Part shown: positions 1-64,000 of the stretch, one piece after another | How the letters are laid out: the number at the start of each line of letters is the position of its first letter | How positions within the stretch are numbered: position 1 is the stretch's first letter | Assembly: GCA_002694685.1 (NCBI GenBank) | Contig: NZMW01000001.1 | Coordinates: forward strand, 434,001-498,000 | Source: Balneola sp. | Lineage (GTDB): Bacteria; Bacteroidota; Rhodothermia; Balneolales; Balneolaceae | DNA length: 64,000 nucleotides | Direction of reading: 5' to 3' | Notes under the pieces: generated by a model | What the model was told of the DNA's origin: nothing | The model's input: only the letters and a program-made list of their open reading frames with translations | Database searches by the model: none | Made by a program: the position numbers and the translations under genes

Positions 1-2208
1 GCCAAACTTGTAGCGAATCTGCAGCTCTGAGACCCGAAAGCCCAAAGGTTCTTTATAAACCACGGTATAAAACGGGCGGAACCGAACGTAATCATCTACA
101 ACAAAGCCATTGTAGGTAAACATACGCTGATTGGGCACTCCTGAATCCGAAGCCCCAATAATGATATCAGTTTGAACGGAATGTGAGGATAAAACCGGCC
201 AGTAGAACTTCAGCCCAAGTCGATATCGGTCGTAATCAAAGTCACTGCCCCAGCTGTTGATTCCTTTTTCAAGAACCGCATCTGCCAGCCAGCCGAATTC
301 ACGGAGGTTGTAATCCCGCAAAAACTGGGTTCGTAAATACTGCCGGGTATCATGATGAAGGTGCAGGTACAATCCCTTTACATTCCCTTCCTGAGCGGGA
401 TAAGTAGCGTCGTTGTTCTGATATTCTTCCGGGGTCAGCCTATTCTTGTAGATGCTGAAATCAGATGTCGAGCTTAAGGAATTGTGAGATTCATCAAGAT
501 ACAGCGCCCTTAGAAAGGACTCAGTGTCGAAGCGCAGTCTTAGTCCGGCTTCAAATCCTTCCCGTTCAAAAAAGTTATTTCCGGTCGTGCCGCTAAATAG
601 TGCATACATGGTTTGGCGGGCTTCAAAGAAATCCAAAGGAGTTCGGTTGTATTCATAATCCTGATACTGACCTACCGTTGTTTTGTGGTAGCTTCCTTCG
701 GGCGCTATGAAGTCATTGCCCAAAAAGTGATATCCACTTAATTCGTAACTCCAGGATTGATTCCCAAAGCCGTATCCACCAATGGCTCTGTAGTCATAAT
801 CCGGATGGACCGGAGTTCTGAGACCGATACCTACATAATTACCCTCTACCCTGTTGTATCGATAAAAATCACTGAAGTTGGTGATATAAAACCGCTCTAA
901 TTGATATGGAAGGCGGAAAAATGTACGCATGGCAGCCATCCCAAATTTAACGGAAGCCCGGTCTTCTTCGTAATCCTTGGCTTCTTCAAGCAGTTCTGTG
1001 TTGGTATTACTTTCCTTGTTGGCTAGAGTGTCCCAATACACATCCTTCCGTTTATGGGCATTTGCCTTAATGTCGATTGTTTTGAGTTCTACTTCCTGAG
1101 GTTCAATCCCCGAAATATTCACATCAAAGTTATTCCAGCTCCATTCGTCGTGATAATAAATGCGTTCTTTTGAAGTGAGGAACCGAATGATGGCCGACAG
1201 TTGGGTTCTTTCAGGAAGCCAGAAGTCGCCCTCTTTCTGATAGGTTTGCTGATACCGCAGGTTTGAAATGCTGTAAGCCCCCGTATTGGTATTCGAATAT
1301 TCGTTGAGGGTCACGTCAATACCCAGAATCACCGATTGGTCTTCATCATACCAAACCTGTCCTCGAAATAGCGGACGGGTGTCTATCTTGGGCTCAAAAT
1401 AAATCTCTATGGTACCGGGTGGCCAGGTGCTGTCGGCCTCCTCATCGTAGAGTTCATAAAATTTCCCGGCCTGATCCGAAATAGGTCCTATCACCGTTAG
1501 GTTTTCGGACATGATACTCAGCTTTATCTCATCAGAGTTTAAATTCAGCGGAGCTCCCCCGGTCGAAAAGAAGTCATATTCGCTAAAGAAGTTTTCACTG
1601 GCTCGGTTTGCCTCTATTGTTTCAGAATACCGTTCCGGAGAGGATAAATAGCGAATGGTTGATTTCCGTTCTGAGAAAGCAATCGGTTCTAACTCCTGAT
1701 TTTCGGCATCTTCATACCTAAAATCCTTACCCACGTTACTTAGAATCGCTACTTTATAGACATCAGCTACATAAGAATTGAGGTTCGAATTCTGCTGATC
1801 TCTGATATTAGCCAGTTCCTGAACTTTCCGGGCCACGCGATTGGCGCTTACCGTTATATTCATGGATGCCATATCGGGCTTGAGATAGATATCCTGAGTT
1901 ATCTCTTCGTTTTCCTTGATCTGAAATTCTAGTACTGTATCTCTGAAAGAAATGAAGCGATATCTGATTTTCACCAAGCCGGTATCAAGCTTTATGGAAT
2001 ATGAGCCATCACCTACCGAGTAAGTCCCCCGACTGGTTCCTTCTACAATCACATTGGCGTAAGGAAGGGTTTCCTCCGTTTCAGCATCATATATAATACC
2101 GGACAAGGTACCTTGCTGAGCTGAAACCTGAGCACCGGATAATAAGAGAAACAAGCTGCATGCTACTCTCAAGACCCATTTGTTAATTCCGTAGGATTGT
2201 ACCTGCAT
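1..2208 (-). CDS. DUF5686 family outer-membrane protein with CarboxypepD_reg-like N-terminus (partial)
   Basis: An open frame of 736 codons begins at an ATG at 2208 and runs off the left edge of the window, so the C-terminus is missing. The N-terminus is a signal peptide (hydrophobic stretch around residues 12-24, followed by VSAQQ), then a carboxypeptidase-regulatory-like beta-sandwich (GIIYDAETEETLPYANVIV, residues about 36-115) and a long Tyr/aromatic-rich region with alternating strands that looks like an outer-membrane barrel. This is the layout of DUF5686/CarboxypepD_reg-like proteins of Bacteroidota, whose exact role is unknown. It starts 25 nt after the LD-carboxypeptidase gene and is probably the last gene of that operon. 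Confidence 0.8.
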   Translation of the reverse strand, partial: MQVQSYGINKWVLRVACSLFLLLSGAQVSAQQGTLSGIIYDAETEETLPYANVIVEGTSRGTYSVGDGSYSIKLDTGLVKIRYRFISFRDTVLEFQIKENEEITQDIYLKPDMASMNITVSANRVARKVQELANIRDQQNSNLNSYVADVYKVAILSNVGKDFRYEDAENQELEPIAFSERKSTIRYLSSPERYSETIEANRASENFFSEYDFFSTGGAPLNLNSDEIKLSIMSENLTVIGPISDQAGKFYELYDEEADSTWPPGTIEIYFEPKIDTRPLFRGQVWYDEDQSVILGIDVTLNEYSNTNTGAYSISNLRYQQTYQKEGDFWLPERTQLSAIIRFLTSKERIYYHDEWSWNNFDVNISGIEPQEVELKTIDIKANAHKRKDVYWDTLANKESNTNTELLEEAKDYEEDRASVKFGMAAMRTFFRLPYQLERFYITNFSDFYRYNRVEGNYVGIGLRTPVHPDYDYRAIGGYGFGNQSWSYELSGYHFLGNDFIAPEGSYHKTTVGQYQDYEYNRTPLDFFEARQTMYALFSGTTGNNFFEREGFEAGLRLRFDTESFLRALYLDESHNSLSSTSDFSIYKNRLTPEEYQNNDATYPAQEGNVKGLYLHLHHDTRQYLRTQFLRDYNLREFGWLADAVLEKGINSWGSDFDYDRYRLGLKFYWPVLSSHSVQTDIIIGASDSGVPNQRMFTYNGFVVDDYVRFRPFYTVVYKEPLGFRVSELQIRYKFG

Positions 2209-2233
2209 CTACTCGCTTTATCTCTGTGCTTCT

Positions 2234-3271
2234 TTAACTAACGCCTGATTCAAGCATTTGAATAGTTTTCTTTTCTGAATCAATCATGGCCTTCATACCC
2301 ATTGGTATCGTGATATTATTTTCTTCGTGGCTGATCATAGCCCCATAAAAAGCCGGGATGTTTAATGGCTTGATATGATCATCAAAAACCTGCTTTAACG
2401 ATAGGCTATTTGAACCCGCATCGCAATCGGTACATTTACCGAATACGAATCCGTTGAGCTGATCCAGAATCCCCGCAAGCTTGAGTTGGGTAAACATACG
2501 ATCAATACGATAAACACTCTCCCCGATGTCTTCCAAAAAGAGAATTGAATCTTCAAAAGAAGGTAAATAATCGGAGCCAATCATAGACACTAAAACAGAT
2601 AAATTTCCGCCAAGCATTTTACCTTCAGCTTTACCCTCAGTGACTACAAATGTTTCGTCTAATTCATCAGGCACGGAAAATTCAGGAGTTTCCCCATTCC
2701 AAATGACTTGCTTAAATGCGCTCGTAGTAAAATCATTCCAGTCCGATTTGCCCACCGGCCCATGAAAAGTAATGAGGTCACTATGCTGATAAATAGCCAT
2801 ATGTAATGATGTGATATCACTAAATCCACAAAACACCTTTGGATTGTTTCGGATGACTTCATAATCAAGCAGTGGCAGAATTCGGTTACAACCCCATCCC
2901 CCGCGAATACACATAATGCCGTCAACCTCGGGGTCTTCAAACATATTCATCAAATCCCCGGCTCGCTGTTCATCCATTCCGGCAAGGTAGCCACGCTGAC
3001 TCCAGACATGTTCACCCAGTTTCAGTTCAAAGCCAAGAGCTTTTAAATTCTCCAGCATTTCTTCAAAAACAGAAGATTGATAGATGGGGCTTGCCGGTGC
3101 TACTAATCCTAATGTATCACCCTTTTTGAGGGCTTTAGGCTTAATCTTATTGGGAATGGCTTGTGGGGAATGAACGTCAGCTTCAGCCTCACAACCTGTA
3201 ATGCTAAAAGCTGCCCCTGTTAAAGAAACCAGCGCTGATGTTTTTAAAAAATCTTTTCGAGTAAAAGCCAT
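2234..3271 (-). CDS. LD-carboxypeptidase (peptidase S66), lipoprotein or Tat-like export signal
   Basis: A 345-residue protein of the S66 family (LdcA/MccF), which removes the terminal D-Ala from muropeptide tetrapeptides during peptidoglycan recycling. Visible motifs are the glycine-rich RGGWGCNRILPLLD (about 123-136), the nucleophile serine in GFSDIT, and the Glu and His of the catalytic triad in FLEDIGES and MISHEENN. The N-terminus MAFTRKDFLKTSALVS carries an Arg-Lys pair before a hydrophobic stretch ending in SITGC, which resembles a Tat/lipoprotein signal, so an envelope location is likely rather than the cytoplasmic one of E. coli LdcA. It lies 28 nt downstream of nadD. Confidence 0.88.
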   Translation of the reverse strand: MAFTRKDFLKTSALVSLTGAAFSITGCEAEADVHSPQAIPNKIKPKALKKGDTLGLVAPASPIYQSSVFEEMLENLKALGFELKLGEHVWSQRGYLAGMDEQRAGDLMNMFEDPEVDGIMCIRGGWGCNRILPLLDYEVIRNNPKVFCGFSDITSLHMAIYQHSDLITFHGPVGKSDWNDFTTSAFKQVIWNGETPEFSVPDELDETFVVTEGKAEGKMLGGNLSVLVSMIGSDYLPSFEDSILFLEDIGESVYRIDRMFTQLKLAGILDQLNGFVFGKCTDCDAGSNSLSLKQVFDDHIKPLNIPAFYGAMISHEENNITIPMGMKAMIDSEKKTIQMLESGVS

Positions 3272-3299
3272 TCGTTCTTTGATTTATGAATGGCAGTAG

Positions 3300-3884
3300 T
3301 TAGCTATATAACTGCTCTTTTTCAATGATTTTATGCACAGATTTTGGAACCAACCCCGCAATCGAATCTCCTTTTTGAATCTGCTCTTTAATGGATGAAG
3401 ATGAAATCTCTAAAGGGGTATGACTCACAAAGTGAGTGCTCCTTAAAATTTGATCTTCCACCTCATCATGGCTTACTCCTGGACGTTTGGCAACTAAAAG
3501 ATCACATTCTTCTAAAATCTCTGTGTAGTATTTCCAAGTATGAAAGTAAGCAAGGCTGTCTTCCCCCATGCAGTAGTAAAAAGTGGCATCGGGATATTCT
3601 CCCTTCAAATGCCGAATGGTCTGAACACTGTAGGATGGCTTAGGCAGTCGATTCTCGATCGTTTTTATGGAGAGGTTCGAAATTCCCTCAAAAGCAGTTT
3701 CTAAAAGCTGAAGCCGGGTATCATAAGGAGTCTGATTAACGTCCTGCTTATGCGGAGGAAATGGAGTGAGCAAAACCCAGAGTTCATCAATCAGTCCGGA
3801 CTGTAGAAAAGACTCCGCAATGGAGAGGTGTCCGTTATGCACCGGGTCGAATGTTCCCCCGAATAAACCAATGCGCTGAGCCAT
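3300..3884 (-). CDS. nadD: nicotinate-nucleotide adenylyltransferase
   Basis: A 194-residue nucleotidyltransferase that joins nicotinate mononucleotide with ATP to give deamido-NAD in NAD biosynthesis. The N-terminal GGTFDPVHNGH contains the HxGH nucleotidyltransferase signature, and the C-terminal SSSSIKEQI matches the second ATP-binding motif (ISSTxIR type). Length is typical of NadD. The ATG overlaps the stop codon of bamD by one base (TAATG), implying translational coupling in the polyprenyl synthase-bamD-nadD-LD-carboxypeptidase run. Confidence 0.95.
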   Translation of the reverse strand: MAQRIGLFGGTFDPVHNGHLSIAESFLQSGLIDELWVLLTPFPPHKQDVNQTPYDTRLQLLETAFEGISNLSIKTIENRLPKPSYSVQTIRHLKGEYPDATFYYCMGEDSLAYFHTWKYYTEILEECDLLVAKRPGVSHDEVEDQILRSTHFVSHTPLEISSSSIKEQIQKGDSIAGLVPKSVHKIIEKEQLYS

Positions 3885-4711
3885 TAGCCCTGACTTGATT
3901 CTGCGACTTCTTCAGGATTCTGAACATCGGCAAGCTTGCTAAGAGCTTCATCATGATAATCTTCTACTTCTTCACGAAACTTACTTTCCGGGAAGAGCTG
4001 CAGAAATTTCTCATAGGTCTCTATAGACTTCGTGTAACGCTCGGCTTGCTTACTGGCAACACTTCGGTCTGCGTAATCGATATAGTTCTTAATTTGGTCA
4101 ACAAGTGCACGCTCAGCCCACTTAGATTCCGGATATTGATCAATAGTACGATCTAAATAAATAGCAGCGGCTTTGTATTGCTCGGTTCTGACATAAAACT
4201 GGGCAGCTTCGTAAGACTTACGTGCCAGTTTCTCTCTGAGTTCATCAATATAGCCGGCCGCTTCCTGCACCTTCTCAGAGTTTGGATATCGGTTATTAAA
4301 AAGCTGAAAACGCTCAATAGCACGGCGGGTTTGGGCTTGATCAAGATTATATCGCGGACTTAGATTCTTGTAGCAAATAGCTGCCTTGAATTCAACTTCA
4401 GGACGTCTTTGATCCTGCGGGTAATAGCTCACATACCGGTCAAATTCGGAAGCTGCAAGCAGATACTGGCGATCACGATAATAACTTTCTGCAAGATAAT
4501 ACTGAGCATCCTGTCCGTATTCTGTACCCCTGCCAACCCGGGTTACGGTATCAAAGGCACTGGCTGCATCTGTGTAGTTTTCCTGCTCAAAAAAGTACAT
4601 CGCTTTCTCATAGGCTACCTCTACAGAATCACCCCTCTTTATGAGTCGGTCGTTCTTGCAAGCTGAAAATAGAAATAGGATACCAAATACTAATAAAAGT
4701 GTGTTCCGCAT
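3884..4711 (-). CDS. bamD: outer-membrane assembly lipoprotein BamD
   Basis: A 275-residue lipoprotein: signal peptide MRNTLLLVFGILFLFSAC with the lipobox Cys at residue 18, followed by TPR-like helical repeats (AYEKAMYFFEQENYTDAASA, SYYRDRQYLLAASEFDRYV, QYKAAAIYLDRTIDQYP). BamD is the essential scaffold that links BamA to the other lipoproteins of the beta-barrel assembly machine. A longer reading frame opens at 4855, but that start overlaps the polyprenyl synthase by 125 nt and puts 48 residues ahead of an obvious signal peptide, so 4711 is preferred. The gap to the upstream gene is then 19 nt. Confidence 0.9.
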   Translation of the reverse strand: MRNTLLLVFGILFLFSACKNDRLIKRGDSVEVAYEKAMYFFEQENYTDAASAFDTVTRVGRGTEYGQDAQYYLAESYYRDRQYLLAASEFDRYVSYYPQDQRRPEVEFKAAICYKNLSPRYNLDQAQTRRAIERFQLFNNRYPNSEKVQEAAGYIDELREKLARKSYEAAQFYVRTEQYKAAAIYLDRTIDQYPESKWAERALVDQIKNYIDYADRSVASKQAERYTKSIETYEKFLQLFPESKFREEVEDYHDEALSKLADVQNPEEVAESSQG

Positions 4712-4730
4712 TGAATAAAGTTGTTGTGCT

Positions 4731-5726
4731 TTAATGATCACGATTCTGTAAGAAGATAAGAAGATTTTCAAGCTCTTGTTTGTAGTCTGAAGATTCAAAT
4801 TTGTCGAGTAACTGGAATGCTTTTTTATAATGTTGTTCAACTTCCTGAGCCACATCTTTCAGGACATTTAATTCCTCCATAATCTCAAGAACACGATCTA
4901 CATCCTGTTCTTTGGGAGTTTCATCATCCAGTGTTTCCCTTATTAAAGACGCCTGTTGGGCATCTGCACGTTCTAACGCAAGTATGGTGAGATATGTTTT
5001 CTTTCCTTCAAAAATATCTCCGCCTGGGCGTTTCCCAAACTTTTCGGGATCTGCTGTGGCATCCAGCAAGTCATCCTGAATCTGAAAAGCGATACCCATT
5101 TCATAACCAAGCTGTGCAAGCTCTTCTCTTTTTTGGGTAGATGCGTGCGCGGCAATAGCTCCCATTTCCAGAGCCCCGCTTAATAAAGCAGAGGTTTTAC
5201 CGGCTATCATTTCGATGTATTCTTCATGCTTAACATCGGTCCGGTCTACAAATTCCATATCCAAAGCCTGGCCTTCACAAACGGTAATTACCGTACGGAC
5301 AAACACATCGTGCAGGGCCGCAAACTCTTCTTTGGAGAATTCTTCTTCATGGCCGTAGAATCCCAGCTTTTGGTAAGCATCGGCAAACATCACATCACCG
5401 GAAAGAATAGCTACATTCTCATTCCACTTCTTAAACACGCTGGGTTCCCCTCTTCGAGTATCGGCGCTGTCCATAATGTCATCATGAACCAAAGTGAAAT
5501 TATGCAGAATTTCGATGGCTAATGCAGCAGGGAGAGCTTTTTCGGGCTCACCTTTACACAGGCCACAAGATAAGAGGGTTAGTAAAGGGCGGATCCTTTT
5601 TCCCCCAACCGACATTGCATAACGATAAGGATCATACAGCGTTTCCGGCTTGGCAGGAAGTTCAAGGTCCTTCAGGTTCTGTTCAACCTGTTTCAGTAAG
5701 TCTTGGTATAAATTAGTGTTGCTCAA
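4731..5726 (-). CDS. short-chain polyprenyl diphosphate synthase (FPP/GGPP synthase type)
   Basis: A 331-residue trans-prenyltransferase that condenses IPP with allylic diphosphates. Both Asp-rich motifs are present: DDIMD (residues 82-86, first motif) and DDLLD (218-222, second motif), with GGKRIRP at 41-47 for IPP binding. The first motif has no two-residue insertion and has Phe at the fifth position before it (F77), a pattern known from short-chain enzymes making C15-C20 products, so FPP or GGPP is the likely product (inference). It heads the operon with bamD, and type 2 IPP isomerase, its substrate supplier, lies 191 nt upstream on the same strand. Confidence 0.9.
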   Translation of the reverse strand: MSNTNLYQDLLKQVEQNLKDLELPAKPETLYDPYRYAMSVGGKRIRPLLTLLSCGLCKGEPEKALPAALAIEILHNFTLVHDDIMDSADTRRGEPSVFKKWNENVAILSGDVMFADAYQKLGFYGHEEEFSKEEFAALHDVFVRTVITVCEGQALDMEFVDRTDVKHEEYIEMIAGKTSALLSGALEMGAIAAHASTQKREELAQLGYEMGIAFQIQDDLLDATADPEKFGKRPGGDIFEGKKTYLTILALERADAQQASLIRETLDDETPKEQDVDRVLEIMEELNVLKDVAQEVEQHYKKAFQLLDKFESSDYKQELENLLIFLQNRDH

Positions 5727-5835
5727 GGCTCTTTTTGGTAGATGAATAGCTCAAATATAAGGAAATGTTGGAATGAATTTAGACTCGAATCGCCACTAAT
5801 TTGGAGAATCTGATATTCATAAAACTCCTTCCCTC

Positions 5836-5918
5836 GTCATGCTGAATTCATTTCAGCATCTTGCGAACGACTCATATATTGTGGGCTCACTCAGATCCTG
5901 AATCAAGTTCAGGATAAC
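5836..5918. repeat. composite palindromic element (two hairpins), GTCAT...GATAAC
   Basis: Two perfect 8-bp hairpins lie 35 nt apart: ATGCTGAA/TTCAGCAT (5839-5846 with 5852-5859) and ATCCTGAA/TTCAGGAT (5895-5902 with 5908-5915). The element ends at the stop codon of the IPP isomerase gene. A second copy lies inverted at 7634-7707. It sits in the 191-nt gap between two isoprenoid genes and could also act as a 3' end former for the isomerase transcript (inference). Confidence 0.75.
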
Positions 5919-6943
5919 TACATAATTTCACGAATATGTGAACCATTAAGTTGTTTGATATTCGTACATCCTAATAGTGTCAGTATGGTTTTGAGATCTT
6001 TTTTCCATTCCGAGAAAAGCTGCTCTAATCCTTCATAGCCATTATCATTAATAGCCTTTATTACAGGTTGAGCAGATGCCGTAAAGTGGGCTCCCAGGCA
6101 GATTGCTTTAGCCATATCAAAGGAAGACCGAATTCCACCTGATGCTATAATTTCAAAGCTTCGCTCCCATTCCAGTTTACTGAGCTGCTGAATACATTCA
6201 ACCGTAGGAATTCCCCACTCATCAAAATGATGATTTGCGCTTTCGTTGGATGAACGAAAATTTTCTACTTTCGCCCAGCTCGTTCCTCCGGCTCCGGCTA
6301 CATCAATGACTTCGACTCCAACATTCAATAATCTTCGGGCAGTATGTTCTGATATCCCGGCCCCGGTTTCTTTAACAATGACCGGAAGGTTTGTGTCTTT
6401 TACCAACTGTTCAATACCACCCAAAATGCCTTTAAAATCTCGATCACCTTCCGGCTGCATGAGTTCCTGCAATGGGTTCAAATGAACTATGATAGCATTC
6501 GCCTCTATTGAATCAATGAGTTTGGTGATCTTGTTAGTATCAAGTCCACCAATGAGTTGTGCGCCTCCAATATTAGAGCATATAAAAGCATTCGGAGCTT
6601 TTTCCCGAACTACAGCAAAGGTGTCAGTCAGGCTTTCATCTTCCAGCATTGCACGCTGACTTCCAACGCCAAAGGGTAAATTTTCCGCCTCGCAAAACTC
6701 AGCAATCACAGCATTCACCGGACCCGCATCCGCATATCCTCCCGTCATGGAAGAAATAAATAATGGAAAACTGAAAGTTCTATCCAAAAACGCTGCTTCT
6801 GTAGAAACGTCCGAGGAATCAACTTCCGGTAAGGCGTTATGGATAAATCGGAATCGTTCAAACCCAGCGGATACATTATACTGGGTTCCGTCCGTAACGG
6901 TAAGCTCAACGTGGTCTTTTTTTCGATCTCTGATGTCTGTCAT
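5918..6943 (-). CDS. fni: type 2 isopentenyl-diphosphate delta-isomerase (FMN-dependent)
   Basis: A 341-residue TIM-barrel flavoprotein that interconverts IPP and DMAPP using reduced FMN and Mg2+. Characteristic stretches are FISSMTGGY (62-70), GVGSQRAMLED (92-102), SNIGGAQL, HLNPLQELMQPEGDRDF (154-170, holding the His, Asn, Gln and Glu of the active site), VKETGAGIS, DVAGAGGTSW and the FMN phosphate-binding IASGGIRSS. Length matches the family. It is unrelated to the Nudix-type IDI1. It stands alone upstream of the polyprenyl synthase, separated by a palindromic repeat. Confidence 0.95.
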   Translation of the reverse strand: MTDIRDRKKDHVELTVTDGTQYNVSAGFERFRFIHNALPEVDSSDVSTEAAFLDRTFSFPLFISSMTGGYADAGPVNAVIAEFCEAENLPFGVGSQRAMLEDESLTDTFAVVREKAPNAFICSNIGGAQLIGGLDTNKITKLIDSIEANAIIVHLNPLQELMQPEGDRDFKGILGGIEQLVKDTNLPVIVKETGAGISEHTARRLLNVGVEVIDVAGAGGTSWAKVENFRSSNESANHHFDEWGIPTVECIQQLSKLEWERSFEIIASGGIRSSFDMAKAICLGAHFTASAQPVIKAINDNGYEGLEQLFSEWKKDLKTILTLLGCTNIKQLNGSHIREIM

Positions 6944-7022
6944 AGAAGGAAATTGCCACTAATTCACGAAAACACAAAATGTAATTCGAAAGTAATATAG
7001 CTGGCAAGTACAGTCTCGTTAG

Positions 7023-7040
7023 GGCGTATCGCAATACGCC
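7023..7040. repeat. GGCGTAT hairpin repeat
   Basis: Perfect 7-bp inverted repeat GGCGTAT (7023-7029) and ATACGCC (7034-7040) with a 4-base loop. Hairpins of this GGGCGTATTGC type recur in intergenic DNA of many bacteria; this one is part of the island downstream of the SDR gene. Confidence 0.55.
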
Positions 7041-7065
7041 TTTACGACGGTATTTTTTTAAGATT

Positions 7066-7205
7066 GTCATCGCGAGGAGCTTCCTGACTTGAAAAGGCTG
7101 ATTACAGCTTTCGACGAGGCGATCTACTTGATCTACTTTATTAGGAGATTGCTTCGTCGTAATACTTTCTGAATCGAATCCGAGATCTATACTCCTCGCA
7201 ATGAC
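7066..7205. repeat. 140-bp inverted-repeat element, GTCAT...ATGAC ends
   Basis: Terminal inverted repeats GTCATCGCGAGGAG (7066-7079) and CTCCTCGCAATGAC (7192-7205) match at 13 of 14 positions. Inside them a second inverted pair, CGACGAGGCGATCT (7112-7125) and AGATTGCTTCGTCG (7146-7159), matches at 12 of 14. The whole could fold into a long cruciform or RNA hairpin. It looks like a non-autonomous MITE-like or REP-like element; no transposase is nearby. Confidence 0.7.
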
Positions 7206-7345
7206 TTTTTTATAAAATCGGTCGTCATCCTTGTAGATGTCAGGTAATTCAGAGACAACATTTTGTAACTTTTTGGTACTCACAAATACTGATGAAAGCT
7301 TGGTATTTTATTGCAAAGCCACGTAATTATTCCAAGCCCAATACT

Positions 7346-7504
7346 CCGACCTCTCTAAATCTCTCCTTCTCAAGGAGAGACTCGTTCGAGCCTATTTACA
7401 GTTTTTATTCGGAGTTAAAGTGTAGAAATTTTATCAACGCGTCTTTCTCCTTGATAAGGAGAAAACAAAAGAGGTCGGATGCTTCTTGAGCTCCTTAAGG
7501 AGAA
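7346..7504. repeat. AAGGAGA-rich inverted-repeat element
   Basis: Ends CCGACCTCT (7346-7354) and AGAGGTCGG (7470-7478) are a perfect 9-bp inverted pair. Just inside lie two further hairpins: CTCTCCTT/AAGGAGAG (7361-7379) and TTTCTCCTT/AAGGAGAAA (7444-7464). The palindrome CTCCTTAAGGAG follows at 7490-7501. Reads as a MITE-like element made of nested palindromes. An open frame of 65 codons across it is not considered a gene. Confidence 0.6.
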
Positions 7505-7547
7505 ATATGTAATGACTCAAGTAGATCACCATCTACCCACCCCAAAG

Positions 7548-7575
7548 ACATCCTGAGGATACCTCCGAAGGATCT
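7548..7575. repeat. solo copy of the repeat that frames the GIY-YIG gene
   Basis: On the minus strand this 28-nt site reads AGATCCTTCG, G, AGGTAT, C, CTCAGGATG, T. It differs at only three positions from the left-hand repeat of the GIY-YIG unit at 34988-35020. It is a solo copy some 27 kb away from the nuclease gene. Confidence 0.7.
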
Positions 7576-7633
7576 CCCCATGTTTAATCTGAAACTATTC
7601 TAAGAATAGGCTAAGAATAATTAAATCCACTTG

Positions 7634-7707
7634 GTCATCCTGAATTTATTTCAGGATCTGAATAAGCCTCGATGCTTTTCTTAAGTGCTGAACTAAATTC
7701 AGCATGA
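7634..7707. repeat. composite palindromic element, inverted copy of 5836-5918
   Basis: Hairpins ATCCTGAA/TTCAGGAT (7637-7644 with 7650-7657) and TGCTGAA/TTCAGCA (7686-7692 with 7698-7704) are bounded by GTCAT and ATGAC. Read on the minus strand the order of hairpins and the boundary bases match the element at 5836-5918. It lies directly downstream of the SDR gene and could serve as its 3' end structure (inference). Confidence 0.75.
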
Positions 7708-7717
7708 CGACAGTGGT

Positions 7718-8440
7718 TTATACTAAATAACTCCCACTGTTAACATGAAAAGTCTGTCCGGTAGCATGCTTCAATTTACCAGAAGCTAACAGGCTTGCAA
7801 TCTCCGCTATTTGTTGGGGCGGTGCGATTGAATCCAAAGCCAAGTCCTTAGTCAGATAATCCTCTCCATATACTTCGATTGAACCTTGGGCCATATCGGT
7901 GTTTACGAAGCCAGGAGCGATGGTGTAAGCGGTGATACCGTGTTTCCCAAAGCTACGGGCTATACTTTTGGTAAAGGCGGTCATTCCTCCTTTACTGGCT
8001 GCATAGCTTGCGTATTCTTGCGTATCGCCACGGGTTCCGGCACGGGATGAAATATTGATGAGCCTCCCTTCTATTCCGGCTTCCTTCCAGGCATTGAGTG
8101 CCCATTTAGAAATGAGTCCGGCCGAACGAAGATTAACCTGCAGCGTTAAATCCCAATTTGCCAGCCACTCTTCATCCGAAATATCGAAATCAGCTTCTGC
8201 AAACATTCCCGCATTATTGATAAGGACTTCAGGGATTTCCTCTTCCTGAAAAACAACCTTAAGCTTCTTTACTTCCTCGGGCTTGGATAGATCACAGGCA
8301 ATATGTCTGTAAAGTTCGTTATTCAGGAATTCGTGACTCGTGGATCGCGAGGTTCCGATTACTTCATGTCCCTCACTTAGTAATTGCTGAGCGATTGATT
8401 TTCCTATTCCGCGGGAGGTGCCGGTGACTAATATCTGCAT
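7718..8440 (-). CDS. short-chain dehydrogenase/reductase (FabG-like)
   Basis: A 240-residue classical SDR: Rossmann dinucleotide motif TGTSRGIG (residues 6-13), NNAGM, catalytic Ser in NISSRAG and the YxxxK signature in SYAASKGG, followed by the typical PGFVNTDM loop. Substrate cannot be told from sequence; FabG-like ketoreductases and various sugar or alcohol dehydrogenases share these motifs. The Arg at position 10 right after the glycine motif start suggests NADPH preference (inference). It stands alone, divergent from the small ORF at 8488, with a palindromic element at its 3' end. Confidence 0.88.
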   Translation of the reverse strand: MQILVTGTSRGIGKSIAQQLLSEGHEVIGTSRSTSHEFLNNELYRHIACDLSKPEEVKKLKVVFQEEEIPEVLINNAGMFAEADFDISDEEWLANWDLTLQVNLRSAGLISKWALNAWKEAGIEGRLINISSRAGTRGDTQEYASYAASKGGMTAFTKSIARSFGKHGITAYTIAPGFVNTDMAQGSIEVYGEDYLTKDLALDSIAPPQQIAEIASLLASGKLKHATGQTFHVNSGSYLV

Positions 8441-8487
8441 GAAATGTATTATTTTAAATTTAAACTAAACTTAAATAAAGAAAATTT

Positions 8488-8769
8488 ATGAGCAAAGGAA
8501 TCCCCGAAAATTACCCAACTGGTTGTAGTAACGATGAATTACTAGACAAGATTAAAGAATATCAGTACCGAGTGAAGCAATTAGCAAGTTCAGAGAATAG
8601 TATACTTGGTTCAACTTATTGGAAAGATATATCTGACCTGAAGTCAGATGAAATTTGGATGCAACGTCAAATTGATAGCTTAGAGTCTAACAATGAAGAG
8701 CTAATTAAGTTGAATCAAAACTTGAACAAAATAATAACAATTCAAGAGTCAGATAGTACTTCCAACTAA
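8488..8769 (+). CDS. small hypothetical protein, predicted coiled coil
   Basis: A 93-codon frame starting MSKGIPENYPTGCSNDELL. The middle and C-terminal part is strongly helical and heptad-like (IWMQRQIDSLESNNEELIKL, then NQNLNKIITIQ), with no signal peptide or membrane segment. It has no family I recognise. It is divergent from the SDR gene (47-nt gap) and converges with the DUF2480 gene five nt away, and no overlapping gene competes for the space, which supports it being real. Its base composition is more AT-rich than its neighbours, which may indicate recent acquisition. Confidence 0.55.
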   Translation: MSKGIPENYPTGCSNDELLDKIKEYQYRVKQLASSENSILGSTYWKDISDLKSDEIWMQRQIDSLESNNEELIKLNQNLNKIITIQESDSTSN

Positions 8770-8774
8770 CTTAC

Positions 8775-9284
8775 TTACTTCCGCCACACCGGCACGTTCG
8801 AACAAGCTTCCCCATACATCACTTTCTTCGCTCTCTTCATCAGCTTGTTGGTAGCTAGCATATAAATGGAATCGGGCACGTGCACTTTGCCACATCCTTT
8901 CAGCAGCACAAACTTATCTTCGTATTGATCCCAGTCGTAGTTATCTAATTCCCGCTGGTAGAGCTGATATTGAAAAGCTTCCTTTCTACCCTTAAATACT
9001 TCTTTTGCAAACGCAGAGGCATGAGAAGTAATCACCATCCAGGCCCAAGGTGCGATGATGGCATCGGTGCTACAAAAAACGGTCAGGTATTTCCCTTCAA
9101 ACTGAGACCAGTCAAATTCCTTAACCTGCTCACGGAAGTCTTTTTCCTTAAGCATCAATTCCTGAAATAAGAACTGCTTAATATCCAGCTCTTCGATCGG
9201 CGTGGGATCATGAAATTTCTGCAAATCCAGCGTTACCAGCTTCGTATTCTGCTGAACCCGGTTTACAATTGTTTCTTCTGACAT
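8775..9284 (-). CDS. DUF2480 family protein of the suf operon
   Basis: A 169-residue soluble protein that I recognise as DUF2480, a family of unknown function found in Bacteroidota and relatives beside Fe-S assembly genes. The sequence starts MSEETIVNRVQQNTKLVTLD and includes a Trp/Ala-rich block (IIAPWAWMVITSHASAF) and Cys residues near the C-terminus (KGCGKVHVP, EACSNVPVW). It is the last gene of the suf cluster, separated from sufA by 131 nt containing a hairpin and one copy of the suf-specific repeat. The position suggests a role in Fe-S biogenesis, but none is proven. Confidence 0.75.
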   Translation of the reverse strand: MSEETIVNRVQQNTKLVTLDLQKFHDPTPIEELDIKQFLFQELMLKEKDFREQVKEFDWSQFEGKYLTVFCSTDAIIAPWAWMVITSHASAFAKEVFKGRKEAFQYQLYQRELDNYDWDQYEDKFVLLKGCGKVHVPDSIYMLATNKLMKRAKKVMYGEACSNVPVWRK

Positions 9285-9310
9285 AGGAAATGCTCAATTT
9301 TAAGTGTTAA

Positions 9311-9340
9311 ATGTTAAATGCTTGAATAGCCATTTAACAT
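9311..9340. repeat. 10-bp perfect hairpin, possible terminator
   Basis: ATGTTAAATG (9311-9320) and CATTTAACAT (9331-9340) form a perfect 10-bp stem with a 10-base loop, followed on the plus strand by TTTT. It lies between sufA and the DUF2480 gene and may modulate read-through into the latter. Confidence 0.45.
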
Positions 9341-9357
9341 TTTTACTCGTTACGAAC

Positions 9358-9406
9358 GCTCTGCGTCGTAGCGAACAAGTTGGTGACGACGCAGAGCATC
9401 GTCACC
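9358..9406. repeat. suf-operon palindromic repeat, copy 1
   Basis: Perfect 12-bp inverted pair GCTCTGCGTCGT (9358-9369) and ACGACGCAGAGC (9386-9397), with an alternative hairpin GGTGACG/CGTCACC (9382-9388 with 9400-9406). The same core occurs at 11614-11668 and 13841-13884, each time in an intergenic gap of the suf operon. Confidence 0.75.
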
Positions 9407-9415
9407 AGTTTAAAA

Positions 9416-9754
9416 TTAGATAGAGAAAGATTCGCCGCAGGAGCAGGTTCGGGAGGCATTTGGGTTTTTGAAGTGGAATCCCTGCCCGTTAAGTCCCTCG
9501 GTGTAATCCAGTTCGGTTCCGGCCAGATAGAGAAAACTTCTCATGTCGACCAATACCTTGAGTCCGTCCACGTCAAAAATCTTATCGTTTTCTTCGGGCT
9601 GGACATCAGAATTGAATTCAAGGTCGTACGTCAAGCCGGAGCAACCGCCGCTCACTACGCCTACGCGTAAGAAAGCATCATCCGGAACACTCTGTTCTTT
9701 CCGAATTAGGTTGATGCGTTCACTAGCTCGTTCTGTGATGGAAAGTTCTTCCAT
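9416..9754 (-). CDS. sufA: A-type iron-sulfur carrier protein (SufA/IscA/ErpA family)
   Basis: A 112-residue A-type carrier that passes Fe-S clusters from the SufBCD scaffold to apo-proteins. The three conserved cysteines are present: one in VSGGCSGLTYDLEF and two in the C-terminal TCSCGESFSI. Length is standard. Family motifs do not separate SufA, IscA and ErpA firmly; the name is chosen from the operon context. It lies 20 nt downstream of the Nfu gene. Confidence 0.9.
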   Translation of the reverse strand: MEELSITERASERINLIRKEQSVPDDAFLRVGVVSGGCSGLTYDLEFNSDVQPEENDKIFDVDGLKVLVDMRSFLYLAGTELDYTEGLNGQGFHFKNPNASRTCSCGESFSI

Positions 9755-9774
9755 AATACTTCTCTCGTTAGCCG

Positions 9775-10326
9775 TTAAACTGAGATAACCTGAATTTCAG
9801 GATCAATACGCTTCACCATGCTTTCGATAGCATAAAGCGTTCCTGTAGTAGCTGTTGGGCACGTTCCGCAAGCTCCTTGATAGTGAACCTTGAGTCGATT
9901 TGATTCGAGACCCAAAATCTTCAATCCACCACCATCAGCAAGAAGGTATGGGCGAACTTGTTCATCCAGCATACGGGTAATTTCCTGCAAGCGTGGATCA
10001 TCAGAACCCTGAACTTCTTTACTCATATGTACATCAGAGTCATCTTCGTTTTCGTCAGACGCTTCTGCTTCACGGATTGGCGGAGCCAGCTTACGCAGCA
10101 ACTCAGACCATACCGCTTTACCATTTTGAGTAACGGTAACGTACTTATCTACATAGTAAACGTTGATCACGTTATCGACTGCGAATAATGCAGACGCCAA
10201 CTCATCGCCTTCAGCTTCAGCCGCAGATTCAAAAGAACGCGTGGTTCCGTTGGTAAGCGGTTCAGCCAATACAAAGCGCATGGCATCAGGATTTGGTGTT
10301 CGTTCTATTTCTTTAATTTTAGCCAT
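9775..10326 (-). CDS. nfuA: Nfu-type Fe-S scaffold/carrier (Nfu_N plus NifU domains)
   Basis: A 183-residue protein with an N-terminal Nfu_N-like domain (IERTPNPDAMRFVLAEPL, residues about 6-90) and a C-terminal NifU domain holding the cluster-binding CxxC in GACGTCPTATTG. An acidic linker (SDENEDDSDVH) joins them. Nfu proteins receive clusters from the SUF scaffold and deliver them to client enzymes. This eukaryote/cyanobacteria-like two-domain form differs from E. coli NfuA, whose N-terminal domain is A-type. It is located 17 nt after sufS. Confidence 0.88.
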   Translation of the reverse strand: MAKIKEIERTPNPDAMRFVLAEPLTNGTTRSFESAAEAEGDELASALFAVDNVINVYYVDKYVTVTQNGKAVWSELLRKLAPPIREAEASDENEDDSDVHMSKEVQGSDDPRLQEITRMLDEQVRPYLLADGGGLKILGLESNRLKVHYQGACGTCPTATTGTLYAIESMVKRIDPEIQVISV

Positions 10327-10343
10327 CTCAATTCTCCTTTATT

Positions 10344-11597
10344 TCAAAAAAACTCTTTTACGTATTTAATTCCTTCCACTAAACGATCAACATCTTCTTT
10401 ATTATTGTAGAAGGAAAAAGATGCTCTTGCTGTGCCTGGTATATCATAATAATCCATAACCGGCTGTGCACAGTGATGTCCGGTTCGTACTGCAATTCCT
10501 TTTTGATCTAAGATCGTACCGGCATCGGTTGGGTGAATGCCATCCAGTAAAAATGAAATTACGGATGCTTTATTCTTCGCTGTTCCGACGATCCGAAGTC
10601 CATCAATCTTACTCAACTCTTCAGTCGCGTATTCCAGCAATTCATGTTCGTGAGCTGCTATATTTTCCATCCCAACTTCATTTAGGAAGTCGATGGTTTC
10701 GGCAAAACCTACTCCCACTGCAATAGGCGGAGTTCCGGCTTCAAATTTATGGGGAAGGTCATTCCAGGTCGTTTTCTCAAACGTGACTTTGTCAATCATA
10801 TCTCCACCACCACGATACGGAGGCATTTCTTCCAGCAATTCTTTCTTGCCATAAAGAATACCAAATCCGGTTGGGCCACACATTTTATGAGCAGAAAAAG
10901 TGTAGAAGTCAGCATCCATAGCCTGAACATCCACGACGGCATGAGGAACGGCTTGAGCTCCATCAACAAGTACCGGAATGTTTTTGGCGTGAGCCGCTTC
11001 AATCATTTCTTCCACCGGGTTGATTGTACCAAGTGCATTCGAAACATGAACCACTGCAACCATCTTAGTGCGATCGGAAAGCAGGTTATGGAATTCCTCC
11101 ATCACAAGCTCACCGGCATCGGTCATGGGAACAACTTTGATCTTTGCTCCTGTTTCCTCAGCCACCATCTGCCAGGGTACAATATTAGCGTGGTGTTCCA
11201 TTTCAGTAAGAATGATCTCATCACCCTCTTTGAAATGTTTACGTCCATAGCTGTTAGCTACCAGATTGATAGAATCTGTTGTTCCTGTGGTATAAATGAT
11301 CTCCTCAAGGTGACGAGCATTTATCAAGTCTTTAACCTTCGTCCGGGTTGCTTCAAAAGCATCGGTTCCCTCCTGACTCAAGGTGTGAATACCACGGTGA
11401 ACATTCGCATGTTCATTAGAGTGATAATCGTTGATACGATCAATTACCCGCTGAGGCATTTGGCTGGAAGCACTGTTATCAAGATAGACCAAAGGGTTAC
11501 CCATTATTTCCCGTTTAAGCACAGGAAACTGATCACGGATGGCTTCCCAATCCGTGGTTAAGGTGGTCTTTCTTTCTTCTTTTAGTGTGTCTTCCAT
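10344..11597 (-). CDS. sufS: cysteine desulfurase SufS
   Basis: A 417-residue PLP-dependent class V aminotransferase-fold enzyme (group II desulfurase) that takes sulfur from L-cysteine as a Cys persulfide. Visible are the PLP lysine in TFSAHKMCGPTGFGILYG, the His preceding the cofactor in TEMEHHANIVPW, and the catalytic Cys in VRTGHHCAQPVM near the C-terminus. A 15-residue N-terminal extension precedes the normal start region. It lies between sufD (85-nt gap with a repeat) and nfu. No SufE or SufU acceptor is encoded in the operon. Confidence 0.95.
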   Translation of the reverse strand: MEDTLKEERKTTLTTDWEAIRDQFPVLKREIMGNPLVYLDNSASSQMPQRVIDRINDYHSNEHANVHRGIHTLSQEGTDAFEATRTKVKDLINARHLEEIIYTTGTTDSINLVANSYGRKHFKEGDEIILTEMEHHANIVPWQMVAEETGAKIKVVPMTDAGELVMEEFHNLLSDRTKMVAVVHVSNALGTINPVEEMIEAAHAKNIPVLVDGAQAVPHAVVDVQAMDADFYTFSAHKMCGPTGFGILYGKKELLEEMPPYRGGGDMIDKVTFEKTTWNDLPHKFEAGTPPIAVGVGFAETIDFLNEVGMENIAAHEHELLEYATEELSKIDGLRIVGTAKNKASVISFLLDGIHPTDAGTILDQKGIAVRTGHHCAQPVMDYYDIPGTARASFSFYNNKEDVDRLVEGIKYVKEFF

Positions 11598-11613
11598 ACT
11601 TCAGTAAACTTCT

Positions 11614-11668
11614 GGTGCCGATGCTCTGCGTCGGCACCAATTACGTTCCGACGCTGAGCATCGGAACG
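11614..11668. repeat. suf-operon palindromic repeat, copy 2
   Basis: Two hairpins, GGTGCCGA/TCGGCACC (11614-11621 with 11631-11638) and CGTTCCGA/TCGGAACG (11644-11651 with 11661-11668). In addition GATGCTCTGCGTCGG (11620-11634) pairs with CCGACGCTGAGCATC (11648-11662) at 14 of 15 positions, so two alternative folds exclude each other. It fills the sufD-sufS gap. Confidence 0.75.
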
Positions 11669-11681
11669 AGCTATGTAATAA

Positions 11682-13019
11682 CTAGTTATTCACCGCTACA
11701 AATTCTTCGTCGCGGCTGGTAAATTTCACAACTTCGTCTAGTAATAATTTGTGTACCGATTCCACTTCCATATTCTCGATACTTTCGAGTGTGAAAGCGT
11801 AAACCAAGAGTTCACGGGCTTTCTTCTTCGTTAAGCCACGACTGTGCAGATAAAATACTTCATCTTCATTCAGGTGACCTATAGTTGCACCGTGAGAACA
11901 AAGTACGTCATCAGAAAAAATCTCGAGTTGTGGCTTGGTGTGAACCGTTCCGTCAAAAGAAAGCAGCAGATTTCGGTTTTCCTGGAAGGAATCGATTTTC
12001 TGTGAATCTTCGCGGACAAAAATCTTACCGTTGAAAATAGAATGCGCTTTGTCATTCACTACAACTTTGTGCAGCTGGTGACTTTGTGCATGCCAGTGTC
12101 TGTGATCGATAGCGGAATGCGTATCTGCAATCTGCTCACCGTCAATCAGAACCAACCCATCAATAGTGAAATTAACTTCTTCATCATTTTGAACTACACG
12201 CGGGTCATTTCGGAACAACTTGGCTCCCAAACAAATGGTGTAAGAATGATATTCTGCAAATTTATCCAAGTGAGCCATTGGGCGAGAAATATGGTTCGCC
12301 TTCTTGCTATCCCGCTGAATACGGGCATGGTGGACGTTGGATCCTTCCAGCATCTTAAATTCTGCAACAGGGATATTCAGATACTCGTTTTCAGCCAGAC
12401 CAATATGTTCTTCAACTACAGTCGACTTTGAATAAGCTTCGCCCACATATAGCACTCTGGGTGTTGCATAGAATGGTTTTTCAGAATCTGTAAACACATT
12501 CAGAATATGTATAGGGACTTCAACTTTAGTCTCTTTTGGCACATGGATGAAAACACCATCCTTAAAGTTGGCATCATTCAGTGCTGCAAATACATCTTGC
12601 TCTTCATCAAAATTGAGGTATTTACCCAAATGGTTTTTCACAGCTTCATCATCTCCATTCTCGGTAAGAGTTCCTACCGTCACACCTTCAGGAATATCTG
12701 AAAGTGAGGAAAGTTCAGCATCAAAAACACCGTTTACAAAAACGAGTCGGCTGTTTGTAGCTTCTGGCAGATAGTAATTGCTTATATCTCCAACTGAAGC
12801 AGCTCCGGCATCTTCAACCGCAACAAAATGATTTCGGCTAATTGATTTTAAATCTGTGAATCTCCAGTCTTCATCTTTTTTAGTAGGAAATGGAAACTCA
12901 GCAATATTTCCGGCACCCTTTTGATTTATCGCTCCGATAGTCTTCACATCAGAAACGGTCTCAAAATTGCCGTCCAGGTAACTTAAAATGGTTTCTTTTT
13001 CTTGTACAGCAGTACTCAT
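11682..13019 (-). CDS. sufD: Fe-S assembly scaffold subunit SufD
   Basis: A 445-residue member of the SufB/SufD family, beta-helix core with the typical C-terminal block LCSHGATIGHLNEDEVFYL and SRGLTKKKARELLVYAF. SufD forms the SufBC2D complex that builds Fe-S clusters. Distinguished from SufB by its length, divergent N-terminus and gene order. The ATG overlaps the sufC stop by one base (position 13019), so translation of sufC and sufD is probably coupled. Confidence 0.95.
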   Translation of the reverse strand: MSTAVQEKETILSYLDGNFETVSDVKTIGAINQKGAGNIAEFPFPTKKDEDWRFTDLKSISRNHFVAVEDAGAASVGDISNYYLPEATNSRLVFVNGVFDAELSSLSDIPEGVTVGTLTENGDDEAVKNHLGKYLNFDEEQDVFAALNDANFKDGVFIHVPKETKVEVPIHILNVFTDSEKPFYATPRVLYVGEAYSKSTVVEEHIGLAENEYLNIPVAEFKMLEGSNVHHARIQRDSKKANHISRPMAHLDKFAEYHSYTICLGAKLFRNDPRVVQNDEEVNFTIDGLVLIDGEQIADTHSAIDHRHWHAQSHQLHKVVVNDKAHSIFNGKIFVREDSQKIDSFQENRNLLLSFDGTVHTKPQLEIFSDDVLCSHGATIGHLNEDEVFYLHSRGLTKKKARELLVYAFTLESIENMEVESVHKLLLDEVVKFTSRDEEFVAVNN

Positions 13020-13792
13020 TACTGAGCCTCTCCGTTTAGGGAAAATTCTTTTTCAAGTTCTTCGTAACCCTGCTCTTCGAGCTCATGGGCCAATTCTTTA
13101 CCGGCAGACTTCACAATCTTACCATTCATCATTACATGAACATGGTCAGGTGTGATGTAGTTGAGTAGTCGCTGATAGTGAGTAATCAGAACAATTGCGT
13201 TTTCAGGTCCGGCAATTTTATTGATACCGTCTGAAACTACTTTGAGGGCGTCGATATCGAGACCAGAATCAGTTTCATCCATGAAAGCCAGTTTTGGGTT
13301 CAAAACGGCCATCTGAAAAACTTCATTCTTCTTCTTCTCTCCACCGGAAAATCCAGTGTTGATTGAGCGCTCAAGGAATTCATCTTTCATGTCAATGATA
13401 TCGAGACGGCTCTTTAGGTAATCTTCAAACTCAAGAGGATCTAACTCTTCCCGGTCGTTTTCGCGTGCAATCGTATTAAAAGATTCACGAAGCAAAGTTT
13501 TGTTGGTGATTCCAGGAACTTCAACCGGATATTGGAAAGCCAGAAACATTCCCAAGTGGGCTCTTTCATCAGCGTCCATTTCGGTGATGTCTTCTCCTTC
13601 AAAAAGGATTTCACCTTTGGTTACTTCATACTCTGGATGTCCCGATACAACCTTGGCAAGCGTACTTTTCCCGCTGCCGTTCGGTCCCATAATAGCATGG
13701 ATTTCACCTTTATTGATCTTCAGGTTCACACCCTTCAGAATCTGTTCTTCTTCGCCTTCTACTGAGGCATATAAATTTTTAATCTCTAACAC
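13019..13792 (-). CDS. sufC: Fe-S assembly ATPase SufC
   Basis: A 257-residue ABC-type ATPase that powers the SufBCD scaffold. Walker A GPNGSGKST (about 37-45), signature SGGEKKKNE (the SufC-specific variant of LSGGQ) and Walker B FMDETDSGLDIDAL are all intact. Length is typical. It is located between sufB (113-nt gap holding a repeat) and sufD (1-nt overlap). Confidence 0.97.
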   Translation of the reverse strand: MLEIKNLYASVEGEEEQILKGVNLKINKGEIHAIMGPNGSGKSTLAKVVSGHPEYEVTKGEILFEGEDITEMDADERAHLGMFLAFQYPVEVPGITNKTLLRESFNTIARENDREELDPLEFEDYLKSRLDIIDMKDEFLERSINTGFSGGEKKKNEVFQMAVLNPKLAFMDETDSGLDIDALKVVSDGINKIAGPENAIVLITHYQRLLNYITPDHVHVMMNGKIVKSAGKELAHELEEQGYEELEKEFSLNGEAQ

Positions 13793-13840
13793 GTTATCGT
13801 TTTTCTTTTATGATTTAAGTTCTTTATCTGCTAAAAACTG

Positions 13841-13884
13841 GTGATGACGCTCTGCGTCGTCACCAACGCTACGACGCAGAGCGT
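13841..13884. repeat. suf-operon palindromic repeat, copy 3
   Basis: Perfect 14-bp inverted pair ACGCTCTGCGTCGT (13847-13860) and ACGACGCAGAGCGT (13871-13884), with a smaller GGTGA/TCACC hairpin (about 13840-13864) inside. It shares the GCTCTGCGTCGT core with copies at 9358 and 11614 and fills the sufB-sufC gap. Confidence 0.75.
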
Positions 13885-13905
13885 ACGTAGCGAGATGGCC
13901 AATAC

Positions 13906-15348
13906 TTATCCAACACTACCTTCTAGCTTCACATCTAATAAGGCATTGGCTTCGGTCGCAAACTCAAGCGGCAGTTCTTTCAATACTTCTTTCACAAATC
14001 CATTAATGATCATGGAAATAGCATCCTGCTCGCTGATTCCACGCTGCATCAGGTAGAAAATTTGCTCTTCACCTACTCTTGAAGTTGAAGCCTCATGCTC
14101 CACACTTGCAGTCGGGTTTTGAGAAGAAATATATGGGAATGTATGAGCTCCACAGGACTGACCAATTAACATCGAGTCACAAACGGAGTAATTACGAGCT
14201 CCATCAGCTTTCTTGGAGATTTTAACCTCTCCACGGTAGCTGTTTTGAGAATTCCCGGCAGAAATACCTTTCGAGATGATCGTACTCTTGGTGTTTTTAC
14301 CGATGTGAATCATCTTGGTACCGGTATCTGCCTGCTGACGTTTGTTTGTTACAGCAACAGAGTAAAACTCACCAATTGAGTTATCACCTTGAAGAATAAC
14401 ACTTGGGTATTTCAGCGTTACAGCTGAACCTGTTTCAAGCTGAGTCCAACTAATTTTGGAATTATCACCGCGGCAAGCACCACGCTTAGTTACAAAATTA
14501 TAAATACCGCCTTTTCCATCTTCATCACCGGCGTACCAGTTTTGAATGGTGGAATATTTAATCTCAGCATTTTCCATCGCTACCAACTCAACAACAGCAG
14601 CGTGAAGCTGATGCTCATCATACATAGGAGCTGTACAGCCCTCGAGGTAGCTAACATGACTATTATCTTCACAGATAATCAGTGTCCGTTCAAACTGACC
14701 GGAATTCATGTTGTTGATTCGGAAATAGGTAGAAAGTTCCATTGGGCACACTGTGTCTTTCGGCACATAGCAGAAAGATCCATCAGAAAATACCGCGGAA
14801 TTCAATGCTGAATAGAAATTATCACGAGCCGGTACTACCGATCCCATATATTTCTTAACGATTTCCGGATGCTTCTGTATTGCTTCTGAAATTGAGCAAA
14901 AGATCACACCCGCTTCAGCAAGCTTTTCTTTGAATGAAGTAAAAATAGAGACACTGTCAAATACAGCATCAACAGCTACACCTGAGAGCATTTTCTGCTC
15001 TTCCAAAGGAATGCCAAGCTTCTCGTATGTTTCCCGAATTTTGGGGTCAACATCATCGAGGCTATCCAATTTGGGTTTGTTTTTGGGAGCTGAATAATAC
15101 TGAAGGTTTTCAAAATCCGGCTTTTCATAGACCGCGTTGAACCAATCAGGCTCTTCCATTTCAGTCCATGCACGATAGGCCTTCAAACGGAATTCCAACA
15201 TCCATTCAGGCTCTTCTTTTCTGGCCGAGATTTCACGGACGATGTCCTCATTCAGTCCTTTTGGAAATTCTTCGTATTCAATGTCAGTGGAAAAGCCATA
15301 CTTGTACTCTTCCCCAATCATCGACTCTAACGCTTGCGTTTCGCTCAT
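13906..15348 (-). CDS. sufB: Fe-S assembly scaffold subunit SufB
   Basis: A 480-residue SufB, the subunit on which the nascent cluster is assembled. Clear family blocks include [71 protein letters not shown] and [20 protein letters not shown]. The conserved GACRG-region Cys and C-terminal region Glu residues are present. It is the first gene of the suf operon; 225 nt separate it from pta upstream, with a candidate promoter box in that gap. Confidence 0.96.
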
Positions 15349-15448
15349 TAGCTATTTGGTCTTAAAATTTTCACTTCTTTATTCTGCCTCAAAAACAACC
15401 TTTTATCACATTAAGTTCGCTGTTTTGCGGGCTTATTTAGATCGAATA

Positions 15449-15456
15449 CAAATATA
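15449..15456 (-). promoter_or_regulatory. candidate TAnnTTTG promoter box of the suf operon
   Basis: On the minus strand TATATTTG matches exactly the -7 consensus TAnnTTTG known for primary sigma promoters of Bacteroidota. It lies about 100 nt upstream of the sufB start, in a 225-nt non-coding gap. The expected TTG at about -33 is not a clean match (TTTAG), so this is tentative. No IscR- or SufR-like operator is evident. Confidence 0.35.
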
Positions 15457-15573
15457 CAAAATCTACCTCTCTTAACTAAATCTGAAATGATTGAGAATCT
15501 CTATATAAGGAATAGGTCAAGCACGGGCTAAATATTTGGCAGGCATAAGATCAATCATGTTCTTAAGAGCTAT

Positions 15574-16524
15574 TTACTCCCCCATCAAAGCACAAACACA
15601 AGCGGTGTTTACGATATCTTCCCAGGAGCATCCACGGGATAGATCCATCATCGGTTTGGCTAGTCCTTGAATGATAGGCCCCGTTGCGGTAGCTCCTGCG
15701 AGTCTTTCGGTGATTTTATATCCAATATTACCTGCATCCAGGTTTGGGAAAATGAAGACATTAGCGTTTCCGGCTACTTCAGATTCTGGAGCTTTTCGCT
15801 TGGCAATTTCCGGAATGATAGAAGCGTCAAATTGCAGCTCACCGTCAACAGGAAAATCAAGGTTATGAGATTTTACAATTTCTAATGCTTCGCGAACTAG
15901 ATCGATGCGCTCATGTTGTGCACTACCTCTCGTAGAAAAAGAAAGCATGGAAACCTTAGGATCAACAGCCGTTACTTTTTTATGGGTGCGGGCAGAATCC
16001 ATAGCAATGGTAGCCAATTGTTCAGCATTTGGATAGGGAACTACGGCACAATCTCCATATGTGAAAACCCTCCCGTCATCAAAACTCATAAGGAAGACGC
16101 TGGATACCACATTTGAACCAGGCTTTAACCCTATCGTTTGGATGGCTGCACGAAGTACGTCTCCAGTGGTGGAAACTGAACCGGCAACACAGCCGTCAGC
16201 ATCACCAGCTGCTACCATAGCTGCACTAAAGAAAAGCGGATCTTTAACCACTTCAATGGCTTCTGCTTCCGTAAGCCCTTTATGTTTTCTGCGTTGATAG
16301 AAAGAACTAGCGTACTTCTTGAGATTTTCATCAGAAACCGGATCGATAACCTTAAGTCCTTTTGGGATCGATGCACCTTCATTTTGAATTAACACCGGTT
16401 CAACAAGTCCATTCTCCTGTAGAAACAGAGCAGCCTTAATAACCCGCTCATCTGAAGACCTGGGGAAAACAATAGTTTTATGATTAGACTTTGCTCGTTC
16501 ACGGATGTCATTAATTATGTCCAT
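15574..16524 (-). CDS. pta: phosphate acetyltransferase
   Basis: A 316-residue Pta of the short (EutD-like) type, converting acetyl-CoA and phosphate to acetyl phosphate and CoA. Family blocks: FPRSSDERVIKAA, DGCVAGSVSTTGDVLRAAIQ, VSMLSFSTRGSAQHE, DGELQFDASIIPEIA, NVFIFPNLDAGNIGYKI and GPIIQGLAKPMMDLSRGC. A longer frame opens at 16575, but the ATG at 16524 (MDIINDIRERAKSN) overlaps the EamA stop as TAATG, matches the coupling pattern of the preceding genes and is the normal family start. It works with AckA, encoded three genes upstream. Confidence 0.93.
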   Translation of the reverse strand: MDIINDIRERAKSNHKTIVFPRSSDERVIKAALFLQENGLVEPVLIQNEGASIPKGLKVIDPVSDENLKKYASSFYQRRKHKGLTEAEAIEVVKDPLFFSAAMVAAGDADGCVAGSVSTTGDVLRAAIQTIGLKPGSNVVSSVFLMSFDDGRVFTYGDCAVVPYPNAEQLATIAMDSARTHKKVTAVDPKVSMLSFSTRGSAQHERIDLVREALEIVKSHNLDFPVDGELQFDASIIPEIAKRKAPESEVAGNANVFIFPNLDAGNIGYKITERLAGATATGPIIQGLAKPMMDLSRGCSWEDIVNTACVCALMGE

Positions 16525-17387
16525 TATCCTACTAATAAAATGATTGAGATTATTGCTACTGCTAACCCTGACCATTGTTTTATGGAGGGTTTATCTTTCC
16601 AGAACCAAACTCCAATTAACGTACCTAAAACGACCAGGCTTACGTTTACCAAAGGGAAAACTACCGAACCGGGCATTAGTTTTAATGCATATAAAAGAAA
16701 AATCGATGAATATAGATTTACTATTCCGGTGGCAATACCATATCCAATTTCTGTGAAGCTAAAATGAAGTTCTTTTCTTTTAATAAGGATACCAAGTCCG
16801 ATTAAAAATGAAAAAAAGAAAATTCCTGATACAAACAAATCTTCAGAAACCTGAGTTGAAAACAACCTTTCATAAACTTTAAGGCCCGTATCAGCAGCGC
16901 CTGTCATCAGAAAGATCAAAACAGGAAGCCAGGCATCAGAAAACCCGGAGATACTCTTGGTTTTAATCCTAGGTACCATTAACAATAAAGAAGCTAATGC
17001 GAGAATGATTCCAAAATATTTAAATCCGCCAATGGCTTCACCAAAAACAAACAAACTGATACCAATTGGGAAAATGAGTGACATTCTCATAGCAGCGATA
17101 CTTACTCCCATTCCCACCCGGTCAATCGATCGGCTGTATACAACCATATTAGCTATAAATGTAATACCTAAAACTCCAGCTAAAATTATGAGCCATATCT
17201 CCGGGTTTGGAGAAACCTCAGGGAATACAGAAAATTCCTTCGAATTGAAGAGACTGATCAGGAATCCAGCAAGGTAATTACAGACAAGGATTTTGAGCAC
17301 ATCAAGCTTTCGGTTTTCAGCAAGCTTTAAAATTTGAGCAATCGAAAGAGAACAGCTGATACTTAATGCAATGAAGAGTAAACCCAT
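16524..17387 (-). CDS. EamA/DMT family membrane transporter
   Basis: A 287-residue protein with about ten hydrophobic segments in two homologous halves, as in drug/metabolite transporters (EamA). The sequence opens MGLLFIALSISCSLSIAQIL, and conserved-looking blocks include GMGVSIAAMRMSLIFPIG and the C-terminal PLVNVSLVVLGTLIGVWFWK. Substrate is unknown. Its start overlaps the stop of the pseudo-caspase gene by 1 nt, and its stop overlaps the pta start by 1 nt, so it is part of the ackA-pta unit. Confidence 0.82.
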   Translation of the reverse strand: MGLLFIALSISCSLSIAQILKLAENRKLDVLKILVCNYLAGFLISLFNSKEFSVFPEVSPNPEIWLIILAGVLGITFIANMVVYSRSIDRVGMGVSIAAMRMSLIFPIGISLFVFGEAIGGFKYFGIILALASLLLMVPRIKTKSISGFSDAWLPVLIFLMTGAADTGLKVYERLFSTQVSEDLFVSGIFFFSFLIGLGILIKRKELHFSFTEIGYGIATGIVNLYSSIFLLYALKLMPGSVVFPLVNVSLVVLGTLIGVWFWKDKPSIKQWSGLAVAIISIILLVG

Positions 17388-19120
17388 TATTCAAGTAGCC
17401 CAAGATCTCCATTTCCAAAAAACAGGGGATTCTGCGGCCTGTCATACAAGCTCCTTGACGTGAACGGCACGTTTCTGTCAAGATGATTAAATACGGAATT
17501 CATAGTCATGTTCCGTTCTTTAATAGCTTCCGCCATGAAATACGTAAAGATACTATGTCGGTTTTGATCCCCGTTGTTTGAGGAGTATATCCCTGACCGC
17601 TGATCGGGACGGGAGCTAAAGAAGACTGCTGCTCCAAAATTGGCATCCGTAACAATAGAAGCCAGGTTCTGAAGTGGTTCTGTAGATCCATCTTGGTTTA
17701 GAATATCTAAATCAGCGACAATTAATATAGAATTCAGTTCCAGGTTGTTAAATGCTCTGAATAATTTTTGAAGGTCGATATATTGATTTTCACCATTGCT
17801 GTCTAAGTCACTTCCCAAAAGAAAAACCTGAGAATCTCTAATCTCTGCATATCCATTTATATAGACCCTTAAGTTTTGGCGTGATTCACTCATGGATGAC
17901 GCCAGCCTTGAATATGCTCTTTCTACAATACGGTCGTTGGCCGCATTCATGGCTTTAACTACTCGGGTTCCCCGTACACCAAAACCTTGAATAAAATATT
18001 CTTCCATCAGCTTAGCGTCGCGTTGACCGTAAATTCGTTCAGATATCTCGCCATCATACTGATTGTTTGACAGGATAAACGCTGCGGAGTTGATTGAGCT
18101 TCTACCCAAAACAGGAATATTTCGCTCAACATCAATAGAGCCAAAAGGCACATTAGGTATTGCTATAACAGATAAATCAGAAGCGAATTCTGAAGGGCGC
18201 CATATTGTACGAACATCATTTGCAGAGACCCAGGTTTCTGAAATACCATACAACACTTTATACCACTCTCCTTCCTTTGATATCAACTTAAGTTGACTTC
18301 CTTCTGCTAAATCAGTCAGTACATTGCCCGGATTTGATTCAGGCTCATTACGAAGAGCTGTAATCTGAACATCAACAACTATAAACTGTTCGAAAACAGA
18401 TTGAACAGGAACTTCTTTTGTCTGGTTTAAAGTATCGTAGGTCGCTGTTACCCGTATATTACTGCGCGGATTTTCACCAAACAGACTTGCATCAACTTCC
18501 TCAGCCAGATTTACATTAATCCTGCCCCCGTTGAAATTCCAAGCTGTATTCTCGGCTATTAATTGTCCGTTATAGGTTATTTTGATAGCCGGATCCTGAG
18601 TATCATAGGGACGGGCATCGGTTGTGTCAACTTCCTGAATAGTGCCTGTTTGTCTTAAAAGCCTGCTTTCTCCTGTTCGGGTTGGCTCACCGACCGGTTT
18701 CATATTTAAAAATGAAAGTCCGGTTAAAAGTGTCCCCGCTCCTGTGAGTGCATATCGTTGAATATCTGAAGGACGATCTAAAAGCTGGTCTGAAAAGGCC
18801 GCGTAGTAAGAAATACCCGCCCCGGCTGCTCCTAATAATACATATCCAAGTCGAGGCCGGTAACGCTGAATATATCGCTCCGTTTCAATTCTCTGAGCAT
18901 ATTCGTAGGTATTGATCGATTTGAGATCAAAATAGACCAGTGGCTGTGTTGGTGAAATACCTTTACTACTCTCCAAATAAAAGCGAGAAGATATCAGCTC
19001 AAAGTCGTTGATATCCATGGCCTCTTCATCAGTAATGACCCAACTGGTGCTGGAACAACTCTGATTTAACATAGCTGCAATACATACAGCTAGTAAGAGT
19101 AATGCTTTCTTTATGCCCAT
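17387..19120 (-). CDS. lipoprotein with SH3-like and inactive caspase-fold domains
   Basis: A 577-residue lipoprotein (signal peptide, lipobox Cys at residue 22). Residues 94-140 hold Gly-rich hydrophobic segments, 180-250 a beta-rich region, 268-305 an SH3-like domain (GSQLKLISKEGEWYKVLYG). Residues about 325-570 follow the peptidase C14 layout: IDVERNIPVLGR, AAFILSNNQYDG, the GQRDAKLMEEYFIQGFG helix, VYINGYAE, then ILIVADLD, and a terminal HSIFTYFMAEAIK. The catalytic positions are changed: SGHG reads NGYA (Tyr424 for His) and DAC reads DLD (Asp472 for Cys). I therefore predict a non-proteolytic domain (inference). Starts 10 nt inside ackA. Confidence 0.8.
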   Translation of the reverse strand: MGIKKALLLLAVCIAAMLNQSCSSTSWVITDEEAMDINDFELISSRFYLESSKGISPTQPLVYFDLKSINTYEYAQRIETERYIQRYRPRLGYVLLGAAGAGISYYAAFSDQLLDRPSDIQRYALTGAGTLLTGLSFLNMKPVGEPTRTGESRLLRQTGTIQEVDTTDARPYDTQDPAIKITYNGQLIAENTAWNFNGGRINVNLAEEVDASLFGENPRSNIRVTATYDTLNQTKEVPVQSVFEQFIVVDVQITALRNEPESNPGNVLTDLAEGSQLKLISKEGEWYKVLYGISETWVSANDVRTIWRPSEFASDLSVIAIPNVPFGSIDVERNIPVLGRSSINSAAFILSNNQYDGEISERIYGQRDAKLMEEYFIQGFGVRGTRVVKAMNAANDRIVERAYSRLASSMSESRQNLRVYINGYAEIRDSQVFLLGSDLDSNGENQYIDLQKLFRAFNNLELNSILIVADLDILNQDGSTEPLQNLASIVTDANFGAAVFFSSRPDQRSGIYSSNNGDQNRHSIFTYFMAEAIKERNMTMNSVFNHLDRNVPFTSRSLYDRPQNPLFFGNGDLGLLE

Positions 19121-20328
19121 GGAGTTTGTTTTGAGGCCGTAGCAATTTTAGCAGCATCGATAGCAATCACAAGTTCTTCATTTGTTGGGATAACATGAAC
19201 TTCTGTATTGGAATCTTCAGTGCTAATTTTGGTCTTTCCTTCCAGGTTTTGGTTAAAGGTCTTGTCAATTGAGATTCCGGCGTACTCCATATCTTCCAGA
19301 ATTTTACTCCTGATGGGAGCCGCATTTTCTCCAATACCGCCTGTGAATATGATGGCATCTACACCATTTAACGACGCAATATACGAACCAATATATTTTT
19401 TTACGCGATAACAAAATACATCAATTGCCTCGTTACATCTTCGATCTCCGCTTTCGGCTTCATCCAATAAATCACGCATATCTGCTGCGTAACCACTGAG
19501 TCCTAAAAGCCCACTATGTTTGTTCAATAATGCATGAACGTTAGCGAGAGATAACTCCTCTTTCTCTATGAGGTAGAACAAGATAGACGGATCAATATCC
19601 CCACTCCTTGTCCCCATTACGAGTCCTTCTAAAGGTGAAAATCCCATACTTGTATCGTAAGACTTTCCATCTTTGATAGCCGTAACGGAACAGCCATTCC
19701 CAAGGTGACAAGTGATTACTTTTGAACCTTCTTTAGCCAGTCCAGATATTTTATGGTACTGACGGCTCACATAATAATGAGATGTTCCGTGAAACCCGTA
19801 CTTACGGATTTTATATCGACGGTAAAGTCTGTTCGGTATACCATATAAATATGCGTGCTGAGGAATGGAATGATGGAAAGCCGTATCAAATACAGCAACG
19901 TGTGGCACATTAGGCAAATGCTTTTTCGCAGCCCTGATCCCTTCCAGGTTTGGCGGATTATGCAATGGAGCAATATCGAATGCTTGCTGAATTGCTTCTT
20001 CAACTTCTTCATCAATCAAAACGGAATCTTTAAAGGTCTCTCCCCCGTGTACAACGCGATGCCCAACCGCTTCAATTTCATCTAAAGATTGCAGATAATC
20101 ATTATCAGCCTCTAACAGCAGTTCCATGATTTTCTTTAGTGCTGCGGCATGGTTTTCTATGACCATTGATTTCTTAAGCGGCTTCTCATCCTTAAACTCC
20201 TGCTTAATGATGGAGGTTACCGCCCCAAGGCGCTCTACGAGACCCTTACATAAACACTCCTTGTTTTCAGTATTTATGAGCTGATATTTAATGGATGAAC
20301 TACCGCAATTTATAACAAGAATTTTCAT
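19111..20328 (-). CDS. ackA: acetate kinase
   Basis: A 405-residue ASKHA-fold kinase that makes ATP and acetate from acetyl phosphate and ADP. Signature 1 VINCGSSSIKYQLI (residues 4-17) and signature 2 region (FHGTSHYYVS, CHLGNGCSVTAIKDGKSYDT, GLVMGTRSGDID) are intact, as is FTGGIGENA. It follows the barrel gene by 7 nt and overlaps the pseudo-caspase gene by 10 nt. The usual ackA-pta adjacency is broken by two inserted genes, but all four are coupled. Confidence 0.96.
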   Translation of the reverse strand: MKILVINCGSSSIKYQLINTENKECLCKGLVERLGAVTSIIKQEFKDEKPLKKSMVIENHAAALKKIMELLLEADNDYLQSLDEIEAVGHRVVHGGETFKDSVLIDEEVEEAIQQAFDIAPLHNPPNLEGIRAAKKHLPNVPHVAVFDTAFHHSIPQHAYLYGIPNRLYRRYKIRKYGFHGTSHYYVSRQYHKISGLAKEGSKVITCHLGNGCSVTAIKDGKSYDTSMGFSPLEGLVMGTRSGDIDPSILFYLIEKEELSLANVHALLNKHSGLLGLSGYAADMRDLLDEAESGDRRCNEAIDVFCYRVKKYIGSYIASLNGVDAIIFTGGIGENAAPIRSKILEDMEYAGISIDKTFNQNLEGKTKISTEDSNTEVHVIPTNEELVIAIDAAKIATASKQTPWA

Positions 20329-20335
20329 AAGTGAG

Positions 20336-21601
20336 TTAAAGTGAGATTACTGCTCCAATTCCAAGTATTCCTCTGAATTTGAAATTTGGTGATTCAGATA
20401 AATCAGAAGGATTAACATGTAATCCATCAGGATCTGAAAGCCAAAACGGCATATCGTATCTGATGGCGAATCCTCTATCTTTTCCTAACCAATCGGGAAT
20501 ATTTATTGAAAATTGGAATCCAACCCCGGCGTCAGCATAAGTCCGATCTACATTAAAAGATACGTCATCATCTATCGCATTGCCGTTGATTTTACCAATA
20601 TCACCAAACACATAGGATTTCAGGTGCACAAAGTCACCCATAATCGTTCGTTCAAGTAAAGAGTTTATGAAGTTAGGGAAAAGTAGCTCAGTATTTAAAG
20701 AGACCCCTCTATCAATGGTGCCACTGTAGCTAATTGTATTTTGTTCATTCCCCTGAGGTGTTACAAAAGCATCTACATTATATCCACGAAGGTTAAACCC
20801 TCCTGCTACCTGTACAATACCATTTTCAAAAAAAGTATCCGGAATGGTACCACTCGCCCTTGTAACCCCATTATTTAGCCATGATATTGGGTCTCGGTTA
20901 GCCAGGCTATATGTATATTCTGTTGGAGCATTTGAACTGACTAAAGCTCCGAAGACTCTTAAGTTCAACCCAAAACCACTTCCCAAATCTGACAGGTGTT
21001 TAACTTCAGCTTTACCCACCGAAAAGTTTCCGGAGGCAGTATTTACATTCTGCTTTAAGTTTAAGCTGGTTTGAAGAGTTCCAATTGGCGTAAAACCGCT
21101 TGTTCTAAATTCTATTCCGGCAAGAGTCTTCCAATCTGTTTCAGCAAATCCAAGTAACCTGTATTCATTATCAATGGCTTTTTCCTGAGAAAGGCTAACA
21201 CTTACTTCCTGATATCTCAGCTCATCAAATCCTTTTTGAAAACGCTTGTTTAAAGATACGGCATGCTGACTATAACCGGTTCGGATACTACTTTTAAGCT
21301 GAACATTAAACTCTTCCCCAAAATCAGATAATGACGGAATCGGTTCTGTAAAAGTCGCATAATATGAAACCGGCATATCCGGAAAGCTTGTACCTAACCA
21401 AACACCCGCATCCAAGCGATGAGGTCCATCGAGGAAAGTACCCTCCATATCTCCCAAAACACGAGCACCGACGCGAATCCCGTCAACACTGTTGTACCAA
21501 AGATCGGGAGCAAATTCGAGTTCATACTTATCCTCCTGAGCTAAGCCAATGCCTGGAATCAGTATCAAAAGAAAAGCAATTACGAAATGTCGATTATCCA
21601 C
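20336..21601 (-). CDS. outer-membrane beta-barrel protein (Omp85/surface-antigen-like barrel)
   Basis: A 421-residue protein with a signal peptide (FVIAFLLILIPGIGLAQ) followed entirely by alternating amphipathic strands. Features shared with Omp85-type barrels are the GGFNLRGYNVDAF segment near residue 270, FGDIGKI, YADAGVGFQFSI, IRYDMPFW and a terminal strand ending GIGAVISL. No POTRA domains precede the barrel, so it is barrel-only; similar barrels also end some M1-type metallopeptidases of this group. Function is unknown. It overlaps the Nudix gene by 22 nt and precedes ackA by 7 nt. Confidence 0.7.
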   Translation of the reverse strand: MDNRHFVIAFLLILIPGIGLAQEDKYELEFAPDLWYNSVDGIRVGARVLGDMEGTFLDGPHRLDAGVWLGTSFPDMPVSYYATFTEPIPSLSDFGEEFNVQLKSSIRTGYSQHAVSLNKRFQKGFDELRYQEVSVSLSQEKAIDNEYRLLGFAETDWKTLAGIEFRTSGFTPIGTLQTSLNLKQNVNTASGNFSVGKAEVKHLSDLGSGFGLNLRVFGALVSSNAPTEYTYSLANRDPISWLNNGVTRASGTIPDTFFENGIVQVAGGFNLRGYNVDAFVTPQGNEQNTISYSGTIDRGVSLNTELLFPNFINSLLERTIMGDFVHLKSYVFGDIGKINGNAIDDDVSFNVDRTYADAGVGFQFSINIPDWLGKDRGFAIRYDMPFWLSDPDGLHVNPSDLSESPNFKFRGILGIGAVISL

Positions 21602-22038
21602 TCTGGAAGGATTTCAAGATAATTATCGGTTAAAATATCAAAGGTCAGTTTCATTAACCTTTTTTGTTCAGGCCAGCCTATTAATTGATCAACTTCATCA
21701 ATACTAACCCACATAAACTCAGAATGTTCTTCATCAAGATGAATTTCTGCACCCGTTTCAAATTCGGCCGCAAAAGCAGGAATTGAATGCACCATATCCG
21801 ATTTAGCTTCATAAAACTGATTTATCGATGGAATGGTCCAAAATTTAGCGGGAGTCAAACCGGTTTCTTCTTTTAATTCTCGAAGTGCGCCTTCCCAGCT
21901 TGCTTCTCCATCTTTAACCTTTCCCCCAACCATACGCCATTGATTCCCGTAGATCTTTTGCGTTGAGCGCTTAAAAATCAGGAAAAGAGGTTGTCCACCT
22001 TCAATTTTGTAAGGATAGACGTCGATAAGTTTTTTCAT
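21580..22038 (-). CDS. Nudix hydrolase
   Basis: A 152-residue Nudix protein with a complete Nudix box: GKVKDGEASWEGALRELKEE followed by TGL (GX5EX7REUXEEXGU), residues about 39-61. The family hydrolyses nucleoside diphosphates linked to other groups; the compact size and surrounding sequence resemble dATP/dihydroneopterin-type pyrophosphatases (NudB-like), but the substrate cannot be fixed. It sits between greA (16-nt gap) and the barrel gene. Confidence 0.88.
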   Translation of the reverse strand: MKKLIDVYPYKIEGGQPLFLIFKRSTQKIYGNQWRMVGGKVKDGEASWEGALRELKEETGLTPAKFWTIPSINQFYEAKSDMVHSIPAFAAEFETGAEIHLDEEHSEFMWVSIDEVDQLIGWPEQKRLMKLTFDILTDNYLEILPEWIIDIS

Positions 22039-22054
22039 GATATGAGGAATCGAA

Positions 22055-22528
22055 TCAGATTTCGATATTTTTCACTTCCAGTTCGAGCTTTCCTGCAGGA
22101 ACTTCAACTTCAACGGTCTCACCAATTTCGAGTCCCATGAGCGCTTTACCAATTGGGGAATCAACCGAAATTTTACCGGCAGCAAAATCAGCTTCATTTG
22201 CAGAAACGAGCGTGTACTTCATTTCTTTGCCTACATTTTTATTCAGGATGGTCACCGTAGTAAGCACACGAACCTTTGATAAGTCCAGTTCAGTTTTATC
22301 AAGCACACGAGCATTAGCCAGAGCATCTTCAAGTTTTGTGATGCGGTCTTCCATATGCCCCTGAGCTTCTTTAGCGGCATCATATTCGGCATTCTCACTC
22401 AAATCGCCTTTTGCCCGAGCCTCGGCTATTTCTTCAGCAATTTCTCTTCTTCCCCGAGTTTTAAGGTCTTTTAATTCCGCGTCTAATTTGTCATAACCTT
22501 CTTGTGTGAGGTATTGCACTTTGCTCAT
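22055..22528 (-). CDS. greA: transcription elongation factor GreA
   Basis: A 157-residue GreA. It has the N-terminal coiled coil (LTQEGYDKLDAELKDLKTRG, ENAEYDAAKEAQGHMEDRI) whose tip carries the acidic residues inserted into the RNA polymerase secondary channel, and the C-terminal FKBP-like domain (ISVDSPIGKALMGLEIGETV). GreA stimulates transcript cleavage in backtracked polymerase. It is the first gene of the minus-strand run ending at pta, and a predicted intrinsic terminator lies 27 nt upstream of its start. Confidence 0.96.
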   Translation of the reverse strand: MSKVQYLTQEGYDKLDAELKDLKTRGRREIAEEIAEARAKGDLSENAEYDAAKEAQGHMEDRITKLEDALANARVLDKTELDLSKVRVLTTVTILNKNVGKEMKYTLVSANEADFAAGKISVDSPIGKALMGLEIGETVEVEVPAGKLELEVKNIEI

Positions 22529-22554
22529 AATCTCTTCCTTTGTTCGATTTCAAA

Positions 22555-22588
22555 AAATAAAAAAAGCCATCTACCTGCGGCAGACGCC
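22555..22588 (-). terminator. intrinsic terminator in the greA leader
   Basis: On the minus strand GGCGTCTGCC, GCA, GGTAGATGGC (22588 down to 22566) forms a ten-position stem with two G-U pairs and one mismatch, followed by seven T and then ATTTTTT. It lies upstream of greA with no gene ending nearby on that strand, so it would terminate a short leader transcript. Confidence 0.6.
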
Positions 22589-22776
22589 TTTCTATTTGTT
22601 CTACAATATATGCTAAAATACGGTGTAGAAAGATGTATATCCATTGTTGATTTCAAATTAGCTCTTCAAACTATTTTAACCTATTCCTTGTACTAATAAA
22701 GGCATCATGAATTTTAAAATTAGGCTATATCCATTAAGTTATAGTTGTTCTAACTAATTTCAATAAGATTTGAGTA

Positions 22777-24564
22777 ATGCTCGGAATTTCATTTGAGATC
22801 TGGTTTGTTTACAGCCTTATCGTACTTGCTGTATTTCTCTTCATTAACAAGCGCATTTCATTTGATATAACTTCTCTCATTCTATTGGCCATTTTGGTGG
22901 TCTCCGGCATCCTCACTCCCAAAGAAGGCCTATCGGGATTTAGCAACCCTGCAACCGTTACCATTGCCTGTATGTTTATTTTGAGTGAGGGGCTCAGGCG
23001 TACGGGTGCCTTAAATATCGTGGGCGACTGGTTTTTCAAACTGAGTAAGCTAAACTATAAAGCGGCTATATTCATCATAATGCTAGTGATTGGAGTTATC
23101 TCAGCCTTTATTAATAATACGGCTGCGGTGGCAATTTTCATTCCTGTCATCATTAGTTTGTCAAAGGATATGGGGAAAAGTGCTTCAAAATTATTGATGC
23201 CCATGTCTTTCGCCGCAATGTTTGGAGGAGTCTGTACACTGATTGGTACCTCAACAAACTTACTGGTCGACTCAATAGCTAAAGAAAATGGGTTAGCGGG
23301 TTTCAGTATGTTTGAATTTACCCCGGTTGGTCTCATCTTCTTCGCAGCAGGCTTTGTGTATTTATTTACAATGGGGATTAAACTGATCCCTGAACGACGG
23401 AAAGATGAGGAGCTCACCGATTCCTTCGAAATGCAACAGTATCTGACTGATGTCATACTCAACCAAAAATCCCCGTTTGTAGACACTCCCCTCAAAAATA
23501 CCAAACTGATACAAGATTTAGACCTGGATATTGTAGAGGTATATGACAAAGATGGAAAGTCTAAAACTGACCGCGAAACCATTCAGCTTGAAGCAGATGA
23601 TGTGCTTCGAATTCGGGGCGGAGTCAAAGAAATAAACAAATTGCTAAATCGTGAAGATGTCATCATTAAACCTTCTGAGCACTGGAAAGACAAAGATTTT
23701 GAGCTGGGAAATGCCCAGTTAGTGGAGGCTGTAATAGCTCCTGAATCTTCTTATGACGGAATACCCCTTCAGGATATTGAATTTTATGAGCTATTTGAGG
23801 CCCAGGTCTTAGCAATTCGGCAGCATGGTACCGTTCAACAAGATAAGCTATCCGAGATAAGGCTTCAGAGTGGAACTTCTGTTTTACTATATGCCAAAAA
23901 GGAACGTATCAATGATATCAAAATAGCTGAGGAATTTGTCCTGGCTACGGAGATTGATCTTCCTGATCACGAGGAATCCAAAATACCGTTGGCAGTTGGT
24001 ATCATTCTGGGAGTAGTAGGATCGGCTGCTTTTGGGCTGTTACCCATTGTGGCCAGCGCAATTTGCGGTGTTATTTTAATGATCCTAACCGGATGCTTGA
24101 GCAATGAACAAGCTTACCAAAGTATTAACTGGAAAGTGATTTTTCTTCTGGGTGGTGTTTTACCGCTTGGAGTAGCCATGCAGAAAACGGGAGCTGCAGA
24201 CTTAATGGCCAGCACCGTTATATCAAGTCTCGAGGTCTATGGACCTACAGCTGTTCTATCTGCTTTTTTCTTCCTCTCGATGATGTTAACGAATTTAATC
24301 TCAAATCAAGCTACCGCAGCATTATTGGCACCTATAGCTATTGAAGCGGCTTCAAGCATCGGCGTAAACGCGGAGCCAATGCTGGTTGCGGTAACCATGG
24401 CGGCATCTTTAAGCTTTATGTCCCCCATTGGCTACCAAACCAATACCATGATTTTTGGGCCCGGGCAGTATCGGTTTATGGATTTTGTGAAAGTAGGAAC
24501 ACCACTTAACCTTTTATTCTGGATAATCGGTAGCTTTGCCATACCTATATTCTGGTCATTTTAA
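22777..24564 (+). CDS. SLC13 (DASS) family anion transporter with two RCK_C domains
   Basis: A 595-residue membrane protein with about 11 hydrophobic segments. It contains SLC13 signatures such as AFINNTAAVAIFIPVI (SNT-like Na+ motif) and the matching LISNQATAALLAPIA in the second half, plus LIGTSTNLLV. Between the halves (about 205-385) lie two TrkA-C/RCK_C domains (ADDVLRIRGGVKEINKLL and GTSVLLYAKKERINDI). Bacterial members with this layout are usually sulfate or other anion carriers. The stop is 3 nt before the SulP gene, so the two form an operon. Confidence 0.88.
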   Translation: MLGISFEIWFVYSLIVLAVFLFINKRISFDITSLILLAILVVSGILTPKEGLSGFSNPATVTIACMFILSEGLRRTGALNIVGDWFFKLSKLNYKAAIFIIMLVIGVISAFINNTAAVAIFIPVIISLSKDMGKSASKLLMPMSFAAMFGGVCTLIGTSTNLLVDSIAKENGLAGFSMFEFTPVGLIFFAAGFVYLFTMGIKLIPERRKDEELTDSFEMQQYLTDVILNQKSPFVDTPLKNTKLIQDLDLDIVEVYDKDGKSKTDRETIQLEADDVLRIRGGVKEINKLLNREDVIIKPSEHWKDKDFELGNAQLVEAVIAPESSYDGIPLQDIEFYELFEAQVLAIRQHGTVQQDKLSEIRLQSGTSVLLYAKKERINDIKIAEEFVLATEIDLPDHEESKIPLAVGIILGVVGSAAFGLLPIVASAICGVILMILTGCLSNEQAYQSINWKVIFLLGGVLPLGVAMQKTGAADLMASTVISSLEVYGPTAVLSAFFFLSMMLTNLISNQATAALLAPIAIEAASSIGVNAEPMLVAVTMAASLSFMSPIGYQTNTMIFGPGQYRFMDFVKVGTPLNLLFWIIGSFAIPIFWSF

Positions 24565-24567
24565 CTC

Positions 24568-26301
24568 ATGAAAGATTTTCTGAAAACTTACTTACCAATC
24601 ATTGAGGTACTATGTAATTATTCCTCCTCGAAATTTTGGGATGATCTTGTTGCGGGTGCTACTGTTGGAGTTGTGCTCATTCCCCAAGCAATGGCTTATG
24701 CCGTAATAGCCGGAGTCCCTCCCATTTATGGATTATATGCCGGTTTAGTTCCTCTGTTTGTATATCCTTTATTGGGCACTTCCAGCCATTTATCCATTGG
24801 CCCGGTAGCTATTGATATGCTGATTCTAGCTGCGGGATTAGGACTCTTAGCTGGCGACAGTATCACTGAAAAAGCCCTTCTAGCTGTTATGATTGCCATT
24901 CTAACCGGGATTATGCAGGTGCTGATGGGAGTATTAAAACTGGGCTTTGCTTTCAACCTTTTTTCGAGGCCGGTGATATCTGGTTTTACCATTGCCGCTC
25001 CCATTATCATCATATTCAGTCAGCTGGGCACTCTTTTTAATATGGATATCCCAAATACTCAATATATCTATGAAATCTTTCTTTACCTGACCGACCATTT
25101 ACATCAAATTCACTACCCATCATTATTCCTCTCTTTAATTTTTATTGGGTTCTTAGTTGGAGCAAAAAAATTCTACTCTAAGTTGCCTGAGGCAGTTATC
25201 CTTGTATCACTAACACTCATTGTTGTTCATTTCTTAGACATTACCAAAATTGGAATAGCTCAGATTGGAGATATACCTGCAGGACTCCCCGATTTCCAAC
25301 TTCAATATGCTTCATATGAAACAATTAAATCACTATTGCCCAGTGCATTAACGCTTTCACTTATTCAGTTTATGACTGTTGCTTCCTTATCAAAATCCTT
25401 TGCCCGAAAGCATGGTTATACCGTGAATCCGAATCAAGAATTAATAGCCATTGGAAGCAGTAATATCCTTGGCGGACTTTTCCAATCCCTGCCAGTTTCT
25501 TCCAGCTTTTCACGCTCCGCAATAGCCGAACAAGCCGGAGCAAAGACATCGTTAAATAACATTTTTGCAGGACTCCTAATCTTGGTTACCCTCCTGTTCT
25601 TAACCCCTCTGTTTGAAGTACTGCCCAATCCATTATTGGGGGCAATCATCGTAGTTTCGGTTAGCAGTCTCATCGATATTAAAGAGCTTCGGTTTTTGGT
25701 TAATACCAAACGCAGAGACGCTGTTGTAGCTTTCATTACATTCGCCAGTGTTCTGGTGATAGGTATTCAGGAAGGTATCATTATCGGTATTTGTGCCTCT
25801 GTTTTAGCGTTACTTATTAAGATGGGAAAACCGACCGTAGCTCAACTGGGACTTATTCCTGGAACCCGAGACTTCAAAAACATCAGTCGGTTTGAGAATG
25901 CCCAAAAAATCCCCGGTGTATTAATACTTAGAATTGATGCTTCGTTTTCTTTTGTGAATGCTGAATTTTTCAAAAACTATATACTGGATAAAAGTATAAC
26001 CCGCGATAAAGCCCCTAAATATGTCATAATTGATGGGACAACCATTGGTGACTTGGATATTTCGGCTATGGATACGCTTATTATGACTATTGAAACTCTT
26101 AACAAGCACGGCATAGAGCTGTATTTATCGGGCTTAATTGGGCCTGTAAGGGATGTAATCCGGAAATCAGATATAAGCACTTTTCTAAGTAAAGACCGGA
26201 TTTACAGTACCGTTCATGATGCTGTAGAAGCTGCACTTAAGAAACAAGATCTTACTGATGAAGGAAACAGGTTATCAGAATACTCAAACCGTAGCGCTTG
26301 A
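24568..26301 (+). CDS. SulP family anion (sulfate) permease with STAS domain
   Basis: A 577-residue SLC26/SulP transporter. Family blocks: DLVAGATVGVVLIPQAMAYA (about 26-45), PPIYGLYAGLVPLFVYPLLG, GTSSHLSIGPVA and SFSRSAIAEQAGAKT. A C-terminal STAS domain spans about 450-555 (GVLILRIDASFSFVNAEFF, YVIIDGTTIGDLDISAM). The family moves sulfate, bicarbonate or other anions; the partner SLC13 gene makes sulfate the simplest guess. It abuts the convergent MFS gene with no spacer. Confidence 0.9.
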   Translation: MKDFLKTYLPIIEVLCNYSSSKFWDDLVAGATVGVVLIPQAMAYAVIAGVPPIYGLYAGLVPLFVYPLLGTSSHLSIGPVAIDMLILAAGLGLLAGDSITEKALLAVMIAILTGIMQVLMGVLKLGFAFNLFSRPVISGFTIAAPIIIIFSQLGTLFNMDIPNTQYIYEIFLYLTDHLHQIHYPSLFLSLIFIGFLVGAKKFYSKLPEAVILVSLTLIVVHFLDITKIGIAQIGDIPAGLPDFQLQYASYETIKSLLPSALTLSLIQFMTVASLSKSFARKHGYTVNPNQELIAIGSSNILGGLFQSLPVSSSFSRSAIAEQAGAKTSLNNIFAGLLILVTLLFLTPLFEVLPNPLLGAIIVVSVSSLIDIKELRFLVNTKRRDAVVAFITFASVLVIGIQEGIIIGICASVLALLIKMGKPTVAQLGLIPGTRDFKNISRFENAQKIPGVLILRIDASFSFVNAEFFKNYILDKSITRDKAPKYVIIDGTTIGDLDISAMDTLIMTIETLNKHGIELYLSGLIGPVRDVIRKSDISTFLSKDRIYSTVHDAVEAALKKQDLTDEGNRLSEYSNRSA

Positions 26302-27537
26302 TTAATCCTCATTAATCACAACAACCTTTTCTTTAATACCGAGTGACTTTGTTGCCCACAGCATGGCTGCAATCACCAAAATAGCCCCAAGGAAGAATGG
26401 TGCGCCCGGGAAATAGAATGGCGCCAGATCGGATGTAAAATAACCAAATAAATTCGTCATCATTGGAGGACCGAATATGGCTGAGAAGCTAATCAGGCTT
26501 GTTAAAGCACCTTGTAGCTCACCTTGTTCGTTTTGCGGAACTTCATTGGAAATTATACCCTGCAAAGCCGGGGTCGCTAATCCGCCTACACAAAAAGGAA
26601 TAATGACTGCAAACATCATCCAGCCCTGGGATGCGAAAGCGAAGCCTAAGAATCCGAGTACGTACATCAACAAACCAAAATAAACTGTACGATTATTTCC
26701 GAGTTTTGGAATGGCCACTTTAATAAGACCTCCCTGCACCGCAACAACTGCCATCCCAACAACTCCAAGCGAAAGCCCGACTGTCATCTCTGTCCAACCA
26801 AATTTTTCCATGGTAAAGTAAGTCCATGTGCTTTGTGTGGCATGATTGGCGACATATACCAAAAAGAATACCCCGACTAAACTGGCAATTTTCGGGTACT
26901 TCTTTATTTGTTTAAAAGCTCCAAAGGCATTTGCACGTTTCCAATCAAAAGGCCGTCTTTCTTCTTTCGGGAGTGATTCAGGAAGCACAAAGTATCCATA
27001 TAACATATTGACTAAAACCAATGCAGCTGCAGCAAAAAATGGAATCCGCACTCCATACTCCCCTAATATCCCACCTACGGACGGGCCAATAATAAACCCG
27101 AGCCCGAAAGCAGCTCCAATTAATCCAAAATTCTGAGAACGCTTTTCTGGTGGACTAATGTCGGCGATGTAAGCACTAGCTGTTGTATAACTGGCTCCTG
27201 TAATCCCGGAAAGAAATCGACCAATAAACAGCCAAATAATAGTTGGGGCAAAGCCGAGCAAAATGTAGTCTAGACCAAACCCAAATAAAGAAAAGAGTAA
27301 AACAGGTCTTCGACCAAACCGGTCGCTAAGTCCACCTATCACCGGAGCGAAAAGAAACTGAGTGGCTGCATAAACAAAGGTAATCCATCCGGCATAAAGA
27401 GACGCTTCGCTCAGTCCGCCACCCGTGAGCTCCATAATGAGAGCCGGCATCACAGGAATGATGATACCTAGCCCAATGACATCCACCAAAACTGTAATAA
27501 AAATAAAGATGAGTGCCGCGCTTCTTTTTTCTTTCAT
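26302..27537 (-). CDS. MFS efflux transporter, TCR/Tet-like
   Basis: A 411-residue 12-segment major facilitator. The N-terminus ([20 protein letters not shown]) and motif A ([14 protein letters not shown], loop 2-3) match the tetracycline-resistance TetA-like group, and motif C-like [19 protein letters not shown] is present in segment 5. Many chromosomal Bacteroidota members of this group have no shown link to resistance, so the substrate is unknown. It is transcribed convergently with the SulP gene and divergently from trmH. Confidence 0.87.
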
Positions 27538-27677
27538 GAATTAATGAAATGATCCCTGAACAATGATATTTTAGATTTGATCGAGTTGATCCAAATTTAC
27601 GTAATCAATGATTGGAATGAGGATTTTTTATCCACTCTTATCTAAAACCCTATAACCTGCTGAAGCCCAAGGAATCT

Positions 27678-28205
27678 GTGAATAAACTGACCACTAAAGA
27701 AATACTTGAAGAAAATTTAGCCAGAGAAGCACCCGCAAAACTGAGTTCGGTAAAAGTATTGGTTCATAACATCCGCAGCCTACATAATGTGGGTTCTATT
27801 TTTCGGTCAGCTGATGCTTTTGGAATCTCTGAAGTTATTCTTTCAGGATATTCTGCGACTCCTCCGAGGGATGAAATCAACAAGACAGCCATCGGCGCTG
27901 AAGAATTTGTTGAATGGTCACACTATGAAACCGGAACCGAGGCTTTAACTTTTTTAAAAGAAGACGGATATTATATAGTAGGTCTTGAACAAACCACCAA
28001 CAGCACACCTCTTCCTGATTTAGATATCTCTTCTTCTGATAAAATTTGTCTGGTTTTAGGGAATGAAGTCACAGGAATAGATGAAGACATTCTTCACCTG
28101 ATTGATGAGTTTGTAGCCATCCCACAATTTGGACACAAACATTCACTGAATGTATCTGTAGCTGCTGGAGTTACGCTTTATGCCTTACTGGATAAGCTTT
28201 GGTAA
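27678..28205 (+). CDS. TrmH/SpoU family RNA 2'-O-methyltransferase
   Basis: A 175-residue SPOUT methyltransferase. Motif 1 NIRSLHNVGSIFRSADAFGI (about 31-50), motif 2 LVLGNEVTGI and motif 3 IPQFGHKHSLNVSVAAGV (trefoil knot, AdoMet site) are complete. It resembles the short TrmH-like enzymes acting on tRNA or rRNA ribose; the target is not clear. The start is GTG at 27678: the frame is closed upstream by TGA at 27618 with no ATG between, and AAGGA lies 4 nt before the GTG. Confidence 0.9.
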   Translation: MNKLTTKEILEENLAREAPAKLSSVKVLVHNIRSLHNVGSIFRSADAFGISEVILSGYSATPPRDEINKTAIGAEEFVEWSHYETGTEALTFLKEDGYYIVGLEQTTNSTPLPDLDISSSDKICLVLGNEVTGIDEDILHLIDEFVAIPQFGHKHSLNVSVAAGVTLYALLDKLW

Positions 28206-28269
28206 TGGGACTCCAAAAGAGCTTCTTTTTCTTATATTAATAATCAATTATTTGCTTAAGATTCAATTC

Positions 28270-29073
28270 ATGAACGATCCTAAAGAATTTGTAGAACGAG
28301 CATCAACATTCCTGAAACAGCAACGGGATATGTATGGAGATTTTTCGGTGAAGCTGGATATGAAAATCGAGAATACAATACCTCAAGCCGAAGAACCTAA
28401 AACCGATTATCAGGAGAGTTCTGAAAATTTAGCCGAAACCAAGGCTGAAGCTATTAAAACACCTGAGAAAGAATCTGAACCGCAGTTGACATCGGCTCAG
28501 AAAATAGCAAATTGTACCACACTGGATGAATTACGGGCTTTATGTGAAGAGGCTGAAGAACTCAAAACAGATCTTGAAGATACAAACCTGGTATTTGGAG
28601 TTGGCAATCCCAATGCCGATTTGATGATTATTGGCGAAGCACCCGGTTATAATGAAGATCAGCAAGGCGAGCCTTTTGTAGGTCAGGCCGGGCAACTTCT
28701 GGATAAAATTATGGGAGCGATTGACTTCAACCGCGAGGATATATACATCGCCAATATCCTAAAGCACCGACCACCGGATAATCGAGATCCTGAACCGGAA
28801 GAAAGAGAACGAAGTCTTCCCTACCTCCTACGCCAAATTGAAATCATAGACCCAAAAATCATTTTGTGTGTGGGACGGATTTCAGCAACCACATTGCTTG
28901 ATAAAGAAACCTCTCTCGGCAACCTGAGAGATCAGTTCCACGAGTTCCATGGAAGGGAGCTTATGGTGACCTATCATCCAGCTGCTCTTCTTTACAATCA
29001 AAAGTATAAGCGCCCAACGTGGGAAGATGTTCAGAAACTCCGTAAACGTTATGATGAATTGGTAAATCCATGA
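28270..29073 (+). CDS. uracil-DNA glycosylase, family 4-like, apparently without Fe-S cysteines
   Basis: A 267-residue protein. After a Glu-rich N-terminal extension of about 75 residues comes a UDG domain with motif 1 GEAPGYNEDQQGEPFVGQAG, the middle block NILKHRPPDNRDPEPEE and motif 2 HPAALLY. These fit family 4 (excises uracil from DNA). Family 4 enzymes normally bind a 4Fe-4S cluster through four Cys, including one in the KCRPP block and one after the NRDP block; here these are His and Ser, and no CxxC precedes motif 1. The frame opens earlier at 28180, overlapping trmH; the ATG at 28270 is preferred. Confidence 0.85.
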   Translation: MNDPKEFVERASTFLKQQRDMYGDFSVKLDMKIENTIPQAEEPKTDYQESSENLAETKAEAIKTPEKESEPQLTSAQKIANCTTLDELRALCEEAEELKTDLEDTNLVFGVGNPNADLMIIGEAPGYNEDQQGEPFVGQAGQLLDKIMGAIDFNREDIYIANILKHRPPDNRDPEPEERERSLPYLLRQIEIIDPKIILCVGRISATTLLDKETSLGNLRDQFHEFHGRELMVTYHPAALLYNQKYKRPTWEDVQKLRKRYDELVNP

Positions 29074-29606
29074 GTTTTTCTATTCCAAAGCTAAGAACCG
29101 AAAGGTTGATTCTGCGACCCTTCACTCCAGATGACTTAGATCATGTCTATAAAGGTCTTTCAAACCCTGATATCATCAAATACTATGGTATCAGTTTTGA
29201 GTCAAAAGACTCGGCAAAAGAACAGATGAAGTGGTTTGCGGATAACAAAGAAAATGAGACCGGAGTGTGGTGGGCAATTTGTATAAAAGATACCGGGAAG
29301 TTTATTGGAGCCGGAGGACTAAACGATTTAGTTAAAAAACACCGGAAAGCAGAATTCGGTTTTTGGTTGCTTCCTGAATACTGGGGGAATGGTTTTATGG
29401 GAGAAGCTATCCCAAAAATTTTAGACTTTGGTTTTAAAGAACTGAACCTCCATCGCATCGAAGGGCAAGTAGAAAGCCATAATACTAATTGCAAAAAGGC
29501 CCTTCAAAAAATGGATTTTTCTCACGAAGGTACTATCCGGCATGCTGAAATTAAAAACGATCGCTTCATAGATATTGAAATTTACTCCAGACTTTCCTCT
29601 GATTAG
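29070..29606 (+). CDS. GNAT family N-acetyltransferase (RimJ/RimL-like)
   Basis: A 178-residue acetyltransferase. It starts IPKLRTERLILRPFTPDDLD, typical of the RimJ/RimL branch, and has the GNAT V/A motif AEFGFWLLPEYWGNGFMGEA and HRIEGQVESHNTNCKKAL. Members acetylate ribosomal protein N-termini, antibiotics or small amines; the substrate is unknown. The ATG overlaps the glycosylase stop by 4 nt (ATGA). Confidence 0.88.
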   Translation: MSFSIPKLRTERLILRPFTPDDLDHVYKGLSNPDIIKYYGISFESKDSAKEQMKWFADNKENETGVWWAICIKDTGKFIGAGGLNDLVKKHRKAEFGFWLLPEYWGNGFMGEAIPKILDFGFKELNLHRIEGQVESHNTNCKKALQKMDFSHEGTIRHAEIKNDRFIDIEIYSRLSSD

Positions 29607-29641
29607 CTGCCCTACAGACTCTGAAATACAGAACAACAGCA

Positions 29642-29650
29642 TGTGGATAA
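29642..29650 (-). promoter_or_regulatory. consensus DnaA box upstream of dnaB
   Basis: TGTGGATAA on the plus strand is the exact reverse complement of the DnaA-box consensus TTATCCACA. It lies 102 nt before dnaB in the 145-nt gap after the GNAT gene. Only one perfect box is present, so this is more likely regulatory than an origin. Confidence 0.45.
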
Positions 29651-29751
29651 TTGTGTGCTAAATTTGTTGAAAAAGAATTCCCATATGGTGTCAATTTATA
29701 CCTATTTTCGTTGTCCCACTTTCTCAGCATATCAAGTTTTTACTTTTACTC

Positions 29752-31287
29752 ATGGCAAAAGGCAACGGTTCTAAATACGGTAATAATTATAAGAATGACG
29801 ACAAAGTCCTGGAGCAAGGCGGACGTGTGCCTCCACAGGCTGTAGAGGTTGAAGAAGCCGTATTAGGAGCCATGTTGATTGAACATGGAGCTGCTACCAT
29901 CGCCCTTCAGATGCTGAAGCCAACCGATTTCTACAAAACAGCAAATCGCCATATTTTTGAAACGCTATCAAATTTATATGAGCGTGACAATCCCTTAGAT
30001 CTGCTTACTGTTGAAAACGAACTCAAAGATAATAACCTGCTGGATGTATGCGGAGGCCCAACTTATCTCTCCGATTTAACCCGTTCAGTTAGTTCTTCAG
30101 CCAATATCGAGTATCACTCACAAATCATCATTGAGAAGGCGATTAAGAGAAACCTTATTCTTAGCTGTAATGATGTAATTAAAGATTCTTATGATACCAC
30201 CAGTGATGCTTACGATGTGTTAGATACAGCTGAGCAGCGTATTTTCGATCTTTCAAATCAAAAGAGCCGAAGTTCAGCTGTTCCTGTTGAGAAACTTTTG
30301 AAAGACACACTTTCCTACCTCGAAGACCTTCGCGGTAAAGATTATGGAATTACGGGTGTGCCTTCTGGACTTTCTGTTGATGATATGACCGCCGGTTGGC
30401 AAAAAGGTGATTTAGTTATTATCGCTGCCCGGCCTTCGATGGGTAAAACGGCTTTTGTTTTGACTGCTGCGAGAAATGCTGCCATGCATCCTGATGAGAA
30501 TCTCAGAACACCTATCGCACTTTTTAGTCTTGAGATGTCGAACCAATCCTTAGTTCAGCGATTACTGACTATGGAAGCTCGTGTCCGTGCTGATGAAGCT
30601 CGTAAAGGTACCCTTAAGGACGATGACTTCCGTAAACTGATTGATGCCGCCAGTCGCCTTTTTAGTGCTGAAATCTATATCGATGATACTCCCGGTATTA
30701 GTTTGATGGAGTTGAGAACCAAATGTCGACGGCTGAAAAGTGAAAAGAACATTGGACTTATCGTAATTGATTACCTGCAGCTGATGCAGTCAAGTGCTAA
30801 GGATATTGGCAGCCGTGAGCAGGAAATCGCTTCTATCTCTCGTGGTTTGAAAGGGCTCGCTAAAGAACTCGATGTTCCGGTTATCGCCCTTTCACAGCTT
30901 TCGCGAGCTGTGGAACAGCGTGGCGGAGACAAGCGACCTCAACTTAGTGACCTCCGTGAATCAGGTTCTATCGAGCAGGATGCTGATATCGTTATGTTTC
31001 TTTACCGACCGGAATATTATGGTATTACTACAACAGCCGAAGGCCAGTCAACTGCCGGTATTGCCGAAATTATTATCGGAAAGCAGCGTAACGGACCTGT
31101 TGGAAGCAAAATGATGTACTTCGTGAAAGACTATGCCCGTTTCGAAAACCTAACTTCCGCCGATAAAGAAGATCCCTTTTTAACTGATGGTGGTGGAAGT
31201 GGAAATAATGGCGGGCCTTCAGGTGGAAATGACGGACCTCCACCTATGCCACACAGCCCTGCTCCTGACGAAGACGCTCCTTTTTAA
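29752..31287 (+). CDS. dnaB: replicative DNA helicase DnaB
   Basis: A 511-residue hexameric replicative helicase. An N-terminal DnaB_N domain (VPPQAVEVEEAVLGAMLIEH, residues about 26-130) is joined to the RecA-like C-terminal domain with Walker A ARPSMGKTAF, Walker B region LIVIDYLQLMQ, and the Arg-finger-containing LRESGSIEQDADIVMFLYRP. The last about 35 residues are Gly/Asn/Pro-rich and disordered (GGGSGNNGGPSGGNDGPPP), a tail resembling that of SSB. Its stop overlaps that of the convergent GH31 gene by 4 nt. Confidence 0.96.
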   Translation: MAKGNGSKYGNNYKNDDKVLEQGGRVPPQAVEVEEAVLGAMLIEHGAATIALQMLKPTDFYKTANRHIFETLSNLYERDNPLDLLTVENELKDNNLLDVCGGPTYLSDLTRSVSSSANIEYHSQIIIEKAIKRNLILSCNDVIKDSYDTTSDAYDVLDTAEQRIFDLSNQKSRSSAVPVEKLLKDTLSYLEDLRGKDYGITGVPSGLSVDDMTAGWQKGDLVIIAARPSMGKTAFVLTAARNAAMHPDENLRTPIALFSLEMSNQSLVQRLLTMEARVRADEARKGTLKDDDFRKLIDAASRLFSAEIYIDDTPGISLMELRTKCRRLKSEKNIGLIVIDYLQLMQSSAKDIGSREQEIASISRGLKGLAKELDVPVIALSQLSRAVEQRGGDKRPQLSDLRESGSIEQDADIVMFLYRPEYYGITTTAEGQSTAGIAEIIIGKQRNGPVGSKMMYFVKDYARFENLTSADKEDPFLTDGGGSGNNGGPSGGNDGPPPMPHSPAPDEDAPF

Positions 31288-33668
31288 TTAGCTTTTGTAA
31301 TTTTAAAGCTGACTTTATCCCCATATGGACTATCCGTCAGCCGGAAGCTTCCATTTCTGGAGGTAAGGGTAATTTCTTGGAGTTCATCACCTTCAGGTAC
31401 AAATATATATCCTGATGCATCCATGTCATCAACAGAATAAACTTTGAGCTCAATTTCAGACCAGTCCATAAACTCAGTGGATTGAGCAAGCTTGATATGA
31501 GGAATCACTGAACCTGATTTCACCAAAGCAATAATCGGAATCTCTCCCGCCTCAATGGAATGCCAGCCGCCTTTGTACGCTTTCCCGGTTTGATAGTCAA
31601 TCCATGTGCCGGGTGGCAAATAAACATCCCGCTGTTCCACATTTTCAAACAACGGAGCTACCAGCATATCAGACCCAAAAAGATATTGATCATCAATCAG
31701 CCACGATCCGGGATCATCAGGATATTCAACAAATAAGGCCCTTAGCATCGGCAAGCCACGTTCTGAGCTATGCTTGGCTTGGGAATAGAGGTAAGGCATT
31801 AGTTTATACCTCATGTTATCTGCCTTCCGAAATCCTTCCAAAAACTCGTCGCTATATTCCCACGGTTCAGTAGGTGGATTTCCATGAGACCGTACGTGAG
31901 AGGTCAACATTCCAAAAGGAGTCCAACGGCGATAAAGGTCTTCAGGTGTTGCCGTTACAAAACCGCCAATATCGTGGCTCCAAAAGGTGAATCCGGTCAA
32001 GCCAATTGAAAGTCCGCCTCGTAATGTTGCAGACATAGCTGTGTTGGTTGTAGCCGGATCACCGCCCCAGTGCACAGGATACCTATGACTTCCTGCCCAG
32101 GTACTTCGAGCCCATATAAAGCCATTGCCATGAACTTCTTTCGTAATATTGGCAACCGCTTTATTATAACGCAGTGGGTAAAGGTTATGCTCGTACCATC
32201 CCGTACGGTTAGAATCGTAAATACCATTTTCTGGAGCGGCTTCTCCGAAATCTACTTTAATCGCTCCCACTCCCATCTTGAGTAGTGGTTCCAGTTTATC
32301 CTGATACCACTTCACAGCTTCAGGGTTCGAGAAATCAAGGACTGCATCCTCGTAAGGCAGATTCCCTTTTTGATCTCTTACAGCGTATCCATTTTCTACA
32401 ATCTCTGGGAATAGCGTGTTTTTGGGCGTGAAGTAAGGAAGCTGCCAAAGGGATATATGAAATCCGTCGTCTTTAAAATCGCTGATCATTTTTTCTGGAT
32501 TTGGAAAACGGTCTTTGGGGAATTTATAATCACTTCTCCAATCAACCCCAAACCAACCGGTATCAAAATGAAGCACATCAGCTGGAATTTCATAGTCTCG
32601 AAGCTTTTTGATTACTTCCCTTCCATCCGCTTCAGAAAAGTAGGTGATCCGGCTCATCCAAAAGCCAAACGACCAAAGCGGAGGCATCGGAGCCTTGCCG
32701 GTCAACTCAGTGTATTCATCTAAAATGTCTTTTGGTTCACCTAAGAAAAAGAATAAATCCAGTTCGTCATCGCCAATCATCATCGAGTTAACTGGATTGT
32801 AATATTTCCCAACATCTACAGTAATAGGCGTTGAGTGATGCATGAAAACTCCATATCCCCGGCTACTCATATAAAATGGAACCGGCTTATACATGGTTTC
32901 ATTTTGAGTTCCGTTTCCATCATCAACCCAAAGCACAACTTTCTCTCCCCGCTTATTGAATTGAGTGAAAGACTCTCCAAATCCAAAAATCTTCTCACCC
33001 GGTGAGAGCGACATCACAGCAGCCATTTGGCGAGAATAATCATCCGCTTTGCGAACATAAGAAAAAGGTAAAACCGGGGTAAATGTATTGGTCACATCTG
33101 TTCTGTGTACCGTACTGGTCAATAATTTGTCATTTTCATCATAGATATAAACATGCCAGGGGCTTTCTGTTATAACCACTTTTCCATGCTCACTGGCATA
33201 AACGTGACCTTCTGAGGTTTTGGAATAAGACCATGCTTCCCTATTCGTTGGAGCTGTACCGTTTAACAACATCAAAGATTCATGGTCGGTAAACTGAGGA
33301 CCCGAAGTAGCCTTTAACCGAATTGTACGATCAGAAATAAATTCGATTGAAAAAGGGAGTTCAGGGCTTGCAGCATACTCAGTGCCCGGAAATTCATTGG
33401 CATCTACGGCATTAAGGCCGGCAAGCATATTGTTAAATGCCATCCGGGTTGAATACTCATATCTGTTATATCTAATGGTTCCTGAAGCTGTCTCCGGATC
33501 AAAGGAAGCAAGTTCATCAGCCAGATAATAGGTGTTTTTGAAATTGGTGAATTCCGGTGAAATATCTGTTGGCTCATTTAACAAGTCAGTGCCCTGAAGC
33601 TGAGCATTGGCTTGACTTACCATTATTAGTGAGAACAGTAGAACTAAAAATCCATTCACTTTTCGCAT
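31284..33668 (-). CDS. secreted glycoside hydrolase family 31 (alpha-xylosidase/alpha-glucosidase type)
   Basis: A 794-residue exported enzyme: signal peptide (FLVLLFSLIMVSQANAQ), N-terminal GH31 beta-sandwich with FGFGESFTQFNKRGEKVVLW, then the TIM barrel from about 330 (PPLWSFGFWMSRITYFSEAD). The nucleophile Asp lies in IKVDFGEAAPENG and the general acid in PVHWGGDPATT. The DFGE form, rather than WxDMNE, is typical of YicI-like alpha-xylosidases, so activity on alpha-xylosides is more likely than on maltose (inference). Stand-alone gene, 3' end overlapping dnaB. Confidence 0.9.
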   Translation of the reverse strand: MRKVNGFLVLLFSLIMVSQANAQLQGTDLLNEPTDISPEFTNFKNTYYLADELASFDPETASGTIRYNRYEYSTRMAFNNMLAGLNAVDANEFPGTEYAASPELPFSIEFISDRTIRLKATSGPQFTDHESLMLLNGTAPTNREAWSYSKTSEGHVYASEHGKVVITESPWHVYIYDENDKLLTSTVHRTDVTNTFTPVLPFSYVRKADDYSRQMAAVMSLSPGEKIFGFGESFTQFNKRGEKVVLWVDDGNGTQNETMYKPVPFYMSSRGYGVFMHHSTPITVDVGKYYNPVNSMMIGDDELDLFFFLGEPKDILDEYTELTGKAPMPPLWSFGFWMSRITYFSEADGREVIKKLRDYEIPADVLHFDTGWFGVDWRSDYKFPKDRFPNPEKMISDFKDDGFHISLWQLPYFTPKNTLFPEIVENGYAVRDQKGNLPYEDAVLDFSNPEAVKWYQDKLEPLLKMGVGAIKVDFGEAAPENGIYDSNRTGWYEHNLYPLRYNKAVANITKEVHGNGFIWARSTWAGSHRYPVHWGGDPATTNTAMSATLRGGLSIGLTGFTFWSHDIGGFVTATPEDLYRRWTPFGMLTSHVRSHGNPPTEPWEYSDEFLEGFRKADNMRYKLMPYLYSQAKHSSERGLPMLRALFVEYPDDPGSWLIDDQYLFGSDMLVAPLFENVEQRDVYLPPGTWIDYQTGKAYKGGWHSIEAGEIPIIALVKSGSVIPHIKLAQSTEFMDWSEIELKVYSVDDMDASGYIFVPEGDELQEITLTSRNGSFRLTDSPYGDKVSFKITKAN

Positions 33669-33736
33669 TGCAATCCCGTATTAACTTAAATCCAATTTGC
33701 TGATTATAGTAAATCTCAGCGAAGTAAGTCAGGAGA

Positions 33737-34843
33737 TTATATCATTTCTTCAAATAAATCGTCAAAATCTTTGATGCGCTTCGTCCAATCCAGATGCTTG
33801 TTAATATTTTGAAGTGAATTCTTGGGAAGAGATTTGGTCTTACCAGTCAACAATTCTTTAAGGTGATGGAAGAGATCGTCCTCGTTATCATACAAAACCG
33901 GAGCATGAAGTAAAGGATTATGCAAGCTTTTTGGAATCAGTTCAGGATAGTGTAAACTGTTGGGCACCAATGGGTGACATCCACAATATATCGCCTCCAT
34001 GATGGCTACACAGAAAAACTCATAGCTGGCTGTAGACACTACGATATCTCCAGAATGCAATAGCTTGCTGTAGTTCTCTTTGTCATCAACATATCCAAAA
34101 TGAGTAATCTGCTGTCCAAAGCGTTGCCAGGCTTTTTCAAACTCTTCAGGCTTTTCGTGCTGAGTATCTCCCGCCAAAATCAGATCAAATTTAAGATCAA
34201 TATCATTGAGTCGATTCAGTACCCGAAAAAACATGGCCGGATTACGATCAAACTGCCAGCGCTGGTTCCAGACAATAACCGGGTTCTCGTTCTGACTTCT
34301 GGTATCCGGTTGTTTATCAAATCCTTTAAGATCCAGACCGGGGTGCATTACAATGCTTTTTTCTGCAATCCTATTTACGGTATTATACTTATTAGCATCA
34401 GGGAAATTGTCGAGAAAATTAGGCAAGTTTTCTAACAAATCATCTAAGTGAAATTGGGAAGAGAATAAAAGCTTGTCAGCCACCAGCATACTCAGATAGT
34501 TGATGTAGCAGTAAGTCAAATCCCTCTTCTCTCCTTCTGGAATAGGTCTGGTGAACTGATTATCATGCATATACATGATGGTGGGTGTATGAGCAAACCT
34601 CGGATTTGTAAGCGCCATAAAGGCCGGAAGGTTTGTCATGCTGCTCGTAAGCAGTAAATCTATCTCCTCATCTACTTTATTTGTCATTTCAGCAAGTGAT
34701 ACAGAATCCCCATGCATCCTCCATTTCCAGCCTTTATAATTGAGCTTTATGGGAATGATATTATGGCTGGAATGCTTTTCGAGTCCTTTAAGAAAAGCTT
34801 TATGCGAGCCGCTGTAAAATGGTTCAACCGCCAGAATGTTCAT
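33737..34843 (-). CDS. DUF3524/GT4 glycosyltransferase, tRNA-queuosine mannosyltransferase-like
   Basis: A 368-residue two-domain GT-B protein. The N-terminal domain (MNILAVEPFYSGSHKAFLKG, GWKWRMHGDSVSLAE, IMYMHDNQFTRPI, LTYCYINYLSMLVADKLLFS) matches the DUF3524 family known from animal GTDC1, identified as the enzyme that mannosylates queuosine in tRNA-Asp. The C-terminal domain (VIVWNQRWQFDRNPAMFFRV, TASYEFFCVAIMEAIYCGCH) is a GT4 nucleotide-sugar site. Family membership is clear; that the bacterial enzyme modifies tRNA is inference. It lies upstream of GH31 (68-nt gap). Confidence 0.82.
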   Translation of the reverse strand: MNILAVEPFYSGSHKAFLKGLEKHSSHNIIPIKLNYKGWKWRMHGDSVSLAEMTNKVDEEIDLLLTSSMTNLPAFMALTNPRFAHTPTIMYMHDNQFTRPIPEGEKRDLTYCYINYLSMLVADKLLFSSQFHLDDLLENLPNFLDNFPDANKYNTVNRIAEKSIVMHPGLDLKGFDKQPDTRSQNENPVIVWNQRWQFDRNPAMFFRVLNRLNDIDLKFDLILAGDTQHEKPEEFEKAWQRFGQQITHFGYVDDKENYSKLLHSGDIVVSTASYEFFCVAIMEAIYCGCHPLVPNSLHYPELIPKSLHNPLLHAPVLYDNEDDLFHHLKELLTGKTKSLPKNSLQNINKHLDWTKRIKDFDDLFEEMI

Positions 34844-34987
34844 GTAGATGATCTTGTGATCTTAAGAAAGAGATAAGTATAAGGAATTTATCCAAGAACC
34901 GAATTACAGTATGGATAAGATATGATTAAAATAAGGACGTAGAAGAAGTCAAAAATCACCTTTAAAACTCATATGCTAAGCAAAAGG

Positions 34988-35020
34988 AAAGATCCTTCGC
35001 AGGTATGCTCAGGATGACTT
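34988..35020. repeat. left inverted repeat of the GIY-YIG unit
   Basis: 33 nt beginning AAAGATCCTTCG, then CAGGTATG, then CTCAGGATGACTT. It is the inverted partner of 35360-35392 (26 of 33 positions identical after reverse complementing). The TGA stop of the GIY-YIG gene (35009-35011) lies inside it, so the repeat supplies the last codons of the protein. Confidence 0.8.
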
Positions 35021-35341
35021 AGGAGGTTGAGTTTTATTTGGAGGCCATTCTCCTAGCACTTCTTTATTTAAAAAATTCCAACTTGGGTTTATTTGGCTAA
35101 CCAAATCTTCTTTCCACTTTCTTTTCTTGCCCTTTATTCTCTTTTCAGCCTGAATAGCTTCATGCATTGAAGGAAAAGAATCATACCAGATTAAATTAAA
35201 GCAATAATACCTGCCAGCAAATGACTTTTGCGATCCCCTTTCTAAATAATGTTCCACGATCCGCCTTCGCAGATCATTGGTTACTCCAACGTAAAGTACC
35301 TTTCTGCCTGGGTTAGTTACGATATAAGTATAGGCTGCCAT
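35009..35341 (-). CDS. small GIY-YIG nuclease-fold protein framed by inverted repeats
   Basis: A 110-residue stand-alone GIY-YIG domain (UPF0213/YhbQ-like). The YIV...YVG core reads YTYIVTNPGRKVLYVGVT, the catalytic Arg lies in NDLRRRIVEH, and the metal-binding Glu in IQAEKRIKGKKRKW. It lacks any extra DNA-binding domain. The C-terminal PPKSS is encoded by the left repeat, which also provides the stop. The ATG lies 18 nt inside the right repeat. No neighbouring gene is within 160 nt on either side, so repeat-gene-repeat forms a 405-nt unit. In vivo function is unknown; single-strand or structured-DNA cleavage is the family expectation. Confidence 0.88.
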   Translation of the reverse strand: MAAYTYIVTNPGRKVLYVGVTNDLRRRIVEHYLERGSQKSFAGRYYCFNLIWYDSFPSMHEAIQAEKRIKGKKRKWKEDLVSQINPSWNFLNKEVLGEWPPNKTQPPKSS

Positions 35342-35359
35342 ATCAAAAACATAATAAAA

Positions 35360-35392
35360 AAGTCATTCTGAGGGTACTCCCGAAGAATCTTT
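35360..35392. repeat. right inverted repeat of the GIY-YIG unit
   Basis: 33 nt beginning AAGTCATTCTGAGGGTACTCC and ending CGAAGAATCTTT. Its reverse complement agrees with 34988-35020 at both 6-base and 7-base ends and at the CTTCG and CTCAG cores. It lies 18 nt upstream of the GIY-YIG start codon. Confidence 0.8.
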
Positions 35393-35560
35393 GCCACAAA
35401 ATGATTGGGGTAGTTACATTGAGCACTACAGGATTTGCATCAAAATTTGACTAAGAAAGCATTCCATGCTTCGCTAAAGTAGATATTATTGTCAGTATGG
35501 CTAGATATAGATTATTCGGGAGGTATTAGACAATAAACTAGGTAAAGGAGATGACTATTA

Positions 35561-37411
35561 CTATCTAAACCGCGCCTGAATCTCGTCCAGTGGAATGTAG
35601 CTTATCGTAGGCTTCTTGAGAGGATCCATATACGGTTGTTCACAGGCGAAAAGCTGATCAACTAATCCTTCCATCTCCTGCTCGGTGAGTTTCTTTCCCC
35701 GGGGAATAGCAGCTTTAGCAGCAAATGCGATTGCCAATTTCTCACGAGCTTCCAGCTTCACCTTCTGCCCTAATTCCTGATATTGATGAAGCATCGAAAT
35801 CAACACCTCCTCTTCATTACCAATTTCGATATCAGCAGGTACGCCGTTTATCATGGCGGTATTTCCGCTCAAAAGCTGAACTGAAAATCCCATTCTTTGA
35901 ATGATAGAATGAAGTTCTTTCAGAAGTGTATAATCAGAAGCAGACATCTCCAGTGTTTGAGCAAATAATAGCTGTTGAGTACTTGGCAGAGCTTCCTCGG
36001 TGGCGTTTATCGCTTTTTCAAAGATGATGCGTTTATGGGCCAAATGCTGGTCAATAACAGTAAGCCCTGTACGTGTTTGCGTCAGGATATAAGAATTATG
36101 AAGCTGCCAAAACCCTTTATCCTGGGTGACTTTCTTTTGCTCTTCTTCTGAAGGTTCAAAATTACCGGCTCCAGTATAATTTGGTTGTTGTATTGATGAC
36201 CCTCTTCCGTATAGCTGCTCACCAAATTCATCCCCCTTACCCTGAATATTTGAAGAGCGGTTATTAATTCGGGAAGGAATTTGAAAATCACCGCTTCCAG
36301 ATTGCCGGCTATTCTGAGTGTTAAAACTAAAACCGGAACCAAATCCCTTCGAGGAATCATCACTTAAAAAAGGATCGTCATTCTGTTCAATATTTGGAAC
36401 CTGAAAGTGCTTGTTCAATGCCCGGTTCACTACTGAACGTGCCAATTGAATCACACTTCGCTCATCTTCGAACTTGACTTCCATCTTAGCGGGGTGAACG
36501 TTTACATCTACCTTAGCAGGGTCAATATCAAAGAAAAGAGCATAGAACGGATATTCATTATTACGGGTCCACGCATCATATAAACTCAAAATAACGTGAG
36601 TCAGATACCTGTGTTGAAAAGGACGCCCATTCACAAAAAGGAACTGTTCTCCCCTGCTCTTTTTAGCCAATTTAGGGTCAGAAGCGAATCCATGAATTTT
36701 AACGTAGCTGGTTTCTTCAGCAAACTCAATCAAACTCGCTTTATAAGAACTGCCAAAAATTTGTGTGACCCGGTCTTTCAGGTCCTGAACTGGTAAATCA
36801 TAAATCACATCCCCATCAGCTTCGATGTAAAAAGCAACATCTGTACTGGCTATTGCCGCATATTGAACGGTTCGGATAATATGGCGAAGCTCGGTAACAT
36901 CGGTCTTTAAAAACTGCCGGCGGGCAGGTACATTAAAAAATAAATTACGAACGGCTATGGTAGTTCCATTATCGGTTGCCGTAGGTTTGATCTCTCGTTC
37001 TTCACCACCCCAAACTTCAAATTCCCAGCCGTTTTCGTCTTCAGCTCTTTTCGTCTTAACCGTAACCTGAGAAACCGAAGCTATGGAAGCCATGGCTTCA
37101 CCCCTAAAACCCAGCGTACGGATTTTAAAAAGGTCGTCAACCGTATTAATTTTGGATGTAGCGTGACGTTCAAAACAGAGTGGAAGGTCTTCCTTGCTCA
37201 TTCCACAGCCGTTATCAGAAACCTGTATTAGTGTCCGCCCTGCATTCTGAATAAGGATTCTAAGCTCATCTGCACCGGCATCTACAGCATTGTCTATGAG
37301 TTCTTTAACTACAGAGGCTGGGCGCTGAATGACCTCTCCTGCCGCAATTTTATTACTTATTTCTGGGGGAAGCTGATGTATAATGGAATCGCTGATCCGG
37401 GTATCGCTCAA
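35561..37411 (-). CDS. mutL: DNA mismatch repair protein MutL
   Basis: A 616-residue MutL. The N-terminal GHKL ATPase has AAGEVIQRPASVVKELIDNA, VSDNGCGM, RHATSKI and GFRGEAMASI; a disordered Ser/Gln-rich linker spans about 345-425; the C-terminal dimerisation domain begins at KGFWQLHNSYILTQT. The endonuclease motif normally DQHAxxE reads DQHLAHKR here, with Lys for Glu, and the CPHGRP-like block reads CEQPYMDP. Other expected motifs (FACEQ, AAIPRG) remain. Nicking activity is therefore uncertain. The small membrane-anchored ORF lies 18 nt upstream. Confidence 0.94.
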   Translation of the reverse strand: MSDTRISDSIIHQLPPEISNKIAAGEVIQRPASVVKELIDNAVDAGADELRILIQNAGRTLIQVSDNGCGMSKEDLPLCFERHATSKINTVDDLFKIRTLGFRGEAMASIASVSQVTVKTKRAEDENGWEFEVWGGEEREIKPTATDNGTTIAVRNLFFNVPARRQFLKTDVTELRHIIRTVQYAAIASTDVAFYIEADGDVIYDLPVQDLKDRVTQIFGSSYKASLIEFAEETSYVKIHGFASDPKLAKKSRGEQFLFVNGRPFQHRYLTHVILSLYDAWTRNNEYPFYALFFDIDPAKVDVNVHPAKMEVKFEDERSVIQLARSVVNRALNKHFQVPNIEQNDDPFLSDDSSKGFGSGFSFNTQNSRQSGSGDFQIPSRINNRSSNIQGKGDEFGEQLYGRGSSIQQPNYTGAGNFEPSEEEQKKVTQDKGFWQLHNSYILTQTRTGLTVIDQHLAHKRIIFEKAINATEEALPSTQQLLFAQTLEMSASDYTLLKELHSIIQRMGFSVQLLSGNTAMINGVPADIEIGNEEEVLISMLHQYQELGQKVKLEAREKLAIAFAAKAAIPRGKKLTEQEMEGLVDQLFACEQPYMDPLKKPTISYIPLDEIQARFR

Positions 37412-37429
37412 TGTAAGTCTGTAGTTCTT

Positions 37430-37636
37430 TTAAAGTGAAAGTAAATATACAACAAGTGCGAGGCAGGCCGCAAAGAAAACAACTCGGGAAAATTGAGCCG
37501 GCCGACGTCGGGTGTGTGATTCAAATTTTATACGCTTACGGCGTTTTTCCCTTTCGTCCTTTTCAGGATCGTAATATCGAAAGGGGTAATCGAATTTTTT
37601 GGGCTTTGGCCGGAAGCCGAACATTGGTCGGATCAT
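37430..37636 (-). CDS. small basic protein with C-terminal membrane anchor
   Basis: A 68-codon frame 18 nt upstream of mutL on the same strand. The protein is very basic (DEREKRRKRIKFESHTRRRP) with a tyrosine-rich N-terminal part (FDYPFRYYDPEKD), and ends in a single hydrophobic segment (VVFFAACLALVVYLLSL) that would place the charged part in the cytoplasm. I do not recognise a named family. Spacing to mutL and the coherent tail-anchor architecture support a real gene. Confidence 0.6.
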   Translation of the reverse strand: MIRPMFGFRPKPKKFDYPFRYYDPEKDEREKRRKRIKFESHTRRRPAQFSRVVFFAACLALVVYLLSL

Positions 37637-37878
37637 AACAACACCTCAATTTTATTGGCTTTGGATGGCTAACGCTAGTGGCTAACATATCTTATCTAAT
37701 ATACTGAATAAGAGACGGAAAAATCGAATCTTAAACAGTTAATCTTGCTCTGATATCCACAATATCCTTTTGAGTCTAAAATTTGTAAACTCCAAGCCCA
37801 ATTATTTTCCTTCGGAAATCATTTTGTCGAACTTCACATTATATAACTGAAATCAATAAACACTAAGCACTTACTTAA

Positions 37879-40110
<2,232 letters not shown>

Positions 40111-40134
40111 TTTCTTTAGGGTACCAAAAGTACC

Positions 40135-40166
40135 GGCCCGGTTCTGAGAAGAGTCGGGCTTTTTTA
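40135..40166 (+). terminator. intrinsic terminator after icd
   Basis: GGCCCG (40135-40140) pairs with CGGGCT (40155-40160) with a 14-base loop, followed by a run of seven T. A small GGTAC/GTACC hairpin just upstream adds structure. It separates icd from the thr operon. Confidence 0.8.
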
Positions 40167-40332
40167 TTGAATTGATTTTATACCCAATCTCTATAATTTT
40201 TTTACTTCACAAATAAAATCACTACAAATTAAAAGCGCTACCAAGGCAATGCTTCTATTTAATTTATAATCACTTAGACTCTTTTTTATAGTTAGGGTTT
40301 ACTTTAAAGCCTAAATAAAATAGACTAAACCC

Positions 40333-40446
40333 ATGGTATTAAATCATACAAATAGCACTTATTACCAAGCTCTTTCAATGGCTTTGAGCACTGCTATGTC
40401 TATGGTTTCTTCCGCTACTACAATCACGATTATTACAACCCCTTAG
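40333..40446 (+). CDS. thrL: thr operon leader peptide (Thr/Ile-rich)
   Basis: A 37-codon frame, ATG at 40333 to TAG at 40444-40446, ending in SSATTITIITTP. Residues 29-36 comprise five Thr and three Ile, the two amino acids whose supply regulates thrABC in E. coli, where the leader peptide has a similar Thr/Ile run. It ends 81 nt before thrA. Internal Met codons at 40378, 40396 and 40402 are alternative starts. The frame is too short for most gene finders. Function as an attenuator peptide is inferred from composition and position. Confidence 0.75.
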   Translation: MVLNHTNSTYYQALSMALSTAMSMVSSATTITIITTP

Positions 40447-40485
40447 GGGGTGCTCATCTCATATCGCCACTTGGCATTGCGCCAA
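40439..40485 (+). promoter_or_regulatory. candidate attenuator structures between leader peptide and thrA
   Basis: CCCC/GGGG (40439-40442 with 40446-40449) folds over the leader stop codon. TTGGC/GCCAA (40471-40475 with 40481-40485) forms a second hairpin that would compete with pairing between GGTGC (40449-40453) and GCGCC (40479-40483). No T-tract follows, so intrinsic termination is not obvious; control may be translational or Rho-dependent. Confidence 0.4.
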
Positions 40486-40527
40486 CATCTAACAGCTTTA
40501 AAGTCATTAATCTAAGTATCACTCATT

Positions 40528-42978
40528 ATGTTAGTATTGAAATTTGGTGGAACATCTGTAGCCACTGCTGAAAACCTAAAAAAAGTCCAGCATATCATTC
40601 GTTCTCAGTCAGAGTCGGATAAAGTAGCTGTCGTCGTTTCTGCACTGGGAGGAATCACCAACCAGCTTCAGGAATGTGCACTCTTAGCTTCTAAAGGTGA
40701 CGAGGGTTATAGAGAAATCTTAAAATCTATCGAAACAAGACATCTTGAACTATGTAATGATTTGCTTTCCGTTCAGGAGCGAAGCTCTACACTTACCCAA
40801 ACCAAGCTATTACTCAATGATTTGGAGGATATCTGCCGTGGAGTGTTTTTGATCCGGGAACTCTCCCCTCGCTCATTCGATCATATTCTAAGCTATGGCG
40901 AAATTTTATCAGCAGGAATTATCACCGATTATTTAAATAGTTCGGGTCTGGACGTTCAACTTTTGGATGCTAGGAAGTTGATTAGAACTGATAACAAATT
41001 TGGTAAGGCTGCAGTAGATACCACTTTAACGTACACCGAGATAAAGAAACAGCTAGATGCTTCTTCTCCGGTTTCCATTTGTGCCGGATTTGTGGCTTCA
41101 TCCAAAGAAGATGGATTTACAACCACTTTAGGACGCGGAGGATCCGACTACTCTGCCGCATTAATAGCTGCAGCTGTGGATGCCAAGGAATTACAGATCT
41201 GGACCGATGTAAACGGAATGATGACTTCAGATCCGCGACTTGTTCCAACTGCTCACCCTATTGAGCATCTCTCCTACGAAGAAGCCATGGAACTTTCCCA
41301 TTTTGGAGCCAAGGTCATTTACCCGCCAACCATTCAACCTGTTCTGGATTCGGAAATTCCGGTTCATATCAAAAATACGTTCGACCCTGAAAATCCCGGT
41401 ACCCTGATTTCAAAAGATGGTTCCGATGAAGGTCAGGTTGTCAAGGGAACTTCATGCATTCAGGAAATTGCTTTGTGCACACTCACCGGTTCAGGTATGA
41501 TTGCAGTACCCAATATCTCATACCGTCTGTTTGGCTCGTTAAGCCGGCAGCAGGTAAATGTGATTATGATCACACAGGCTTCCTCAGAACATTCCATTAC
41601 AGTTGGTATTGCTTTAGATGATGTCGAAAAAGCCCAAAAAGCCATATCAGAGGAGTTTTCCTATGAGATAGAAACTCATAAAATAAACCCACTTGATGTA
41701 GAAACAGACCTTTCGATTATTGCTTTAGTCGGTTCTCGCATGAAGAAGCAAGTAGGTGTAAGTGCCAAGCTTTTTGATACGCTAAGTCACAATGGGGTAA
41801 ATGTGCGGGCAATTGCACAGGGATCAACTGAGCTGAATATTTCTGTGGTGATCGCTAAAAAAGATCTCAAAAAATCTTTAAACAGTATTCACGAGAGTTT
41901 CTTCCTTTCCGACCGCCGAAAACTTAACCTGTTTATGATTGGCGTAGGGAATGTCGGTAAAGTCTTTATTGAACAGGTGAAAGCACAGCAGGAATACCTG
42001 ACTAAAAAGCATAATCTTGATGTTTTGATTACTGGACTGGCCAATTCCCGGCAAATGTATTTTGATGAGGAAGGCATTGATTTAGACAGCTGGGAGCAGC
42101 TTTTGGAGAATAAGTCCGAATCAATGAATACTTCTCTTTTCATTGAAAAAATGAATGAGCTTAATCTTAGAAATAGCGTCTTTATTGATTCAACCGCATC
42201 AGAAGAAATAGCCGGACTCTATCAAGATGTGCTTGAAAGCAGTATCTCTGTGGTGACTCCAAACAAAGTAGCTTGTTCATCATCTTATCAAAACTACAAG
42301 CAGCTGACTAATGCCGCACTGAAGTATAAATCGAAGTTTTTATTTGAAACCAATGTTGGAGCCGGACTTCCCGTTATTTCTACCCTGAATGATTTGGTTA
42401 AAAGCGGTGATGAAATCCATACAATTCAGGCGGTCCTTTCCGGTACATTGAACTTTATCTTCAATAACTACAACGGCTCCACAAAGTTTAGTGAAGTAGT
42501 TAAAGAAGCGAAGGCAGCAGGGTTTACTGAACCTGATCCTCGATTAGACCTCAGCGGTGTTGATGTAATGCGGAAGATTCTTATTCTTGCCCGGGAAAGT
42601 GGGTTTGAACTCGAACTGGACGATATCACAAACAATAGCTTTGTCCCCGAGGAATGTATGGAAGTTGATAGCCTTGACGATTTCTACCAAAAATTGGACG
42701 AACATGAAAAGGTATTTCAAAGACTATATACTAATGCTCATGCAGATGGAAAACGCCTCAAGTATGTTGCCACTTTTAAAGACGGTAAAGCTGAGACTGG
42801 ATTAGAAATGTTTGCTTCTGACCACCCTTTCTTTAATTTGGGAGGCAAGGATAACATTGTTCTATTCTACACCAATCGATATAGTGAACAACCCCTTGTT
42901 GTTAAAGGAGCCGGAGCCGGAGCGGCTGTTACAGCTTCAGGTATCTTCGCAGACATCATGAAAATCGCATCCGCTTGA
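40528..42978 (+). CDS. thrA: bifunctional aspartate kinase / homoserine dehydrogenase
   Basis: An 816-residue fusion. Residues 1-290 are aspartokinase (LVLKFGGTSVATAENL, TTLGRGGSDYSAALIA), 310-465 two ACT domains for allosteric control (GSGMIAVPNISYRLFGSL, VGVSAKLFDTLSHNGVNVRA), and 465-816 homoserine dehydrogenase (LFMIGVGNVGKVFIEQV, ETNVGAGLPVISTLNDL, GTLNFIFNNY, EPDPRLDLSGVDVMRKILIL). It catalyses the first and third steps from aspartate to threonine. It heads thrABC and is separated from thrB by 1 nt. Confidence 0.97.
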   Translation: MLVLKFGGTSVATAENLKKVQHIIRSQSESDKVAVVVSALGGITNQLQECALLASKGDEGYREILKSIETRHLELCNDLLSVQERSSTLTQTKLLLNDLEDICRGVFLIRELSPRSFDHILSYGEILSAGIITDYLNSSGLDVQLLDARKLIRTDNKFGKAAVDTTLTYTEIKKQLDASSPVSICAGFVASSKEDGFTTTLGRGGSDYSAALIAAAVDAKELQIWTDVNGMMTSDPRLVPTAHPIEHLSYEEAMELSHFGAKVIYPPTIQPVLDSEIPVHIKNTFDPENPGTLISKDGSDEGQVVKGTSCIQEIALCTLTGSGMIAVPNISYRLFGSLSRQQVNVIMITQASSEHSITVGIALDDVEKAQKAISEEFSYEIETHKINPLDVETDLSIIALVGSRMKKQVGVSAKLFDTLSHNGVNVRAIAQGSTELNISVVIAKKDLKKSLNSIHESFFLSDRRKLNLFMIGVGNVGKVFIEQVKAQQEYLTKKHNLDVLITGLANSRQMYFDEEGIDLDSWEQLLENKSESMNTSLFIEKMNELNLRNSVFIDSTASEEIAGLYQDVLESSISVVTPNKVACSSSYQNYKQLTNAALKYKSKFLFETNVGAGLPVISTLNDLVKSGDEIHTIQAVLSGTLNFIFNNYNGSTKFSEVVKEAKAAGFTEPDPRLDLSGVDVMRKILILARESGFELELDDITNNSFVPEECMEVDSLDDFYQKLDEHEKVFQRLYTNAHADGKRLKYVATFKDGKAETGLEMFASDHPFFNLGGKDNIVLFYTNRYSEQPLVVKGAGAGAAVTASGIFADIMKIASA

Positions 42979-42979
42979 T

Positions 42980-43912
42980 ATGGAATCAATAAAAGTATTT
43001 GCTCCTGCAACTGTTGCCAACGTAGCGTGTGGATTTGACGTAATGGGTTTTGCTCTCCGCGATATTGGAGACGAGCTCATTATTCGTAAAACCAAAGAAC
43101 CCGGACTAGTGATTTCAGCTATTCATGGTTCTGAAACCCTCTCAAAAAACCCAAAAGAAAATGTCCTTACTGTAGCCGCACAGGCTTTAATAGAACATTT
43201 AGATTCAAAACCAGACTTCGGGTTTGAGTTTGAGTTGACCAAAAAAGTTAAGCCCGGAAGTGGATTGGGATCAAGTGCATCAAGTTCAGCAGCAGCGGTA
43301 TTTGGGCTTAATGAATTACTTGGCAATCCTTTTGAAAGTAAAGAACTTGTACCCTTTGCAATGGAAGGTGAACGAATTGCCTCCGGCATTCCTCACGCTG
43401 ATAACGTAGCTCCTTCCCTTCTGGGTGGATTTATTTTGATCAGGAGTTATGAACCGTTGGATGTTGTCACTCTAGATTATCCGGGCAATTTGTACGCCAC
43501 AGTAGTTCACCCGCAAATTGAAATTAAAACTGCGGACGCAAAGAAAATGCTCCGTAAACAGATTGAGCTCAAAGATGCTATCACGCAATGGGGAAATATT
43601 GGAGGCTTGGTTAGCGGCTTGGCCAAAGCAGACTATGAACTCATAGGGCGCTCTTTACAGGATGTAATCGCAGAACCCATTCGTGGAATGTTAATACCCT
43701 CTTTTCAAAAAGCAAAAGAGTCGGCTTTAAGAACGGGAGCTTTGGGCTGCAGTATATCGGGTTCAGGTCCATCAATTTTTGCTTTGTGCAGAGGTGAAGA
43801 GAATGCTCAGAAAGTAGCACAATCATATGAGGAACTTTACAAAAGCATAGGGCTCGAAAGTTTCGTACACGTTTCCGGAATAAATACTAAAGGTGCTGAG
43901 GTTCTGAGATGA
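42980..43912 (+). CDS. thrB: homoserine kinase
   Basis: A 310-residue GHMP kinase that phosphorylates homoserine. ATP-binding motif PGSGLGSSASSSAAAVFGL (about 92-110), N-terminal VFAPATVANVACGFDVMGFA and C-terminal GALGCSISGSGPSIFAL are all typical. It begins 1 nt after the thrA stop and overlaps thrC by 4 nt (ATGA). Confidence 0.96.
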   Translation: MESIKVFAPATVANVACGFDVMGFALRDIGDELIIRKTKEPGLVISAIHGSETLSKNPKENVLTVAAQALIEHLDSKPDFGFEFELTKKVKPGSGLGSSASSSAAAVFGLNELLGNPFESKELVPFAMEGERIASGIPHADNVAPSLLGGFILIRSYEPLDVVTLDYPGNLYATVVHPQIEIKTADAKKMLRKQIELKDAITQWGNIGGLVSGLAKADYELIGRSLQDVIAEPIRGMLIPSFQKAKESALRTGALGCSISGSGPSIFALCRGEENAQKVAQSYEELYKSIGLESFVHVSGINTKGAEVLR

Positions 43913-45198
43913 AGTATTACAGCACCAATAGAAAATCACCCCTCGCTAATTTTCAAGAAGCCATTTTCAAAGGATTACCTGATGATAATGGGCTTTATAT
44001 GCCTGAGAAGATCTCAGCTCTACCCTCTTCATTTTTCAAGAATTTAGAAAACCATACGTTATCGGAAATTGGTTTTAAAGTACTGAAACAGTTTGTTAGT
44101 GATGAAATTCCTAAAGATGTCCTATCCAATATTGTAGAAGAAACTCTGAACTTTGATATTCCTTTGATTGAAGTCTCTGAGAACCTTTACTCGCTTGAGC
44201 TATACCACGGACCTACTTTTGCTTTTAAGGATGTAGGAGCACGATTCCTGGCTCGCAGCCTAAGTCATTTCACCAAAGAGACTGATCAAAAGCTGACAGT
44301 TTTGGTAGCTACCTCCGGCGATACAGGAAGTGCTGTTGCTCAGGGATTCTACGAAGTCCCTAATATCGAAGTCATTATCTTATATCCTTCGGGGAAAATC
44401 AGTGATTTCCAGGAACAGCAAATGACAACTTTAGGCAAGAATATTACTGCGCTTGAAGTAGATGGTTCTTTTGATGACTGCCAAAAGATGGTAAAACAAG
44501 CTTTTCTTGATGAGGAGCTTACAGAAAAGGCGAACCTGACTTCAGCCAACTCCATCAACATTGCACGGTTACTGCCACAGAGTATTTATTACTTCTATAG
44601 TCTTGGTCAACTTCCCCAAGAAAAAAGGAATGAAGTAGTCATTTCAGTTCCTAGCGGAAACTACGGTAATTTATCTGCCGGACTTATCGCTCAAAGAATG
44701 GGTCTGAAAATTAATCATTTTCTGGCCTGCTCTAATATAAATGACACCGTACCGGAGTATCTGAAAACCTCAAAGTATTCTGCTAAAACAAGTACTGAGA
44801 CCATTTCTAACGCCATGGATGTTGGCGATCCAAGTAATTTTGCACGTATGCTGGATTTATTTTCAGGCTCTCATAAGCAAATGACTGAATCAATAACAGG
44901 CTATTCTTTTACTGACGATGAAACCAGAAAAGCTATCAAATCAGTATATGAAAAATCAGGTTACATCTTAGATCCGCACGGAGCAGTTGGTTTCCTGGGA
45001 TTGCAGAAATACCTAGATAAAAATAGTGGAACAGGTATTTTCCTGGAAACAGCTCATCCTTATAAATTCAAGGAAACAGTTGAGAATGAAATCGATGAAC
45101 CGTTAACCCCAGTTTTAGAATTTAAGAGTAAAGAAAAGAAGTCGATCGCATTTGGTAATGATTTTGAGGAATTAAAAGAACGGCTAATGAGTACTTAA
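43909..45198 (+). CDS. thrC: threonine synthase
   Basis: A 429-residue PLP enzyme (fold type II) that converts phosphohomoserine to threonine. PLP lysine in HGPTFAFKDVGARFLAR, TSGDTGSAVAQGFY (phosphate-binding region), VPSGNYGNLSAGLIAQRMG and the NNA-like NAMDVGDPSNFARML are present. Form is that of the class similar to E. coli ThrC. Last gene of the thr operon, converging with the DedA gene 3 nt away. Confidence 0.96.
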   Translation: MKYYSTNRKSPLANFQEAIFKGLPDDNGLYMPEKISALPSSFFKNLENHTLSEIGFKVLKQFVSDEIPKDVLSNIVEETLNFDIPLIEVSENLYSLELYHGPTFAFKDVGARFLARSLSHFTKETDQKLTVLVATSGDTGSAVAQGFYEVPNIEVIILYPSGKISDFQEQQMTTLGKNITALEVDGSFDDCQKMVKQAFLDEELTEKANLTSANSINIARLLPQSIYYFYSLGQLPQEKRNEVVISVPSGNYGNLSAGLIAQRMGLKINHFLACSNINDTVPEYLKTSKYSAKTSTETISNAMDVGDPSNFARMLDLFSGSHKQMTESITGYSFTDDETRKAIKSVYEKSGYILDPHGAVGFLGLQKYLDKNSGTGIFLETAHPYKFKETVENEIDEPLTPVLEFKSKEKKSIAFGNDFEELKERLMST

Positions 45199-45201
45199 AA
45201 C

Positions 45202-45999
45202 TCAGATCTTAAACTTGGTTTTCATAATAGGAATGAGATAGCGCAAGAATACGATCAAAAAGACAAACACCCCTAAAATTATCCAAAGCGCATAATCCTC
45301 ATAGCTTTCATAAAACATGAGCAGTTCACTTCCGGCGAATACCGAGAACCAAACAAAGGTGGGCGTCCATAACAATGCAGTGAGCCCAAAGTATATCAAA
45401 AACTTCCAGAAGCTAGTCTTTAAAATCCCTGCACTCATATAAACAGGAAATCTGCTTCCTGGAATAAATCGGCTTAGTACAAGTATTACGGGTCCCTTCT
45501 TCTCAAACCAAGCTTCAGCACTGTACACATTTTCTTTTTTCACTAACCATTTGAAAGGTGGAATTGTAAATATAGAATTACCGAGTAATCGCCCAGCGAA
45601 ATAAAGAGAGAAGTCACCCATAAATATTCCAGCAACGGCGGCAATAGCTGCAGGCCAGAAAGCGATTAAACCATTAGCGACCATCAATCCTGCAGCGATA
45701 CATGCTAAATCCTCACTTAGTAAAGTAGAAAGTATGATCAGCAACATATAGACAACTAAAAGTTCATTTCCGGAGCGTTTTTCAACTCTGTTAAGATATG
45801 GAACCAGCTTTTCCAGACTGTCTTTACTAATCTGATTTGAATCGGGGACTTGCGGTTCAAACAAAGAATTCGATAAAGTATCTTGGGATACTATTGAATA
45901 ACTAAATTTGTCAATGCCTTCTTTAGCAGGAGTTTCAGGAACAGCCTTAAATACCAACAGAGGCAGCAATAATAGCAGTAAAGGCTTTAACAGATTCAC
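45202..45999 (-). CDS. DedA/VTT family membrane protein
   Basis: A 265-residue protein. Residues 1-75 contain a signal-like segment (LLLLLLPLLVFKAVPETP) and a soluble stretch unusual for the family. After this comes a DedA domain: segments around 85-240 with the conserved block GAGRLLG-like FAGRLLGNSIFT, FEKKGPVILVLSRFIPGSRF and MSAGILKTSFWKFLIY. DedA proteins are linked to membrane lipid (undecaprenyl phosphate or PE) translocation and membrane potential. It follows the plsC-like gene by 20 nt on the same strand. Confidence 0.88.
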   Translation of the reverse strand: MNLLKPLLLLLLPLLVFKAVPETPAKEGIDKFSYSIVSQDTLSNSLFEPQVPDSNQISKDSLEKLVPYLNRVEKRSGNELLVVYMLLIILSTLLSEDLACIAAGLMVANGLIAFWPAAIAAVAGIFMGDFSLYFAGRLLGNSIFTIPPFKWLVKKENVYSAEAWFEKKGPVILVLSRFIPGSRFPVYMSAGILKTSFWKFLIYFGLTALLWTPTFVWFSVFAGSELLMFYESYEDYALWIILGVFVFLIVFLRYLIPIMKTKFKI

Positions 46000-46019
46000 A
46001 CACTAGCAATTAAATATTT

Positions 46020-46826
46020 TCAGGAAAGTACTGATACAAATTCAGAATGTTTGCTAAGAAAACGTTCTTCCGAAATAACTTCATCAAACTCAGATTCAAG
46101 TGCTTTGTTAAGTTTCATAGCTAACGATTTACGGTCACTATCTAAAATAGTTTGAGTCCCAAAATTTATTGTAGCGGTGCATTTTTTTAGTTTGAGAAAA
46201 TTTAGAAAATGAGTAGAAAAGGGTGTTTCATCCCACCAGCAAATAGACTGATAAGCAGGTACAGCTCCTTCTCCAGTTTCATAAGAAATAGCAGCATATG
46301 AGACAGGCATATTTTGAGATGCCGGATATTCCAGTAGTGAACTTCGAAAAGGCAGGATATCGAAACCCGGACTGGTCGTCCCTTCAGGAAAAAGTATAAT
46401 ACCCTGATTGTTGTTGATATTTTTTGAAATAAGCTTATTCACTCGTGTTACATCTCTTTTTCGTTCTCGATCAATAAAAAGAATTCCACTGGTTCGGATA
46501 ATGAATCCGAATAAAGGCCACGATTTAACATCGCTTTTGGCAACAAACAGGCATCTAAGCTGAGAAAACAGAACAAACACATCGATATAGCTCAGGTGAT
46601 TTGAAACCAATAAAAATGGCGGTTCAGGGGCTGGATTTTTTATTTTCAGCTCCATTCCAAATATTCTGCAGCAAGTCTTACCCCACGTCCTAAGTAAATA
46701 GCCTCTGAGTTTTTCATAATTCACCCCAAGAAATGAAAATATAAGGCAGAGCATTATCAGCGAATAAAAAAATAGGGTTGCGATGATAAAGCCGGCTAGT
46801 TTTATGAAAACACGTATTAATTCCAT
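46020..46826 (-). CDS. 1-acyl-sn-glycerol-3-phosphate acyltransferase (PlsC-like)
   Basis: A 268-residue membrane acyltransferase. One or two N-terminal hydrophobic segments precede the catalytic NHLSYIDVFVLF (H-x4-D, about 96-107), the substrate-binding LFIDRERKRD and the LFPEGTTSPG motif. It would acylate lysophosphatidate to phosphatidate in phospholipid synthesis; other lyso-lipid acceptors are possible. Its start is 180 nt from the divergent alpha/beta hydrolase gene. Confidence 0.88.
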   Translation of the reverse strand: MELIRVFIKLAGFIIATLFFYSLIMLCLIFSFLGVNYEKLRGYLLRTWGKTCCRIFGMELKIKNPAPEPPFLLVSNHLSYIDVFVLFSQLRCLFVAKSDVKSWPLFGFIIRTSGILFIDRERKRDVTRVNKLISKNINNNQGIILFPEGTTSPGFDILPFRSSLLEYPASQNMPVSYAAISYETGEGAVPAYQSICWWDETPFSTHFLNFLKLKKCTATINFGTQTILDSDRKSLAMKLNKALESEFDEVISEERFLSKHSEFVSVLS

Positions 46827-47006
46827 GGGCAGAAATTAACAATTTCTATCTGAAAAAAAGGTTTTCTTTAACCCTTATTTTCTTATTCCCTAAACTAAAT
46901 GAAAAGAGAAATAGTTTTGAAATTGTATATGCACTGGTTCTAGTATATTTTGTTTAATCACCTATTAGCATATTTACTAAGTTGATAATTATTTGTACCC
47001 TTATTT

Positions 47007-47789
47007 ATGCTTTATTACAAGGAATATAAATCTTCAGAAAAGAGAGATTGGGTCGTGTTTATTCATGGCGCAGGTGGAAGCTCATCTATTTGGTTTAACC
47101 AACTTCGGGATTTCAAGAAGCATTTCAATGTTTTAATGGTCGATCTGCGAGGTCATGGTAAATCTAAAGACTTACTTCAGAAATACTATGAAGAAAACTA
47201 TTCTTTTGAATTTATCAGCAAAGATATCATCGAGGTTTTGGATCATCTGAAAATTCAAAAAGCACATTTTATAGGTGTGTCTTTAGGAACCATAATTATT
47301 CGGACTATCGCTGAAATTGCACCTGACCGGGTTAAATCCTCAATCTTATGTGGAGCTATTACCCGACTTAATGTACGTTCGAGAATTTTAGTATTTATGG
47401 GACACATGTTCAAAAGATTTATTCCTTACATGTGGCTTTATCGTCTTTTTGCCTGGATCATTATGCCGCGGAAGAGACATGCTAAATCCCGAAATTTATT
47501 TATCAGAGAAGCTAAGAAACTCTATCAAAAAGAGTTTTTAAGGTGGTTTAAGCTTACCAATGAGGTAAACCCTCTATTGCGTTACTTCAAAGAAAAGGAA
47601 GTGCAGTCTCCGATGCTCTATGTGATGGGAAGTGAAGACCATATGTTTCTCCCTCCAGTTAAACAGATCGTGAACAAACACAATAACTCTACACTCAAAG
47701 TGATCGAGAATTGTGGGCATGTATGTAATGTGGAGCGCCCCGGTGCTTTTAACCGGGTATCAATTGAGTATCTAAAATCCCACTCTTAG
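47007..47789 (+). CDS. alpha/beta hydrolase
   Basis: A 260-residue alpha/beta-hydrolase-fold protein: oxyanion HGAGGSSSIW (about 20-29), nucleophile elbow GVSLGTI, acid in GSEDHMFLPP and base His in ENCGHVCNVERPG. It has a very basic cap region (KRFIPYMW, MPRKRHAKSRNLF). Specific substrate is unknown; the MhpC/RsbQ-like group is closest by look. Convergent with the secretin gene, 11-nt gap. Confidence 0.87.
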   Translation: MLYYKEYKSSEKRDWVVFIHGAGGSSSIWFNQLRDFKKHFNVLMVDLRGHGKSKDLLQKYYEENYSFEFISKDIIEVLDHLKIQKAHFIGVSLGTIIIRTIAEIAPDRVKSSILCGAITRLNVRSRILVFMGHMFKRFIPYMWLYRLFAWIIMPRKRHAKSRNLFIREAKKLYQKEFLRWFKLTNEVNPLLRYFKEKEVQSPMLYVMGSEDHMFLPPVKQIVNKHNNSTLKVIENCGHVCNVERPGAFNRVSIEYLKSHS

Positions 47790-47800
47790 AAACGAGGTAG

Positions 47801-49663
47801 TTATTCCTCCTCATCTCCGTTTCTCATTGTAAATAGCCAGGCTTCGTTGTTAATTGAACCGCGAATTTCTCTTGTCCTATCTACTGCAGCTTGGAAATCA
47901 GAAAAACCTTCGTAAGCTACATAATTGAATCTGGTTTCTGGGTGAAACAAGATCTGGGTATTGTACCCTTCCTCATTAAGTGATGTTTTAAAATTCTCTG
48001 CATTTCTGGGCACAAGGAAAGATCCTCCAATAACAAAATATTTCATCTCAGATGTTTCCTCAGTCATTGTCTCAACATTTTGCTCATTCTGTTGATACTC
48101 AAGGTATTCATCAAGGTTGAAAGCTTTTGGAACCACAACCATGAGTTCAGGACGATCAACAGGCATGCTAAGATCTTCAGCTACTTCTTTTTGATCCTCA
48201 GTTAGCTCAGGTTCTCTTTCAATATATACCGTATCAGGTCTCATCTCCTGATTGTTAGTTGCTAAAGTATCAGATTCTTCTTCTATAGGCATTTCTTCCT
48301 CTTCAATATCATCAACCAATGGCTCAGTAAACTCTTCCATCTCAAATACGCGATCTAAGTTTGTCCTCATATTATCACGGGTGCCATTCAGTACTTCTCT
48401 TTGTGTAAGCTTGCGTTGAGAAAGACGTTCTGATACAGGTTGAATCAATTCTGCCTGTAAAATAATGATCAATTCACTTTCAGAATAATCATTAGAATTA
48501 TATCCGAATAAATACCTGAGACCAAAGAACCATCCTGGGAGATCTTTAAGGATCGGTACTCCTCTTCTCACAGCTGATTCTTCTGTTCTGTAAAGGCCGG
48601 CGACATAAGTTGCTTCACCATCCAATAGTATGGCAGAGGTCGTTGCTTCCTGTTTGTTTACAATAGTACTTACAACATCAGGCTGAACAGTAGAACGTTC
48701 AACTTCTAAGTTTAGATAGATAAAAGATGTATCCCCATAAGTGATTATTTCCGGAGTCACATTCAGTATGGTACCTGTACTTATGAAGTTATCAGTTACG
48801 TTACCTGCGATGTCTCTCTGCTTGATTGAGAAATCTTGACCGACCTGGATATTACCTTCTTCTCCATCAACAACTTTAATAGATGGGGTAGCTAAAACTT
48901 TACCAAGGTTATCAGCTTCAAATGCACTAAACAAAGCTTGAACGCTTATGCCAGGTCCAAATTCACCAAAATTAACCAGTGCGTTAAAAGCATTTTGTGA
49001 TACACTTGCTGCATTATAGGAGTTGACCGATACAAATTGATCATTAAAGTTGTTTGCCGGTAATGATTCACTTCCTTCAGATCCAACAAAATCTGAAAGC
49101 GAAGCAGGTACATCACTTGTTAATGTTGACCAATCAATACCAATTTCCTGAAGTGCTCTTTTGTTTCCCTCAAAGAAGGTTGCGTTAATTCTAATTTCAC
49201 GCGTTTGAGTAGTAGCTGCTTGTTCTTGACCACCACCTCCGGTACTGGTGTTTCCACCACTTTGGGTACTAGCTACAGTTCTATTGGTTTCTGGAGCGGC
49301 GACAGTAATCTCATAAAAGTCATCATTCTCGGTCACTTCAAGATCATTAAATCTCATGATGTACTGAAGAGCATCTTTCCAGTGCATAGCCGGCAGATTA
49401 ACACCTATTGTACCGCTATAGCCGGAATTATCGACGATAAATTTGTTTTCATACTCTTGTGCGAAGGTATTTATGATCTCAATAGCTTCATTATAAGTTG
49501 TACTCTTATTAAAAGTAACAATCTCATCGGGGTTGGTGTATTCCCTAAAAGGGTCCACAACCTGTTGCGCATTTACCTGACCTGGTGTTATTGTGCTTAC
49601 CAAGCCAAAAAGTAAAAGGGATAATAAACCTATTTTAAATAATTTTTCTTTCATGGGTTTCAT
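47801..49663 (-). CDS. pilQ: type IV pilus/type II secretion secretin with C-terminal SPOR domain
   Basis: A 620-residue protein: signal peptide (GLLSLLLFGLVSTITPGQVNA), N-terminal secretin N0-like domain (about 45-120, WKDALQYIMRFNDLEVTEN), a Gly/Thr-rich linker, the secretin pore domain (about 160-425; IQVGQDFSIKQRDIAG, SAILLDGEATYVAGLY, GVPILKDLPGWFFGLRYLFG), an acidic linker (EEEEMPIEEESD), and a terminal SPOR-like domain (YFVIGGSFLVPRNAENFKTS, about 546-615). Secretins form the outer-membrane gate; SPOR domains bind denuded peptidoglycan glycan. Last gene of the pilus operon, overlapping the upstream gene by 4 nt. Confidence 0.88.
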   Translation of the reverse strand: MKPMKEKLFKIGLLSLLLFGLVSTITPGQVNAQQVVDPFREYTNPDEIVTFNKSTTYNEAIEIINTFAQEYENKFIVDNSGYSGTIGVNLPAMHWKDALQYIMRFNDLEVTENDDFYEITVAAPETNRTVASTQSGGNTSTGGGGQEQAATTQTREIRINATFFEGNKRALQEIGIDWSTLTSDVPASLSDFVGSEGSESLPANNFNDQFVSVNSYNAASVSQNAFNALVNFGEFGPGISVQALFSAFEADNLGKVLATPSIKVVDGEEGNIQVGQDFSIKQRDIAGNVTDNFISTGTILNVTPEIITYGDTSFIYLNLEVERSTVQPDVVSTIVNKQEATTSAILLDGEATYVAGLYRTEESAVRRGVPILKDLPGWFFGLRYLFGYNSNDYSESELIIILQAELIQPVSERLSQRKLTQREVLNGTRDNMRTNLDRVFEMEEFTEPLVDDIEEEEMPIEEESDTLATNNQEMRPDTVYIEREPELTEDQKEVAEDLSMPVDRPELMVVVPKAFNLDEYLEYQQNEQNVETMTEETSEMKYFVIGGSFLVPRNAENFKTSLNEEGYNTQILFHPETRFNYVAYEGFSDFQAAVDRTREIRGSINNEAWLFTMRNGDEEE

Positions 49664-50532
49664 CGCTCTATCTCCAAGGTAACCAATTCGGTGATGCCAC
49701 CTTTGTTTAGATTAAAAGTAGCGGATTTACTATTGAGGTCTATAGATTCTAATTTTCCGAGATAAACATTATCTCCTTTTCTGAGTGAATTCACATTCCC
49801 ACCCTGATCAACTATAAATATTCTTGATCCTGTTAATCCGATAAGCCTGCTTTGTTCAATATTGACCAGATTATCTTCATTAGGCTCTATAACGGTACGT
49901 ATTAAAGGAAAAAAGGGATTATAAGTTGACACATTTTCATCCAAAACAAGCTGATCTGTACGCTGAAGACCTTCCTGTATCGATATTCGCTCGTAATAGC
50001 TTTCCAATGTGAAACCAAAGGTTATATCTCTTAACTCTTCAACTGCGCTTCCTCCCGGAGGAGTCAAAGAAAGACCCGTCACTTTGTTAAGCAACTGACT
50101 ATTCTCAATCTTATTTATGAAATTAACAACATTCTCGTAGTTACCATATCCGTTAATATCAGCTCTTAAAATACCATATTGATCCTGTCGGGTAGAGTCC
50201 ATAAATACAAAATCAAAATACACTTTCGAAGAGGTACTGCTATTACTTATATAGTTTAGATAGTCATAAACATCATCTGGATCTGGTGACTTAAACAGTG
50301 ACTTATCGGCATTATCTACTATTACAAGAGCCCGCTGATAGGTCTGATTTAGTTCAGGAAATGCATCGCTGGTAGCTTTTTTACTGTTGAAATCTTTTTG
50401 CTTTTCCGTAATTGCTGTCTGCAAATCTTCAAGTTCAGATAATTGAAAAAACTTAACATAGGTGAAAGCGGCACCTACAAAGAGTGTTAATGTTACTAAA
50501 AGAATGATTGTATTTCTGACCGCGTACGACAA
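49660..50532 (-). CDS. PilO-like protein with PilP/GspC-like C-terminal domain
   Basis: A 290-residue protein with one N-terminal transmembrane segment (TIILLVTLTLFVGAAFTYV), a coiled coil (LEDLQTAITEKQKDFNSKKA), a ferredoxin-like PilO region (about 60-185) and a C-terminal beta domain (IGLTGSRIFIVDQGGNVNSL, KGDNVYLGKLESIDLNSKSA) that resembles the HR domain of PilP/GspC contacting the secretin. The protein thus seems to combine inner-membrane alignment functions of PilO and PilP. It lies between the PilM-N fusion (7-nt gap) and the secretin gene. Confidence 0.75.
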   Translation of the reverse strand: MSYAVRNTIILLVTLTLFVGAAFTYVKFFQLSELEDLQTAITEKQKDFNSKKATSDAFPELNQTYQRALVIVDNADKSLFKSPDPDDVYDYLNYISNSSTSSKVYFDFVFMDSTRQDQYGILRADINGYGNYENVVNFINKIENSQLLNKVTGLSLTPPGGSAVEELRDITFGFTLESYYERISIQEGLQRTDQLVLDENVSTYNPFFPLIRTVIEPNEDNLVNIEQSRLIGLTGSRIFIVDQGGNVNSLRKGDNVYLGKLESIDLNSKSATFNLNKGGITELVTLEIER

Positions 50533-50539
50533 TGTTCTC

Positions 50540-52273
50540 CTATTGCTGTATTAAATCTTCAATTCCCTGAACACTTTCAGGTGTATATATATTTTCATCT
50601 TCAAAAAAGTCTCTAATAATATACCTGAAGTCATATACTTCTTGATCTCTAATTATATCCTCAGTTACATTTAGGAGTGTAGCATTCTCAAATAAATCAG
50701 CTATTTGAGGAATCCTGCTTTTATATATAGCATATCCACTTATCTCAATATCACCTTCTCCAACCTGATTCATAGAGGTAAGCCAAACTGAATTTACATC
50801 ATCAAATCCGCTGTTAAGAAGGCCTAAGTTTTTTGACCACCTCAACGTCCCTTGGTTGAGCTCGCTGAGCAAAGATAATTTTGACTGAATTTGTTCAAGT
50901 TCGGCACTAATCTGGTTGTACCTTTGAACCGTTGGTTCCAATGAGCGAATTTGTGAGTCAAGAGTATTCACTTCATTCTCTAATCGGTCAATATCCGTAG
51001 CGTACTGAGTATAGAAATGGTTTGAAATAATGGGGGTCAGCAAAATCAGAAGTAATAATAAAAAACCATGCCACTGCAGTTTAAAAATCTTTTGGCGGTC
51101 TATTACATAATTAGGAAGAAATGAAATATTCGGAAATACTTCTTTTCTAAACCCTGAAGCTGACCAGGCTGCCCCTATAGCAGTAGTAAATGATGGAATT
51201 GAGTCTGGCTTAATCTCACCGGTATCGAGGAAATCATCGGAATAACTAAACTCGGCTACATCCACATCCTGAAATCTCTCCTCAAAAAATTCTACGGCCG
51301 CATCTCCTAAAGAATTATTACAAATGATCAAGCGATCAAGATTAGGCACTTCACCTGTATCAAGCTGGAAAAGAATTTTACTGAAAATAGTATTTAGGAA
51401 TTTTGGGTTTTTAATCCCTTCAGTAATGATTGGTGAAACAATCCAAAGCTGACTTCCTTTTAGAAATAGAATCCGGCTTGTTTTCTCACCAAACTGTACA
51501 ACTCCGGTAATGCTGTTAGCCTCTAACTCATAATTAGCGCGAATTAGGGAAAGTAAAATTATTTCATCCGGGAGAATTTCTTGAATGAATAATTTCCCCC
51601 TGTAAATATCCCGGCTCCGATCTAAAAGTTTCAACAAATCGGGTTCATCATCAATGGATGTTAATAGTAACGCTCCATCATCGCGAACTGAGTATGAATA
51701 GTAATCTTCCGCTTTTGAGACCCCGTGTAAAGCTTCGAGACGATCGTCAACTATTACCTGAAGATCTTTCTTCTTTGTTTCAGAGAAGTCAACGTCTTTT
51801 AAAATCTGGAATATTGTCTGTCCCGCAGGAATACTAATCCCTACATCAGCTCTTTTGCTATCTACCTGGGTTAGTAGATTATAAATTAGAAGTTCATTAG
51901 AAGCAGCAGCTTCAGTTTCGTCGATCATGTCAGTATCAACGATTTCTTCAGAACTCTCAAGATCATCAAAATCTAAATCATCAAGATCATCTTCAAAATT
52001 CTCAAGATCCAGTTCAACCTCTTCTTCCTCCTCATCCCCTTCATCTAGACCGAAAATAGCATCTTCATCGTCCAGGCTGTCATCTAAAGTATCAAATACG
52101 TCGCCAACTTCTTCTTCCTTAGGAGTGTTCTTAGTCTTCTTTTTGAGACTTTCGACCAGACGTACTTTATCCAGACTCAATAAAGTCACCTTTTTGCCAG
52201 AAACTTCAATCCTGGCAACCTTTAGGTAATCCTCATCAACAACTATGCCTGTAAAAGTTTTATTTCCAACCAT
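50540..52273 (-). CDS. PilM-PilN fusion protein with acidic insertion
   Basis: A 577-residue protein. The N-terminal 390 residues form an actin-like PilM domain (FTGIVVDEDYLKVARIEVSG, TTAIGAAWSASGF), interrupted at residues 53-121 by an extremely Asp/Glu-rich insertion. A transmembrane segment (HGFLLLLLILLTPIISNHFY, about 405-425), a coiled coil (DRLENEVNTLDSQIRSLEPT) and a PilN-like periplasmic ferredoxin domain follow. In Pseudomonas these are two proteins, PilM (cytoplasm) and PilN (membrane), that dock onto each other; here one polypeptide covers both, as in GspL. It is downstream of pilT by 11 nt. Confidence 0.82.
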   Translation of the reverse strand: MVGNKTFTGIVVDEDYLKVARIEVSGKKVTLLSLDKVRLVESLKKKTKNTPKEEEVGDVFDTLDDSLDDEDAIFGLDEGDEEEEEVELDLENFEDDLDDLDFDDLESSEEIVDTDMIDETEAAASNELLIYNLLTQVDSKRADVGISIPAGQTIFQILKDVDFSETKKKDLQVIVDDRLEALHGVSKAEDYYSYSVRDDGALLLTSIDDEPDLLKLLDRSRDIYRGKLFIQEILPDEIILLSLIRANYELEANSITGVVQFGEKTSRILFLKGSQLWIVSPIITEGIKNPKFLNTIFSKILFQLDTGEVPNLDRLIICNNSLGDAAVEFFEERFQDVDVAEFSYSDDFLDTGEIKPDSIPSFTTAIGAAWSASGFRKEVFPNISFLPNYVIDRQKIFKLQWHGFLLLLLILLTPIISNHFYTQYATDIDRLENEVNTLDSQIRSLEPTVQRYNQISAELEQIQSKLSLLSELNQGTLRWSKNLGLLNSGFDDVNSVWLTSMNQVGEGDIEISGYAIYKSRIPQIADLFENATLLNVTEDIIRDQEVYDFRYIIRDFFEDENIYTPESVQGIEDLIQQ

Positions 52274-52284
52274 ATAAATAGAAA

Positions 52285-53532
52285 CTAGTAATTAATTTCG
52301 CTTAGTAGTTGAACCATTTTGGTTTTGTTATTAGCGTGATTCAATGCATTCTCTTTAGATATAACGCCATCAGTATATAGCCTCTTTAAATCCTGCTCCA
52401 TGGTATTCATACCTTTCTCGCTTCCTTCCATCAACATCTGGTATATCTCACCAACGTTGTTGTTTCTGATGGCAGCTTTAACAGAGGCATTAACCAATAA
52501 AACTTCTTTGGCCATCACACGGCGGCCATCAAGGCTGGGGACTAGTTTCTGACTAATTACACAAGTCAATACATCTGCGAGTCGTGTTCTGACTCGGTTC
52601 TGCTCCTCAGTTGGAACTTCACCCAATATACGTTCAATACTCTCCATTGCAGAGGAAGTGTGAAGAGTTCCAAATGTTTTATGTCCTGAATCGGTAATTT
52701 CCAAAGCAGTTAAAATCGTTTCAGGATCACGAAGCTCACCAATAACAATAATATCCGGATCCTGACGAAGAGCCTGAACAGCACCCTCTTTAAATGACTC
52801 AACATCTCGTCCAACTTCCCTATGACGAACTACCGATTTAATGGGTGTATGAATAAGTTCAACTGGCGATGCAATAATAACTATATGAGAATCAACCGTT
52901 CTGTTGTTGGCATCAATGATTGTATCAAGAGTAGATGATTTACCAGAACCCGTAATTCCAGTAATGAGAGTTAGTCCATACTTATAGTATTTAAGACTCA
53001 ATGCTTTGGCAACTTCAGTATGGGCTCCTAATTTTTTAAAAGGACGGATCGTATTATCAATCTTACGCATGTTTAGTGCTAAATGCTCAAGATCAAAATA
53101 CATATCAGCTCTAAATCGCTGCGATTCTCCATTGCCTAAAGATATTGAATAGGAGAAATCAAGGTTTTTGTCTTTTACCAGTCTCTTTCTTTGTGTGGGG
53201 AGAATGGCATTATGAAGCAGCACATTTGTTTCGTCCAGCGTTAAGTTCTCTGGTTCCCGGGCAGGTTTTTTATCTCCAAAGATTCGATACCAGATTCTTC
53301 CATCACATCCAGGTCCTCCGAGGTCAATATCAGAAGCTTCATTCTTCTCCATCCTTTTGAGATAAGAATCCAATATTTCAGAAAGTCCTTTTCTGTGTTC
53401 CTCTTTGAGGCTTTCAACTACTTCACCGATGTGGATATGGCGATCAATACCTCGAGAAGTACTTGGGATTTTATCTATTACTGGCTTTACCAGTTTAGAT
53501 AATTTATTCAAATTTGTTGTTGCCGCCTCCAT
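52285..53532 (-). CDS. pilT: PilT/PilU-like pilus retraction ATPase
   Basis: A 415-residue secretion ATPase. Walker A ITGITGSGKSSTLDTII, Asp box region IVIGELRDPETI, His box HKTFGTLHTSSAMESIERIL and the C-terminal QKLVPSLDGRRVMAKEVLLV (AIRxNNV-like: AIRNNNVGEIYQML) identify PilT/PilU rather than PilB. The AIRNLIRE C-terminal motif of true PilT is not evident. The frame opens at 53583, but the 17 extra residues look non-native and the ATG at 53532 (MEAATTNLNKLSKLVKP) is preferred. It follows the cNMP-binding gene. Confidence 0.9.
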   Translation of the reverse strand: MEAATTNLNKLSKLVKPVIDKIPSTSRGIDRHIHIGEVVESLKEEHRKGLSEILDSYLKRMEKNEASDIDLGGPGCDGRIWYRIFGDKKPAREPENLTLDETNVLLHNAILPTQRKRLVKDKNLDFSYSISLGNGESQRFRADMYFDLEHLALNMRKIDNTIRPFKKLGAHTEVAKALSLKYYKYGLTLITGITGSGKSSTLDTIIDANNRTVDSHIVIIASPVELIHTPIKSVVRHREVGRDVESFKEGAVQALRQDPDIIVIGELRDPETILTALEITDSGHKTFGTLHTSSAMESIERILGEVPTEEQNRVRTRLADVLTCVISQKLVPSLDGRRVMAKEVLLVNASVKAAIRNNNVGEIYQMLMEGSEKGMNTMEQDLKRLYTDGVISKENALNHANNKTKMVQLLSEINY

Positions 53533-53671
53533 ATAAAGCCAAATAAGATTGTGATGACAAATATCAGGATAACCCAGACACATCTTTGTTACGAAAAAAT
53601 TAAAATAAATTAATCTCTAGCCTAAATCAGGATGAAATTAACCTTCAAATAATTTTATATCCGTATGGGTT

Positions 53672-54178
53672 TTACCAGTTTGTATCGTTTAATAACCGTT
53701 TTTTAAGATTTAGTAACTGAACATTCATGTTACTGATTTTACGCTGCTGTATTTCGATGATATTCTTTGTAAATATATTGAACAACTTTTCAGGTTTTTT
53801 CCTGAAAAAATTCAAGGCTTCGTACCGTTCGTACCTTAAAAGCACACAATCGCCTTCTGATGTGACTTTTGCCATTCTGTTATTCTTACTAAAGAGAAAT
53901 GTTTCCCCTAAAAAATTCCCTTCACCTAAGGTGGCCAACTGTATGTTATCCTTCCATATACATACTTTGCCTTCTGCAACAAGATATGCAGAGTTAACAT
54001 ATTCAGACTCGTTTAGGACAATTTCATCTGAAAGAAATCTTTCTTCTTTTCCTAACTGCAAAAACTCTAAGACATCCTCATAGTGAAAGTTTTTTAAAAG
54101 TAACGGTGGTTCTTTTAAAAACTTTTTTATGTAATCAGTCATTAGTTCATCGCCGGAATTTGACATCTCGGTACTCAT
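53672..54178 (-). CDS. cyclic-nucleotide-binding domain protein of the pilus operon
   Basis: A 168-residue protein with a single cNMP-binding (Crp-like) beta-barrel: SAYLVAEGKVCIWKDNIQLA, then LGEGNFLGETFLFSKNNRMA in the position of the phosphate-binding cassette. The Gly, Glu and Arg expected there are retained. A helix follows, but no helix-turn-helix DNA-binding domain, so it is probably not a transcription factor. It lies between pilB and pilT in the operon and may link pilus motors to a nucleotide signal (inference). Confidence 0.82.
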   Translation of the reverse strand: MSTEMSNSGDELMTDYIKKFLKEPPLLLKNFHYEDVLEFLQLGKEERFLSDEIVLNESEYVNSAYLVAEGKVCIWKDNIQLATLGEGNFLGETFLFSKNNRMAKVTSEGDCVLLRYERYEALNFFRKKPEKLFNIFTKNIIEIQQRKISNMNVQLLNLKKRLLNDTNW

Positions 54179-54257
54179 ACTAAACCCCTGTAATGGTTGA
54201 TGCTGGCAGTACTTGCAATATGCATTAAGTTAATATTTAATTTCAAGTTTTCCGCTT

Positions 54258-56033
54258 TTAATCTTCAATGGTTGCTGCAACGATTTCTTCGATAGTAGAA
54301 ACACCCTCTTTTATGCGTTCCCTGCCAGACCCACGCAATGTAAGCATACCTTGCGACATTGCTAAGTCTTTAATGGCTCCTTCATCAATATCGCCACCAG
54401 CGTCTAAAATCATCTGTTTAATTTCTTTGGAAAAATAAAGTGCTTCGTGGATACCGGCTCGTCCTTTAAAACCAGTTTGGTTACATTTTTCACAACCAAC
54501 TGCTTTATAAAAGGTAGATTCTTCTATTTCTTTGTCGGTAAACCCAATCCCTTTTGCTGATTCTGGATGAGGTGTATACACCTCCTTACAATTACTGCAC
54601 AACCTTCTAATAAGACGCTGAGCAACAACTAAGTTCACAGCATTGGCAATAAGAAACGGCTCCACTCCCATTTTGAACAAACGGGAAATAGCACTTGGCG
54701 CGTCATTAGTGTGAAGTGTGGAAAAAGTTAAGTGACCGGTATTTGCCAATTTAATCGCAATTTCAGCAGTCTTTAAATCCCTCATCTCACCTACCAAAAC
54801 AATATCAGGGTCATGACGCAAAATCCCCCTAATAGATTGGTCAAAACTCATATGATTACTGATTTTTAACTGTCTTGCCCCTTCAATAATGTATTCCACC
54901 GGTTCCTCAACCGTTAGCACGTTTTTTGTAGGATCAATAACATAGTATAAAGCAGCAACCAAGGTAGTCGATTTACCACTACCTGTAGGACCCGTAATAA
55001 TTACGATTCCGGAAGGCTTTTGGATTGATTTGACAAAATTTTCTTTAGCTTGTTTTTGAAGCCCTAGTTTATCAAGGTCTCTAATAACATTACGATCATC
55101 CAGAACCCGGATTACGATAGACTCGAACTTCCGGTCGTATTGCTTACCTACAATTGGCATAATAGAAACACGATACCGGATACCTATCCCATCAATTTGT
55201 CGCTGAATAAAACCATCCTGTGAGGCATCTCTTTCAAAACGATCAACATTTCTGGTCTTATCCTTTATAACAGCAGAAATAGCCTCAGGCTTAACATTCT
55301 TTTGTTGATACCATAATGCAAGCTTACCATCAACCCTAAATCTGATGTCTGTGGTTGTAGGTGAACTTGGTACAATATGCATATCACTTACGCCCTGCCG
55401 AACAGATTCAACCAACATACCCTCAACCAAAGAGTTGAGCATACTTTGATTAATTTCAGCATCAATCTCTTCCTCATCAATCTCTTCCTGACCTTTTTCT
55501 AAATCAGGTTCTTCATAATCTATTTCTTCGAGCAGATCCAGAAACTCATTTTTCTGTTCATAAACACTAGACAAAATGGTTTCAATTGTCTCGTACTGGC
55601 AATAAACCAATTCGGTCTGCTTAAAATTAATCTTGTTCAGAATACTTTGAATATTCGGATCAGAGGGATCAGCCGCAGCAATAGTTATAGAACTTTTACT
55701 CTTCTGGTATGGAAGTGCTTTGTGATGAACCAGTTCATCAACAATTTCTTTGGGGAGTTCTTCTACATTCTCTTTAATGTGTTCCAATACTTCTTCAGGA
55801 ATCTCCTCTATATCTCTCAAAACCTCCCTAAAGGCATAGATGTTAGCAATTTCCTTCATGATCAGGTGCCGGTTCAGCCCCAAATCCTGAGATAATATTT
55901 GCCCGAGTCGCCGATTACTTTCCTTCGGTTCTTCAGAGAGAATGGACAATCCTTTCTGTAACTGCTCTTCAGTGACTATCCCTTTGTTTACAAGGATATC
56001 ACCAATATGTCTTCGGATATTAATTTTTCCCAT
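54258..56033 (-). CDS. pilB: type IV pilus/type II secretion assembly ATPase PilB/GspE
   Basis: A 591-residue ATPase. N-terminal MshEN-type helical domains (IGDILVNKGIVTEEQLQKGL; PYQKSKSSITIAAADPSDPN) precede the motor: Walker A ITGPTGSGKSTTLV, Asp box LVGEMRDLKTAEIAI, His box GHLTFSTLHTNDAPSAISRL. Two CxxC pairs (CSNCKEVY and CEKCNQTGFKGR) form the zinc site of PilB/GspE. An acidic insert (EEIDEEEIDAEI) lies near residue 165. It powers extension or export. 8 nt downstream of pilC. Confidence 0.94.
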   Translation of the reverse strand: MGKINIRRHIGDILVNKGIVTEEQLQKGLSILSEEPKESNRRLGQILSQDLGLNRHLIMKEIANIYAFREVLRDIEEIPEEVLEHIKENVEELPKEIVDELVHHKALPYQKSKSSITIAAADPSDPNIQSILNKINFKQTELVYCQYETIETILSSVYEQKNEFLDLLEEIDYEEPDLEKGQEEIDEEEIDAEINQSMLNSLVEGMLVESVRQGVSDMHIVPSSPTTTDIRFRVDGKLALWYQQKNVKPEAISAVIKDKTRNVDRFERDASQDGFIQRQIDGIGIRYRVSIMPIVGKQYDRKFESIVIRVLDDRNVIRDLDKLGLQKQAKENFVKSIQKPSGIVIITGPTGSGKSTTLVAALYYVIDPTKNVLTVEEPVEYIIEGARQLKISNHMSFDQSIRGILRHDPDIVLVGEMRDLKTAEIAIKLANTGHLTFSTLHTNDAPSAISRLFKMGVEPFLIANAVNLVVAQRLIRRLCSNCKEVYTPHPESAKGIGFTDKEIEESTFYKAVGCEKCNQTGFKGRAGIHEALYFSKEIKQMILDAGGDIDEGAIKDLAMSQGMLTLRGSGRERIKEGVSTIEEIVAATIED

Positions 56034-56041
56034 TTAACCTT

Positions 56042-57379
56042 TTAAACACCTTTGTTCGGCTGAATTACTGCAGACTCAGAAGAAACAACAGTTATCGCAA
56101 TCAATGCAACCATTATAAACATATTTATGAATAAATTGATCACATCAATAACAGACTGCATTTTATATGTAGTCTGAATTTCATAATACTCAGCAAGCTG
56201 TTTAGCGTTCTCACGTAAAGCTCCAGATTCGGCACCTAACCTAAATCTACTAATAGCAGTTATTGTAAACACCCCGGTTGCTTCCATAGATTCTATTAAA
56301 CCCGCACCATCTTTCAACATCTTCCGGATAGCAACTTCTTTAATCTGCTTTTCCATATACTTATTTCGGCAAGCTTCTGCTGCCACTTTAATCACTTCGA
56401 TATTTTGGCCAGAGCCACTGTATAGTGTAAAGAATACCCTAGCAAAAATTTCAATACTGGTTTTGTGTAAAAGGTCTCCGATTACCGGAATATGAATTAT
56501 GTATTTATCCTTCATTAACTGCCCCTGAGGGGTTTTTATATACCAGATAAAGGTAACTATCGGAATAATAAACGAGAGCAGTATCATAATCCAATTATCT
56601 CTAAGCCAATAACTTAAATCAAGTGTTGCGGCTGTCATTGGAGGAAGAGTAATGTCCATTTCCAGGAATAGTTCAGCTGTAGCGGGGAAAATATACCCTA
56701 CGTAGAATAAAACAACACCGATAACGGCAAGAACAGTAACTGCCGGCATCATTAAGGCTCGTCGCATATTCTTTTTAAATTCAGCATCACGCTCCATGAA
56801 CTTGGCAGTACTTTCAAAAACCAGTGCCATGTTACCCGATGTTGAAGCCACACTAAGCATGTATGCGGCAAACTTACCAAATACATCTTCATGCTTGCCA
56901 TACACTTCCGAACCTTCCTTACCATCCTTAAGGTCTTTCTGAATGGTTTTAATTACCTCTTTCATTCGTTTATTCTGCGTGTCTTCGTAAAGAAGATTCA
57001 GAATTTCATCATAGGGAAGCTGTTGGTTGAGTAAGTCAGCAGAAAGGCGAATAAATGTAACTACCTCTTGTTGCGGTACACTGCCCTTAAAATCAAAGAG
57101 CTTCTTATTTATGCTTTTAACCGTGTACCCGAGCTTTACTAATGCTTTTTCAAGTTCCTCTTTACTGTAGGCTTCTTGTTCTCCAGTAACTACTGATTTA
57201 CCAGGCCGCTGAACCTTGTACATGAACATCTTCTTCTCATCAACAGATTTTATTTTTAATCCGTTAGTCTTTGAGAGTCGATCAACTTTGACTTGAGCTT
57301 CCTTTTTGTTTTCAGCTTCAAATTCAGTTTGTACAATTTTTCCTTTTTGTGATACCGCTTTTAGCCTGAACTGTGCCAT
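56042..57379 (-). CDS. pilC: type IV pilus/type II secretion platform protein PilC/GspF, duplicated N-domain
   Basis: A 445-residue inner-membrane platform protein. T2SSF domains are seen around 110-240 (FIRLSADLLNQQLPYDEILN) and 310-435 (IFARVFFTLYSGSGQNIEVI) with hydrophobic segments near 215, 265 and 420. The family's short N-terminal beta domain (FxYxAxxxxGKxxxG) appears twice in tandem, at 3-48 (FRLKAVSQKGKIVQTEFEAE) and 52-95 (FMYKVQRPGKSVVTGEQEAY). First gene of the pilus operon, divergent from an MFS gene. Confidence 0.9.
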   Translation of the reverse strand: MAQFRLKAVSQKGKIVQTEFEAENKKEAQVKVDRLSKTNGLKIKSVDEKKMFMYKVQRPGKSVVTGEQEAYSKEELEKALVKLGYTVKSINKKLFDFKGSVPQQEVVTFIRLSADLLNQQLPYDEILNLLYEDTQNKRMKEVIKTIQKDLKDGKEGSEVYGKHEDVFGKFAAYMLSVASTSGNMALVFESTAKFMERDAEFKKNMRRALMMPAVTVLAVIGVVLFYVGYIFPATAELFLEMDITLPPMTAATLDLSYWLRDNWIMILLSFIIPIVTFIWYIKTPQGQLMKDKYIIHIPVIGDLLHKTSIEIFARVFFTLYSGSGQNIEVIKVAAEACRNKYMEKQIKEVAIRKMLKDGAGLIESMEATGVFTITAISRFRLGAESGALRENAKQLAEYYEIQTTYKMQSVIDVINLFINMFIMVALIAITVVSSESAVIQPNKGV

Positions 57380-57710
57380 GATCCTATTCTTCTATTTACA
57401 GAACTTAAAGTTGGAGCTTGATTATGATAAAACTCATACTTACCAGTAATTGCCCTACTAATGTACGAAACCTAAATTAAATTGGGTTGCCTATAAATGA
57501 TGATTGGTAATTATTAATGTTACAATAAACTACTTTTTTTTTAGAAATGAGAATAATGCCTGCTAAAATACTTCATCAATTTTCAAGAATATAAAACTAC
57601 AATAGAACATTTGTTTTAGGTTGATTCCTGAGGGTTTTTTGAAAAAACAGATAATAAAATATTTACTGCTTTTTATAAATAGTGAGTATATCTTGATTTA
57701 AAATTATGGA
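57380..57710. other. intergenic region between divergent pilC and MFS genes
   Basis: 331 nt of very AT-rich sequence without an open frame resembling a gene. It must hold the promoters for the pilus operon (minus) and the MFS gene (plus), but I see no clear consensus box; TATATCTTG at about 57688-57696 is the nearest candidate on the plus strand. Confidence 0.5.
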
Positions 57711-58940
57711 ATGACAAAAGAACAAGACGGCAACCCCTATATAATCATCTTTGCTTTATGGCTACTTGTATTTGCAGCAAGTAGTCAGGTCATGATCATC
57801 TCTCCTATTCTTCCAAGAATAAGCGAACAGCTTGGAACCCCCTTAGAAATACTTGGTAATCTAGTTACTGTATATGCTGTAATGGTGGGACTATTTGCAA
57901 TAATTATGGGCCCTCTTTCAGACAAAATTGGTCGCCGCAAAATACTTTTAATCGGTACAGGAGGAATTTCATTTTTCCTTTCCTTGCACGCTTTTGTAGA
58001 CACATTTGTTGGACTTCTTGTAGTTAGAGCTCTTGCCGGAATGGCTGGCGGTGTTTTGAGTGGAGCAGCTGTTGCCTATGTTGGAGATTATTTCCCTTAT
58101 GAAAAGCGAGGATGGGCAAATGGATGGATTATGAGCGGTATTGCCATGGGCCAAATTTTAGGAATTCCCATGGGTACTTTATTGGCAGAGTTATTCGGGT
58201 TCAGAATTCCTTTTGTTCTATTTGGCGTGATAATGTCCCTCACCTTTGTTCTCATATTGTTTAAAGTACCTCAACCTAACGTAGAGCTTTCTAAAGGTAA
58301 AGTTACGTTTAAAGGTTCTTTAGATAAATATTACGAGTTATTAAAACGAGCTGAAGTCAGAGCAGTGGCATTTGCATACGTCGTCATGTTTTTGAGTATT
58401 TCAGTATATGTCGTATATCTGCCTACATGGCTTGAGGATACTTTTGGAGTAAGCGGAAAAGCTATTGCTACTCTCTTTTTTGTTGGAGGAATCGCAAATG
58501 TAATTACAGGTCCCATAGCCGGTAAAATTTCAGACCGCATCGGCAGAAAGAAAATCATCATCATATCCTGCATTGGGCTTTCCGTTGTTATGGCATTAAC
58601 TACTTATGTAGTCACTGAGTTTTGGATAGCTTACGTGATCTTTTTCTTAACTATGGTACTCATAGCGATGCGTATAAGTCCATTCCAAGCATTATCAACT
58701 CAGCTTATAAAATCTGATAACAGGGGTTCTTTAATGAGCTTGTTAGTTGCTATTGGCCAGGTAGGCTATGGAATCGGTGGTTCAGTTGCAGGCCCTTTTT
58801 ATGTGGAAAGTGGTTATGCCAGCAATACCTTTATGGGTACCATTATGATATTGATTATGGCTTATGTGGTATGGAAACATGTTCCGGAACCTGACTTAAA
58901 TACTAAATCTTCAACCGAACCAGAGCCTTCACCAGTATAG
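57711..58940 (+). CDS. MFS transporter
   Basis: A 409-residue 12-segment major facilitator. Motif A MGPLSDKIGRRKILLIGTGG in loop 2-3 and its repeat GKISDRIGRKKIIIIS in loop 8-9 are intact. The family resembles drug:H+ antiporters of DHA1 type (segment 5 AMGQILGIPMGTLLAELFG as motif C-like). Substrate is unknown. It stands alone, divergent from pilC; no regulator gene is adjacent. Confidence 0.87.
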   Translation: MTKEQDGNPYIIIFALWLLVFAASSQVMIISPILPRISEQLGTPLEILGNLVTVYAVMVGLFAIIMGPLSDKIGRRKILLIGTGGISFFLSLHAFVDTFVGLLVVRALAGMAGGVLSGAAVAYVGDYFPYEKRGWANGWIMSGIAMGQILGIPMGTLLAELFGFRIPFVLFGVIMSLTFVLILFKVPQPNVELSKGKVTFKGSLDKYYELLKRAEVRAVAFAYVVMFLSISVYVVYLPTWLEDTFGVSGKAIATLFFVGGIANVITGPIAGKISDRIGRKKIIIISCIGLSVVMALTTYVVTEFWIAYVIFFLTMVLIAMRISPFQALSTQLIKSDNRGSLMSLLVAIGQVGYGIGGSVAGPFYVESGYASNTFMGTIMILIMAYVVWKHVPEPDLNTKSSTEPEPSPV

Positions 58941-59005
58941 CTCTCTAAATATTTGCTAATAGGAACTGTCTATCTATATGCAGTATCTTTTTAGTAATTT
59001 CAGAC

Positions 59006-59034
59006 TTGACATGAATTTTATTGTAACTTAGTAT
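59006..59034 (+). promoter_or_regulatory. candidate sigma70-like promoter of the Ig-like lipoprotein gene
   Basis: TTGACA (59006-59011), a 17-nt spacer, and TAGTAT (59029-59034), 29 nt before the start codon at 59064. This matches the E. coli-type consensus more than the TAnnTTTG form of Bacteroidota. Confidence 0.45.
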
Positions 59035-59063
59035 CCACTTAGTTCTCTATAAAAAGAAAAACT

Positions 59064-60521
59064 ATGCGAAAAATATCTCTACTTCTGTTTACGGCAATTC
59101 TATTAACAATCGGTTGTGTTAACAATGAAGATGAAATTGTTGTGATCCAGGGCGCTGTAACTGATGCTCAGACCGGCAACTCTATCTCGAATGCTACTGT
59201 TCAAATCACCAGTCCTCAAGAGTTAAGTAGTCGATTTACGAGATCAGACTCTGTAGGTCAATATTCGTTTGGTAATATTGAGGTTTCAGAATTAACTGAT
59301 GTTTCTATTTCTGCAGCAGCTACAAATTACTCTTCACAATCAAGAAGTCTTCAAATCGCTTCTGGCGATAACATTACAAATTTCGATTTCGAGTTAGTAC
59401 CCGATAGTGACGGTGGAGTTGATGACGGAGGCGGAGATGATGGTGGCGGTGGCGTTAGTGGTCCATCAGCCGGAGCTGCTGCTATTATACTTTCAGGGAT
59501 AACTGAAGAAACTATCAACATCGCTGAGACCGGAGGAATTGTTAATACAAGTTTTACTTTTCAAGTTCAGGACTCTTCTGGAAGAAGCCTTGATTTGAAT
59601 AATTCTGAGGAAGTAGAATTTTCTATTATTTCAGGACCTGGCGGTGGTGAAGGCATCACTCCTGCAACTGCTACTACAAATGCCAACGGAACAGCTACAT
59701 CAAACCTATACAGTGGAAATCTTGCAGGGGTAGTTCAAATTCAGGCCGAAATAGTTCGCGAGGATATTGGACTAACTATTCGATCAAGACCTGTTGCCAT
59801 TACTATACATGGTGGGTTTCCTGACCTTGATCATTTCAGTATTGCTGCAGACAATTACAACTTTGAAGGTTGGTCAATAAATGGGAACCGAAACGCTTTG
59901 ACCGTTATTTTAGGAGATGAATTTGGGAACCCTGTAAAACCTGGAACGGCTGTTTACTTTACTACCACCGGTGGAATTATTCAGGGTTCAGGACAAGGAA
60001 ATACGGACAATGACGGACAACTTACTGTAGATTTAATTTCTGGTGATCCCCGCCCTTCTGATGCGGTACCTGGAAGTGGTGGAAGAGATGGCTACGCTAC
60101 TGTCACAGCAACGACAATTAATGGCAATAATCAGGAAATTGAGAAGGAAGTCATTGTATTATTTACTTCTTCCAACGCTATTATTTCAGCAAGCCCAACC
60201 ACATTTGACTTAGGTCCTAACGGTGGTGCTTCTTTTTCATACACTGTAACTGACGTTAACGGAAACCCAATGCCAGCTGGCACCGAGTTCAGTATCTCAG
60301 GTGGTGAAGGTATTGAAGTCACAGGTGACACTGACTTCACACTAGGAAACCGATTATTCCCTGGTCCCGGAGCTACAGAGTTTTCGTTCTCTATTCGAGA
60401 TACGGATGATGAATCTAACGATGCAGCTGATTTAACTCTTCAGATCTCAATTACAGCACCATCTGGCGAAGAAACTACTTATTCCGGTATTTCAGGTACT
60501 CGTAGAAAAGCTGCAAACTAA
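59064..60521 (+). CDS. Ig-like (Big1-type) domain lipoprotein
   Basis: A 485-residue lipoprotein (signal peptide ISLLLFTAILLTIGC with lipobox). Residues about 28-115 are a carboxypeptidase-regulatory-like sandwich (VIQGAVTDAQTGNSISNATV). A Gly/Asp-only linker follows (DDGGGDDGGGGVSG, about 118-137), then two or three bacterial Ig-like repeats containing NANGTATSNLYSGNLAG, EFGNPVKPGTAVYFTTTGG and DVNGNPMPAGTEFSISGGEG. These are features of Big1/invasin-type domains. It is probably an outer-surface protein. Followed by an intrinsic terminator. Confidence 0.85.
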   Translation: MRKISLLLFTAILLTIGCVNNEDEIVVIQGAVTDAQTGNSISNATVQITSPQELSSRFTRSDSVGQYSFGNIEVSELTDVSISAAATNYSSQSRSLQIASGDNITNFDFELVPDSDGGVDDGGGDDGGGGVSGPSAGAAAIILSGITEETINIAETGGIVNTSFTFQVQDSSGRSLDLNNSEEVEFSIISGPGGGEGITPATATTNANGTATSNLYSGNLAGVVQIQAEIVREDIGLTIRSRPVAITIHGGFPDLDHFSIAADNYNFEGWSINGNRNALTVILGDEFGNPVKPGTAVYFTTTGGIIQGSGQGNTDNDGQLTVDLISGDPRPSDAVPGSGGRDGYATVTATTINGNNQEIEKEVIVLFTSSNAIISASPTTFDLGPNGGASFSYTVTDVNGNPMPAGTEFSISGGEGIEVTGDTDFTLGNRLFPGPGATEFSFSIRDTDDESNDAADLTLQISITAPSGEETTYSGISGTRRKAAN

Positions 60522-60547
60522 ATACGATTACCATTCTGATGTTTATA

Positions 60548-60582
60548 AAGTCTGCTTATACATTTAGGCAGACTTTTTTATT
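60548..60582 (+). terminator. intrinsic terminator after the Ig-like lipoprotein gene
   Basis: Perfect 8-bp stem AAGTCTGC (60548-60555) and GCAGACTT (60568-60575), 12-base loop, then a T-rich run. Confidence 0.8.
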
Positions 60583-60654
60583 TTCAACCTTTCTTACAAT
60601 TAATGTAAAGCCTACCTTAAGGCTCATTCAAAAACAAGATTTAGACAGTCAGCA

Positions 60655-61215
60655 ATGAACAAAGACAACACGTTTGAATACAACAGTTTGAACTACAAAG
60701 AGTTTATGAAGAAGTTTAGAAACATGGACTCTTCACAACATTCTCTTATTGTATATGCAGGTGCTTTTACTACCAACAGAGAAGCATCCATTGATGAACT
60801 CAAGCGTGAAGTAATCGGAGAAGCAGTCGAAATTGATTTAGCTGAAATTGTTACTCCCTATGAAGAAGAAAGCTATAAAAATCTTGATGAGTGCTTTGCT
60901 GCTATAAGTGATGATGCCCCTTTGGTTGTTTTTAGAAATGCGGAACAGCTCAATGGAGTATATACCGGTTTTAGTTCATCGATTGTTAAATATGCCTCTC
61001 CTCAAGAGAAGTACTTCCTTCGTAATGTAAAGAAGGTTAAAGCACCTGTTGTTATGGAGTTTAAGGATCTAGACCAACTTGACCGTATGGCTCAGCGAAC
61101 AGCCGACGCAGTAGTTTTGTTTAAATCTCCTTCTTCTTTAATTGAAAAGCTTGCATGGAAAGTTCAGAACCTGCATGTGCATGGTTCCAACTTCCTTTCT
61201 TCCCGCCCAAACTGA
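60655..61215 (+). CDS. degenerate AAA+ ATPase-like protein (no intact Walker motifs)
   Basis: A 186-residue protein. The arrangement of segments follows an AAA+ domain of the family with FAGPPGTGKT, IDLSxVVSKYIGETEKNL, FDEADAL, YLLQRME and FP-P. The matching segments here are VYAGAFTTNREAS, IDLAEIVTPYEEESYKNLDE, VVFRNAEQL, EKYFLRNVKK and VVLFKSP. The Walker A Lys and Thr are Arg and Glu, and the Walker B Asp-Glu is Arg-Asn, so ATP hydrolysis is not expected. I inferred this by eye; the alignment should be tested. The gene starts 133 nt after the lipoprotein gene and 3 nt before the MATE gene. Confidence 0.72.
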   Translation: MNKDNTFEYNSLNYKEFMKKFRNMDSSQHSLIVYAGAFTTNREASIDELKREVIGEAVEIDLAEIVTPYEEESYKNLDECFAAISDDAPLVVFRNAEQLNGVYTGFSSSIVKYASPQEKYFLRNVKKVKAPVVMEFKDLDQLDRMAQRTADAVVLFKSPSSLIEKLAWKVQNLHVHGSNFLSSRPN

Positions 61216-61218
61216 TAT

Positions 61219-62634
61219 ATGACTGATAAACATCACCCTCCCTCTTCTTCTACCACTTTATGGGGTGATATTAAGGCATCGTTAGCAGGAACAGAACTCG
61301 ACTTCACTAAAGGCAGCATAGGCCGTGCGATATTGATTCTATCCATCCCCATGGTATTGGAGATGTTCATGGAATCCATCTTCGCTGTTGTTGATATCTT
61401 TTTTGTTTCTAAGCTTGGTGCAGATGCTGTAGCAGCTGTTGGAATAACCGAGTCTGTACTAACCCTCGTTTATGCTGTCGGCATCGGCTTTAGTATGGCT
61501 ACAACCGCTATCATTTCACGCCGAATTGGCGAAAAGAATAAAGAAGCCGCCTCAAGAGCAGCAGTACAAGCGATTTTCGTATGTATTGTTATTTCTATTC
61601 CAATCGCTATCACTGGCATATTCTTCTCTAAAGGCATTCTTGGCCTTATGGGAGCCAACGCCCTTATCATAGAAGAGCTATCGTCCTACACGGCCATTAT
61701 GCTAGGTGGAAACATCGTTATTATGTTTCTATTTGTAATCAATTCTGTATTTCGAGGAGCCGGAGATGCAGCCATCGCAATGCGTGTTTTATGGATTGCT
61801 AATGGAATAAATATTGTGCTGGATCCCATACTGATTTTTGGGTTAGGCCCATTCCCTGAACTAGGAATTGCCGGAGCCGCGATCGCAACTACCATTGGCC
61901 GTGGGATTGGGGTTGGTTATCAATTTTACCGACTTGCAGATGATAAAGGTCGAATTAGAATATTGAAAGAGCACCTTGTCATTCAAACCGACATCCTGAA
62001 AAAAATGGTGCGTATATCCATTGGAGGAATCAGCCAATTTTTGATTGCCACAGCCAGCTGGATCGCTTTGGTACGCATTATTGCTGAATTTGGAAGCGTT
62101 GCACTTGCAGGATATACTATTGCCATCAGAATCTTGATCTTCTCTATTCTTCCATCTTGGGGCATGAGTAATGCAGCTTCAACTCTCGTGGGACAAAATC
62201 TTGGAGCCGGGCAACCTGAAAGAGCTGAGAAATCAACCTGGATTTCCGCTCTCATTAATATGGTTTTCCTGGGTTCAGTGGGCGTTGTTTTTATGATTTT
62301 CGCAGAAAACCTTGTCCAAATTTTTACAAACGATCCAGCTATTGTAGATATCGGTGCCCGATGCCTAAGAATTATGAGCTACGGATACCTAGCGTATGCT
62401 TTTGGAATGGTAATCATTCAAGCTTTTAATGGAGCCGGAGATACCAAAACCCCTACCCTTATTAATTTTATATGTTTTTGGTTGGTTGAAATTCCGCTCG
62501 CCTATTTTCTTGCAATAACATTAGAATGGAACGAAGAAGGCGTTTTTTACTCTATAGTAATAGCCGAATCACTTTTGGGTGTAATAGGCTTTATATTGTT
62601 CCGACGCGGAAATTGGAAAAAAACTAAAGTATAA
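61219..62634 (+). CDS. MATE family efflux transporter
   Basis: A 471-residue polytopic protein of the multidrug and toxin extrusion family: [20 protein letters not shown] (segment 1), the conserved [26 protein letters not shown], and [14 protein letters not shown] in the second half, followed by [19 protein letters not shown]. It exports cationic compounds through H+ or Na+ exchange. Starts 3 nt after the pseudo-AAA+ gene and is followed after 1 nt by the SUI1 gene, so all three may be cotranscribed. Confidence 0.93.
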
Positions 62635-62635
62635 A

Positions 62636-62860
62636 ATGAAAGTAAGCGTAAAAATGGAAACTGCCGGACGCAGAGGCAAACAAGTTTCTGTCATCAGAGG
62701 AATCACACATAACCCCCAGGTGATTGAAGATTTAGAAAAGAAACTCAAAACACAATTGGGAACCGGCGGAACGATCAAAGGAAAAACGATAGAAATCCAG
62801 GGAGATCATGTGAGTCGAATAAAGAAAATCCTGGAAAAAGAAGGCTACGAAGTTAATTAG
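62636..62860 (+). CDS. SUI1/eIF1-like translation factor (YciH family)
   Basis: A 74-residue protein, shorter than the about 108-residue E. coli YciH because it lacks the N-terminal segment. The core matches the SUI1 domain: ETAGRRGKQVSVIRGI, then LKTQLGTGGTIKG and the signature IEIQGDHVSRIKKILEKEGY. In archaea and eukaryotes aIF1/eIF1 proofreads start codon selection; the role of bacterial homologues is less clear. It begins 1 nt after the MATE stop codon. Confidence 0.9.
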   Translation: MKVSVKMETAGRRGKQVSVIRGITHNPQVIEDLEKKLKTQLGTGGTIKGKTIEIQGDHVSRIKKILEKEGYEVN

Positions 62861-62873
62861 GTTTTTAGTAGCG

Positions 62874-62923
62874 AGGTTTTAGGTGTTAGATTTTATATAA
62901 CTAACACCTTGAACCTAAAACCT
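62874..62923. terminator. nested inverted repeat, bidirectional terminator
   Basis: Outer pair AGGTTTTAGG (62874-62883) and CCTAAAACCT (62914-62923) encloses the perfect 9-bp pair AGGTGTTAG (62881-62889) and CTAACACCT (62901-62909). It lies between convergent SUI1 and metallopeptidase genes and probably stops transcription from both sides, though T-runs are weak. Confidence 0.5.
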
Positions 62924-62928
62924 TACAC

Positions 62929-63420
62929 CTACAGCTTTACCTTACTCTCCTGTCGGGGATCTAAGTCATAAAGCGAAGATGCAGTCGCCTGAATGGTTTT
63001 GTACCACTCATTGCCAAACTTATCATTAATGGTATAAAAGTCAGCAAAATCTGGCTTTCTGATTGTCATTTTCCATTCCTGAGTTTTAGACTTAAATGTA
63101 GGATCTACATGCAAAAGCTCATGATATAGCATCATCTCTTTTGTGTCATTATCAAGCATATCCCAAAGCTCTCCGGATATCTCAATCAGGTAGTCATTTC
63201 CCGAATAGTGCTTTACTTCTCTGTTCGCCTTGATGCATTTCGCAGCTCTTTGTTTCGATAAATTTGGATAGACCAAGAAGTACCCAATCTCTGCAGGACC
63301 AAATTCCATCTTATATTTTTCTATAACATTTTTTGCTATAGACTCCACTTCCGGAGATTCCATGAGCTGTTTTGTAGAATGAATAGTCGCTTCTGCTTTT
63401 AAAAAATCGTTCTCTGGCAT
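62929..63420 (-). CDS. putative HExxH metallopeptidase (phage metallopeptidase-like)
   Basis: A 163-residue soluble protein with the zinc motif HELLH in EMMLYHELLHVDP (about 100-112). N-terminal FLKAEATIHSTKQLMESPEV is helical, and GPAEIGYFLVYPNLSKQRAA resembles the putative phage metallopeptidase domain, also found in bacterial chromosomes. A candidate third zinc ligand in the C-terminal half is not clear. Substrate is unknown. It lies 29 nt downstream of the DUF4920 gene on the same strand. Confidence 0.72.
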   Translation of the reverse strand: MPENDFLKAEATIHSTKQLMESPEVESIAKNVIEKYKMEFGPAEIGYFLVYPNLSKQRAAKCIKANREVKHYSGNDYLIEISGELWDMLDNDTKEMMLYHELLHVDPTFKSKTQEWKMTIRKPDFADFYTINDKFGNEWYKTIQATASSLYDLDPRQESKVKL

Positions 63421-63449
63421 GAATAAATTTTATAGTCTGTAATTGAAAA

Positions 63450-63941
63450 TTATGATTTTGGAACCAATACTGAAGTAGCTACAATTGAATACTCTTTCTG
63501 AGGACCTGTAATTGTTTCAGCGTCCTCACCGGCATCTTCAGCATAGTGTTTAGCCTTCTCTTCTGTGAGTTCTGTAACAGTAAAAGTACCAACCAATTTG
63601 ACCGTTTTCCCTTGAGAATCAGTGGGAATAAAAAAGCCATAGTCTTTAAATGTAATGCGAGCAGAATACCCATCTTGATTAGCTACAAAAAAACATCCTT
63701 TCTTCTGGCAAACTTGAGCTACTTCAGTTTCGAGTGTAACTTCTTTTCCTTCAAATTCATCGCCACTCTTGATAATACTTACTAAAGATTGTGCTTCATT
63801 CCACTCAATTACTTCACTTCCAAAAACTTCGTAGTTCTCTGTAGTTTGAATCGGCTCTGAAAGACGAACTACTTCTGTTTCTTGGGCTAATACAGGTAAA
63901 GATGTTAATAAAACGAGGGCTATAGTTAATACTTTTTTCAT
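63450..63941 (-). CDS. DUF4920 domain secreted protein
   Basis: A 163-residue exported protein: signal peptide KKVLTIALVLLTSLPVLAQ, then an OB-like beta domain with the conserved CQKKGCFF motif and FVANQDGYSARITFKDYGFF, typical of DUF4920 (function unknown; found in Bacteroidota). The two Cys (VCQKKGC) suggest metal or disulfide chemistry. The open frame extends to 63992 at a further ATG, but the 17 extra residues precede an intact signal peptide; the ATG at 63941 is preferred. 29 nt upstream of the metallopeptidase gene. Confidence 0.83.
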   Translation of the reverse strand: MKKVLTIALVLLTSLPVLAQETEVVRLSEPIQTTENYEVFGSEVIEWNEAQSLVSIIKSGDEFEGKEVTLETEVAQVCQKKGCFFVANQDGYSARITFKDYGFFIPTDSQGKTVKLVGTFTVTELTEEKAKHYAEDAGEDAETITGPQKEYSIVATSVLVPKS

Positions 63942-64000
63942 GATCTTTGACTTAGTTTTATGCTTGCCCAAACATACAAAGTTTAGAAGCAATTTTTCAT

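Follow-up and report, generated by a model that had tools for sequence, protein, structure and literature searches.

How does a small nuclease gene come to lie between two copies of a palindromic repeat, and what ties the one to the other? The question is raised by a stretch of 64,000 nucleotides from Balneola sp. (the window, in what follows), in which a small standalone GIY-YIG nuclease gene of 110 amino acids, starting with ATG, occupies positions 35009-35341 on the reverse strand and is framed by imperfect inverted repeats of 33 nt. The first-pass annotation had seen here a possible mobile repeat-gene-repeat unit, parallel to REP/RAYT systems and of a kind not firmly described. In our reading, the window gene codes for an Ssn-like GIY-YIG nuclease that has a REP family of its own, and the gene comes and goes between REPINs; this genome (G000) holds at least seven nuclease/repeat pairs, of which the locus is one.

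The gene and its protein

The window protein scores 61 bits against the Pfam GIY-YIG model PF01541 (cut-off 22.6), which places it in the GIY-YIG superfamily, and it carries the conserved residues Y6, Y17, G19, R27, H31, E66 and N85, five of which (Y6, Y17, R27, H31 and E66) are invariant in 19 proteins. Its AlphaFold2 model has a mean pLDDT of 93, and the top structural match of this predicted fold in the PDB is the UPF0213 protein 1zg2, followed with weaker scores by HIGLE, Slx1, UvrC and I-TevI. A profile search of PDB sequences also leads to 1zg2 (E 3.5e-14), and UPF0213/YhbQ proteins (1zg2, 1ywl) are the nearest solved structures by both sequence and fold. Their genomic context is different, however: the YhbQ-like genes seen here lack REPs and mostly lie beside tRNA genes. 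No solved Ssn was found among the PDB sequence matches, no NCBIfam model matched the protein, and a scan of genome contigs with the protein gave a single distant match, at 34% identity. With GIY-YIG homing endonucleases of the I-TevI type, the window gene shares the catalytic fold and the occurrence of gene-bearing and gene-less alleles of one site. Unlike them, it consists of a single domain, has neither an intron nor a separate DNA-binding domain, and has dispersed repeats, rather than one allele, for its sites.

Is this gene alone in its genome? A Pfam search for GIY-YIG domains returned 11 genes, namely UvrC, a 284-aa protein and nine small ones, and seven of the nine have palindromic repeats on both sides. 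The flanking repeats of these seven are mostly of the form GTCAT...GATC and represent several sequence classes, one of them common to two related genes, with a variant at a third gene. The repeats beside L026 (G000:C12:20322), ATTCCCGCGCAGGCGGGAAT, conform to ATTCCC(N8)GGGAAT, the dRS3 pattern of Neisseria (PMC3898611).

The two small genes outside the repeat-flanked set, L027 and L030, are YhbQ-like. No repeats were found in the flanks of L027, and L030 (G000:C4:219868), which contains an in-frame TGA, has a tRNA-Gly gene on one side and an incomplete copy of it on the other. More generally, the YhbQ-like genes L030, L055, L057, L056, L178, L195, L186, L198 and L054 repeatedly adjoin tRNA genes (Gly, Leu, Asn, Pro, Val), and several have a partial or second tRNA copy on the opposite side. 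They seem to form a GIY-YIG group of their own, associated with tRNA genes, and, given these neighbors and the lack of REPs, we have set the group apart from the REPIN system. GIY-YIG genes that lack such repeats, which the first-pass annotation would have counted against a link between gene and repeat, belong largely to this different subgroup.

The repeats around the gene

The left repeat (34988-35020) and the reverse complement of the right one (35360-35392) are identical at 26 of 33 positions, compared with a best 33-nt inverted match of 21 in 300 shuffles of both boundary zones. The inverted repeats first described are therefore borne out, and so is their placement, with the stop codon and last codons of the gene (AAG TCA TCC TGA) inside the left repeat and a gap of 18 nt between the right repeat and the start codon. 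To what do these repeats belong? The right repeat, on the reverse strand with its hairpin core at 35362-35390, is the inner arm of an upstream REPIN, R1 (35360-35555, reverse strand), which is best conserved over 35360-35479 and has a decayed outer arm. R1 matches the lone REPIN of the congener G007 in the orthologous gap between mutL and a glycosyltransferase gene (79% identity over 122 nt, E 8e-19), and its gene-strand start, GTCATC, lies five bases past the mutL stop codon, as does that of the solo REPIN of G007. The left repeat, also on the reverse strand and reading GTCATCCTGAGCATACCTGCGAAGGATC on the gene strand (hairpin core 34990-35018), is the inner arm of a downstream REPIN, R2. What is left of R2 on that strand, at 34973-35018, is this arm and the first interior bases, the outer arm being lost; over 26 nt, this remnant agrees at 88% with the REPIN that stands alone at the orthologous site of G007 (E 6e-5).

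As judged from these alignments, the window locus is a REPIN-gene-REPIN arrangement in which two direct dimers, both partly decayed, show their inner arms as the visible inverted repeats. R1 is detectable only by comparison with G007, and R2 only as an inner arm with a few further bases. The notion of a repeat-gene-repeat unit thus holds insofar as the gene is bracketed by its own palindromes, but what flanks it are whole direct REPIN dimers and not terminal inverted repeats. For this same reason, we rejected the idea of a composite transposon bounded by simple terminal inverted repeats.

The repeat family in this genome

A lone repeat of the same class (GACATCCTGAGGATACCTCCGAAGGATC) lies at 7547-7575 on the reverse strand; the first-pass annotation had noticed it at 7548-7575, and it is real, with GAC in place of GTC at the tag. 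Over the 3.95-Mb genome, the strict motif GATNCTTCG-N4..14-CTCAGNATGAC has 23 copies, compared with zero for a reversed-pattern control, and 21 of the 23 lie outside ORFs of at least 100 aa. Solo repeats do adjoin unrelated genes, which had been named in advance as a point against the unit, but this is as expected of dispersed REPs. Most repeats of this genome are paired with a copy in the opposite orientation 47-84 nt away; in other words, they form head-to-head, REPIN-like dimers, with a REPIN size of about 75-170 nt.

In its fold, the arm has five plus three base pairs that enclose a 2x2 bulge, its loop is 4 nt long, and the GTC tag stays outside the pairing. The stem is shown by covariation across the aligned copies, for which only the three stem pairs left free by the search pattern were used: among 39 distinct repeats, base pairing is kept in 38 for pair 4/23, in 37 for 10/17 and in 37 for 11/16, a level equaled by none of 2000 shuffles per stem pair. 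Within the tag GTC is constant, and the base preceding it is A at both window arms and C or T in other classes. The window arms end in GATC-T and have no CCA-like 3' tail.

These features recall the CGTC-tagged REPs described by Di Nocera et al. (2013), Neisseria dRS3 included, which have an unpaired CGTC (or TGTC) tag at one end, 8-9 bp stems starting with AT and loops of 4-5 nt, and which occur mostly as head-to-head dimers (PMC3733652). Shared with them are a GTC tag beside an 8-bp stem that starts with AT (here 5+3 bp, covarying), the 4-nt loop and the mostly head-to-head, intergenic dimers; in contrast to them, the arms found here lack the first-base C as well as the CCA tail, and their stem is split 5+3 by the 2x2 bulge. 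For CGTC-type REPs, Neisseria dRS3 and Rickettsia RPE among them, these authors found no dedicated enzyme (PMC3733652), whereas the repeats described here flank a GIY-YIG gene.

The window also holds repeats of a second class. A dimer, GTCATCCTGAATTTATTTCAGGATC ... GCTGAACTAAATTCAGCATGAC, at 7634-7708 (no strand assigned) resembles the repeat flanking the GIY-YIG gene L024 of the same genome, and a single arm, GTCATGCTGAATTCATTTCAGCATC, is found at 5836-5861 on the forward strand. Both consist of REP arms of the GTCATCCTGAA..TTCAGGATC type, like those around L024.

Relatives and the phylum

Does the arrangement extend beyond this locus? Our sample comprised 78 small GIY-YIG genes from 38 genomes, 70 of them Ssn-like. 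In the majority of the Ssn-like genes the flanks are direct copies of the whole dimer, that is, a GTCAT arm, an interior and an ATGAC arm, then the gene, then the same again. Cognate direct flanks score at least 46 in 49 of the 70, compared with 0.4% of unrelated upstream/downstream pairs, and direct or inverted flanks score at least 40 in 55 of the 70, compared with 0.7% of unrelated pairs; the placement of GIY-YIG genes within repeat pairs, which the first-pass annotation had proposed to count in relatives, is thereby upheld. The automatic test gave no strong flank signal for 15 of the 70, the window gene included, which falls under the direct-repeat threshold because its REPINs have decayed. 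In the clade of the window gene, GTCAT is found at the stop codon in eight genes, and in seven of these the repeat-derived TCATCY-TGA provides the last two serines and the stop.

A comparison of repeat sequence with nuclease phylogeny, likewise suggested at the outset, gave a clear outcome: flank similarity between genomes climbs with protein identity, a score of at least 36 being reached in 1-2% of pairs below 50% identity and in 86% of those above 70%. On these alignments, repeat class follows nuclease clade, and the repeat changes with the nuclease.

Of 296 genomes across the phylum, 90 have the repeat motif and 23 a close nuclease homologue (E below 1e-25). For family f1, the median number of repeats is 13.5 with a close homologue and 0 without one (p 2.7e-4, in a test that does not correct for phylogeny). 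The small GIY-YIG genes of more distant families lie between hairpin repeats of other kinds, for instance CGTCATTCTGAGCGAAGCGAAGAATC in G233. The CTTCG/CTCAG motif is present in 218 copies in G039 and in 103 in G267, neither of which has a small GIY-YIG gene. Repeats can therefore endure, or multiply, in a genome with no such nuclease of its own, and these counts reject an exclusive dependence of the repeats on a resident enzyme. The GIY-YIG proteins of the two genomes are only UvrC-type and other long ones.

Gene-bearing and gene-less sites

Gene-less sites, whose absence from close strains would have spoken against mobility, do exist in congeners, and polymorphism of REPIN sites is shown by the orthologous regions compared. 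At the window site, between mutL and the glycosyltransferase gene, G000 has REPIN-gene-REPIN, G007 a lone REPIN, and G006 a 7-nt gap with nothing in it; no repeat of the window class was noticed there in G001, G005, G008 and G003. At the site of the clade-I gene L040, REPIN-gene-REPIN is found in G007 and G005, and one REPIN without the gene in G001 (with flanks 93-96% identical) and G000. Flank matches put the genes of G002, G009, G008 and G004 at this site as well, and six congeners therefore retain a gene there. Losses alone could explain the gene-less L040 sites.

Further sites vary in a similar manner. At the L112 site, G007 has REPIN-gene-REPIN and G001 one REPIN, 97.5% identical to each of the two G007 copies over 120 nt; at the L109 site, the unit of G007 corresponds to a gap of about 30 nt in G000 and to unrelated sequence in G001; and at the L059 site, the unit found there in G007 corresponds to degraded traces at best in G001 and to a related repeat in G000. 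The lone REPIN of G001 orthologous to the L112 site of G007 (L152, G001:C1:349300-352800) carries an inserted transposase-like ORF, putatively of IS110 type. The intergenic spot of the L112 site has different REPIN classes in different congeners (L156 in G000:C3 and L157 at the end of G005:C8), which suggests repeated turnover at one place.

The G000 copy is found only at mutL, while six congeners keep theirs at the L040 site. Relocation of the window gene from this shared ancestral site is suggestive, but the gene may also be an older paralogue, and the protein tree does not separate the two histories.

Discussion

What process could bring about such an arrangement? The explanation we favor, and consider somewhat better than an even prospect, is that of a nuclease/repeat pair, in which the GIY-YIG enzyme cuts its own REP hairpin and its gene homes into, and is lost from, REPINs. 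Namely, the single-domain nuclease would recognize the hairpin form of its own REP, with the 5'-GTC tag and the stem starting with AT, and would cut it, most likely as single-stranded or extruded DNA, for example in DNA entering the cell or on the lagging strand. Between genes, the repeat normally exists as a head-to-head dimer, the REPIN, and the nuclease gene lies between two direct REPINs. Its gain would then be a homing-like entry into a lone REPIN, by cutting and subsequent repair from a gene-bearing copy via the shared REPIN, and its loss a recombination between the two REPINs that leaves one behind. The architecture of these loci, the covariation of the stem, the joint variation of repeat and nuclease across clades, and the alternation of lone REPIN and REPIN-gene-REPIN at orthologous sites are shown by the genomes compared, and what we infer is cleavage, single-strand specificity, and homing with its direction; that the nuclease mobilizes the repeat, as first proposed, is in the same manner conjectural.

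The closest known enzymes are the Ssn nucleases. A 2025 study in Nature Communications reportedly describes site-specific, single-strand GIY-YIG nucleases with cognate repeats, the NTS/dRS3 of Neisseria; the Neisseria Ssn enzymes are said to cut single-stranded copies of a dispersed repeat, thereby affecting transformation, and to have many homologues. The systems have in common a small single-domain GIY-YIG protein and a dispersed cognate palindromic repeat, both of which are found for the window gene, and one gene here even has a dRS3-fitting repeat. In the present case, by contrast, the repeats are of another class, there are several pairs per genome, the gene lies between two direct REPIN dimers and its presence varies at REPIN sites; also, cleavage is here something we infer. 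The earlier remark that no firmly described system of this kind was known thus needs qualifying: the resemblance to CGTC-tagged REPs (PMC3733652) and the Ssn enzymes reported in 2025 mean that this kind of enzyme and repeat is not wholly undescribed. That said, we found no paper joining GIY-YIG proteins with REPs in the literature searched, the 2025 Ssn paper being outside it.

Could the window gene be an Ssn in the published sense only? If so, it would cut its repeat in incoming single-stranded DNA and tune natural transformation with no mobility of its own, the repeats would be kept as a regulatory or recombination site, and the gene-less sites would be ordinary deletions between direct repeats. 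The role reported for Ssn in Neisseria speaks for this, as do the dRS3-like flanks of L026 and the L040 site, where a gene common to six congeners is missing in two and losses are the simplest account; the gene-less sites could, in fact, all be losses. On the other hand, maintenance does not readily account for direct REPIN flanks or for a gene whose REPIN site differs from congener to congener, and we regard this narrower alternative as less likely than not, if the strongest of those considered.

Another possibility is that the repeats owe their spread to a different enzyme, a RAYT or some other transposase, and that the GIY-YIG gene is a passenger or parasite of that system. With REP/REPIN and RAYT systems, the loci studied here share an enzyme gene flanked by its own palindromes and lone dimers dispersed between genes. 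In place of an HUH/Y1 tyrosine transposase, however, they have a GIY-YIG nuclease, the REPINs on both sides are direct, and the tag is GTC instead of GTAG. Accordingly, the parallel first drawn with REP/RAYT stands for the architecture, but neither an HUH/Y1 transposase gene nor a GTAG tag is present at the window locus. Spread by another enzyme would be in line with the wealth of copies in G039 and G267, which have no small GIY-YIG gene, and with the link between GTAG-type REPs and RAYT transposases (PMC3733652). Against it, a search by Di Nocera et al. for transposase genes with CGTC repeats on their flanks was negative (PMC3733652), and the repeat sequence shifts with the GIY-YIG clade; we consider this account improbable. 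Finally, that the repeats are transcription terminators or chance palindromes beside the gene would agree with their being mostly intergenic hairpins, yet it is hardly credible in view of the identity between the window repeats and the number of motif copies, both well beyond their controls, the conserved GTC tag, the matching long interiors, the clade-specific repeat sequences and the contradicting association across genomes.

Returning to the nuclease/repeat pair, one may ask how far it extends. More tentatively, and with less than even confidence, we propose that GIY-YIG nucleases are dedicated mobilizers of GTC-tagged REPs across Bacteroidota, and form a second, HUH-independent kind of mobile REP/REPIN system, with the nuclease gene homing from REPIN to REPIN and up to seven pairs together in a genome. 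Such repeats bracket GIY-YIG genes in many genera, each class with its own nuclease clade, and this helps to explain the origin of a large and long-unexplained class of bacterial repeats, for which enzyme/repeat pairs have only recently been described. In this way, the origin and spread of the repeats are made directly testable, with dozens of predicted nuclease/target pairs supplied.
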